A stretch of DNA of 37,045 nt from Bacteroidales bacterium. GTDB lineage: Bacteria; Bacteroidota; Bacteroidia; Bacteroidales; P3. The stretch is taken from assembly GCA_017962445.1 (NCBI GenBank), contig JAGCVI010000003.1, positions 1 to 37,045 on the forward strand, written 5' to 3'. Below are positions 1 through 37,045 of this stretch, piece by piece. How positions within the stretch are numbered: the stretch's first letter is position 1; every line of letters starts with the position of its first letter. Made by a program: the position numbers and the translations under genes. A model generated the notes under the pieces. The model saw only the letters and a program-made list of their open reading frames with translations. It did no database searches and was not told where the DNA came from.

Positions 1-123
1 CTGTCTATCTCTCCAAACAGCCCGCAGGCTGTGATTGACCTATCCAACCTACCAGCAGCCGTATACATCGTCACCGCATCCTCCCCCTCCGGCTCCGCCT
101 CAAGAAAACTGACTGTGAAGTGA
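1..123 (+). CDS. C-terminal end of a T9SS cargo protein (5' truncated)
   Basis: An open frame enters from the left edge and ends at TGA 121-123, giving 40 residues. The segment LSNLPAAVYIV followed by a short basic tail ending RKLTVK is the usual end of a type A (Por) C-terminal sorting domain, which directs proteins through the type IX secretion system to the cell surface or medium. Its function cannot be told because the body of the protein is outside the window. The next gene downstream has the same kind of tail, so the two may be related surface proteins in tandem. Confidence 0.7.
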   Translation: MSISPNSPQAVIDLSNLPAAVYIVTASSPSGSASRKLTVK

Positions 124-139
124 AACAGGATACAGGACC

Positions 140-172
140 TGTTTTTTGTGACCTGTAAATTGTTTTTTGTGA
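140..172. repeat. Two direct copies of TGTTTTTTGTGA, 21 bp apart
   Basis: TGTTTTTTGTGA occurs at 140-151 and again at 161-172 in the 103-base gap before the next gene. The period is two helical turns, so it could be a double operator or a slipped duplication. I see no good TAnnTTTG box beside it. Regulatory role is only a guess. Confidence 0.4.
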
Positions 173-226
173 ACTTATCTCTCAAATCTTTATAATTAGA
201 AAATCTTCAAAACCACAATCATAATC

Positions 227-1552
227 ATGAAACAAACCGCCTTGTTTTTTGCTTTCTTTCTGTCTCTCTCTTTCGCCAACGCCCAAAACACCGTGCTCGG
301 CCTGTGCGACAGAGAACCCACCTTCCACTATGGGGAAATGTGGATAGACAATTATTGTAAACACTGCCACGGCCTTGGCAACTATACCTACACTCTATGG
401 TATACATTCCCATACCGCACCCAAAGCATCCTGGCACGCTATTGCGAAACCGACTCGGCAATGCTGGTAATTGGCGTGGCAGCGCCGGTATACATCAGCA
501 CCTTAGGCAACATAGCTGACCCCTCGATGGAAAACCGTTTGCCAGAATATTTTCACCTCTACGAATCGACAGACAGCGGCATAGTCCTCATGGCTGTTGC
601 TCAATGGGACACTATGACACCGCGCTACGACATGGAATTTATACGCCTCCACTACGGCAACCTGGCAGACACCTTCCATTTGTATTTCCCTGTCTATGAG
701 GCCTATTTCGACAAACCTGTTGTGGTAAACGACTCTTTCTATGTCGGCGGCACGACAAACAACAACGCACCGGATATAAACATGCCTACCTACGACGCAC
801 ACCCGTCAACATACTATCTGAGATATAAATACGAGTATAGCGGCTCGATGGACCAGGGCGCAGGTGCAGTATACCCCAACAGCGCACACCGCTTAGACCT
901 GATCATGAACGACAACTTCCCGACATGGAACACCAACCCGACACTGGACCCCGGCTTCGGAGCCTTATTCCCCATCTTCGACACCTCGAGCTGGGTAATC
1001 ATCGGCGACAGCGCGACATGCCCGTCCCCGACCGGACTCACCGTCCTGGACTGCAACACCATGTCGGTGTCTCTGTCATGGACATACCAGTCGGGCAACG
1101 CCTGGGAGCTGTCGCTGGCCCGCGACTCCATGCCAGCCGACAGCGGCGACATATCACTGTGGAATCTCAACTTCGCCAATATCACCGGCCTTGACAGCGG
1201 CCAGACCTACACCGCCTATGTGCGCACAGTGTGCGACGGCAACATGCGCAGCGAATGGAGCGACAGCGTGCAGTTCACCATGGCCGACCCCGGCGGCCCC
1301 ACAGGCACAGGTTCGCCGGCCTACAGATACACCGACGTGATGCCAAATCCCGCACACGACTGGCTGACCATCTGCTCTTCATTCAAAATCAAACAAGTGG
1401 AGCTGTTCTCAGCTAACGGCACACCGCTCCGGAAGCACTCCGCCGACGCACCATGCGTGAACATCAACATCGCCGACATACCTGCCGGAATGCTGCTGGC
1501 GCGCATCACCACCAACGCCGGCGTGGTGACAAAAAGAGTGGTGAAACAGTAA
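227..1552 (+). CDS. Secreted protein with fibronectin III-like domain and T9SS sorting domain
   Basis: A 441-residue protein with a clear Sec signal peptide (residues 1-19, cleavage near SFANA-Q). The middle part (about 20-260) is unrecognised, rich in Tyr, Asp and Thr, and looks like an extracellular beta-rich domain. Residues about 265-355 resemble a fibronectin type III domain (CPSPTGL start, then a Trp in strand C, then TYTAYVRTVC). The last 75 residues, starting near VMPNPAHDWL and ending KRVVKQ, match a type A T9SS C-terminal sorting domain: PNPA motif, then AGMLLARI and a basic tail. It is therefore probably exported through the T9SS and released or surface-anchored. The tandem position with another T9SS tail suggests a paralogous pair. 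I do not recognise a catalytic site. Confidence 0.8.
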   Translation: MKQTALFFAFFLSLSFANAQNTVLGLCDREPTFHYGEMWIDNYCKHCHGLGNYTYTLWYTFPYRTQSILARYCETDSAMLVIGVAAPVYISTLGNIADPSMENRLPEYFHLYESTDSGIVLMAVAQWDTMTPRYDMEFIRLHYGNLADTFHLYFPVYEAYFDKPVVVNDSFYVGGTTNNNAPDINMPTYDAHPSTYYLRYKYEYSGSMDQGAGAVYPNSAHRLDLIMNDNFPTWNTNPTLDPGFGALFPIFDTSSWVIIGDSATCPSPTGLTVLDCNTMSVSLSWTYQSGNAWELSLARDSMPADSGDISLWNLNFANITGLDSGQTYTAYVRTVCDGNMRSEWSDSVQFTMADPGGPTGTGSPAYRYTDVMPNPAHDWLTICSSFKIKQVELFSANGTPLRKHSADAPCVNINIADIPAGMLLARITTNAGVVTKRVVKQ

Positions 1553-1603
1553 TGGCTTGATTTGGCACGCAGGCAAAGCACCTGCATCAATCGCTCTCCT
1601 ATC

Positions 1604-1632
1604 GCAGACACGTGTCTGCATACCATTTTTTT
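1604..1632 (+). terminator. Possible terminator: 16-bp palindrome then T-run
   Basis: GCAGACACGTGTCTGC (1604-1619) is a perfect palindrome lying about 50 bases after the stop of the T9SS protein and followed at 1626-1632 by seven Ts. A small stem GCAGG/CCTGC (1569-1573 with 1581-1585) lies just before it. The 6-base spacer between hairpin and T-run weakens the call. Confidence 0.35.
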
Positions 1633-1664
1633 CACATATCCGTGCATAATTAAAAAATTTGGTG

Positions 1665-1672
1665 TATATTTG
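1665..1672 (+). promoter_or_regulatory. -7 box (TATATTTG) for the deoxynucleoside kinase gene
   Basis: TATATTTG fits the Bacteroidota -7 consensus TAnnTTTG. It would give a leader of about 120 bases to the ATG at 1801. No convincing -33 TTTG is seen at the right distance. Confidence 0.45.
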
Positions 1673-1800
1673 CCAAATTGAAAACGATACCTTTTTGTCG
1701 CTATCCTTTTCTGTATCAATAATTAATTTTATTTATGCAGAAAAGTGTCGGCGTGAAAAACGGTAGTGTATTATTATATTATTTAGAAATAAATAGCAAG

Positions 1801-2415
1801 ATGCATATAGCAATAGCAGGCAATATCGGTTCGGGCAAGACCACGCTGGCCAACAAACTGGCCAAACATTACCAATACGAAATGCTGCAGGAAAAGATGG
1901 AAGCCAACCCCTACATCAACAGCTTCTACGAAGACATGCGCCGCTGGAGCTTCAACCTGCAGATATACTATCTCCACACCCGCTACAAACAGCTTCTGGA
2001 AATGAAACAGACAGGATGCGACTTCATTCAGGACCGCACCCTGTACGAGGATGCATACATCTTCGCCCCCAACCTGCAGGCCATGGGTCTGATGACCACT
2101 CGCGACTACGACAACTACATAGCCGTGTTCGAACTGCTCGAGTCGTTCATACAGCCGCCTGACCTGCTGATTTACCTGCACGGCGACGTCAGCTCGCTCA
2201 TCAAACAAATACAGAAACGCGGACGCAGCTACGAGAGCTCTATACGCCTCGACTACCTGACAAACCTCAACGAACGCTACGACCGCTGGTTCGAGAGTTA
2301 TGACAAAGGCAAGGCTATGCTTATCGACATCGAAGAGCTCAACTTCGCCGACAACCGCGAGGACCTGGGCGTCGTGATAAACAAGATAGACGCCGAATTC
2401 AACGGACTCTTCTAA
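1801..2415 (+). CDS. Deoxynucleoside kinase
   Basis: Phosphorylates deoxynucleosides from the medium or from DNA turnover to the 5'-monophosphate with ATP or GTP (nucleotide salvage, cytoplasm). From the ATG at 1801 the protein is 204 residues and opens directly with the P-loop strand (MHIAIAG, then GNIGSGKTT at 8-16), as in the family. An in-frame ATG at 1735 would add 22 low-complexity residues and is less likely. A DRTLYEDAYIFA segment matches the E/DRS motif that contacts the nucleoside in dNK enzymes, and KRGRSYE fits the arginine-rich LID region. Single P-loop kinase domain, normal length. The preferred base cannot be told from sequence alone. It stands apart from the operon that follows by 83 bases. 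Confidence 0.85.
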   Translation: MHIAIAGNIGSGKTTLANKLAKHYQYEMLQEKMEANPYINSFYEDMRRWSFNLQIYYLHTRYKQLLEMKQTGCDFIQDRTLYEDAYIFAPNLQAMGLMTTRDYDNYIAVFELLESFIQPPDLLIYLHGDVSSLIKQIQKRGRSYESSIRLDYLTNLNERYDRWFESYDKGKAMLIDIEELNFADNREDLGVVINKIDAEFNGLF

Positions 2416-2498
2416 CTCTCATTCAATTCAACCACTCTTTATAACCCTAAAACTTTGGAACTTTCAAACCCCTCAAACCCATTATAAAACCATCAACC

Positions 2499-3236
2499 AT
2501 GAAGACAATCGGCATAATCCCTGCACGCTACGCCTCGACACGCTTCCCTGGCAAACCCCTGGTCATCATCAACGGCAAACCCATGATTGAACACGTATGG
2601 CACGGTGTCTACGACACTGGCCTGCTCGACCGCGTTGTCGTCGCCACAGAGGACGAGCGCATCCTCAAGACCGTCAAAGACTTCGGCGGCGAAGCTGTCA
2701 TGACAGGCAAGCACCACAAAAGCGGCACCGACCGCTGCGGCGAGGCAATACAGAAAATCGGCGAAGACATCAACACCTACGACGTGGTCATCAACATACA
2801 AGGCGACGAACCCCGCGTGGCCGCCAACCAGATAAAACTCGTGCTCGAGACCTTCGACGACCCGACAGTGCAGATTGCCACACTCAAGAAACGCATCGAG
2901 AACCTTGCCGAACTCAACTCGACCAACGCCGTCAAGGTGGTGTGCGGCAAGAACGGCGACGCCCTCTACTTCAGCCGCCAGCCTATACCCTATCTCCGCA
3001 ACATCGCCAAGGAGATGTGGCTGCGCCGCCAGAACTATTATAAACACATAGGCATCTACGCCTTCCGCCGCGAGGTGCTGCAACAAGTGGTACAGCTGGC
3101 TCAGACTCCCCTCGAGAAGAGCGAATCGCTCGAACAGTTGCGCTGGCTCGAGAACGGCTACCGCATCGCCGTACGCGAAACAACCGAGGAAAGCGTGGCC
3201 ATCGACATGCCAGAGGACCTTCTGAAACTGAAATAA
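2499..3236 (+). CDS. kdsB: 3-deoxy-manno-octulosonate cytidylyltransferase (CMP-Kdo synthetase)
   Basis: Joins CTP and Kdo to give CMP-Kdo, the donor for the inner core sugar of lipopolysaccharide. The 245 residues show the family N-terminus [18 protein letters not shown] (nucleotide-binding loop), KPMIEHVW, a VVATED strand, KSGTDRC, and NIQGDEP (metal/CTP site near residue 104). The [11 protein letters not shown] segment is also typical. Full length, start at the first ATG, which directly precedes the conserved motif. It heads a plus-strand run with the HU/SPOR gene 43 bases downstream and belongs to the same pathway as the lpxC/lpxA pair further right, so this is an LPS-bearing Gram-negative. 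Confidence 0.96.
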
Positions 3237-3279
3237 TAACACGATATCATACGATTCAAGCAATCAAGGAACAGCAAAA

Positions 3280-5139
3280 ATGAATATAACCGACTATTTG
3301 GTAGCATACCTGAAACAAGGCAACACAGTCAAGATTCCCAACATCGGCACACTGTCATCTATGGACGAAGAGGCGTTTTTCGACTCCGCAACCTCAACAT
3401 TCTACCCCTCTCGCCGTGTCGTCAAGATGGAATCCGGATGGGACAAGGAAATCCAGTTTGTACACTATCTGGCAGGAAAAGAATGCGTGAGCGAGTCCAC
3501 CGCCGAACAGATTTGGAAAAACTACTGTGACGCTCTTGCAGCAAAACTCAACACCGAAGGAAGCTGCCAATTTGGCGATTTAGGACGTATCGCCTGCGAA
3601 GACGGCACCTACATGTTCACCCCCGACGACAGCCAGGCCGCAGCCGCGACACCACAACCGGTGAGCAATGTGCGCAACTATGCCGACAACAACCAGTCGG
3701 ACCCCTTCGCCATGTTCGAACAACCGATTCAACAACGCGAAATGACAACCGTCTCCATGCTGACTGGATTCACCCCAGCTCCAGCCGAACCTGAACCTAT
3801 TCCCGAGCCTGTTCCTGAACCAGAACCTGAACCCGTAATTGAACCTGAACCAGAGCCTGTTCCCGAACCAGTAATTGAACCGGAACCGGAGCCCATTCCA
3901 GAACCGGAGCCTGAGCCCGAGCCTGAACCCGTAATTGAACCGGAACCGGAGCCCATTCCAGAGCCCGAACCTGAACCCGAGCCCGAACCAGAACCTGAAC
4001 CCGAACCAGAACCAGAGCCTGTTCCTGAACCTATAACCACCACAGCCTTTGCCGACAACGACGACAAAGACAATAAGCTTGATGACACTCTGAAACAACT
4101 CGACGCAATAGCAAAGTCTGACGACGAAAGCAATCCGTTCGAAGAAGAGAAAAAGAAAAAGAAGAAAGAGAAGAAAGAGCAGAAAAAGAAAGAACATAAA
4201 AAGGAACATAAAGAAAAAGAAGAGCATAAAAAACACAAGAACGACGATGACGATGAAAATAAGGGCCATTTCTGGAAACGCCTGTTCATCATCCTGATGA
4301 TTCTCGCCATCCTGTTCGGCTGCGCAGTGGTGTTAGACCACTACCTGCTCAACGGACGCGGTCGCAACTGGGTTATGCGCCATCTGCCTAAGTCGGCACA
4401 GTCCGACTCCAATAAGAACGCTGCGAACATCAAAGCTGGCGACATTACCCCGAACCAGGACAACGTCGTTTTCACAGAAGTGGAACTTGACGAGCAACGC
4501 GACATAATAATGAAAAACATGAACGGCTACCTGGTCAAACACCTCAAAGAGCTGAAGGAAAGCCACAACCAAAAAGTGTTCCTCGAAAACGTAAGCGACT
4601 ATATCGACTCGCGTCTCACCGAACTGACACGTCCCAAGAAAGGCAGCAACTCGTACATCAACTATGACGACCCGAAACACGAGAGCTTAATACAGACCCT
4701 CAAACGTGAGAAACTCGACAAAGTCAGCACCATCATCCAGAGCGAGCTGATGGACGACGAAGTATTCGAACGTATACTGAGCGAAGTGGTTTCGGCCGAC
4801 GAGCTAACCCCCGACCCGTCAAACAAGGCCAAAGAGCAGCCAAAAGCAGCCAACACAACTGCCAAGACAACAAAACAAAAACAGGCAGTCGTGACTTCAA
4901 AGATTACCACCGAGTCGAAGAAAGGCTTCGACCTCATAGCAGGATTCTACACCAATAAGAGCACCGCCAACCAGATGTGCAGCAGACTGAAAGGCCACGG
5001 CTGCGACGCCTATATCATCAACCGCAACGGTCTGTACTACGTCAGCATGGGCAGCGCGGCAAGCAAGACTGAAGCCGACGCAATGTTCAAACACATTAAG
5101 TCGTGGTACAAAGAGGATGTAAGCATCAAGAAGTGGTAA
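3280..5139 (+). CDS. HU-domain protein with Pro-Glu tract, one membrane span and C-terminal SPOR domain
   Basis: A 619-residue protein of a layout known in Bacteroidota. Residues 1-110 resemble the HU/IHF-like fold ([25 protein letters not shown] start). Residues about 167-253 are an almost pure Pro-Glu tract with a few Val/Ile. Residues about 288-324 are Lys/Glu/His-rich and probably helical. Residues 334-357 ([18 protein letters not shown]) form one membrane span. The tail, about 547-619 ([16 protein letters not shown] to DVSIKKW), looks like a SPOR domain, which binds denuded septal glycan. The likely topology is HU part in the cytoplasm and SPOR in the periplasm, with the acidic Pro-Glu rod between the HU domain and the membrane. 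A link between nucleoid and division site is an inference only; no function is proven from the sequence. Confidence 0.85.
3779..4037 (+). repeat. Imperfect tandem repeats encoding the Pro-Glu tract
   Basis: Runs of GAACC(T/G/A) and GAGCC(T/C) codon pairs. Within it the 30 bases at 3871-3900 recur exactly at 3931-3960, a 60-bp period. Such a tract can change length by slippage or unequal crossing-over without breaking the frame, since all units are multiples of six bases. Confidence 0.85.
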
Positions 5140-5158
5140 CCACCAACAACCAATAAAG

Positions 5159-5821
5159 ATGGCTAAGCACAAACTGGCACGCTTCGCTGAGAACCTGACC
5201 TTCCCCAACCTGTTCCAGGTGTCGTTCGAAAGCCTCGAGCAACAAGGCTTCGAGTGGCGCGGACGTTGGAAGGACTATTTCGGCAACGACAACCCCATAG
5301 TTCTGGAGCTGGGCTGCGGCAAAGGCGAATACACTATCGCCCTGGCACGCGAGAACAGCAACCGCAACTACATAGGTGTCGACATCAAAGGTGCACGTTT
5401 GTGGCGCGGAGCCAAGACAAGCAACGAGGAGCAGATGAAAAACGTGGCGTTCCTACGCACACGCATAGAGATGATAAACCGCTTCTTCGCCCCCGACGAG
5501 GTGTCGGAAATATGGATAACCTTCCCCGACCCGCAGCCCAAGAAACCCATGAAACGACTCACCAGCGAACGCTTCATAGGCTACTACCGCCAGATGCTGA
5601 AGCCGGGCAGCTTCATACACCTCAAGACCGACTCGCGCGAACTATACGACTACACCATGGACGAGGTCATAGCCCCCGCAGGCTACGAGGTGGAGTTCAA
5701 CACTCCCGACCTCTACGCCTCAGGCCACAACGGCATGGCTACGGCTGTGCAGACTTTCTACGAGTCGATGTTCCTCAAGGAGGGCAAGCCTATAACATAC
5801 ATCAAGTTCAAAATCAATTAG
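5159..5821 (+). CDS. trmB: tRNA (guanine46-N7)-methyltransferase
   Basis: Methylates N7 of G46 in the tRNA variable loop with S-adenosylmethionine. The 220 residues contain the SAM-binding motif VLELGCGKGEYT (near 50), YIGVDIKGARLWRGA (second SAM strand), and the family signature WITFPDPQPKKP followed by RLTSERF, which carries the catalytic Asp/Pro residues. Full length for the family. It lies 19 bases after the HU/SPOR gene and 40 bases before the YebC gene, so it is probably cotranscribed. Confidence 0.95.
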   Translation: MAKHKLARFAENLTFPNLFQVSFESLEQQGFEWRGRWKDYFGNDNPIVLELGCGKGEYTIALARENSNRNYIGVDIKGARLWRGAKTSNEEQMKNVAFLRTRIEMINRFFAPDEVSEIWITFPDPQPKKPMKRLTSERFIGYYRQMLKPGSFIHLKTDSRELYDYTMDEVIAPAGYEVEFNTPDLYASGHNGMATAVQTFYESMFLKEGKPITYIKFKIN

Positions 5822-5861
5822 ATAATAATTCAACAAATTAATAAACTAAATATTTTACATC

Positions 5862-6602
5862 ATGTCAGGACACAATAAATGGTCTAAGATTAAAAGAGCC
5901 AAAGGTGCAGCTGACGCCAAGCGCTCCAAACAGTATTCGAACATCTTGAAACAAGTGGCAATCGCCGTTCGTGAAGGCGGCCCCGATCCCGACAGCAACC
6001 CCCGTCTGCGTCTGCTCGTGCAGAACGCCCGCGGATGCAACATGCCCAAGGACACCCTGCAGCGCGCCATCAACAAAGCTAACGACAAGGACGCTGCCGC
6101 TATGCAGGAACTCACTTTCGAATGCCATGTCAACCACGGCATCGCCCTCTTCATCGAAGCCCTCAGCGACAACAACAACCGCACCGTGGCTAACGTGAAG
6201 TCTATCATGAACAAATTCGGAGGCACCCTCGAAACCAACGGCAGCCTCAGCTTCCTCTTCACCCGTAAGGGCGTTTTCGTAATTCCGCGCAAACCCGATA
6301 TGGATGTCGACGAACTTGAAATGGAACTTATCGACGGAGGCCTCGAGGAAATGGAAGTCGACGACGAATACCTCACCCTCTACACCGCCTACGAGGACTT
6401 TGGCAACATGGTGAAATTCCTCGAAACCAAGGGCATCGAGTGCGAGAGCGCCGAACTGCAGCGCATCCCCAACACCACCCGCGAGATTGACGAGGAGTCC
6501 ATCCGCAAGGTCATGAAAGTCATCAACATCCTCGAAGAGGACGACGACGTGACCAACGTCTTCCACGACATGGAAATCCCCGACGACTTCGAAGAAGAAT
6601 AA
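5862..6602 (+). CDS. yebC: YebC/PmpR-family regulator
   Basis: Conserved bacterial protein of 246 residues; family members act as DNA-binding regulators or, in more recent work on relatives (TACO1, YebC), help ribosomes through difficult sequences such as proline stretches. The N-terminus MSGHNKWSKIKRAKGAADAK is diagnostic, as are GPDPDSNPRLR, NMPKDTLQRAI and the central GG(T/N)LETNGSLSFLF segment. The C-terminus is very acidic (ending DDFEEE), and the protein is normal in length. If the translational role holds, its neighbour with a long Pro-Glu tract is a natural client, but that is speculation. Confidence 0.93.
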   Translation: MSGHNKWSKIKRAKGAADAKRSKQYSNILKQVAIAVREGGPDPDSNPRLRLLVQNARGCNMPKDTLQRAINKANDKDAAAMQELTFECHVNHGIALFIEALSDNNNRTVANVKSIMNKFGGTLETNGSLSFLFTRKGVFVIPRKPDMDVDELEMELIDGGLEEMEVDDEYLTLYTAYEDFGNMVKFLETKGIECESAELQRIPNTTREIDEESIRKVMKVINILEEDDDVTNVFHDMEIPDDFEEE

Positions 6603-6606
6603 TCGC

Positions 6607-6685
6607 AATTTTGAATGTTGAATTTCGAAAGTTGAAAATAATGGATTGTCCTAATTCAAAATTCATATTTCAAAATTCAAAATTA
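6607..6685. repeat. A+T-rich imperfect inverted repeat around the rsmI start
   Basis: The left arm (about 6607-6639, TTTTGAATGTTGAATTTCG...) is largely complementary to the right arm (about 6654-6685, ...TTTCAAAATTCAAAATTA). The ATG at 6641 sits in the loop and the right arm is translated as an N-terminal extension of RsmI. It resembles the TTGAA/TTCAA palindromic spacers seen between Bacteroidales genes. Confidence 0.6.
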
Positions 6686-7348
6686 TATCTTGTACCCACA
6701 CCGGTAGGAAACCTCGACGACATGACTTTTCGTGGCGTCGAGGTTTTAAAATCGGTCGACCTCATACTGGCCGAGGACACCCGCACCAGCCGCGTGCTGA
6801 TGCAACACTATGGCATCACGACGCCGCTGCAAAGCTACCACATCTTCAACGAGCACAAGGTGGTCGACGGTCTGGTGGAGAAACTGATGAGCGGCATGAG
6901 CATCGCCGTGGTGACCGACGCCGGCACCCCAGGCATCAGCGACCCGGGATTCCTGCTGGTGCGTGAAGCGGTGCGAAAAGGCGTAGAGGTTGAATGTCTT
7001 CCCGGTGCCACAGCCTTCGTGCCGGCACTGATAGACAGCGGACTCCCTTGCGACCGCTTCGTTTTCGAAGGCTTCCTGCCCCACAAGAAAGGCCGCCAGA
7101 CAGCCATACAGCGACTGGCCGAGGAAAGCCGCACAATGATAATTTACGAAAGTCCGTTCCGCCTCGTCAAGCTGCTTGAACAACTGATGGAAACCATAGG
7201 GGAAGAGCGCCAAGTCAGCGTAAGCCGCGAAATAAGCAAACTGCACGCCGAGACGGCTCGCGGCACCCTGCGCGAAGTACACGACCACTTCGCCGCCAAA
7301 GAGGTCAAGGGCGAGATAGTGGTCATCCTCGCCGGAAAAGAGGAATAA
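6641..7348 (+). CDS. rsmI: 16S rRNA (cytidine1402-2'-O)-methyltransferase
   Basis: Adds the 2'-O-methyl group to C1402 in the ribosomal P site using S-adenosylmethionine; tetrapyrrole-methylase fold. From 6641 it has 235 residues. The family normally begins at KLYLVPTPVGN, which here is reached only after about 13 extra residues encoded by an inverted repeat; no ATG lies closer, so 6641 is the best start and 6611 the alternative. Other landmarks: ILAEDTRTSRVLM, DAGTPGISDPG (SAM loop), LPGATAFVPALIDSGL, FEGFLPHKKG and YESPFRL. The stop is 7 bases from the convergent exonuclease stop. The preceding yebC gene ends 38 bases upstream, so the start region is squeezed into the repeat. Confidence 0.93.
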   Translation: MDCPNSKFIFQNSKLYLVPTPVGNLDDMTFRGVEVLKSVDLILAEDTRTSRVLMQHYGITTPLQSYHIFNEHKVVDGLVEKLMSGMSIAVVTDAGTPGISDPGFLLVREAVRKGVEVECLPGATAFVPALIDSGLPCDRFVFEGFLPHKKGRQTAIQRLAEESRTMIIYESPFRLVKLLEQLMETIGEERQVSVSREISKLHAETARGTLREVHDHFAAKEVKGEIVVILAGKEE

Positions 7349-7355
7349 TCCAAAA

Positions 7356-7850
7356 CTACAGTATTTTCATCGCTATCGCTGCACAAGCCTCCGCATCGGC
7401 AAGTGCATTATGATGGTTTTCCAGGCAAAAGCCACAAGCTTCCGCCACGGTGTGGAGCTGGTGGTTTGGCAGCCGCCTACCGAAATGGCGACGTGAGGCA
7501 CGACACGTACAATAAAACCTGTAGTCGGGCCAGTCCATACGGTATACTTGCATCACGGCTCGCAGGCACCCCTCGTCGAAGGGCGAGTTGTGAGCCACCA
7601 GCGGCAATCCCTCAATGCGGGGAGCTATTTTCGCCCATACCTTGGGGAACACCTCCGCGTCGTCGGTGTCCTCGTGACCAAGACCATGCACCTGCTGACA
7701 GAACCACGAGTAGTAGTTTGGCTCTGGCTGGATAAGGCTATAGAACGAGTCGACAACCCTGCCCTGCCGAACAACCACAACACCTACGCTGCATACACTG
7801 CTCCGGCATCCATTTGCAGTCTCAAAATCTATAGCCGCAAAATCAAGCAT
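7356..7850 (-). CDS. DnaQ-like 3'-5' exonuclease (DEDDh)
   Basis: A 164-residue exonuclease domain protein. Visible DEDDh residues: D7 and E9 in FAAIDFETA (motif I), the HNSPFDEGCL segment near residue 87 (motif II Asp), and HNALADAEACA near residue 146 (motif III, His plus Asp). This arrangement fits the epsilon subunit/ RNase T/ oligoribonuclease superfamily. It is stand-alone, without polymerase or BRCT or GIY-YIG partners, so the substrate is open: DNA repair or RNA trimming are both possible. It is the last gene of a three-gene minus-strand run, 17 bases after the phospholipase D-like gene, and converges on rsmI. Confidence 0.85.
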   Translation of the reverse strand: MLDFAAIDFETANGCRSSVCSVGVVVVRQGRVVDSFYSLIQPEPNYYSWFCQQVHGLGHEDTDDAEVFPKVWAKIAPRIEGLPLVAHNSPFDEGCLRAVMQVYRMDWPDYRFYCTCRASRRHFGRRLPNHQLHTVAEACGFCLENHHNALADAEACAAIAMKIL

Positions 7851-7867
7851 ATCCCGTCCTAGTTATT

Positions 7868-8392
7868 TTATCTTGCAATTCTGTCACCGCAAAAGTCCTT
7901 GCGTTTGCAGTCGCGACAGCGGAGGCCCTGCCAGATGCCGTCAAGATGGTCGGCGGCGGCATCAACCAGCTGGGGCTCGTCGGTAAGTATGCCTGCCTCG
8001 AAATTGCGGTTGCCCTCGCCCTTCATGCCAATGCCGGCCCCGGTCAGGTTGGCGGAGCCTATGTAGGCAGTCGAACAGTCGAAAATCATGATTTTGAAAT
8101 GCACGCGCGGACAAAGCCTGCGTTCCAGACGTGTCCATAACCCTGGATAATTGTCGAAGTCCTCACGGAAATTCTCGCCAGGCTCCTTGGCATGCAACAG
8201 CCGCACCTCGACACCTCTCCGCAAAAGCCTGTCAAGCACAGCCAGAAAAGGCTCTGTCGCTCGTCCACGCGACACATACAGGTCTTTCAAATCAGCGGTG
8301 GCAATCCACAAATCATGCTTCACAGCCTCGCAGCGCGAAAGAACCTCGGTGTAGTGCTCCTTATCAGCGATATAGCGCAGCATTGAATACAA
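7868..8392 (-). CDS. Phospholipase D-like protein with C-terminal Cys cluster
   Basis: A 174-residue protein with one HKD motif: H-F-K-I-M-I-F-D near residue 97, followed by AYIGSANLTGAG, as in PLD-family nucleases and lipases. Family enzymes need two HKD halves, so this one would have to work as a dimer, like the Nuc or BfiI type. There is no signal peptide, which favours a cytoplasmic nuclease over a lipase. The tail carries CRDCKRKDFC (C-x2-C-x5-C), a possible metal site. It lies 3 bases after the stop of the exported zinc-ribbon protein and 17 bases before the exonuclease; with the latter it could form a nucleic-acid processing pair, which is an inference from position. Confidence 0.75.
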   Translation of the reverse strand: MYSMLRYIADKEHYTEVLSRCEAVKHDLWIATADLKDLYVSRGRATEPFLAVLDRLLRRGVEVRLLHAKEPGENFREDFDNYPGLWTRLERRLCPRVHFKIMIFDCSTAYIGSANLTGAGIGMKGEGNRNFEAGILTDEPQLVDAAADHLDGIWQGLRCRDCKRKDFCGDRIAR

Positions 8393-8395
8393 AGG

Positions 8396-8815
8396 TTAGC
8401 GGCCCAAACGATTCCACGAATGCGAATAACCCGCCGGACAGCCGTACGACGACGGCGTGCGTTGCGAATAGATAGCCAAGCCGCATTTCTTGCACATGTA
8501 AGCCACATCGCCCTTCTCGCCAAGGCTCTGCCAGCTGTGCGAATAGCCTGCCGGACAGCCGTACGACGACGGCGTGCTGCTGTTCTCTATATGGGTGCCG
8601 CATTTCTTGCACTGGTAGTTCTTGTTGCCAACCACACCCAGATTCTGCCAACTGTGCGAATAGCCGGCAGGGCAGTTGTACGAACTCGGCGTCTGTGTGC
8701 TCTTCACGACCACGCCGCACTTCTTGCACTGGTAGTTTCTCAATGTGGTCTGCGCCGAAGCAGAACCCACACACACAAACATGGCAATCAGAAAAATAGT
8801 AAAAATCCGTTTCAT
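8396..8815 (-). CDS. Small exported protein of three zinc-ribbon-like repeats
   Basis: Signal peptide at 1-21 (ending GSASA), then three repeats with a 39-residue period (about 28-60, 67-99, 106-138). Each runs Y-x-CKKCG, a variable 8-10 residue stretch, TPSSY-x-CPAGYSHSW and LG. The candidate metal ligands line up in every copy: C30, C33, C48, H54; C69, C72, C87, H93; C108, C111, C126, H132. That is a C-x2-C...C-x5-H set, similar to a zinc ribbon, but outside the cytoplasm. An alternative is a disulfide-stabilised repeat, though three Cys per unit is odd for that. I do not recognise the family or function. It heads a minus-strand run with the PLD-like and exonuclease genes. Confidence 0.75.
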   Translation of the reverse strand: MKRIFTIFLIAMFVCVGSASAQTTLRNYQCKKCGVVVKSTQTPSSYNCPAGYSHSWQNLGVVGNKNYQCKKCGTHIENSSTPSSYGCPAGYSHSWQSLGEKGDVAYMCKKCGLAIYSQRTPSSYGCPAGYSHSWNRLGR

Positions 8816-8957
8816 AGTTCTATTTTTTTAGGATTAAGTCTTTATTGTTTTATTGGTGATGAAATATGGGAAGTAATATAGGAAGTTAATCTTCGATGGA
8901 ATTAATAATGGTAGTTATCTTCTGCGCAAAGGACAATACAGAACATTTGTCCATTTT
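8816..8957. other. Left part of the gap before htpG: nothing recognised
   Basis: First 142 bases of a 499-base gap between divergent genes. A+T-rich; it must hold the promoter of the minus-strand zinc-ribbon gene, but I see no clean TAnnTTTG box on that strand. Confidence 0.4.
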
Positions 8958-9013
8958 TGCCGAAGGCTGCGTGCCGAAGGCTGCGTGCCGAAGGCTGCGT
9001 GCCGAAGGCTGCG
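8958..9013. repeat. Four exact 14-bp tandem repeats (TGCCGAAGGCTGCG)
   Basis: Units at 8958-8971, 8972-8985, 8986-8999 and 9000-9013 are identical. Each contains GCC-GAA-GGC, a tiny dyad. G+C-rich inside an A+T-rich gap. There are no spacers, so it is a minisatellite and not a CRISPR. Confidence 0.95.
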
Positions 9014-9108
9014 AACACCTTAATTAAATTTTATTGTGGTGAGCAACACCTTAATTAAAATTTATTGTGGTGAGCAACACCATATAAATAAAAAATAATA
9101 CAGTGAGC
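9014..9108. repeat. 31-bp direct repeats framed by AACACC and GTGAGC
   Basis: Copies at 9014-9044 and 9045-9075 differ by one base in the A/T core; a third, degenerate copy of 33 bases is at 9076-9108. Each unit has CACC near one end and GGTG near the other around a TTAATTAA core, so each can form a short hairpin. The tract abuts the 14-bp minisatellite. From 9111 to about 9165 a run of ACTCCC/CTTTTACT elements adds further low-grade repetition. Confidence 0.9.
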
Positions 9109-9215
9109 AACTCCCTCTTTTACTTCCAATTTAACTCCCACTTTTACTCCCATTTTTTCACTCTCTATAACGTCAACCTACGACTGTTTATTGTGTCGGT
9201 CATGCCTCACGGACA

Positions 9216-9243
9216 TGTCAAAATGTCATACTTCCTACCTTTG
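9216..9243 (+). promoter_or_regulatory. htpG promoter region: TGTCAAAATGTCA plus -7 box TACCTTTG
   Basis: TACCTTTG (9236-9243) fits TAnnTTTG exactly and would give a leader of about 65 bases. TGTCAAAATGTCA (9216-9228), a direct repeat of TGTCA, lies 7 bases before it, where a -33 element would be expected. The same motif with one change is at 17082-17094. It may be a stress operator; no CIRCE element is present. Confidence 0.6.
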
Positions 9244-9314
9244 GAATGAAAATTGCGACAACCGGTCAAGGGTATAACCCTGCCAAAATTTGATAATAAT
9301 AATGAATAAATATT

Positions 9315-11297
9315 ATGCAAGGTAATTTGAACGTTCAGACCGAAAACATCTTCCCGGTCATCAAGAAATTCCTCTATTCGGATCATGAGATCTTCCTCCG
9401 TGAGCTGATCTCCAACGCTATCGATGCAACACAGAAACTGAAAGCCCTCTCGTCGCGCGGCGAGGTGCAGGGCGATTTGGGCGACCTCACCGTCGAAGTG
9501 AAAATCGACAAGAAGAAACTCATCATCAGCGACCGCGGCATCGGCATGACGCAGGACGAAATCGACAAGTACATCAACCAGATAGCCTTCAGCGGCGCCA
9601 ACGATTTCCTCGACAAGTACAAGGATGTCCAGGAAAACCTCATCGGCCATTTCGGCCTCGGTTTCTATTCCGCCTTTATGGTGGCCGACAAGGTTGAAAT
9701 AGAGACCAAGTCCTACAAGGACGCTCCCGCTGTACACTGGAGCTGCGACGGCTCGCCCGAATTCGAGATGAAAGAAGGCAAGAAGAAAGACCGCGGCACC
9801 GACATCATCCTCCACATCGCCGACGACTGCAAGGAATTCCTCGAAGAGCACCGCATCCTCGAGCTCCTGAGAAAATACTGCCGTTTCATGCCCATCGCCA
9901 TCCGCTTCGGCGAGGAGAGCAAGTGGGAGGACAGCGAGACCGAATTCAATGAAGTGGACGATGGTGAAGGAAGTGCCAGTGGCACTTCCGATAGCGAAGC
10001 GGAGAACAAAAGCAAGAAGAAAGAACCCAAGCGCGTCGAGAAGAAGGTGCCGCGTATCATCAACGACACCGACCCGGCATGGAAGAAGAAACCTGCCGAC
10101 CTCACCGACGAGGACTACAAGAAATTCTACCACGAGCTCTACCCGATGAATTTCGAGGAACCTCTGTTCCAAATCCACCTCAACGTCGACTACCCGTTCA
10201 ACCTCACCGGCATCCTCTACTTCCCCAAAGTGCGCAAAACCATCGACCCCAACCGCAACAAGATTCAACTATATTGCAACCAGGTGTTTGTAACCGACAG
10301 CGTTGAAGGCGTGGTACCTGAATACCTGATGCTGCTGCACGGTGTGCTCGACAGCCCCGACATACCGCTCAACGTCAGCCGCAGCTACCTGCAGAGCGAC
10401 AGCAACGTCAAGAAGATTGCCCAGCACATCAGCAAGAAAGTCGCCGACAAACTTGAAGAGATGAGCAAGAACAAAGTCGAACTGAAAGATGCCGACGGCA
10501 ACGACGTGGCCGATGCCCCCACCCAATTGGAAGAGAAATGGGACGACATAAAGATCTTTGTAGAATACGGCATGCTGACTGAAGAGAAGTTCTGCGAACG
10601 CGCCATGAAGTTCACCCTCCTCAAGAACACCGAGGGCAAATACTTCAAACTCGACGACTACCGTGACAAAATCAAGACCCTGCAGACAGACAAGGACAAG
10701 AATGTCATCTATCTCTATGCAACGGATGTCGACGAACAGCACGCCTACATCGCCAAGGCCAAGGAGAAAGGCTATGATGTCCTGCTGATGGACAGCGTCC
10801 TCAACTCACACTTCATCAACCTGCTGGAACAGAAAATCGACAAGACTCGCTTCGTACGCGTCGACGGCGACACCGTTGAAAAACTCATTGCCCACGACGA
10901 CAACATACCCGAGAAACTGACCCAGGAGGAGAAAGACAAGCTGAAACCCATCATCGAGGCCGAAGTAGACAAAACACACTACACCGTCATGCTCGAAAGC
11001 ATGGAGAGCGACGACCAGCCCATGGTCATAACCCAGAACGAGTTCATGCGCCGTTACAAGGAGATGAGCCAGACCAGCGGTGGCGGCATGGGATTCTATG
11101 GCGAGATGCCCGACAACTACAATCTGGTTGTCAACATCAACCATCCGCTTATCAGCCAGGTGCTCAACGAACCCGACGCAGACAAGCAGAAACAGCTCGT
11201 CCACCAGCTCACCGACCTTGCCCTGCTGAGCAACGGCCTGCTCAAAGGCGAAGCACTGACCCAGTTCATCAAGCGTAGCGTCGACATCATCAAATAA
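9315..11297 (+). CDS. htpG: Molecular chaperone HtpG (Hsp90)
   Basis: ATP-dependent chaperone, cytoplasmic dimer. 660 residues. The N-terminal GHKL ATPase domain shows ELISNAIDA (ATP-binding Glu/Asn), DRGIGM, and LIGHFGLGFYSAFMVADKV (ATP lid). The middle domain follows from about 255 (WKKKPADLTDEDYKKFYHELYPM) with the NVSRSYLQSD region. The C-terminal dimerisation domain includes NINHPL. Odd feature: residues about 212-247, between N-terminal and middle domains, are a highly charged, low-complexity insertion (acidic/Ser-rich, then Lys-rich) that resembles the charged linker of eukaryotic Hsp90 and contains a perfect DNA inverted repeat. Monocistronic, with its own promoter and terminator. Confidence 0.97.
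   Translation: MQGNLNVQTENIFPVIKKFLYSDHEIFLRELISNAIDATQKLKALSSRGEVQGDLGDLTVEVKIDKKKLIISDRGIGMTQDEIDKYINQIAFSGANDFLDKYKDVQENLIGHFGLGFYSAFMVADKVEIETKSYKDAPAVHWSCDGSPEFEMKEGKKKDRGTDIILHIADDCKEFLEEHRILELLRKYCRFMPIAIRFGEESKWEDSETEFNEVDDGEGSASGTSDSEAENKSKKKEPKRVEKKVPRIINDTDPAWKKKPADLTDEDYKKFYHELYPMNFEEPLFQIHLNVDYPFNLTGILYFPKVRKTIDPNRNKIQLYCNQVFVTDSVEGVVPEYLMLLHGVLDSPDIPLNVSRSYLQSDSNVKKIAQHISKKVADKLEEMSKNKVELKDADGNDVADAPTQLEEKWDDIKIFVEYGMLTEEKFCERAMKFTLLKNTEGKYFKLDDYRDKIKTLQTDKDKNVIYLYATDVDEQHAYIAKAKEKGYDVLLMDSVLNSHFINLLEQKIDKTRFVRVDGDTVEKLIAHDDNIPEKLTQEEKDKLKPIIEAEVDKTHYTVMLESMESDDQPMVITQNEFMRRYKEMSQTSGGGMGFYGEMPDNYNLVVNINHPLISQVLNEPDADKQKQLVHQLTDLALLSNGLLKGEALTQFIKRSVDIIK
9969..9989. repeat. Perfect 21-bp inverted repeat inside the htpG linker
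   Basis: GGAAGTGCC, loop AGT, GGCACTTCC: nine-base arms, three-base loop. It is translated in frame as part of the charged linker. Its geometry equals that of the hairpin at 17161-17181, though the sequence differs. Confidence 0.9.
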
Positions 11298-11322
11298 CGC
11301 CTCCCCGTACTTAACTATACAC

Positions 11323-11361
11323 AAAAGGATGCCTCGACTGTTTCGTGGCATCCTTTTTTTT
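11323..11361 (+). terminator. Intrinsic terminator of htpG
   Basis: AAAAGGATGCC (11323-11333) pairs with GGCATCCTTTT (11347-11357); the loop has a further CGA/TCG stem. Eight Ts run from 11354 to 11361. It begins 26 bases after the htpG stop. Confidence 0.92.
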
Positions 11362-11394
11362 ATCGCTGAACAGACCTTTTATTACATACAGCTA

Positions 11395-11433
11395 TACCCT
11401 ACCGGGACTACTAAGAATAGTCCCGATAGGGTA
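11395..11433. repeat. Long hairpin between convergent htpG and lpxA
   Basis: Bases 11395-11410 (TACCCTACCGGGACTA) pair with 11418-11433 (TAGTCCCGATAGGGTA), 16 positions with one mismatch and a 7-base loop CTAAGAA. It lies 22 bases after the lpxA stop and could end the minus-strand operon, but no T-run follows directly on that strand. A REP-like element is the alternative. Confidence 0.8.
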
Positions 11434-11455
11434 GAAATATTTTATAAGGCAATTA

Positions 11456-12259
11456 TTATGCCTCTGGGTCGTGGCTTTTGCTGAGGTATGTATAGCCCTT
11501 CATCAGGCCGGTATTGGCATTTCCGATAAAGCTCAACACTATCTTGCCCTCGTCGGTGTTGCCGTATTGCTCCTTGATAAGCTCGACAGCATGCGTCACA
11601 TTAAGGCCTTTCTGGTATATGATACGGTAGATATCCTGAATATTGTTTATGGCCTGGGGCGAGAAACCTCTGCGCTGCAGACCGAGGGCATTCACGCCGG
11701 CAAACGATATCGGGTAGCGGGCTGCCTTGACAAAAGGCGGTATGTCTTTGTTGACCAGCGAGCCGCCCATGGTGATGACATGCGAACCGATATGCACAAA
11801 CTGAAGGATGGCTGTCTTGCCGCCCAGCACGGTCCAGTCACCGACGATGATATGGCCGGCCAGCGTGGTGTTGTTGGCAAAGACGCAGTTGTTGCCGACC
11901 ACGCAGTCATGAGCGATATGGACATACGCCATCAGCAGGTTGTTGTTGCCGATGACCGTCTTGCCCGATGCCGAAGTGCCGCGATTGATGGTGCAGCATT
12001 CGCGAATCACGTTATCGTCGCCAATCTCGACGGTTGTATATTCTCCGTTGAATTTCAGATCCTGCGGAATAGCAGCGATTACTGAGCCCGGGAAGATCTT
12101 GCAGTTCTTGCCAATACGTGCGCCGGGGAAAATGGTCACATTGGGTCCAATCCAGGTGCCGTCGCCAATGACGACATCTTCGCTGATAGTTGAAAAGTTA
12201 CAAATCTTTACGTTGTTTCCGATTTTTGCCTCGGGATGCAAATCGTAGAGTGTTGCCAT
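11456..12259 (-). CDS. lpxA: Acyl-ACP:UDP-N-acetylglucosamine O-acyltransferase
   Basis: First step of lipid A synthesis: transfers a 3-hydroxyacyl chain from acyl carrier protein to UDP-GlcNAc. From the ATG at 12259 it has 267 residues, close to the usual length; starting there leaves a 31-base gap to lpxC, while the upstream ATG at 12304 would overlap lpxC and add a non-homologous basic stretch. The body is a left-handed beta helix of hexapeptide repeats (IGNNVKI, IGDGTWIGPNVTI, VVGNNCVFANN). The catalytic His is in AYVHIAHDC. The C-terminal helical region (SPQAINNIQDIYRIIY) fits the family. Last gene of the guaA-LysM-lpxC-lpxA minus-strand run. Confidence 0.96.
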   Translation of the reverse strand: MATLYDLHPEAKIGNNVKICNFSTISEDVVIGDGTWIGPNVTIFPGARIGKNCKIFPGSVIAAIPQDLKFNGEYTTVEIGDDNVIRECCTINRGTSASGKTVIGNNNLLMAYVHIAHDCVVGNNCVFANNTTLAGHIIVGDWTVLGGKTAILQFVHIGSHVITMGGSLVNKDIPPFVKAARYPISFAGVNALGLQRRGFSPQAINNIQDIYRIIYQKGLNVTHAVELIKEQYGNTDEGKIVLSFIGNANTGLMKGYTYLSKSHDPEA

Positions 12260-12290
12260 TTTAAGTTTTTTCCGTTTATGATAAATGTAG

Positions 12291-13211
12291 TTATTTCTGT
12301 TCAAGCATTATCTGGCGTATTTTCGCAGCCAGGTTGACATTGGCGCGGTGGCCCGGGCATTTCAGAGTGAACTTGCCCACAACAGGCCTGCCGACCAGAT
12401 AAATATCGCCTACGAAATCGAGCAGTTTGTGGCGTGCCGGCTCGTTGGGATAATACGGCTCAATGGTGTTGAGTACACCGTCGCGCACCTGTATGCTCTC
12501 CGGATCGCGGCCATAGAGCTTCGCCAGACGGTTCTTTTCCTCGTCACCAAGGGGCTTGTCGACAAAGACAAGGGCATTGTCGAGGTCGCCGCCCTTGATA
12601 AGGTTGAGCGACAGTAGCATCTCGACCTCATGCAGGAAGACGAACGTGCGGCAACGCGATATCGCCTCTTCGTAATCGGAATACCCAACCAACGTGGCCG
12701 ACTGGCTGCCAATCAAATTGCTTGCAAACTCAATATTGCATTCCACCTCAAACCTGTCGGCAGGCTCGGCATGCAGCACGATGCCCGACTCCGGCTCGCT
12801 CCACTCGACAGCCTCGCTCAGTTTGAAAACACGACGTTCCTCGCCAAGGGTCTCCATGCCTGACTTTTTAATCTGCTCCACCCATAGGCGGGCACTGCCG
12901 TCAAGGATTGGGACTTCCGGTCCGTCGACCTCGACGATGGCGTTGTCGACATGCATGCCGTGGAAAGCGGACATCATGTGCTCGATAGTCGACACCGAAG
13001 CGTCACCCACCGCCACCGTGGTTCCGTGATTGGTACCGACAACGCGGTCCGCAACGGCAGGAATGTCAACGGCAGGACTCAGGTCTATACGGCGCAGGAC
13101 GATGCCCTCGTTAGCCTTTGCAGGCTTTACCGTGGCATGTATGAACTTGCCCGTGTGGAGTCCAGGACCCGACAGAGTGAAAGCGTTCTTTATGGTTGTT
13201 TGATATTCCAT
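12291..13211 (-). CDS. lpxC: UDP-3-O-acyl-N-acetylglucosamine deacetylase, without the fused FabZ domain
   Basis: Zinc deacetylase, the committed step of lipid A synthesis. 306 residues. Zinc ligands are visible: His in STIEHMMSAFHGM (near 79), and His plus Asp in RHKLLDFVGD; the catalytic C-terminal His is in CPGHRANVNLA. The Bacteroidota form is normally an LpxC-FabZ fusion of about 460 residues. Here the frame stops right after the LpxC domain (ending IMLEQK), lpxA follows after 31 bases, and no dehydratase remains are visible, so the FabZ half is absent from this locus. The stop is followed by the lpxA start without room for lost sequence. Confidence 0.95.
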   Translation of the reverse strand: MEYQTTIKNAFTLSGPGLHTGKFIHATVKPAKANEGIVLRRIDLSPAVDIPAVADRVVGTNHGTTVAVGDASVSTIEHMMSAFHGMHVDNAIVEVDGPEVPILDGSARLWVEQIKKSGMETLGEERRVFKLSEAVEWSEPESGIVLHAEPADRFEVECNIEFASNLIGSQSATLVGYSDYEEAISRCRTFVFLHEVEMLLSLNLIKGGDLDNALVFVDKPLGDEEKNRLAKLYGRDPESIQVRDGVLNTIEPYYPNEPARHKLLDFVGDIYLVGRPVVGKFTLKCPGHRANVNLAAKIRQIMLEQK

Positions 13212-13238
13212 TCTTAATTCAACTTGTTTCTTAATACT

Positions 13239-15305
13239 TTAATTCACCTTGATAAGCTTGTATGACTGCATTTGGTAGATGTCGGGAGCCTGGTTCTCAT
13301 ACCCTCCCGTAGGCGACTGCTGTTTCAGCCTGAGCGGGAAAAGCAGGTCGATGGGGGTCTGGAAATTCTGTGGATTGCGCCAGAACTCAGCGCCCTTGCT
13401 CGTCAACGCCTTGACAAAAAACAGTGTAATATCATGAGCCACACCCGCATAGAGCGTATTTGGCTCTGTGCGGAACTTGGTCTTATAGGTGTCTATGAAA
13501 TCCTTGTGACGCGGGTTGTTATAGTCGAGATGGCCCGTCGTGACCGATGTGTAGTTAAGGTGCTGCAGCTGGTCATAGTCAACACTCTTGACCTCCGTCA
13601 AGAAGAAATTGTTCACCGTCATCAATGTCGGCACATGCGAAGTCAGCGACGACAGTCTGTTGAGCAGCGTGGTGGCATACACCGTGTTCTTGTTCCCGTC
13701 TTGGTTGTAGATGCTCACAATGACGTTGTCGTCAGTCGACTTCATTGCACTGATCAGCTTGCCGTTAGCAGCCCAGTCGAAAAGCGTGTATTTAATATCA
13801 TTTCGTGCCGCAAGCTGTTTCTGGAACTCTTCAAAATACTCGTGTTCCTCGCTCACGACGCTCTTGTTGTTCGAGTGCATAAGGTACAGGTGACCGTTTC
13901 TGTGCTTCGTCGCCACAAGGTCAAGCATCGACTTTACAACGCCCTCTGTCGACGGCATATACTTGACAACGTATGGGTTGTCCTTGACAACATCGACTCG
14001 CGACGAGAACGGGTTGATCACAAACACCTGGTACTTCTTGGCCAACTGCGCCAACTTGTCAAACGGTTCCTTGACCAGCAAAGCAATGATGAAATCGGAA
14101 TTGGCAACTCCATGACTTTCAAATGCGGCCTCCACATCGGCAGGCTTCGTCGACACCACGTCGACAACATTCAAAAGCACATTATAGCCCTGTCCTTGCA
14201 GTTCGTCGAGTGCCATGAGTATGCCCTCGTAGAACTGCACGAATTCAAAAACCTTGTATTGTTTCTTGCCTCTCTGCTCGATGTCGAACTTCGATGTTGA
14301 AATACCTTCAATCTCGTTTAGATGAAGAGGCATCATCACGGTGACACATATACGGTCCTTGCTTTGCAGGTCGCGGACCTGGTAATTGAAGCCCGACACA
14401 GTCGAGAAATTGTAATATCCAGCCTGCGTTGTCGGGAACCCTGTCGGCACTTCGGTGAACGGATATGGATTAACTATCACCCTTGGCTGCGGCTTGGCTG
14501 CGGCTTCTTCGTTCTGTACTGCCGGCTCTGCTTTGCCTGCCTCGGCCTGTTTTTTCTGTTCCTCCTGTCGTTTCTGTTCTGCAACACGCTTCTCTTCATC
14601 AAGACGCTTCTGTTCTGCCAAACGTTTCTCCTCAGCAATACGTTTCTCCTCATCCAGACGTTTCTGTTCGGCTATGCGTTTCTCCTCATCCAGGCGCTTT
14701 TGTTCTTCTATTTTCTTCTGCTCCTCGGCCTTCTTTTGCTCCTCAATCTTTTTTTGTTCTTCGGCCTGTTTGTTTAGCTGGTTGTCTGTCGCCGTCGGCT
14801 TGTTGGCCTGGGTGTCATTGCTTTCCGCGCTGGCTTTCGGGGCATTGCGCGGAGGCACCTTAAGCATCTGTCCTGCTTTCAGCTGCGAATTCTCCAGTTC
14901 GGGGTTGGCCTCCACAATCTGTTCTACAGTCACGCCATATTCTCTGCTGATTGAATACAGTGTCTGTCCTGCCTCCACCTTGATGTAATGCGTGCGCTCC
15001 GTGGTCGTCGCCACACCTGCGGCAGTCGTCACAGCCGCCACGCTGTATTCATTCTTCGGCAGCCATACCGTGTCGCCAACCTTCATAAGGTGTATGTCAG
15101 TCTTGATGACCGCGTCATAGTATTTCAGTCCGTAGGCACGTGCTATCGAAAACAGCGTCTGTCCCTGCTCCACAATATGGATGTAGTATTCCTTTCCTCC
15201 TACACGCTGAGTCTTGTCCGACAACCGCACAGGCACTGTACCGGTGCCCTGTGCCGAAGCCATCACGAAAACCATCAACATTAAAACGAAAAGCAGTTTC
15301 TTCAT
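13239..15305 (-). CDS. LysM and periplasmic-binding (PBP1-like) domain protein with coiled coil
   Basis: A 688-residue envelope protein. Signal peptide at 1-18 (ending VMASA). Two LysM domains (about 40-87 and 105-152: GQTLFSIARAYGLKYYD, GQTLYSISREYGVTVEQI) should hold it to peptidoglycan. Residues about 175-270 are a charged Glu-Gln-Lys-Arg tract of EEQKK/LDEEKR repeats, probably a long helix. Residues about 310-688 resemble the type 1 periplasmic ligand-binding fold of amino-acid ABC receptors (VMMPLHLNE, FYEGILMALDEL, INPFSSRV, SVTTGHLDY). No permease genes are nearby, so a structural or sensing role is as likely as uptake. It lies between guaA and lpxC, 39 and 27 bases away. Confidence 0.88.
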   Translation of the reverse strand: MKKLLFVLMLMVFVMASAQGTGTVPVRLSDKTQRVGGKEYYIHIVEQGQTLFSIARAYGLKYYDAVIKTDIHLMKVGDTVWLPKNEYSVAAVTTAAGVATTTERTHYIKVEAGQTLYSISREYGVTVEQIVEANPELENSQLKAGQMLKVPPRNAPKASAESNDTQANKPTATDNQLNKQAEEQKKIEEQKKAEEQKKIEEQKRLDEEKRIAEQKRLDEEKRIAEEKRLAEQKRLDEEKRVAEQKRQEEQKKQAEAGKAEPAVQNEEAAAKPQPRVIVNPYPFTEVPTGFPTTQAGYYNFSTVSGFNYQVRDLQSKDRICVTVMMPLHLNEIEGISTSKFDIEQRGKKQYKVFEFVQFYEGILMALDELQGQGYNVLLNVVDVVSTKPADVEAAFESHGVANSDFIIALLVKEPFDKLAQLAKKYQVFVINPFSSRVDVVKDNPYVVKYMPSTEGVVKSMLDLVATKHRNGHLYLMHSNNKSVVSEEHEYFEEFQKQLAARNDIKYTLFDWAANGKLISAMKSTDDNVIVSIYNQDGNKNTVYATTLLNRLSSLTSHVPTLMTVNNFFLTEVKSVDYDQLQHLNYTSVTTGHLDYNNPRHKDFIDTYKTKFRTEPNTLYAGVAHDITLFFVKALTSKGAEFWRNPQNFQTPIDLLFPLRLKQQSPTGGYENQAPDIYQMQSYKLIKVN

Positions 15306-15344
15306 CTGAATTGTGAGATTGTGAAAGGTTTATTGAATAATTGA

Positions 15345-16871
15345 TTATTCCCACTCAATAGTTGCCGGCGGCTTGGAGCTGATGTCGTACACCACGCGGT
15401 TCACGCCTTTCACTCGGTTGATTATGTCGTTCGATACCTTTGCCAGAAAATCGTAAGGTAGATGCGACCAGTCGGCTGTCATGCCATCAACCGACTCGAC
15501 AGCCCTCAGTGCCACCACGCTCTCATATGTTCTCTCATCGCCCATCACGCCCACCGACTGCACAGGCAGCAGCATTGCGCCAGCCTGCCAGACCTTGTCG
15601 TACAGGTCGTTGTCGCGCAGACCGCGGATAAAGATGTCGTCGACCTCCTGAAGTATGCGCACCTTCTCGGGGGTGACATCGCTCAGTATGCGGATTGCCA
15701 GACCTGGACCAGGGAACGGGTGACGGCCTATGAGCTCCTGCTTGATGCCCAGCTGGCGGCCAACACGGCGAACCTCGTCCTTGAAGAGGCTGCGCAAAGG
15801 CTCCACCAACTTCAGTTTCATATAGTCGGGCAGTCCGCCCACATTGTGGTGCGACTTGATGGTCTGCGACGGACCCTTGACGGAGCTCGACTCAATAACA
15901 TCGGGATATATCGTGCCCTGTGCCAACCATTTGGCATCGGTCACCTCTTTAGAGGCATCGTCAAAGACATCGATGAAAGTCTTGCCAATGGCCTTGCGTT
16001 TCTTCTCGGGATCGGTCACGCCGGCCAGCACCTCGTAGAATCGGCTCTTTGCATCCACACCCTTCACATTCAAGCCCATATCCTTATACGACTCAAGGAC
16101 GCTCTCGAACTCGTTCTTGCGCAGCAAGCCGTTGTCGACGAATATGCAGTGAAGGTTGTGTCCGATGGCTTTGTTAAGCAGCACCGCGGCCACCGACGAG
16201 TCGACACCGCCCGAAAGACCGAGTATCACCTTGTCGTCGCCCACCTGCTCGCGAATCTGGCGGACAGTCATCTCGATGAACGACTCCGGAGTCCAGCTCT
16301 GGTCACAGTGGCAAATGTCCACAACGAAATTCTTCAGAAGCGTCAGTCCATCGACCGAGTGGTGAACCTCGGGATGGAACTGGATGGCGTAGGTCTGTTC
16401 GCCCTCAATCTGATAGCCTGCATACTTGACATTGTCGGTCGAGCAGATGCAACGATAGTTGTCTGGCACACGCTCAATGGTGTCGCCATGGCTCATCCAC
16501 ACCTGCGAACCCGTAGGCACACCCTTCATCAGCGGCGACGTGGTGTCTGTCCACTGCAGGTTGGCGCGGCCATACTCGCGAATCTTCGACTGCTGCACAC
16601 TGCCACCGCCGTACTTTGCCAAATACTGGGCTCCGTAGCACACCGCCAACAGCGGAAGCTTGCCCTTGATATCCTTCATCTCCGGCACCGGCGCGTCGGC
16701 GGCGTTGCACGAATAGGGACTACCTGAAAAAATTACGCCCTTAACATCGCTGGTAAGGGCGGGAATTTTGTTGTATGGATGTATTTCACAGTAAATATTG
16801 AGTTCGCGAACTTTGCGAGCTATCAACTGAGTGTATTGAGAACCAAAGTCTAAGACAATTATCGTGTCCAT
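15345..16871 (-). CDS. guaA: GMP synthase (glutamine-hydrolysing)
   Basis: Converts XMP to GMP with glutamine and ATP. 508 residues. The N-terminal class I glutamine amidotransferase shows the nucleophile C78 in LLAVCYGAQ and the His-Glu pair in [10 protein letters not shown]. The ATP-pyrophosphatase domain starts at [18 protein letters not shown] (PP-loop). The C-terminal dimerisation domain ends with the family tail PPATIEWE. Complete. First gene of the minus-strand run toward lpxA, with a well-placed promoter 22 bases before the ATG. Confidence 0.98.
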
Positions 16872-16892
16872 ATTCTATTTATAAATAAAGTA

Positions 16893-16900
16893 CAAAAATA
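16893..16900 (-). promoter_or_regulatory. -7 box of guaA (TATTTTTG on the minus strand)
   Basis: CAAAAATA on the plus strand reads TATTTTTG toward guaA, an exact TAnnTTTG match 21 bases before the start codon. No -33 TTTG at normal distance. Confidence 0.7.
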
Positions 16901-16964
16901 CTAAGAATATTTGGAATGCGAAAATTTTATTTCTAACCGACAAAAGCGAATCGTTTTTTTTTTG

Positions 16965-16972
16965 TATTTTTG
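16965..16972 (+). promoter_or_regulatory. -7 box (TATTTTTG) facing the AlkZ-related gene
   Basis: Exact TAnnTTTG match on the plus strand, divergent from the guaA box. Transcription from here would give a leader of nearly 300 bases before the ATG at 17273. Confidence 0.65.
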
Positions 16973-16980
16973 CATCCATA

Positions 16981-17272
16981 AATCATTCAGCGGACGAACA
17001 ACCGCATAGCAAGAACATCATTAATATTCAGCATCATATACTCAACAGCAATCGCCATCGCCACACTCCTTCAAGGGAGACTGCCAAAATGTCATTTTAA
17101 CTTAGTAATGATAAAAAAAACGCGTAACGATAATGTGCCGAAAGCACATAATTTCAATAACCCCAGACTTGCAGTCTGGGGACAACACAACACCCCATTT
17201 CAGCGTCTCGAAGAGATGCAACCTCAAAAAAAAACGTACCACCTTGTTTAACCGTCACTTAATCAGCAAGCA
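16981..17272 (+). other. Hairpin-rich untranslated region, possible leader RNA or small RNA
   Basis: No convincing open frame. Four dyads follow one another: 17066-17079 (CTCCT/GGGAG type, four-base loop); 17133-17149 (ATGTGC, loop CGAAA, GCACAT); 17161-17181 (CCCCAGACT, loop TGC, AGTCTGGGG, nine perfect pairs); 17203-17219 (GCGTCTC, loop GAA, GAGATGC). TGCCAAAATGTCA at 17082-17094 is a near copy of the motif before htpG. An A-run follows at 17225-17233. This could be a regulatory leader, a separate RNA, or a nest of REP-like elements. Confidence 0.5.
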
Positions 17273-17935
17273 ATGAAAAAAACAATAAGCAACTGTTCCG
17301 AAATGATGGAGACCATCGAGCGCATGGGTCTTCTGCCTCTGCTTGAAAGCGGCGTGCCGGGCTTCTCGGCCGAGGCCATGGTGAGCTCTGAATGCCGCTA
17401 CCACGTCACCGACGACGGGTGGGAATGGCCTCTGTGGCAATGGAAAGGGCCGCTGGTCACCGAAGGCCATTTCGCCTACGGCAAATTCTTCGACAGCAAG
17501 GCTGGTTTTGTCAGCATGAAGTGGTGGCCTGACTTATGCAACTGGCGACGGTTCCGGCACCCCACTCCAGACGAGGAAAGCATTGAGGGCGTGATACTTG
17601 AAGTACTACATGTCAATGGCAGTATGATCACCCGCGAACTGCGTGCCGCATGCGGATTCACAGGACCCAAAATGCGCAGCCGCTTCGACTCATACATCAC
17701 CCGTCTTCAGATGGCCTGTCGTATTGTTACAGAGGACTTTGTCTATCCTCGCGACCGTCATGGCAACGCCTATGGATGGGGATGGTCGCTGCTCGCCACT
17801 CCCGAACGGCTTTTTGGCCGCGAAGCATGCCGCTGCAAACGCACACCCGAAGAGAGCTACAAACGTCTGAAATCGCACTTCCACACTCTCCTCCCCGACG
17901 CCACCGACAAGCAAATTGAACGGCTCATTGGGTAA
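17273..17935 (+). CDS. AlkZ-related (YcaQ-like winged-helix) protein
   Basis: A 220-residue cytoplasmic protein that I match, with moderate confidence, to the group labelled AlkZ-related in Bacteroidota. These are distant relatives of the winged-helix DNA glycosylases AlkX/AlkZ (YcaQ) that release crosslinked or alkylated bases. Features: MGLLPLLESGVPGFSAEAM at the N-terminus, a Trp-rich segment WEWPLWQWKGPLV (about 50-62), KAGFVSMKWWPDLCNW, a winged-helix-like part (about 100-150: ITRELRAACGFTGPKMRSRFDSYITRLQM) and a WGWSLLATPERLFG stretch. The catalytic QxQ motif of AlkZ is not visible, so glycosylase activity is unproven. It stands alone after a long structured leader. Confidence 0.6.
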   Translation: MKKTISNCSEMMETIERMGLLPLLESGVPGFSAEAMVSSECRYHVTDDGWEWPLWQWKGPLVTEGHFAYGKFFDSKAGFVSMKWWPDLCNWRRFRHPTPDEESIEGVILEVLHVNGSMITRELRAACGFTGPKMRSRFDSYITRLQMACRIVTEDFVYPRDRHGNAYGWGWSLLATPERLFGREACRCKRTPEESYKRLKSHFHTLLPDATDKQIERLIG

Positions 17936-17994
17936 GCATGCATCTGTCATTGCATTTTTATTATTTTATTTTCTTTAAAAACAAAAAAAATGTG

Positions 17995-18002
17995 TACTTT
18001 TG
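17995..18002 (+). promoter_or_regulatory. -7 box (TACTTTTG) abutting the bamD start
   Basis: Exact TAnnTTTG match ending only 6 bases before the ATG at 18009. With the usual spacing the transcript would begin at or very near the start codon, giving a leaderless or nearly leaderless mRNA. Confidence 0.6.
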
Positions 18003-18008
18003 CAGTTC

Positions 18009-18815
18009 ATGAAAAAAGCAACACATCTTATAATAATTACACTGGTAATTAACGTATTATCCAGTTGTAGCGGCTATAACAAACTGCTAAAAAGCACCGA
18101 TTACGATGCCAAGTTCGAGGCCGCCATGCAATATTACAACGAAGGACGCTACCAACGCGCCCGCGATTTGTTCGAAAATCTGACACTCTACTACCGTGGC
18201 CGTGAGCACTCGGAAGACATAGCCTGGTACTATGGCAAAAGTCTCATTGAGACTGAATATTACTACACCGCCGCCTACCAGATGAAGTCGTTCGCCAAGC
18301 GTTTCCCCTACAGCCCCCACGCCGAGGACGCCGCTTTCCTTACGGCCTACTGCCAATATATGGAATCGCCGGCCTACACGCTCGACCAGACCATCACTAA
18401 GGACGCCATAGCCGAGTTCGAGCTGTTTGCGGAACGCTATCCGCAGAGCACCCACATCCCCGAGGTGAACAGCTACCTCGACGAGATGCGTAACAAGCTG
18501 ATGGAGAAAGACTACGAGATTGCTTATGGCTACTACAACACCGAGTCATACCGCGCCGCCGTGGTCGCCCTCGGCAATTTCCTCAACAGCTATCCCGACT
18601 CGCCACACCGCGAAGATGCAATGTACTACATCATCAAGGCTGGCTACGAATACGCCATCAACAGCCGCGAGGACAAGATGAAAGAGCGTCTGCAGCAGGT
18701 GGTCAACAACTTCGACAAGTTCGCCGTGACCTTCAAGAACTCGAAGTACATGGCCGACTGCCAGGATATCTACACCAAATGCAAAGAGGCGCTCCGCCAA
18801 CTGCCAACCGAATAA
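18009..18815 (+). CDS. bamD: Outer membrane assembly lipoprotein, BamD type
   Basis: Part of the BAM machine that folds beta-barrel proteins into the outer membrane. 268 residues from the ATG at 18009; a TTG at 18000 is a less likely start. Lipoprotein signal with lipobox LSSC near residue 20. Repeated TPR-like helices follow (AMQYYNEGRYQRARDLFENL, YQMKSFAKRFPYSPHAEDAAFL, IAEFELFAERYPQS, VALGNFLNSYPDSPHREDAMYY), as in BamD/YfiO. Length and order of repeats agree with the family. The order bamD-rpoZ-coaBC is conserved in Bacteroidota and supports the call. Confidence 0.93.
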   Translation: MKKATHLIIITLVINVLSSCSGYNKLLKSTDYDAKFEAAMQYYNEGRYQRARDLFENLTLYYRGREHSEDIAWYYGKSLIETEYYYTAAYQMKSFAKRFPYSPHAEDAAFLTAYCQYMESPAYTLDQTITKDAIAEFELFAERYPQSTHIPEVNSYLDEMRNKLMEKDYEIAYGYYNTESYRAAVVALGNFLNSYPDSPHREDAMYYIIKAGYEYAINSREDKMKERLQQVVNNFDKFAVTFKNSKYMADCQDIYTKCKEALRQLPTE

Positions 18816-18841
18816 CGAAACAAAAAAAATAAATTATCATA

Positions 18842-19219
18842 ATGGAAACCAAGAAAAACAGACCCATCAACACAACCATCACCCGCGACACTGCACAGTT
18901 CAGCAAAGGAACCGACAACATCTACGAGACCGTGGCTGTCCTTTCCAAACGCTCCAACCAGATTGCCTCCGACATGAAACGCGAGCTGCATAAGAAGATT
19001 GAAGAGTTTTCCTCCGGTGTCGACACCATGGACGAGATCTACGAGAATCGCGAACAGATTGAGGTTGTGCGCCACTACGAGCAGCTGCCCAAGCCCACAC
19101 TCATGGCTACTCAGGAATACCTCAACGACGAACTCTACTACCGCAACCCGGCCAAAGAGGACCAGAACATGCAGCGTCTCGAGGCTATGGAAAACGAGGT
19201 GATGAAGAATGAAGAATAA
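18842..19219 (+). CDS. rpoZ: RNA polymerase omega subunit (Bacteroidota type)
   Basis: 125 residues. The N-terminal part (NTTITRDTAQFSKGTDNIYETVAVLSKRSNQIA) carries the omega/Rpb6 core that latches the beta' subunit; Bacteroidota members are longer than the E. coli protein and carry the ENREQIEVVRHYEQLPKPTLMATQEY segment seen here. It lies 26 bases after bamD and its last 11 bases overlap the coaBC start, which suggests translational coupling. Confidence 0.93.
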   Translation: METKKNRPINTTITRDTAQFSKGTDNIYETVAVLSKRSNQIASDMKRELHKKIEEFSSGVDTMDEIYENREQIEVVRHYEQLPKPTLMATQEYLNDELYYRNPAKEDQNMQRLEAMENEVMKNEE

Positions 19220-20462
19220 CGTCCTGCAAGGCAAACATATTATTGTCGGCATCACTGGCGGCATAGCCGCATACAAATCGCCGCTCCTCGTCAGACTTCT
19301 TGTCAAGGCTGGCGCGGAAGTGACATGTGCAGTGACGCCGCACGCCCTACAGTTCGTTACCAAGCTTACGCTCGAAACAGTATCTAACCACCCTGTCTAT
19401 TCCGACCTCTTCGAGCACGACAACCCCCACACCACAGAGCACATCTCCCTTAAAGACTGGGGCGACGCCATGGTGGTGGCACCGGCTACAGCCAACATAA
19501 TCTCCAAGGTCGCCAACGGCATAGCCGACGACGCGCTCTCCACGCTCCTGCTCTCGTTCCGCAAGCCGTTGTTCATATGCCCTGCCATGAACACGCAGAT
19601 GCTCGAAAGCCCGGCACTGAAGCGCAACATGCAGCAGCTGTGCGACGACGGTGCATTCATCGTCCAACCCGAATCCGGCCCCTTGGCCTGCGGCACCTCC
19701 GGCAACGGCCGCATGGCGGAACCCGAGACAATAGTCGACGCTATGATTTCACAGCTCTCAGCCTCATGCGATGGCGTTGCCTTGACTCAGGATTGCAGCT
19801 CGACGCTCACGCCGTTCTCTGTTCTTATCACTGCCGGACCTACCTACGAGAAGATAGACTCCGTGCGCTTCATCGGCAACTTCTCGACAGGCAAGATGGG
19901 CTTCGCCCTCGCCGAGGAATTCGCCGCCAGAGGCTGCAAAGTGCACCTTGTCGCCGGCCCGACACACCTGTCGACAAACAACACTAACATCGAACGCATC
20001 GACGTGACCTCGGCACGCGAGATGTACGATGCCGCCACACGTCTGTTCCCGTCGTGCAACGCAGCTATACTCAGCGCGGCAGTGGCCGACTTCCGCCCCG
20101 AGCATGAGGCTGACCACAAGATAAAGAAACAAAGCGACCAGGACGACATGACGCTCCATCTGGTGCAGAACCCCGACATACTGGCTTCGCTCGGCAAGGC
20201 TAAACGTCCCGACCAGATTCTTGTGGGCTTCGCCCTCGAGACCGACAACGAGCTTGAGAACGCCAAGAAGAAACTGAGCAAGAAAAACCTCGACTTTATA
20301 GTCCTCAACTCGCTGCACGACAAAGGTGCCGGCTTTGGCCACGACACCAACAAGGTCACCATCATAGACCGCGACGGCAACATCGACGAAGGCTCACTGA
20401 AAAGCAAGCAAGCCGTAGCCAAGGATATTGCCGACAAGATGTTCAGTCTTGTAAAGATTTGA
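19209..20462 (+). CDS. coaBC: Bifunctional phosphopantothenoylcysteine decarboxylase / phosphopantothenate-cysteine ligase
   Basis: Two steps of coenzyme A synthesis in one 417-residue protein. The CoaC flavoprotein half starts GKHIIVGITGGIAAYKSPLL, with the flavin/substrate loop PAMNTQML near 125 and the ACGTSGNGRM segment near 160. The CoaB half starts near 205 (VLITAGPTYEKIDSVRFIGNFSTGKMG) with AAVADFRPE and the strap loop KIKKQSD, then PDILASLGKAKRPDQILVGFALETDN. Full length. The start at 19209 overlaps rpoZ; the downstream sequence gives no better ATG. Confidence 0.96.
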   Translation: MKNNVLQGKHIIVGITGGIAAYKSPLLVRLLVKAGAEVTCAVTPHALQFVTKLTLETVSNHPVYSDLFEHDNPHTTEHISLKDWGDAMVVAPATANIISKVANGIADDALSTLLLSFRKPLFICPAMNTQMLESPALKRNMQQLCDDGAFIVQPESGPLACGTSGNGRMAEPETIVDAMISQLSASCDGVALTQDCSSTLTPFSVLITAGPTYEKIDSVRFIGNFSTGKMGFALAEEFAARGCKVHLVAGPTHLSTNNTNIERIDVTSAREMYDAATRLFPSCNAAILSAAVADFRPEHEADHKIKKQSDQDDMTLHLVQNPDILASLGKAKRPDQILVGFALETDNELENAKKKLSKKNLDFIVLNSLHDKGAGFGHDTNKVTIIDRDGNIDEGSLKSKQAVAKDIADKMFSLVKI

Positions 20463-20533
20463 AAACGGTATGGTCTGCAAGGTACCTATATCCTAAGACC
20501 TTACAATCCTTTTAACCTAAAATAACTCCTATC

Positions 20534-21532
20534 ATGAAAAAAACAGGGACTATTGCTCTTATATTGGCATCTGTAGCCATTGCCGGCCAGATTTTCATTT
20601 TTGCAACACACAAGAATCCATGCGAGGAACAGCAGCAGGGCGATGCCACGCCCAAGACTCCTGTTGAGACAAAACTGAAAATCTACGCCCCACCCATCCC
20701 TGACACAATGACGCTGGCGGGCGAGCCGGTGCCGCTCAACACCTACTATGTCCGCGAAGGCCTTGATCGCGAGCTGATCGTCAACACATACGGTCATACC
20801 AATACAATTCTCTATATTAAGCGCGCCAACCGTTATTTCCCCATAATAGAGCCCATCCTGAAAGAGCAGGGTGTTCCTAACGATTTCAAATACCTGTGCG
20901 TTGCCGAGAGCGGACTGACCAACGCCACATCGCCTGCCAAGGCCCAGGGATTCTGGCAGTTCATGAAGGCTACCGGCCAAAAGTACGGACTAGAAGTCAA
21001 CGACGAGATAGATATGCGCAACGACTTGGAAGCCTCCACCGTGGCAGCATGCAAGTTCCTGAAAGTGCTCTACAAAGACCTTGGCAGCTGGACGGCAGCA
21101 GCGGCAGCCTACAACTGCGGCGGTGGCGGACTGTCAAGAAACTTTGAAAAGCAAAGCATCGACTCGTACTACGACGCACGTCTCAACGCCGAGACTTCGC
21201 GCTACATATACAGAATACTTGCCCTCAAACAAATCATGCAGCACCCGCAGGACTACGGATTCTACCTGCGCCAATGCGACCTCTACCCTGCCATGCCAAA
21301 GCCCCGCACGGCGACACTGAGCGGACAGAACGTGGACCTGTACGACTTCGCCAAGAAGAACGGCACAACATACAAGATGCTTCGCGAACTCAACCCCTGG
21401 ATAACCACCGACAAGCTTGTCAACAAGGCCAAGAAGAGCTACACCGTCAAGCTCCCTGCAGAAAACGGTACTAGCCTCAAACACATTCTGTCCAACAAAG
21501 ACAAAAGCACCGACTTCATAACAAGAATGTAA
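20534..21532 (+). CDS. Membrane-anchored lytic transglycosylase (SLT domain)
   Basis: Cuts the MurNAc-GlcNAc bond of peptidoglycan and forms 1,6-anhydro ends, in the periplasm. 332 residues. An N-terminal hydrophobic segment (about 5-24) acts as anchor or uncleaved signal. The SLT fold runs from about 95: YFPIIEPILKEQGVPNDFKYLCVAESGLTN, with catalytic Glu in CVAESG, then PAKAQGFWQFM, the DLEASTVAACKFLKVLY helix and WTAAAAAYNCG. The C-terminus (DLYDFAKKNGTTYKMLRELNPW) resembles a weak LysM repeat, as in MltD. It lies 7 bases before uvrA. Confidence 0.92.
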   Translation: MKKTGTIALILASVAIAGQIFIFATHKNPCEEQQQGDATPKTPVETKLKIYAPPIPDTMTLAGEPVPLNTYYVREGLDRELIVNTYGHTNTILYIKRANRYFPIIEPILKEQGVPNDFKYLCVAESGLTNATSPAKAQGFWQFMKATGQKYGLEVNDEIDMRNDLEASTVAACKFLKVLYKDLGSWTAAAAAYNCGGGGLSRNFEKQSIDSYYDARLNAETSRYIYRILALKQIMQHPQDYGFYLRQCDLYPAMPKPRTATLSGQNVDLYDFAKKNGTTYKMLRELNPWITTDKLVNKAKKSYTVKLPAENGTSLKHILSNKDKSTDFITRM

Positions 21533-21539
21533 CCTCACC

Positions 21540-24383
21540 ATGACTGACCCCAAACTAGAAATACTTGGTGCACGCGAACACAACCTTCAGAACATCGACA
21601 TCGACCTGCCCCGCAACCAGCTGGTGGTCTTCACCGGACTGAGTGGCAGCGGCAAGTCGTCGTTGGCATTCGACACCATCTACGCCGAAGGTCAACGCCG
21701 CTACATGGAGACCTTCTCGGCCTATGCACGCCACTTCATTGGCAACATGGAACGCCCCGACGTGGACAGCATCAACGGCCTGAGCCCAGTCATCTCCATC
21801 GAACAGAAGACCACCAACAAAAACCCACGCTCGACAGTGGGCACCGTAACTGAAATCTACGACTTCGTCCGTCTGCTCTTCGCCCGCACCGCCGACGCCT
21901 ACTCGCATGTCAGCGGCAAGAAGATGATAAAATACAGTGAGAGCCAGATTCTCGAAATTATCATGACCGACTACGCCGACAAGGATATCCTTGTCCTCGC
22001 CCCCGTGGTGCACAGCCGCAAAGGACACTACCGCGAGCTCTTCCAGCAGGTGGCCAAGAAAGGATACCTGCGCGTCCGCGTTGACGGCGAAATCCGCGAA
22101 CTGACCTACAACATGCAGGTGGACCGCTACAAGACCCACGACATCGAGATAGTCATCGACCGCGTACGCGTCAACGAGAAAGGCCGCCGCCGCATGGAAG
22201 ACGCCGTAAAAAACGCCTTCAAGCAGGGCAAAGGCATGCTGATGATTCTCGAAAGCACTGGCAATAACGGGAAACCGCGCTATTTCAGCCGCATGCTGAT
22301 GGACCCCGACACAGGCGTGTCATACCCCGAGCCGGAACCCAACACCTTCTCGTTCAACTCTCCCTACGGCGCATGTCCCAAATGCAACGGCTTGGGCGAA
22401 ATCACCGAGATAGACATACGAAAGATAATCCCCGACCCTGAGAAAAGCATCCGCGACGGCGGTCTCGACGTACTCGGAAAGTACTCCCCGACCAATTTCC
22501 TCTACCGCCAGCTTGAAAATCTGGGACGGATATACAACTTCACCATCGACGACCCCATCGAAAGCCTCAGCGAAGAAGTAATAAATATTATATTGTACGG
22601 CACCAGCGACTACATCAACATACACTCCGCAGCCGAGAACTCGTTCAGCAGCGGCTTCCCCGGAATCGTCAACTACATCAACGAGCTGGCCATGGAAGAC
22701 CAGCCTGCGTCGCTCCAGAAATGGGCCAACAGCTTCATGAACAACGTCGCCTGCCCCGAATGCGGAGGCAAACGGCTGAAGCGTGAATCACTCAGCTTTC
22801 TGATTGACGGCAAAAACATCGGCGAAGTGGCGGAGATGAACCTCACCGAGTTCTACGACTGGGTGTCGACGCTCGAGCCCAAGCTGGACAAGAACCGTCG
22901 CGAGGTGGCGCATGAAATCCTGCGCGAGATACAGACCCGCACCAAGTTCCTTATCGACGTTGGCGTGGGCTACCTGTCGCTCAACCGCAGCTCGAAGTCG
23001 CTCAGCGGCGGCGAGAGCCAACGCATACGCCTCGCCACACAGATCGGTGCCAAGCTGGTCAATGTGCTGTACATTCTCGACGAGCCATCCATAGGTCTGC
23101 ACCAACGCGACAACCGCCGTCTTATCGATGCCCTCAAGGAGCTGCGCGACCTCGGCAACTCGGTAATTGTGGTAGAGCACGACCGCGACATGATTCTCAG
23201 TGCCGACTACGTCATCGACATCGGACCAGGAGCAGGAGTGCGCGGCGGCAAGATTGTGGCGGCAGGCACGCAGAAAGAGTTCCTGAAACACCACACATTG
23301 ACCTGCGACTACCTGAACCGCATCCGCGACATCGCAATCCCGGAACGGCGTACTGCCGAGGGACGCAAACACCTTGTGCTCAGCGGTGCCACAGGCAACA
23401 ACCTGAAAGACGTGACCCTCGACATACCGCTCGGCCTCTTCGTCTGCGTCACCGGTGTCAGCGGCAGCGGCAAGTCGTCGCTCATCAACGAGACTCTGCA
23501 CCCCATCCTCAACCAACATTTCTACCACTCGCAGAAACGGCCACTGCCCTACCGCGACATCAGCGGCATCGAACACATCGACAAGGTGATAGAAATCGAC
23601 CAATCGCCTATCGGCCGCACGCCCCGTTCCAACCCTGCGACATACGTCGGCATCTTCGACGAGATACGCCAGCTGTTCGCCCAGTTGCCAAGTGCAAAGA
23701 TAAGAGGCTACAAGCCCGGACGCTTCTCGTTCAACGTCAGCGGTGGGCGTTGCGACACCTGCAAAGGAGCAGGAATGCGCACCATCGAGATGAACTTCCT
23801 GCCCGATGTCTATATTAACTGCGAAGTGTGCAACGGCAAGCGATACAACCGCGAGACTCTGGAAATACGATATAAAGGCAAATCCATCTCCGACGTGCTC
23901 GACATGACCGTCAACGAGGCAGTGGAGTTTTTCGAACCTCACCCCAAGATTGCACGCAAACTGCAGGCAGTGAAGGACGTAGGCCTTGGATACATAACCC
24001 TCGGACAGCCGTCCACGACACTCAGCGGCGGCGAGGCACAACGCATCAAGCTGGCTACAGAGCTGTCCAAGACCGACACCGGCAACACGCTCTACATCCT
24101 TGACGAGCCCACAACAGGACTCCATTTCGAGGACATCAGGGTGCTGCTCGAAGTGCTGCAAAAGCTGGTCGACAAGGGCAACACCGTGCTTGTCATAGAA
24201 CACAACATGGACGTTATCAAAGTCGCCGACTGGATAGTGGACATCGGTCCCGACGGCGGCATAAAAGGCGGCGAGATAGTCTTTGCCGGCACCCCCGAAC
24301 AGCTTGCAAAAGAAAAAGACAACTTCACCGGCATCTATCTTAAAGAAGAACTGGAAGAAGTTAAAAAGCACATCAATAAATGA
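21540..24383 (+). CDS. uvrA: Excinuclease ABC subunit A
   Basis: Damage-recognition ATPase of nucleotide excision repair; works with UvrB and UvrC, neither of which is in this window. 947 residues, normal length. Two ABC modules: Walker A GLSGSGKSS at 33-41 and GVSGSGKSS near 639; signature motifs LSGGESQRIRLATQ near 488 and LSGGEAQRIKLATEL near 827; Walker B ILDEPSIGLHQ and ILDEPTTGLHF. Both zinc modules are intact: CPKC...CPEC around the first insertion, and CDTCKGAG...CEVCNGKRY in the second half. The stop overlaps the next start (ATGA). Confidence 0.98.
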   Translation: MTDPKLEILGAREHNLQNIDIDLPRNQLVVFTGLSGSGKSSLAFDTIYAEGQRRYMETFSAYARHFIGNMERPDVDSINGLSPVISIEQKTTNKNPRSTVGTVTEIYDFVRLLFARTADAYSHVSGKKMIKYSESQILEIIMTDYADKDILVLAPVVHSRKGHYRELFQQVAKKGYLRVRVDGEIRELTYNMQVDRYKTHDIEIVIDRVRVNEKGRRRMEDAVKNAFKQGKGMLMILESTGNNGKPRYFSRMLMDPDTGVSYPEPEPNTFSFNSPYGACPKCNGLGEITEIDIRKIIPDPEKSIRDGGLDVLGKYSPTNFLYRQLENLGRIYNFTIDDPIESLSEEVINIILYGTSDYINIHSAAENSFSSGFPGIVNYINELAMEDQPASLQKWANSFMNNVACPECGGKRLKRESLSFLIDGKNIGEVAEMNLTEFYDWVSTLEPKLDKNRREVAHEILREIQTRTKFLIDVGVGYLSLNRSSKSLSGGESQRIRLATQIGAKLVNVLYILDEPSIGLHQRDNRRLIDALKELRDLGNSVIVVEHDRDMILSADYVIDIGPGAGVRGGKIVAAGTQKEFLKHHTLTCDYLNRIRDIAIPERRTAEGRKHLVLSGATGNNLKDVTLDIPLGLFVCVTGVSGSGKSSLINETLHPILNQHFYHSQKRPLPYRDISGIEHIDKVIEIDQSPIGRTPRSNPATYVGIFDEIRQLFAQLPSAKIRGYKPGRFSFNVSGGRCDTCKGAGMRTIEMNFLPDVYINCEVCNGKRYNRETLEIRYKGKSISDVLDMTVNEAVEFFEPHPKIARKLQAVKDVGLGYITLGQPSTTLSGGEAQRIKLATELSKTDTGNTLYILDEPTTGLHFEDIRVLLEVLQKLVDKGNTVLVIEHNMDVIKVADWIVDIGPDGGIKGGEIVFAGTPEQLAKEKDNFTGIYLKEELEEVKKHINK

Positions 24384-25567
24384 ATTCCGTCATTACCATA
24401 TTATACCTGTTAGGCATACCGCTGCTGGTGATGCGGCTGGCGAAGCGGTGGAGCTGGATTGACAAGGTGAGTCCCATGACGGTGCTGTACATCGTCGGAC
24501 TTGCCGTCGCCAACCTGATACCTAAAGGCAACGGAATATTCAATGTAGACCTGGACATCAACACCCTTTTCAGCAACCTGGCGGTTCCGTTGGCAATACC
24601 GCTTATGCTTATGGGCTGCGACATGAACCACTGGCAAATCGGCAAAGCATTCAAGGTGTTCCTCTCGGGCTTGGTGTCTGTGCTTATCGTCACAATCATC
24701 GGCTTTTTCATCTTCCAGCCTGCTGACCATACACCTGAAGACTACAAAGGCTTCGCACAGGTATGTGCCGTGGCAACAGGCATCTACACCGGCGGCATAC
24801 CAAATATGGGAGCCATCAAGCAGGCTGTGGGCATGCCGCACCAGACCTACCTCTACATCACCAGCTACGACCTCATAGTCACTGGCCTCTATCTGGTCTT
24901 CATCATCTTTTTCGGGAAAACAGTGTTCCGGAAGTTGTTGCCGGTACAAAAGAAGAGTTCCAACAGCGCAACGTCAAAAACAGAGGAAACATCTGTAACC
25001 GACGATGCCAAGGTCAATCCTTTTGACAAAAGCCATCTTAAAGCAACCCTGATTGCCATAGGGATAACGCTTGTCATTGCAGCAATATCGTATGGAGCCT
25101 CACTGCTAACGTCCAAGGATGGCAGCCCGAATATGACAGTGCTGATACTTCTGCTCACCACCCTGGCCATTGCAGCTTCGTTCCTGCCGTCCATGAAGCA
25201 GCAGCAACACTCGTTCGACCTGGGGCTCTACTGTGTCTACGTTTTCTGCCTGGCCATAGCCACGGCATGCAACGTACGCGATATGGACATTGCCGGCAGC
25301 CTTCCGATACTATACTATCTGGGTTTCATCATCCTCGGATCGCTCGTTCTGCAAATCATCTTCGCGAAGCTGCTTAAAATTGACGGCGACTCAGTGATGG
25401 TATGCAGTGTTGCCCTCATCAATTCGCCGCCGTTCGTGCCTCTTGCCGCCGCATTGCTCAACAATAAGAACATAGTGGTACTTGGCATAACCATAGGCCT
25501 ATTGGGATATATGCTCGGCAACTATCTGGGCATAGGCATATTCCACCTGTTGCTAACCATAGGCTAA
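24380..25567 (+). CDS. DUF819-family membrane protein
   Basis: A 395-residue integral membrane protein with many hydrophobic segments. It begins ILYLLGIPLLVMRLAKRWSWIDKVSPMTVLYIVGL and contains GTGGIPNMGAIKQAVG-like and LINSPPFVPLAAALLNNKNIVVLGI stretches typical of DUF819 (YjcL-like) proteins, which have a transporter-like fold of unknown substrate. A cytoplasmic Ser/Lys/Thr-rich loop lies near 190-215. It starts within the uvrA stop (ATGA overlap), so translation is probably coupled, although a functional link to repair is not known. It is the last gene before the A+T-rich array. Confidence 0.85.
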   Translation: MNSVITILYLLGIPLLVMRLAKRWSWIDKVSPMTVLYIVGLAVANLIPKGNGIFNVDLDINTLFSNLAVPLAIPLMLMGCDMNHWQIGKAFKVFLSGLVSVLIVTIIGFFIFQPADHTPEDYKGFAQVCAVATGIYTGGIPNMGAIKQAVGMPHQTYLYITSYDLIVTGLYLVFIIFFGKTVFRKLLPVQKKSSNSATSKTEETSVTDDAKVNPFDKSHLKATLIAIGITLVIAAISYGASLLTSKDGSPNMTVLILLLTTLAIAASFLPSMKQQQHSFDLGLYCVYVFCLAIATACNVRDMDIAGSLPILYYLGFIILGSLVLQIIFAKLLKIDGDSVMVCSVALINSPPFVPLAAALLNNKNIVVLGITIGLLGYMLGNYLGIGIFHLLLTIG

Positions 25568-25876
25568 GTTCATTTTGCAGATCTGCTACAACAATATTAT
25601 TATATCAGAAAATAACTTGAATTCGAATATGGCGATATGTGCTGACTCTTCGCACCCTCGCCATACCTATTTATAATTCCTTCTATATATGACGAGTCGA
25701 AATCATTCAGTAGTTTCTGACGCATGTCCAACTGTAGAGAACTGTCCATCTGTTTATTACTTGTATTAATAAACCAGCAACTGTCATTTTTGTGCACGTT
25801 TTATGTAGTCTTGAGAGTCAGTTTTATATGTTGATTGATTCAACAAATTATTAAGTTTTAAAGTCAACTGTTAATT
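25568..25876. other. A+T-rich gap at the left edge of the toxin array
   Basis: Between the converging DUF819 gene and the last array gene. It contains the short palindrome GCAGATCTGC (25577-25586) and one doubtful minus-strand frame (25600-25797). No direct repeat, tRNA or integrase site marking an island edge is visible. Confidence 0.5.
25600..25797 (-). CDS. Doubtful small ORF, possibly a gene remnant
   Basis: 65 residues, no signal peptide, no recognised motif. It follows the last immunity candidate in the same direction after 79 bases. The second half (MRQKLLNDFDSSYIEGIINRYGEG...) has ordinary protein-like composition, so it may be what is left of a further cassette gene, but chance is just as likely. 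Confidence 0.2.
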   Translation of the reverse strand: MHKNDSCWFINTSNKQMDSSLQLDMRQKLLNDFDSSYIEGIINRYGEGAKSQHISPYSNSSYFLI

Positions 25877-26380
25877 TCAAATACTGTCAATTTCAATTGA
25901 TATAAAGTCATCTGGCTGAACGCAAACAACATCAATAAAACCATCGCTAATAGTATATTCTAGAAATAACAATGTGTCTTCGGGAGTGAACTTGAGACTG
26001 CTCAAATCAACATTTTTCAAAGAATCAGTATTGTAAAAACAGGTTCCGATGTTACTTTCATCAAAAACCAATAATTTATAATCGCCAATGGTTATGAGAC
26101 CCTTAAACCCATTCAATGGCATACTCTTATGCATCGGACCGAAAGCTATTCTGGTATGCTCCAACTCATTGCCCAGATACCCTTTTAAAAATTCTAATAC
26201 GTAACAGACAGAAGTGTCAGGATTTTTCTCATGCCCAATAAAATAGGCGAAAGCCTTCTCTATACATGGTGCCACCTTAGGTGTGGGGGTGCTTTTTGAG
26301 ACAAACTCTTCCGATGTGGTGCTATTATGGCAAGAAAACAGAATCAATGATATTAATGTAAAAGGAATTATCTTTTTCAT
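25877..26380 (-). CDS. Lipoprotein, probable immunity protein of cassette 1
   Basis: 167 residues with a lipoprotein signal: MKKIIPFTLISLILFSC, lipobox LFSC, Cys at 17. The remainder is acidic and unrecognised (LEFLKGYLGNELEHTRIAFG, LEYTISDGFIDVVCVQPDDF). It starts 3 bases after the stop of the JAB-like toxin candidate, so the two are surely cotranscribed. By analogy with polymorphic toxin loci it should neutralise that payload. The lipobox places it at the membrane or periplasm, which implies that the payload acts outside the cytoplasm. Confidence 0.65.
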   Translation of the reverse strand: MKKIIPFTLISLILFSCHNSTTSEEFVSKSTPTPKVAPCIEKAFAYFIGHEKNPDTSVCYVLEFLKGYLGNELEHTRIAFGPMHKSMPLNGFKGLITIGDYKLLVFDESNIGTCFYNTDSLKNVDLSSLKFTPEDTLLFLEYTISDGFIDVVCVQPDDFISIEIDSI

Positions 26381-26383
26381 AGC

Positions 26384-27274
26384 CTATTTTGAGTTGTATG
26401 TTCCAAAAAATAAATCTGAAAATATTCTAATTCTTCTAATATAAGCTGGCCTATGGAATCCGATACTCCATAATTGATTGGTATGAGGGAAGTAAGTATA
26501 ATAATTTGTATTTCGAAAAACTAATCTTTTATTACAAGCATCTCCTCTAAACTCACCTCTATTATACCAGTATCCCATACTCTCCATTTGACTATCATTT
26601 GATGTGGGATCAATAACTCCATTCATTGGATGAGAATGAATTAAAGTCACAACATCATTGTTATCATGATGACCTTTTGATAAATAATAAGTACTTGGCG
26701 TATGTTCCGTATCATGTTTTGTTCCAATTGAGTAAGTATTATCTGTGTATCGTTCAATACCCCACTCTACATTGGTATTATCGGCCATGAATTTAAAAAC
26801 TTTTGCATAGGCGGTTTGCATATTTTCGTCACCGTAGGAAGAGGAAACATTATTATTCGTTATTATACTTAGGTCAGATATGGTTTTATAATATTTATTG
26901 CCTCGAAATATTGCCACAGTGCCGTTGGAATATTTAACAGTTTGTTTCATCGTGCCCCCATCATTACTTGTTTTTTGAATTGTACCATCTTCTGAGACAG
27001 ACCACACATCTTGTCCATCCGGGTCAACCAGCTTGACTGGGTTCCAGCTGCAGTAGGCGTAAGGAGAAATGCTGGGGTATTTATCCGCCATCGGGTCGAC
27101 GGATAGCCAGGCAGTGGAGAGGGCATTGTCGAGGTAGCGGGCACCGAAGTATGAATACCCTGTTTCGAGGTCTAACTCCTTGCCGGTGGAGCCTGGGAGT
27201 CGAAAAACGCTGTTCCCAGCTGCTTTTCGGGGCTGTTTCACAGGCGTTTTTCGTATGTCGGTTTTTGATGTCAT
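26384..27274 (-). CDS. Cassette 1 toxin candidate: Rhs-core module plus JAB/JAMM-like peptidase
   Basis: 296 residues. Residues 1-87 are the shared module: leader, then TGKELDLETGYSYFGARYLDN, PMADKYPSISPYAYCSWNPVK and LVDPDG, the C-terminal end of an Rhs/YD-repeat core. The payload (88-296) carries LIHSHP (H213, H215), PTSND after it and GDACNK with D245, a layout like the JAB-like toxin families; E170 in NVEWGIE is a possible JAMM Glu. The region resembles the cassette 3 payload (DVWS...DGT, FADN/MADN, HxHP, GD). JAMM enzymes cut isopeptide or peptide bonds. No signal peptide. The Ser-x2-Asp part of the JAMM motif is not textbook, so activity needs proof. Confidence 0.75.
   Translation of the reverse strand: MTSKTDIRKTPVKQPRKAAGNSVFRLPGSTGKELDLETGYSYFGARYLDNALSTAWLSVDPMADKYPSISPYAYCSWNPVKLVDPDGQDVWSVSEDGTIQKTSNDGGTMKQTVKYSNGTVAIFRGNKYYKTISDLSIITNNNVSSSYGDENMQTAYAKVFKFMADNTNVEWGIERYTDNTYSIGTKHDTEHTPSTYYLSKGHHDNNDVVTLIHSHPMNGVIDPTSNDSQMESMGYWYNRGEFRGDACNKRLVFRNTNYYTYFPHTNQLWSIGFHRPAYIRRIRIFSDLFFGTYNSK
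27014..27274 (-). repeat. Shared 87-codon module, copy 1
   Basis: LDLETGY...LDNALSTAWLSVD subtype, shared with copy 2. The leader reads NSVFRLPGSTG and is closest to copy 3. Confidence 0.9.
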
Positions 27275-27388
27275 TTTTGAATAACGAGCAATTAATGATG
27301 ATTTTGTATGTCAATTAAGTCAGCAATGCTTAAGGCCATACCGTAAAACAATCAGATAAATCTACAGCAATGTGTTAGGTATTGTCTT

Positions 27389-27895
27389 TCATAAATTTTC
27401 TTTCTCCCATAAATACTCTCCGTTTATGTATTTCTTTAGTTTGTATATACGATCCTTTTTTTTGATAAATAAAAATTCAGAATCAGGACATCCTAAAAGA
27501 CTATAGTGAATCCGGATGTATTTCGTCGGATACGGCACAATTATATCTTGACAGAACGTCCTACTGCAATAAAGATATTCTGTATAGTGCCTAATGACAA
27601 TAGTTGTATCTCTGGGGTCCTTCGTTATTGTATGACAAAAGGATGGCAATAACTTTATGTTTACGGTGTCGCCACTAATCCACATTGTGTCAACCATCAG
27701 AGAAACATCGTATATGTAATTTGGTATATCCCAATAAGCTTTTTCCTTACATGGAAAAGGTAATGGAATATCCCTTTTCTTGACGTGATACTGCAAAGTA
27801 ACAAGACTTTGCGCTGATAGATTCATGCCAATGAACAGTGCAATAAAAAAAATAATAATTGATTTAATAGTAATGTTCTTTTCCATTTCTTTCAT
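27389..27895 (-). CDS. Exported probable immunity protein of cassette 2
   Basis: 168 residues with a signal peptide (hydrophobic IIIFFIALFIGMNL, cleavage near LSAQ-S). The mature part is basic and rich in Tyr, Ile and Cys (four Cys, perhaps two disulfides), with no recognised domain. Its start overlaps the end of the cassette 2 toxin gene by 32 bases (ATG at 27895, or 23 bases if it starts at 27886). Such overlap couples the amounts of toxin and immunity. Confidence 0.65.
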   Translation of the reverse strand: MKEMEKNITIKSIIIFFIALFIGMNLSAQSLVTLQYHVKKRDIPLPFPCKEKAYWDIPNYIYDVSLMVDTMWISGDTVNIKLLPSFCHTITKDPRDTTIVIRHYTEYLYCSRTFCQDIIVPYPTKYIRIHYSLLGCPDSEFLFIKKKDRIYKLKKYINGEYLWEKENL

Positions 27896-28793
27896 ATCTT
27901 CCTAGAATTCTGAGTGCTGCATTCTGATAATCTACCTTTTCTTTACCCGAACTACTTTCAGTGACACTATGTCTGATGTTTCTGTTTAAAAACTCGTCGA
28001 GTATTTCATGAATAAAAACAGAACTCGCGGTTGTTGTTGTATAAATCGGGAACAATATATCAGACTCACCACCACCAAGTGTGTATAGGTCAGTCGACAG
28101 AAGATTCTGTTGATCTGTTCCCTTGTCATTAATCAATACAGGATAAACGACACCGATAGTTCCATCCATTGGGGAGGTAGCTGTATATCCAGAGCCTCCA
28201 TCTGAATATATACAACTATTAGTTTCTTTATATTTAGGATTTTCATTATCATCCAGACCCTCGAATTCTTTCATAGTGAATTCTACATCTCCACTATAAT
28301 TTTCAGTTACTCTTAGCAATGCAATCTCCTTTGCTTCAATAGCACATCTAATACCATCTAACAATTTTCTCTGATCTGGCGACGCATTCTTGTAGTATCT
28401 CTTATATCTTCTATTGTTTATTTGAAGATAATTATTGTTTGTAAAAGAAAACATATTACTTTTACCAAATAACTCATTTAGATATTTTTTTACATATTTA
28501 TGTGTTGTTCTATCGTGAAGCTTTATTCTTTTTCCATCTGGGTCCACCAGCTTGACGGGATTCCAGCTGCAGTATGCGTAAGGAGAAATGCTGGGGTACT
28601 TGTCCGACATCGGGTCGACGGATAGCCAGGCGGTGGAGAGGGCGTTGTCGAGGTACCTTGCACCGAAGTAAGAATACCCTGTTTCAAGGTCTAACTCCTT
28701 GCCGGTGAAGGCTGAATGACAAAAAACACTATTTCCAGCCACGTTTTGAGGCTGTTTTGAAGTTGCTTTTTGTATGTCGTTTTTTGTCGTCAT
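27864..28793 (-). CDS. Cassette 2 toxin candidate: Rhs-core module plus HExxD metallopeptidase-like payload
   Basis: 309 residues; 1-87 are the shared module ending KLVDPDG. The payload (88-309) begins with a basic segment (TTHKYVKKYLNELFG, NNRRYKRYYKN). Near the end is FIHEILDEFLN: H262, E263 and D266 form an HExxD motif in place of HExxH, followed by YQNAALRILG and a terminal His (H307 in KEHYY). I read it as a degenerate or variant zincin site and do not recognise the exact family. Variant HExxD/HExxE sites are known in peptidases, but a non-enzymatic payload cannot be excluded. No signal peptide. A 149-base gap separates it from the cassette 3 immunity gene, so it may have its own promoter. 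Confidence 0.65.
   Translation of the reverse strand: MTTKNDIQKATSKQPQNVAGNSVFCHSAFTGKELDLETGYSYFGARYLDNALSTAWLSVDPMSDKYPSISPYAYCSWNPVKLVDPDGKRIKLHDRTTHKYVKKYLNELFGKSNMFSFTNNNYLQINNRRYKRYYKNASPDQRKLLDGIRCAIEAKEIALLRVTENYSGDVEFTMKEFEGLDDNENPKYKETNSCIYSDGGSGYTATSPMDGTIGVVYPVLINDKGTDQQNLLSTDLYTLGGGESDILFPIYTTTTASSVFIHEILDEFLNRNIRHSVTESSSGKEKVDYQNAALRILGRYERNGKEHYY
28533..28793 (-). repeat. Shared 87-codon module, copy 2
   Basis: Core of the copy 1 subtype, leader (NVAGNSVFCHS) nearly identical to that of copy 4. The 20 or so bases before the ATG (CATATAGGAC type) recur before copy 5 and, less exactly, copy 4. Confidence 0.9.
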
Positions 28794-28942
28794 GTCCTAT
28801 ATGTAACATTTTTTTACAAATATTTACACATGGGTGTAATTATTTTTAGTGGTCTCGTTTGCATTCTAACATTGTATTGTCTCCTTTAGTTATCATCCTC
28901 AACGATAAATTATAAATCCGACACAAATGGGAGACATTAGTC

Positions 28943-29593
28943 TTACTGTTGTTCCACTGATAACAGCCTGAGAGTTGCATCGTCTTGAATTTTATATTTA
29001 TATGTGCTTTGAGAATGAGTTGTTAAATCTCTATTGACAAACCCACGCTGATCATAACCATAATGAATCTCGCCATTCATAATATCGGCTCCACCTATTA
29101 TTTGATACAAATACCTTGTCTCGGAATCATCCATTTTATAGTCATTTATATAACCCAAAGCTAAAGATAATCTTGAAATGAATCCACCTTGGAGTGTATA
29201 TGACAATATGTCTAAATATGAAGCATATGATTTTGTTTTCGTTTGGTGATTATATATTTCCAAAATACTATATATACCCAAAACATAACCATTGGGGCAA
29301 TCTATTCTAAATGCTGGATAGATTTCAAAGAGAGGCGTTGTCACCATTATTTTTTCATATTTAATGTTTAGTGGGACTTTATCTGGGTTATTAAACCATA
29401 CGGCTTGAAACAATGTATCATATTGCTGACGCTGCACAGAGAACTCGGAAAGGAGCTCTGAAAACAATACTTTGTCTTGAGTAAATGTCGTTTCATTGGG
29501 TTCAGTTCTTTTGGGAACGTCGTACTTTTGAGCCGATGCTGTTGTTGCATATACACTCAAAAAAAATAGAATTGTTATTACCTTTATCGTCAT
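28943..29593 (-). CDS. Exported probable immunity protein of cassette 3
   Basis: 216 residues with a clear signal peptide (MTIKVITILFFLSVYATTASA-Q). The mature part has an Asn/Gln/Tyr-rich middle (FEIYPAFRIDCPNGYVLGIYSILEIYN) and a C-terminal GYDQRGFVNRDL stretch; no family recognised. It begins 34 bases after the stop of the cassette 3 toxin candidate and is followed by a 149-base gap, so it closes a transcription unit or sub-unit. Confidence 0.62.
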   Translation of the reverse strand: MTIKVITILFFLSVYATTASAQKYDVPKRTEPNETTFTQDKVLFSELLSEFSVQRQQYDTLFQAVWFNNPDKVPLNIKYEKIMVTTPLFEIYPAFRIDCPNGYVLGIYSILEIYNHQTKTKSYASYLDILSYTLQGGFISRLSLALGYINDYKMDDSETRYLYQIIGGADIMNGEIHYGYDQRGFVNRDLTTHSQSTYKYKIQDDATLRLLSVEQQ

Positions 29594-29627
29594 AATTCAT
29601 TGGCGTTTTAATATGTTTATATCAAGG

Positions 29628-30521
29628 TTATAAACTAAATGCGTTCCATATAGCATCTTGTTTCCTAGTATAACCTTTAGAACTCTTAATAAAACTAGAC
29701 TGCCTTTCTTCTGATACTTTCTTTTCACCACCTTCAAAGGAGTAATTGTAATAACCACCTTCCCCAACCTTTGTATAAAGATAAAAATCACATGATTTTG
29801 CTTTTTCTCTAATATGACCATAAAATGTTTTATCATCTCCATTACCTTTACGATTTGTTGGATCTGAAGGTGTGGCATTACCATCAGGATGATTGTGAAA
29901 ATGTTTAAGAAGTTTGTCACCGAGTTCACACGCTCGCGCAGATCCATTTGCATCCCCTAAGTCCGACAATGAAGTGGACAGATCATACCTATCCTTACCT
30001 TTTTCCTTATAACCAAGTGCAGAAAACTCAAAATTTAGATTATCAGCAAAAAGCTCAAAAGCTTTTTGAGCATCCATCACGTCTGTAAATGTATAGTACT
30101 GGTTATCTTTTAATGAAAAAGAATATCCTTCATACCCTGTTCCAAAGACGTTATTTGAATTAGAAAAAAGGATTTCCTTTCCATTATATAAAATCTTATC
30201 ATGTAATGATTTATTCTTCCAGGTCATTGTACCATCATCAGAAAGTGTCCACACATCTCTTCCATCTGGATCCACCAGCTTAACTGGGTTCCAAGCGCAG
30301 TAGGCATACGGTGAAATTGACGGGTACTTGTCACTCATCGGGTCGACGGTGAACCACGAGATCAGAAGGGTGTGGTCGAGGTACCTCGCGCCGAAGTATG
30401 AGAAGCCTGTTTCGGAGTCTAACTCCTTGCCGGTGAAGCCTGGGTGTCGAAAAACGCTGTTTCCAGCTGCTTTTTGAGGCTGTTTCGAAGTTGCTTTTTG
30501 TTTGTCGGTCTTAGTCAACAT
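29628..30521 (-). CDS. Cassette 3 toxin candidate: Rhs-core module plus JAB-like peptidase
   Basis: 297 residues; 1-87 are the shared module. The payload contains HFHNHPDG (H209, H211), then PSDP, then GNGDDKTFYG and CDFYLYTKVGEGGYYNYSF. This order, HxHPxG followed by a GD and a strand of the FYxYxx...YYxYSF kind, is the pattern I associate with JAB-like Rhs toxins. E165 in NFEFSALG is a candidate JAMM glutamate. Homologous to the cassette 1 payload but clearly diverged. The gene starts 24 bases after the cassette 4 immunity stop, so cassettes 4 and 3 are likely one transcript. No signal peptide. Confidence 0.78.
   Translation of the reverse strand: MLTKTDKQKATSKQPQKAAGNSVFRHPGFTGKELDSETGFSYFGARYLDHTLLISWFTVDPMSDKYPSISPYAYCAWNPVKLVDPDGRDVWTLSDDGTMTWKNKSLHDKILYNGKEILFSNSNNVFGTGYEGYSFSLKDNQYYTFTDVMDAQKAFELFADNLNFEFSALGYKEKGKDRYDLSTSLSDLGDANGSARACELGDKLLKHFHNHPDGNATPSDPTNRKGNGDDKTFYGHIREKAKSCDFYLYTKVGEGGYYNYSFEGGEKKVSEERQSSFIKSSKGYTRKQDAIWNAFSL
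30261..30521 (-). repeat. Shared 87-codon module, copy 3
   Basis: Leader like copy 1 (KAAGNSVFRHPGFTG) but core like copy 5: bases 30289-30437 match 33356-33504 with a single mismatch that I can find (30361). A recombinant of two subtypes. Confidence 0.92.
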
Positions 30522-30545
30522 CTTCTTTGTATAATAGATTGAAGA

Positions 30546-31262
30546 TCAATATAGCCTTTCAAGATATTTATATTCGTCACCAATCTCAATTCCGAGTCTA
30601 TTTGTACTTTTTATCAAGACACGGAAGAAATCATTGTAATTGGGCAATAGTACAAATACCACATCGCCACTGTCTTTGCAATAGTTCTTACAAATGCCGT
30701 TGCTGCTATTAGGATTTATACCATATATATTGAATTGGTAGGTATTGTTCGGAATCTCAACACTTTCATATTCTTTGTCTGACCTATGGTACTCCTGTAT
30801 TATTCCCCCAGAAGAATCGTAAAAATAGGCATCATAAATAGGCATGAGATGTCCGCCTCTATCTTTTAAGGAAACGGTATTCCCTTTCCCATGCGTATTC
30901 TTGTTGTAAAAATACATGGTGGATTCAAGGGATTCACCATCGTCATTATGAAAACAGATACTTGATTTTACTGAATCAGTCCTCATCCTCAGCATATCCA
31001 TCTTGCGCCATTTATTAGCTCTTGACAATGTCCAATACCCATACATCTCTCCCCAGTAGTTGTGCTCTACAAAACGGCCGTCATCTCGCAAACTGATTGA
31101 AAAAGGTCTGCTATCGGGAAATATTTTGTTGGACACATATTCCCCTTCATATTTTTCCCTCCAATACTTGTAATCTCTACCCAATAACTTATCCATGACA
31201 GTGCATGATTGAAACACGGCCAAAAGGAAAATCAGTGTCAACGCTATTTTAGTTTGTTTCAT
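30546..31262 (-). CDS. Lipoprotein, probable immunity protein of cassette 4
   Basis: 238 residues. The signal ends in a lipobox FQSC (MKQTKIALTLIFLLAVFQSC), so the mature protein is lipidated at Cys20. The body alternates charged and aromatic residues (KYWREKYEGEYVSNKIFPDSRPFSISLRDDGRF, GYWTLSRANKWRKMDML), suggesting a small beta-barrel or lipocalin-like fold; this is a guess from the pattern. It overlaps the stop of the zincin candidate by ATGA, the tightest coupling in the array. Confidence 0.68.
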   Translation of the reverse strand: MKQTKIALTLIFLLAVFQSCTVMDKLLGRDYKYWREKYEGEYVSNKIFPDSRPFSISLRDDGRFVEHNYWGEMYGYWTLSRANKWRKMDMLRMRTDSVKSSICFHNDDGESLESTMYFYNKNTHGKGNTVSLKDRGGHLMPIYDAYFYDSSGGIIQEYHRSDKEYESVEIPNNTYQFNIYGINPNSSNGICKNYCKDSGDVVFVLLPNYNDFFRVLIKSTNRLGIEIGDEYKYLERLY

Positions 31263-32170
31263 TTTAACGGAAGATAAACAGTTCCTTTGTATTTATGAGT
31301 TTTCCCTTTTTCATCAGTCCACCGATGTGTGCCTTCAAATGGTATTTTCCCTTCTTCGGAGCTATATGTTCCTTCCAAATGATAACATGCTTCATACGTT
31401 TTCCTTAAAGGCATTCCCATTTCTTTCCTATACTTATTGACTCTTGCAACGGCCTCTCCTACACCATGCGGTCCGGTTTTATATGCAGGATATTCTTTAT
31501 CTGGGTCATTCCAAAAAAAAGTTGCCTCATTATTAGGTGGATCATCGTCTCCAAAATAGGCATGTCCTAATTCGTGAAAAAACAACATTCCGAGTCCGTT
31601 TGTCTTATTATCACATTCTTTTTGGTGGAAAGAGCCCAGAAGAATCCAATCATTTCCTTGTTTGTCAACCGCATATTCATCTTGATTGACATTACTATTT
31701 TCCCCGACAAAAATGACTTTTTCGTGATTATCCATAACTTTCTGCAAATCCTCACGTGCAGATTTAGAAAACCTGTACTTTCCATTTCTCACACCTTTGG
31801 AAACAAGCAATCCATTCTCAACAGCAAGATTCAAGCCTGTTATGTATCCTATACAATCCACAAGTCTTTTTTGTAATTCTTCTGACAATGCAGAGACATC
31901 AATGTCCATACCTTCCGGGTCAACCAACTTCACTGGATTCCAAGCACAATAGTTATAGGGGCTTAGCGACGGATACTTGTCGCTCATTGGGTCGACGGTG
32001 AACCACGAGGTCAGGAGGGTGTGGTCGAGGTACCTCGCGCCGAAGTAGTAGAAGTCCGTTTCGGAGTCTAACTCCTTGCCGGTGAAGTCTGAATGACAAA
32101 AAACACTATTCCCAGCCACGTTTTGAGGCTGTTTTGAAGTTGCTTTTTTTATGTCGGTTTTCGTCTTCAT
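31259..32170 (-). CDS. Cassette 4 toxin candidate: Rhs-core module plus HExxH zincin
   Basis: 303 residues; 1-87 are the shared module, here with DPEG in place of DPDG and the changes ETDFYYFGA. The payload shows MLFFHELGHAYFGDD: H199, E200 and H203 are a standard HExxH zinc site. About 35 residues later GEAVARVNKYRKEMGMPLRKTY provides the third ligand (E239) and the EN..R...G...R..Y tail seen in metallopeptidase toxins of Bacteroidales. This is the clearest enzyme of the array: a secreted-type metallopeptidase effector. The end (YKGTVYLPLK) is beta-like. No signal peptide. Confidence 0.83.
   Translation of the reverse strand: MKTKTDIKKATSKQPQNVAGNSVFCHSDFTGKELDSETDFYYFGARYLDHTLLTSWFTVDPMSDKYPSLSPYNYCAWNPVKLVDPEGMDIDVSALSEELQKRLVDCIGYITGLNLAVENGLLVSKGVRNGKYRFSKSAREDLQKVMDNHEKVIFVGENSNVNQDEYAVDKQGNDWILLGSFHQKECDNKTNGLGMLFFHELGHAYFGDDDPPNNEATFFWNDPDKEYPAYKTGPHGVGEAVARVNKYRKEMGMPLRKTYEACYHLEGTYSSEEGKIPFEGTHRWTDEKGKTHKYKGTVYLPLK
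31910..32170 (-). repeat. Shared 87-codon module, copy 4
   Basis: The most diverged core (YYFGA, SLSPYNY, DPEG) but with the LDHTLLTSWFTVD subtype of copies 3 and 5; its leader matches copy 2 almost base for base. A mosaic. Confidence 0.9.
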
Positions 32171-32255
32171 GCCCTATTTGTAGCATTTCTGATAAAAATC
32201 ATTTGACTGTTACCACATTCATATTACGGCTGATGATTAATAATTTTTATTCAGA

Positions 32256-32771
32256 TCATTCACTTACATCTTTGTCCTCACCTTTTTTTTCCATTTCCAA
32301 GAGTCTTATACATTCTTCATAGCCTAACTGAGCGCCTTTGACTAAGTAATGCATTATAAAATCATGGGTCTCTTTATCCATTTCCATATTATAATATTCA
32401 TAAAGCTCCTTTGTTCTAAGATATATTTGAAAACACGCAGGTGCGTAATTGTATCTATTTGCCATTATTAGAGCATACGGTAATATATGTTCGTAATCAT
32501 TATATGATCCATTGCTGTGTTTTGGGTAATCCGCACCCCTTAAAAAATGATATTGTGCATATGACAATACATCTCCTTTTAAAACTATACTGTCAATAAA
32601 TACGCGACACTCTTTGATAGAATATCTTGGTGAAACATTTTCTACTATTACCTTAGGGTTCTGACAATATGAATTGTTTATTGAAGTTGTCACAAGACCG
32701 AATAATGCAACTCCATATAACCATGTTCTATATTTCTTGTTTTTCCACATATTCTCTATATTTTTTTTCAT
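32256..32771 (-). CDS. Exported or membrane-anchored probable immunity protein of cassette 5
   Basis: 171 residues. A basic start and a hydrophobic segment (WLYGVALFGLVTTSI) ending near NNSYCQ look like a signal peptide or anchor. The mature part is helical, with ILPYALIMANRYNYAPACFQIYL and LVKGAQLGYEECIRLLE, faintly like Sel1/TPR helices. It overlaps the end of the caspase-like gene by 44 bases (or 23 if started at the Met at 32750). It precedes cassette 4 by 85 bases. Confidence 0.62.
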   Translation of the reverse strand: MKKNIENMWKNKKYRTWLYGVALFGLVTTSINNSYCQNPKVIVENVSPRYSIKECRVFIDSIVLKGDVLSYAQYHFLRGADYPKHSNGSYNDYEHILPYALIMANRYNYAPACFQIYLRTKELYEYYNMEMDKETHDFIMHYLVKGAQLGYEECIRLLEMEKKGEDKDVSE

Positions 32772-33588
32772 ATTTTGCTATTACTTCATCGGGATTCCTA
32801 AACACAGGCTTTTTTGTACCACTGAAACTATCAACCAATACACCTTTATAATAAATCTTCCAATATCCCTTTTTTTCAATATTCCTTTCGATTTTATTGT
32901 CTACAAACTTAACAGTACCAACATATGTACCATCATCGTAAGATTGTTCATATGGCAATCCGGGATTCGTTGTTTGTATTTTTAAAAGCTCTGATGGAGC
33001 CACGACCAGAAGATTTGCTTCTGCAGAAATCTTTTTTGCTATATTATCCTCACCTTCTCCTGTGTTGCATGAATGTAATACGAGTATTGATGTTTTGCCT
33101 TCCCTTTCATTTTGATTAAAGACAGTGCTGTGTTCTCTTAAAAAAGATTCCATTTGAGATGCAGATGAAATGTAATCTAATTTTCCATTGTTATCATATT
33201 CGATACTTGACTTGTTTCCATGAGCCCATAAATGAATTACTGGATCATTTCTATAATATCTTTCTGCTGCATTTTTTATTCGTGTATTGCGAATGCAGTC
33301 TAAAAACAGAGAAATAATTTTTTCTTTCCCATCCGGATCCACCAACTTCACAGGATTCCAAGCGCAGTAGGCATACGGTGAAATTGACGGGTACTTGTCA
33401 CTCATCGGGTCGACGGTGAACCACGAGGTCAGAAGGGTGTGGTCGAGGTACCTCGCGCCGAAGTATGAGAAGCCTGTTTCGGAGTCTAACTCCTTGCCGG
33501 TGAAAGTTGAATGACAAAAAACACTGCTTCCTGCCACGTTTTGAGGCTGTTTCAGAGGTGTTTTATATAAGTCGCTTTTCGTCGTCAT
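32728..33588 (-). CDS. Cassette 5 toxin candidate: Rhs-core module plus caspase-like (clan CD) cysteine peptidase
   Basis: 286 residues; 1-87 are the shared module. The payload has the clan CD layout: a strand ending in catalytic His (VIHLWAHGNKSS, H123), then about 45 residues, then a strand ending in Cys (SILVLHSCNTGEGEDN, C174). The spacing and the HG and SCNTG motifs agree with the caspase/C80/CHAT group. After it comes IAKKISAEANLLVVAPSEL, the next strand of the fold. The target would be a protein. MARTX-type C80 domains are auto-processing, so self-cleavage of a larger Rhs protein is a second option. No signal peptide. Confidence 0.78.
   Translation of the reverse strand: MTTKSDLYKTPLKQPQNVAGSSVFCHSTFTGKELDSETGFSYFGARYLDHTLLTSWFTVDPMSDKYPSISPYAYCAWNPVKLVDPDGKEKIISLFLDCIRNTRIKNAAERYYRNDPVIHLWAHGNKSSIEYDNNGKLDYISSASQMESFLREHSTVFNQNEREGKTSILVLHSCNTGEGEDNIAKKISAEANLLVVAPSELLKIQTTNPGLPYEQSYDDGTYVGTVKFVDNKIERNIEKKGYWKIYYKGVLVDSFSGTKKPVFRNPDEVIAKYEKKYREYVEKQEI
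33328..33588 (-). repeat. Shared 87-codon module, copy 5
   Basis: Core nearly identical to copy 3; leader (QNVAGSSVFCHS) close to copies 2 and 4. First toxin module of the array in transcription order. Confidence 0.92.
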
Positions 33589-33703
33589 GTCCTATATGAA
33601 ACATTTCTTTAAGAAAATTTACACATGTGTGTATTTTTTTTAATTGTAACGGCTTTGCACACTGAATGGTTCCACATGTTGTACCTGGTTGATGTGATAT
33701 TTC
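33589..33703 (-). promoter_or_regulatory. Gap before cassette 5 with palindrome ACACATGTGT
   Basis: The 20 or so bases next to the ATG and an ACACATGTGT palindrome (33621-33630) are repeated before cassette 2, there as ACACATGGGTGT (28826-28837). The palindrome could be an operator or part of the recombined segment. No TAnnTTTG box is evident. Confidence 0.4.
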
Positions 33704-34447
33704 TCATTCATCATGGTCTATAGGGAAACCATAATATTCCGAATCTATTATTAGTTTTTCCCTGACATCATCCAAGTCTTCGTCAAAAGACTGAAAATCA
33801 AGAATACAATATTTCCTCACAAGGGACAGGATGAAATATTCGAACAGACTTAAAGGTCTCGGCTCTATATTATCTCTTTCACTATAAAAAAACGTCTTTT
33901 GATGGTCGCCGGAACCAACAACAATTAAACAGTTGTATGTACGGCTCCAATTCGTTCCGGATGTATCAATGTATGCTCCGTCTTCATATTTATCCAATAA
34001 TTCCTCGAGAACAGAAAGAAGTCTGACTTCCTCATAGGACAAATTGGCGAGGTATCTTGTTTTTATTATTCTATAACCTCTACTGGCCAAGGCATATACG
34101 TTAATTGACATCGTAGAGCCTTTGACGGAGACATCGCAAATCGGGATACGCTGTTTGTGCCAGCAGCCATCAATTCCATTGGCATATTTCAAATCAATAT
34201 CTGCAGTTTGAAATGTTGAATCCGCATAGAACACCGTGTCTGCAGTTATTTCTGCCGAGGAAAAAACGTCAAAGAAATCGAGGAAAATCCCCATGTCGTA
34301 TGGAGTATATATAGAATTGTTGATTCGTATTACAGGAAATCCGTAAATTTCATAATAAACTGCTGCAATTTGTTTGTCTTGTGCAAATGAGGACATATTT
34401 AAAAGCACAAGTGTAAATAACAAAACTATTCTTTTCATGGCTATCAT
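33704..34447 (-). CDS. Exported protein at the head of the array, perhaps an unpaired immunity protein
   Basis: 247 residues from the first ATG; the signal peptide (MKRIVLLFTLVLLNMSSFA-Q) fits better if translation starts at the Met at 34438, giving 244. The mature part is acidic with many Asp, Tyr and Phe (EIYGFPVIRINNSIYTPYDMGIFLDFFDVF, ending FPIDHDE). No family recognised. It has the size, A+T-rich codon use and export signal of the second genes of the five cassettes but no toxin gene before it, since a thioesterase gene ends 18 bases upstream. It may be immunity left after loss of its toxin, or immunity to a rival's payload. Confidence 0.6.
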   Translation of the reverse strand: MIAMKRIVLLFTLVLLNMSSFAQDKQIAAVYYEIYGFPVIRINNSIYTPYDMGIFLDFFDVFSSAEITADTVFYADSTFQTADIDLKYANGIDGCWHKQRIPICDVSVKGSTMSINVYALASRGYRIIKTRYLANLSYEEVRLLSVLEELLDKYEDGAYIDTSGTNWSRTYNCLIVVGSGDHQKTFFYSERDNIEPRPLSLFEYFILSLVRKYCILDFQSFDEDLDDVREKLIIDSEYYGFPIDHDE

Positions 34448-34465
34448 TTTGTTTTGGTTTTATCT

Positions 34466-34873
34466 TCAGTGAGTCTCGTCGTAACGCTGTACACGTGCCT
34501 TTACTTCTTCTGGTATCGGCGCACTGGCTGCCGCACTACGCGAATAGCCCGACATAACGGTGCGGCAGGTGGCGCAGGGCTGGTTTGTGTCGGTATTGAC
34601 TATCTGCTGCGTGACCTGCAGGCTTTTGTTGCCCCAATGTGATACACAAGTAGTGACGGCAATATTGTCGAGCCAGTGAATCTGGCTGTGGAAGTCGACC
34701 TCAAAATGGACAACCATGACACAGAAATCACCCTCCTCGGGCGTGACTGGTATGCCGGCATCGGCAAAATAGTGCGACTTGCCAAGGTCGAAGAATTCCA
34801 TGATGACAGCATTGTTGACATGTCCCATCATGTCGACATCGTTGAAGCGGAGCTGAAGGGGAAGGGTATGCAT
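34466..34873 (-). CDS. Acyl-CoA thioesterase (hotdog fold, 4HBT)
   Basis: 135 residues. The N-terminal motif LRFNDVDMMGHVNNAVIMEFFD contains the catalytic Asp and the GHVNN loop of 4-hydroxybenzoyl-CoA/YbgC-type thioesterases. The fold then shows VVHFEVDFHSQIHWLDNIAV and KSLQVTQQI strands. Substrate unknown; release of fatty acids from acyl-CoA or acyl-ACP is the usual role. The A+T-rich composition stops here, so this gene marks the right edge of the array. It is 51 bases downstream of the sensor kinase gene on the same strand. Confidence 0.88.
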   Translation of the reverse strand: MHTLPLQLRFNDVDMMGHVNNAVIMEFFDLGKSHYFADAGIPVTPEEGDFCVMVVHFEVDFHSQIHWLDNIAVTTCVSHWGNKSLQVTQQIVNTDTNQPCATCRTVMSGYSRSAAASAPIPEEVKARVQRYDETH

Positions 34874-34924
34874 GGTATGATTGTTTATAGTTAATCTGTT
34901 GTGGTCTAAATCAAAAACGAGGAT

Positions 34925-35776
34925 TTATTTCTTTCTCAATGAAAAGGAGAATTCAAGCCCGCCTTCATCGCGGTTGCGGACGTAGATGTCGCCACCATGG
35001 AAAAGAACGGCATGCTTGACGATGGAGAGCCCCAAGCCTGTGCCGCCCGACTTGCGGCTGCGACCTTCGTCAATTCTAAGAAAACGGTCGAAAAGCTTGG
35101 GAATGTACATGTTGTCGACTCCCGCACCTGTGTCGTAGAAGCGTATATAGTACTTGTCATCGTCTTTCTTGTAACTCTCTATAACCACCTCCACACCATC
35201 ACCGGCGTATGCAATAGCGTTTTCGAGAAGATTGCGGAAGATGCTGTATACAAGACTGTGGTTTCCATTGATGTGCATTGGTGGGACAAGGTTGTTGTAA
35301 ACCTTGATTTGATGCGATTTGCAGAACTCTTCGAGCTCATACACTGCCTCGTCGGCAATTGCGGCAACCGACACCTGCTCTTTGGGGAACAACTCGGACG
35401 ATTCCTCAAGCTTGTTGATTAAGGAGACATCGTTGATAAGCTCCGACAGACGCAGGGTCTGCGAATAGCAGCGTTGAAGGAAAAACTGGCGCTTGGACTC
35501 CTCGACAGGCTTGTCGCCCAGCAATATCTCAAGGTATCCGCGAATACTCGACACCGGGGTCTTCAACTCATGGGCAATGTTGTTGGTCATCTCCTGCTTG
35601 AGTTGCCGGTTGCGTTCCTGTTCTGTGATAATCAAAGCTTTCGACTCCTCGAGCGAATGGGCAAGATCCTGAAGCTTGCGTATCAACTTGCGCTGCCGCA
35701 TGTGGTTCCACACAAGGAAAGCAATCAACAGTACTACAAGTCCGGCAATAATATAGGCTAACAGAGGTATTTTCAT
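34925..35776 (-). CDS. Sensor histidine kinase without a periplasmic sensor domain
   Basis: 283 residues. One N-terminal membrane span (about 7-24) is followed directly by a short coiled coil and the HisKA domain with phospho-acceptor H69 (NNIAHELKTPVSSIRGY). The ATPase domain has the N box (NLLENAIAY), G1 (DTGAGVD), F (FDRFLRI) and G2 (GGTGLGLSIV) motifs. No periplasmic loop, PAS or HAMP is present, so it may sense the membrane or a partner protein, PhoR-like. Downstream of, and 15 bases from, its response regulator. Confidence 0.93.
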   Translation of the reverse strand: MKIPLLAYIIAGLVVLLIAFLVWNHMRQRKLIRKLQDLAHSLEESKALIITEQERNRQLKQEMTNNIAHELKTPVSSIRGYLEILLGDKPVEESKRQFFLQRCYSQTLRLSELINDVSLINKLEESSELFPKEQVSVAAIADEAVYELEEFCKSHQIKVYNNLVPPMHINGNHSLVYSIFRNLLENAIAYAGDGVEVVIESYKKDDDKYYIRFYDTGAGVDNMYIPKLFDRFLRIDEGRSRKSGGTGLGLSIVKHAVLFHGGDIYVRNRDEGGLEFSFSLRKK

Positions 35777-35791
35777 AACGAAGAGGTATTT

Positions 35792-36472
35792 TTATTGTTC
35801 GTCGAACGAATAGCCGAAACCGCTATGATTCGATATGCAGCTGCCTGCCGGGCCCAGCTTCTTGCGCAAACGAGCTATATGGACATCTACGGAACGGTCG
35901 CCGACAAAAATATCGTCACCCCACACTTTCTCAATAATAGCTTCGCGAGAAAGATGAGTGCCGCGATGCTGCATTAGAAGCGACAGGATAAGGAACTCTT
36001 TCTTGGTCAGACTCAGGCGGTTGCCGTTCAAAGTGACAATCTTATGCTGCATATCGAGTTCAAGACCCGAGGCATAGACGTTCTCCTGTGGCGGCTGGTT
36101 TGAAGGCGATTCGGAACGTTTCAGCACTGCGCGGACTCGTGCAAGCACCGTCGGGAACGAGAATGGTTTGGTGATGTAGTCGTCGCATCCCGAGGCGAAA
36201 CCCTGCAGCTGCTCCGTTTCCGAGTTGAGCGCCGTAAGGAAAATCACAGGCGTGTTGTCGCCCTGCGCCCGCAGCTGTCTGGCCATTTCGAAACCTGACA
36301 TGCGCTCCATCATGACATCGAGAAGGATAAGGTTGAACCGCTCGCCATCAGAAATCATGGCCAACGCCGATTCGGCAGAATAGGCGTAAGCGGTATCGAA
36401 ACCCTCGCTTTCAAGGTTGAAGCACAGGATTTCACATAAATCCGGCTCGTCGTCAACTACAAGGATGCGCAT
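35792..36472 (-). CDS. OmpR/PhoB-family response regulator
   Basis: 226 residues. Receiver domain with acidic pocket D7/D8 (LVVDDEPD), phospho-acceptor D52 (LILLDVMM), Thr80 (VIFLTA) and K102 (YITKPF). A short linker leads to a winged-helix DNA-binding domain (about 132-226: LSLTKKEFLILSLLMQHRGTHLSREAIIEKVWGDD, SVDVHIARLRKKLG, GFGYSF). It acts with the adjacent kinase; the regulon is unknown. It follows the GatB/YqeY gene by 18 bases. Confidence 0.95.
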   Translation of the reverse strand: MRILVVDDEPDLCEILCFNLESEGFDTAYAYSAESALAMISDGERFNLILLDVMMERMSGFEMARQLRAQGDNTPVIFLTALNSETEQLQGFASGCDDYITKPFSFPTVLARVRAVLKRSESPSNQPPQENVYASGLELDMQHKIVTLNGNRLSLTKKEFLILSLLMQHRGTHLSREAIIEKVWGDDIFVGDRSVDVHIARLRKKLGPAGSCISNHSGFGYSFDEQ

Positions 36473-36490
36473 AAGCTACGGTGCCTTACT

Positions 36491-36946
36491 TTATTGATTA
36501 AGCAACGACTTGACGATTTCCGACACGACACGGTTGTCGGCTTTGCCTGCAAAACGCTTCGAAGCCTGTCCCATTACCTTGCCCATGTCCTTGGGCGACG
36601 TAGCACCGACCTCGGCGATGATAGCCTTGACTTCATTCTCAATCTCCTCGCGACTCATTTGTTTAGGCAGATAGCGTTCGATAATGCCAGCCTGGAAGAG
36701 CTCCTCGTCGGCTAGGTCCTGACGGTTTTGCTGGACATAGATGTCGGCAGCCTCACGACGCTGCTTGACAAGCTTCTGAAGCATAGCCACCTCGGCAGCT
36801 TCAGAGACTTCGCCATTAACAGCATCCTTGCCGGTCTTGAGCAACAGGATGGCTGACTTGATGGCGCGAAGTGACTCAAGGACATCCTTTTCCTTGTTTA
36901 ACATCGCCTGCTTGATGTCGTTGTTGATCTGAACTTCTAAACTCAT
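36491..36946 (-). CDS. GatB/YqeY domain protein
   Basis: 151 residues. Typical YqeY features: MSLEVQINNDIKQAMLNKEKDVLESLRAIKSAIL at the start, RREAADIYVQQNRQDLADEELFQAGIIERYLPKQMSREEI in the middle, and GATSPKDMGKVMGQASKRFAGKAD near the end. The domain is shared with the C-terminal part of the GatB amidotransferase subunit, which binds tRNA; the free-standing protein has no firmly known role. Located just after a tRNA gene in the same direction, but a terminator separates them. Confidence 0.92.
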   Translation of the reverse strand: MSLEVQINNDIKQAMLNKEKDVLESLRAIKSAILLLKTGKDAVNGEVSEAAEVAMLQKLVKQRREAADIYVQQNRQDLADEELFQAGIIERYLPKQMSREEIENEVKAIIAEVGATSPKDMGKVMGQASKRFAGKADNRVVSEIVKSLLNQ

Positions 36947-36981
36947 GATAACATTTTTTTTAGGAATAACTATCTAAAACA

Positions 36982-37012
36982 AAGCAAGGAAGTAACTTGT
37001 ACTTCCTTGCTT
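36982..37012 (-). terminator. Intrinsic terminator after the tRNA
   Basis: AAGCAAGGAAGTA (36982-36994) pairs perfectly with TACTTCCTTGCTT (37000-37012), 13 pairs and a five-base loop. Read on the minus strand it follows the tRNA end by 4 bases and runs into TTGTTTTAG. Confidence 0.9.
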
Positions 37013-37016
37013 CTTG

Positions 37017-37045
37017 TGGCATCGACTGGAATTGAACCAGTGACA
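37017..37045 (-). tRNA. 3' end of a tRNA gene (truncated by the window edge)
   Basis: On the minus strand the last 29 bases give a T arm with stem ACTGG/CCAGT and loop TTCAATT, then the 3' acceptor strand CGATGCC and discriminator A. CCA is not encoded. The anticodon is outside the window, so the amino acid cannot be given; the 5' acceptor strand should read GGCATCG. Confidence 0.9.

Follow-up and report, generated by a model that had tools for sequence, protein, structure and literature searches.

Tandem orphan CdiA-CT/immunity and Rhs-CT/immunity modules have been described, with up to eleven pairs for CDI (PMC3150448), and for CDI orphans of E. coli EC869 and 254, homology extends exactly from one VENN to the next VENN (PMC3150448, PMC3967940). 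In Bacteroidetes and other phyla, TcdB/TcaC-type polymorphic toxins that combine a signal peptide, SpvB, integrin-like repeats and RHS are reported, and standalone toxin cassettes as well as metallopeptidase toxins on the TcdB/TcaC-type route are listed in the same source (PMC3482391).

In the window (the whole stretch of 37,045 nucleotides that was analysed) of a Bacteroidales genome, five tandem minus-strand ORFs of 286-309 aa are alike in their N-terminal 87 residues, where ORFs two to five are 67-83% identical to the first. The sequences diverge after these residues, so that different payloads stand behind a common module, as the preliminary description of this DNA had it. A DNA repeat of 300 nt is present in five copies, four of them at 73-79% identity to the reference copy. 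All five ORFs match Rhs_assc_core (TIGR03696) above cut-off, with E values of 4e-12 to 8.1e-14; the match starts at residue 23-30 and ends at residue 87-88. The module comprises a 29-residue leader, which lies outside or nearly outside this match, and the final 58 residues of the Rhs core; the earlier assignment of all 87 residues to the core end therefore holds for the 58 and not for the leader. Each ORF carries the C-terminal end of the core and a variable payload without the remaining core. Behind each toxin ORF follows a distinct small ORF, as had been claimed, at +3, -32, +34, -4 and -44 nt (cassettes 1 to 5), and by a simple rule all five of these partners have a hydrophobic export-type N-terminus. 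Judged from sequence, the array probably consists of orphan Rhs-CT/immunity modules, each made up of a start codon and leader, a core end, a payload and an export-type partner.

The array occupies an island of 8898 bp (25568..34465, no strand assigned) with a GC content of 0.368 versus 0.520 in the rest of the contig. As the flanking genes adjoin in six fetched relatives (G077, G058, G104, G047, G010 and G117), the 8.9 kb array is an insertion. A thioesterase-permease distance of 7-50 kb on the same contig is seen in a few relatives (e.g. G030, G032, G062 and G100). Carriage by phage or plasmid was considered and set aside, the only records being one phage (module query) and five plasmids (cassette 1 protein query), all below 60% identity.

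All features of the array lie on the minus strand. The cassette 1 toxin ORF (26384..27274, 296 aa; leader 27188-27274, core end 27014-27187, payload 26387-27013) precedes, by 3 nt, immunity candidate 1 (25877..26380, 167 aa), which has a lipobox-like signal. The cassette 3 toxin ORF (29628..30521, 297 aa; leader 30435-30521, core end 30261-30434, payload 29631-30260) is followed after 34 nt by immunity candidate 3 (28943..29593, 216 aa, signal-like start). Both payloads match Pfam PF15659 (Toxin-JAB1) over cut-off (E 1.8e-12 and 2.7e-8, respectively) and carry the JAMM residues, and thus belong to this family as JAB1-type metallopeptidase toxins. Within the JAB cluster, E, H, H and D are invariant in the 21 members aligned out of 28 (orphans), and the roles of these residues are presumably those of a JAMM site. 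A PDB profile search with the JAB set gave eight weak matches, the best (E 0.12) to a RadC homologue and others including BRCC36. The cassette 2 toxin ORF (27864..28793, 309 aa; leader 28707-28793, core end 28533-28706, payload 27867-28532) overlaps with immunity candidate 2 (27389..27895, 168 aa, signal-like start). Its payload, which is left unassigned, has an HExxDE motif that is invariant in four aligned sequences, with no Pfam match up to E 1 and, for the predicted structure (pLDDT 84.3), no PDB match at E <= 0.001.

The cassette 4 toxin ORF (31259..32170, 303 aa; leader 32084-32170, core end 31910-32083, payload 31262-31909) overlaps by 4 nt with immunity candidate 4 (30546..31262, 238 aa, signal-like start). 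Its payload is a candidate HExxH zincin by motif: HE..H is invariant in 3/3 aligned sequences, the match to PF14891 (M91) reaches E 0.28 only, under the family cut-off, and a PDB profile search gave zero matches. The cassette 5 toxin ORF (32728..33588, 286 aa; leader 33502-33588, core end 33328-33501, payload 32731-33327) overlaps with immunity candidate 5 (32256..32771, 171 aa, signal-like start). HG and SC are invariant in five aligned sequences of this payload, and the predicted structure (pLDDT 83.8) has 3gcd_A as top Foldseek match (E 4e-3, probability 0.99, TM 0.42; none at E <= 0.001), so that the payload may be a caspase-like peptidase of clan CD by predicted fold. The proposal that the payloads are peptidases is thus borne out by PF15659 for two, by motif for one and by predicted fold for one, and is unsupported for cassette 2; toxin-type similarity is found for four of five. 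A sixth ORF, likewise signal-like at its start but not accompanied by a toxin (33704..34447), marks the array's upstream edge and could be an orphan immunity gene by position only; comparison with the immunity candidates of the relatives' set gave no match at E <= 1e-3.

A module match was obtained in 106 of 190 genomes; among the matches listed, 305 module sites occur in 48 genomes, which are a non-random subset. These sites are free of duplicates and remained after removal of 18 of 323 module ORFs in which the match ended before position 85. Clustering, which omitted the 30 of 305 sites with a payload below 120 aa, placed 275 payloads (among the matches listed) in 95 recurring families of near-constant size, with a median of 204 aa. 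Only a minority of the 81 payload representatives is named by Pfam. The five payloads of the array fall into four clusters, none of which contains a parent in the relatives' set (among the matches listed).

A search of the whole genome for further Rhs core ends returned only the array's own five at E <= 0.01, in accordance with the claim that no parent rhs gene is present; with completeness of the assembly at 80%, a parent may have escaped detection. Parents, defined by more than 1500 aa before the module, number eight in the relatives' set. All eight have payload families in common with orphans among the matches listed, and the array's own five families were not seen on a full-length parent among these matches. 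Parent L121 has SpvB, TcdB_midN and RHS domains with a lipoprotein-like start, and the seven other parents match portions of its N-terminal 700 residues within the same long frames. This type of SpvB N-terminus is found in 27 of 120 genus genomes, the array's own genome not being among them. The SpvB and TcdB middle domains are also absent from the Pfam matches of the five array genes, which by themselves are not of TcdB/TcaC type. Sixteen genomes were hand-picked for a search for YD repeats (at least 95% complete, module present, no SpvB-type match; G066 was excluded for contamination): six had none, six had them only in frames of up to 610 aa and four in frames of 979-2083 aa. In the array's genome, YD-repeat matches on C16 were ruled out as a parent, since the two proteins that contain them carry a signal and measure 271 and 258 aa. 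The T6SS sheath (PF05943, TssC/VipB) was found in 0 of 120 genus genomes in a search of unproven sensitivity, since only E. coli matched of 14 controls, which held no Bacteroidales T6SS carrier. With no marker found, T6SS delivery was rejected as a route, and the genes do not qualify as T6SS Rhs effectors.

Near-identical payload-immunity DNA is found in different species, and its identity is lost inside the module. The left edge was located at nt 105-174 of 174 for 12 of 14 near-identical pairs and at nt 78 and 117 for the other two, which were set aside as the payload start is out of register; the 14 pairs are not independent because genomes are common between pairs, and the coordinates are approximate because some modules are not 58 codons long. 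Four pairs have a next module in both genomes, and in two of them identity spans the next leader and ends 17 or 5 nt into the next module. Right edges also occur elsewhere: six tracts end 4-126 nt past the immunity stop, not at a module, and another stops within the payload. The ratio of divergence within to between genomes (from 211 of 305 sites) rises unevenly from 0.46 at the 5' end of the module to about 1 at the payload. The GC content of the module exceeds that of the payload in 270 of 270 intact sites (of 305; among the matches listed). Gene conversion after transfer is not favoured as the cause of the sharp edges, as modules within a genome are on average about 81% alike. Related species swap such units at one conserved DNA stretch, and the arrangement looks like a store of weapons and antidotes. 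Tip exchange is indicated in a genus without a detected T6SS sheath gene. The natural series is large (275 payloads, 95 families and 48 genomes among the matches listed), and its breakpoints of tip exchange are mappable per base.

The preliminary description also noted that every unit starts at its own ATG, which applies to the five ORFs and extends to relatives, where 176 of 217 orphan leaders contain an in-frame ATG versus 95.3 ± 6.3 in shuffled leaders (among the matches listed). In some genomes it is rare (1/8 in G114 and 1/5 in G033). A TAnnTTTG box stands in 41 of the 217 orphans versus 10.1 ± 3.0 expected (among the matches listed), and no exact copy lies within 200 nt of the ATG in any of the five array units. 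Here a repeated block on the minus strand includes the start codons of cassettes 2 (28789..28816) and 5 (33584..33611) and may serve as a promoter; the genome holds four copies at <= 3 mismatches, with none in the reversed control. The upstream block is common to units 2 and 5, weakly to unit 4, and is missing from units 1 and 3. Further copies of the block stand at C10 and C16 in this genome. On C10 it lies amid four small ORFs of export type, with neither a toxin nor a module; one of these ORFs is 78% identical to the immunity gene that follows the full-length Rhs in G084. The gene at the C16 copy (257 aa) has no credible match among immunity candidates and may therefore be a resident and the source of the block. 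The full leader block is confined to this genome among 189, with matches of 21-34 nt in three others, and leaders are mostly unlike between genomes. Divergence by codon position is 0.19/0.20/0.29 in array leaders and 0.14/0.10/0.36 in the module; as third positions vary most, the leader may be translated. A functional export or docking peptide is not favoured, since constraint at the protein level is weak and leaders are mostly genome-specific.

Self-sufficient starts could also mean that the short genes are finished toxins that leave the cell without an Rhs shell, through lysis or some exporter, while the exported partner protects kin in a bacteriocin-like manner. The excess of ATGs and TAnnTTTG boxes would agree with this, as would a payload dN/dS of 0.12-0.45 in 30 of 32 measurable pairs (of 45 pairs; parents included) and a third-position share of 0.69 of module differences, even in seven within-genome pairs that are more than 93% identical. 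The near-complete genomes G074 and G075, which contain 10 and 13 modules but lack YD repeats, point in the same direction. However, a signal is present in only 2 of 175 toxin ORFs, TssC/VipB was not found in the 120 genomes, the leaders lack strong constraint, the array units lack an exact box, and payloads are of the same size as in parents (88% of 281 orphan payloads measure 180-235 aa and those of the eight parents 190-220 aa, among the matches listed). Such autonomous effectors are therefore rather improbable.

Very unlikely, too, are displaced tips that decay as neutral relics of former rhs genes. Payloads below 150 aa in 24 of 281 orphans (among the matches listed) and stops in some module copies would fit such relics, but most ORFs are intact, catalytic residues are invariant, payloads are under purifying selection and starts are retained. 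The GC content of the module exceeds that of the payload in 270 of 270 intact sites (of 305; among the matches listed).

Among the matches listed, 201 of 253 partners in the relatives' set have a signal-like N-terminus versus the 2 of 175 toxin ORFs, by a crude rule that 280 of 744 control ORFs also pass (the control contains immunity genes and antisense ORFs). Homologues of the partner at 25877-26380 are found in 9 of 189 genomes, its own included. The concern that partners might be widespread without toxins applies to this one only in part: the same JAB toxin adjoins in six of the nine, a contig edge cuts one and the toxin is absent beside two. One of the six shows only the end of the toxin, at a contig edge. 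Immunity pairs of at least 40% identity have matching payloads in 61 of 61 cases, and payload pairs of at least 40% identity have matching partners in 98 of 132 and no immunity match in 34 of 132 (among the matches listed; partners picked by position). Together with the position in 5/5 cassettes, these pair counts describe a linked downstream gene that is inherited with the toxin, and a putative role of the partner is immunity by neutralisation of the payload. Intracellular self-stabilising toxin-antitoxin modules, as suggested for Salmonella orphan rhs in the accessible part of PMC7043789, are the least probable alternative, as own starts, a coupled downstream gene and this precedent would fit but export-type partners and non-exported toxins would not meet in the cytoplasm.

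For the orphan Rhs-CT/immunity modules favoured here, the payloads would act outside the cytoplasm, and a tip would be delivered once recombination at the module joins its payload to a full-length SpvB/TcdB-type Rhs protein. Before such an event, any product of the small toxin ORF would remain cytoplasmic and harmless, and translation of this ORF could feed the coupled immunity gene. The exported immunity protein may protect the cell when neighbours attack with the same tip. With these roles, the array would serve primarily as an immunity store and secondarily as a tip reservoir. Against this stand the lack of an array payload family on a parent, of an exact TAnnTTTG box and, in units 1 and 3, of the repeated block; intact toxin sites would moreover require another reason if selection acts on immunity only. 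The earlier idea of a dedicated tip store is kept as far as relatives are store-like (8/8 parents with orphan families, exchange between species), but "dedicated" is not fully supported, given that tandem orphan modules are already described (PMC3150448, accessible part), leader constraint is weak and no array family is on a parent. Perhaps, as a tentative extension, cassettes circulate across species in a system that lacks a recombinase of its own and uses the core end as a recombination socket; payload and immunity gene, with or without the next leader, would move as a unit between sockets of native composition. Every unit would then be self-starting, the store could persist without a launcher, and weapons would be shared population-wide between tip carriers and shell carriers.

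The question of why orphan toxins are retained is directly testable here because toxin and partner seem sorted to different compartments. A full-text literature search found no paper on parentless Bacteroidales arrays of such units, which, given partial texts, is not proof of absence, and parentless five-unit arrays with genome-specific leaders are not described in the accessible part of PMC3482391. The full-length relative L121 has the TcdB/TcaC-type architecture. Stepwise addition of effector-immunity pairs with retention of old immunity genes is shared with the Vibrio cholerae T6SS immunity arrays that arise by effector displacement, and contig C10 resembles these retained-immunity arrays; unlike there, toxin ORFs are mostly intact and a T6SS sheath gene was not found (PMC5361080, accessible part). 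Salmonella orphan rhs, with promoters at the core end, are similar in that orphan tips can be transcribed and translated alone, but a cytoplasmic toxin-antitoxin role is assigned there whereas the partner is export-like here (PMC7043789, accessible part). Closest are the enterobacterial orphan rhs-CT/rhsI and cdiA-CT/cdiI, where displaced toxin C-termini and immunity genes likewise form tandem runs after a conserved core motif. Their payloads occur on full-length genes elsewhere, as in the relatives' set (8/8 parents) and not for the array's payloads. Those orphans are mostly found downstream of a main gene and as a rule have no translation initiation signals, according to the accessible parts of PMC3150448 and PMC3967940. 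Here, in-frame ATGs are common, the parent is not assembled and the partners are export-like. On the best reading, the array belongs to a known general kind and differs from it by its start codons, its exported partners and, frequently, the absence of a detected parent.

The five toxin-like genes lie on the minus strand, as read from the ORFs, between what we take to be a permease-like and a thioesterase-like gene, and directly downstream of each comes its candidate immunity partner, a small protein whose start is signal-like; the spacings from cassette 1 to cassette 5 are +3, -32, +34, -4 and -44 nt. One extra protein with a signal-like start, lacking a toxin, stands at the upstream edge of the array. 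The common N-terminal module claimed in the preliminary description was borne out, as the 87 shared residues consist in all five units of a 29-residue leader and a 58-residue Rhs core end. The closest named matches of this core-end module are Bacteroidales MAGs, several of them rumen-derived. Two plus-strand ORFs of ~100 aa (31574-31876 and 32674-32985) overlie toxin genes and show no sign of being genes.

The payloads of cassettes 1 and 3 match the Pfam family Toxin-JAB1; all 21 aligned members (of 28) of the JAB cluster keep E, H, H and D, and none sits on a full-length Rhs protein (parent). Cassette 4 carries HExxH, invariant in 3 sequences, and cassette 2 carries HExxDE, invariant in 4, with a confidently predicted model for which a PDB search gave nothing at E <= 0.001. 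In cassette 5, His-Gly and Cys are invariant in 5 sequences, and the best match of its model was a caspase-like RTX cysteine protease domain (E 4e-3, match probability close to certainty, TM 0.42), with no structure match at E <= 0.001. Pfam could name a minority of 81 payload representatives at E <= 0.01, among them M91 (3), M23 (2), Ntox44 (2), cell wall hydrolase (2) and Toxin-JAB1 (2), with single matches including YkuD and C92. Signal-like starts were found by a simple rule in 201 of 253 partners versus 2 of 175 toxins, a crude rule that 280 of 744 control ORFs also pass, the control still containing immunity genes and antisense ORFs. Taken together, the payload names and partner signals lean towards targets outside the cytoplasm.

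Toxins and partners were largely inherited together. In the set of 305 module sites from 48 genomes, taken around the matches listed, payloads matched in all 61 immunity pairs of at least 40% identity, a count favoured by the picking of partners by position; conversely, partners matched in 98 of 132 payload pairs and did not in 34. The dependence of partner on toxin implied by the preliminary description held in part in a free search with the partner at 25877-26380, which has homologues in 9 of 189 genomes, 6 of them with the toxin, 2 without it and 1 cut by a contig edge.

The host genome (2.04 Mb in 38 contigs, 80% complete, the window being all of contig C17) contained no core end besides the five in the window when searched with TIGR03696 at E <= 0.01. 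Across the family the module was matched in 106 of 190 genomes (E <= 1e-6), with some frames of ~3000 aa. One parent (locus L121), whose start is lipoprotein-like, combines SpvB, TcdB_midN, FG-GAP and RHS domains with an M91 payload, and the frames of all 8 parents in the set match its N-terminal 700 residues at least in part. Among 120 genus genomes these residues found matches in 27 and none in the host genome. Of 16 near-complete genomes picked for the presence of modules and absence of an L121-type N-terminus, 6 lack the YD repeat altogether, including G074 (10 modules) and G075 (13 modules); 6 confine it to frames of up to 610 aa, and in 4 its frames measure 979-2083 aa, so that a parent of another kind may be present there. 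Such module-rich genomes without a YD repeat mean that either launcherless stores are real or assembly often loses the launchers. Elsewhere in the host genome, a tandem pair of proteins with signals, 271 and 258 aa long (L001:172-1818; G000:C16 about 150.0-151.7 kb), has one RHS/YD repeat match per protein and no core end by TIGR03696.

An in-frame ATG precedes the core end in 176 of 217 orphans (module and payload without the rest of the core) versus 95.3 +- 6.3 in shuffled leaders, from 5/5 in the window and 18/18 in both G054 and G126 to 1/8 in G114 and 1/5 in G033. The Bacteroidetes -7 consensus, TAnnTTTG, occurs at 41 of 217 orphans versus 10.1 +- 3.0 expected; its exact form is absent within 200 nt of all five window units. 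The clearest case is another genus, g4 (G125-G130; L132, L133 and other loci), with an ATG leader in 44/44 orphans and an exact box in 18/44, and with 17-28 modules each in G126, G127, G129 and G130, 7 in G125 and 2 in G128.

A repeated block holding the start codons of cassettes 2 (28789-28816) and 5 (33584-33611), absent from cassettes 1 and 3, recurs in the host genome on contigs C10 and C16, with none in a reversed control. The C10 site (L253:3092-5579; G000:C10 about 23091-25578) has four small export-type ORFs, three after the block and one before, and neither module nor toxin. One of these ORFs shares 78% identity with the immunity gene that follows a full-length Rhs in another species (G084). 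This is the strongest indication that immunity is retained as protection from tips deployed by others. At the C16 site (L258:732-1505; G000:C16 near 62856) the block is followed by the gene for a 257-aa protein whose start is signal-like and for which the immunity candidates gave no credible match; this gene may be a resident one from which the block came.

Clustering of the payloads that reach 120 aa, 275 from 305 sites in 48 genomes (host included), gave 95 families, and 8 of 8 parents have a payload family in common with orphans; the families of the window's five payloads were found on none of these parents. Of 281 orphans, 88% have payloads of 180-235 aa, and those on parents span 190-220 aa, as though one common shell set the size. 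Fourteen payload pairs reach at least 80% identity; 13 join different genomes, and since genomes recur across pairs, they do not count as independent. In 6 of 8 profiled pairs, payload and immunity gene are 0.85-1.00 identical and module thirds 0.40-0.90; identity drops within the payload in G094/G105 and is patchy in a pair from the single genome G130. Within the 174-nt module, 12 of 14 pairs have the left edge of identity between nt 105 and 174; the other two, with edges at nt 78 and 117, were set aside for register. The right edge lies 4-126 nt past the immunity stop in 6 of 11 pairs examined. Four pairs have a following module in both genomes. Of these, G062/G076 and G075/G105 stay alike across the next leader (0.97 and 1.00) and lose identity 17 and 5 nt, respectively, inside the following module; in the remaining two it ended earlier. 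For G021/G105 the shared tract extends just to the opening nucleotides of the following module, and G105 (L145, C10) has a leader and core-end start there with no module after. The left edges fit recombination within the module well, the right edges only in part. Evidence independent of these pairs comes from the within/between-genome divergence ratio, which rises unevenly along the module from 0.46 to about 1, with 0.69 over nt 0-132 and 0.96 over nt 144-174 (difference 0.27, bootstrap 2.5% bound 0.19). Within the array, the leader ends of cassettes 2 and 4 are 0.97 alike, with module stretches as low as 0.47; modules are alike to nt 140 in cassettes 3 and 5 (0.97-1.00; leader ends 0.72) and 1 and 2 (0.88-1.00; leader ends 0.65).

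By match coordinates, the flanking genes are 2-79 nt apart in G077, G058, G104, G047, G010 and G117 and likewise adjacent in G009 and G038, which marks the array as an insertion. In G103 and G116 (loci L136/L137) another gene, presumably a ZIP-like transporter from its sequence, sits at the same intergenic site, and in G030, G032, G062 and G100 the flanks are 7-50 kb apart on one contig. The island (25568-34465, 8898 bp) has a GC content of 0.368 versus 0.520 for the rest of the contig; inside it, the five modules have 0.554 and payloads with immunity genes 0.344. Module GC exceeds payload GC in 270/270 intact sites (of 305), and thus modules look resident and payloads foreign. Payload dN/dS, measurable in 32 of 45 pairs, is 0.12-0.45 in 30 and 0.80 and 1.24 in two very recent ones, and third positions hold 0.62-0.69 of within-genome module differences whatever the identity level. 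These values fit selection in the orphan state and frequent cycling through parents alike.

The idea of a toxin-tip store, put forward in the preliminary description, was broadly right, and a store of orphan toxin tips with candidate immunity genes is of a known general kind, already represented in the available text on E. coli CDI orphans (PMC3150448). As far as our literature searches show, the variant with common start codons, export-type partners, arrays without an assembled parent and exchange located at the core end is new. The exchange unit itself has a precedent, as homology in the E. coli CDI orphans spans one VENN to the next in the portions available of Poole et al. (PMC3150448). 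Enterobacterial orphans, by contrast, are usually without translation starts according to the accessible parts of two reports (PMC3967940, PMC3150448), whereas an in-frame ATG is common in the Bacteroidales orphans described here.
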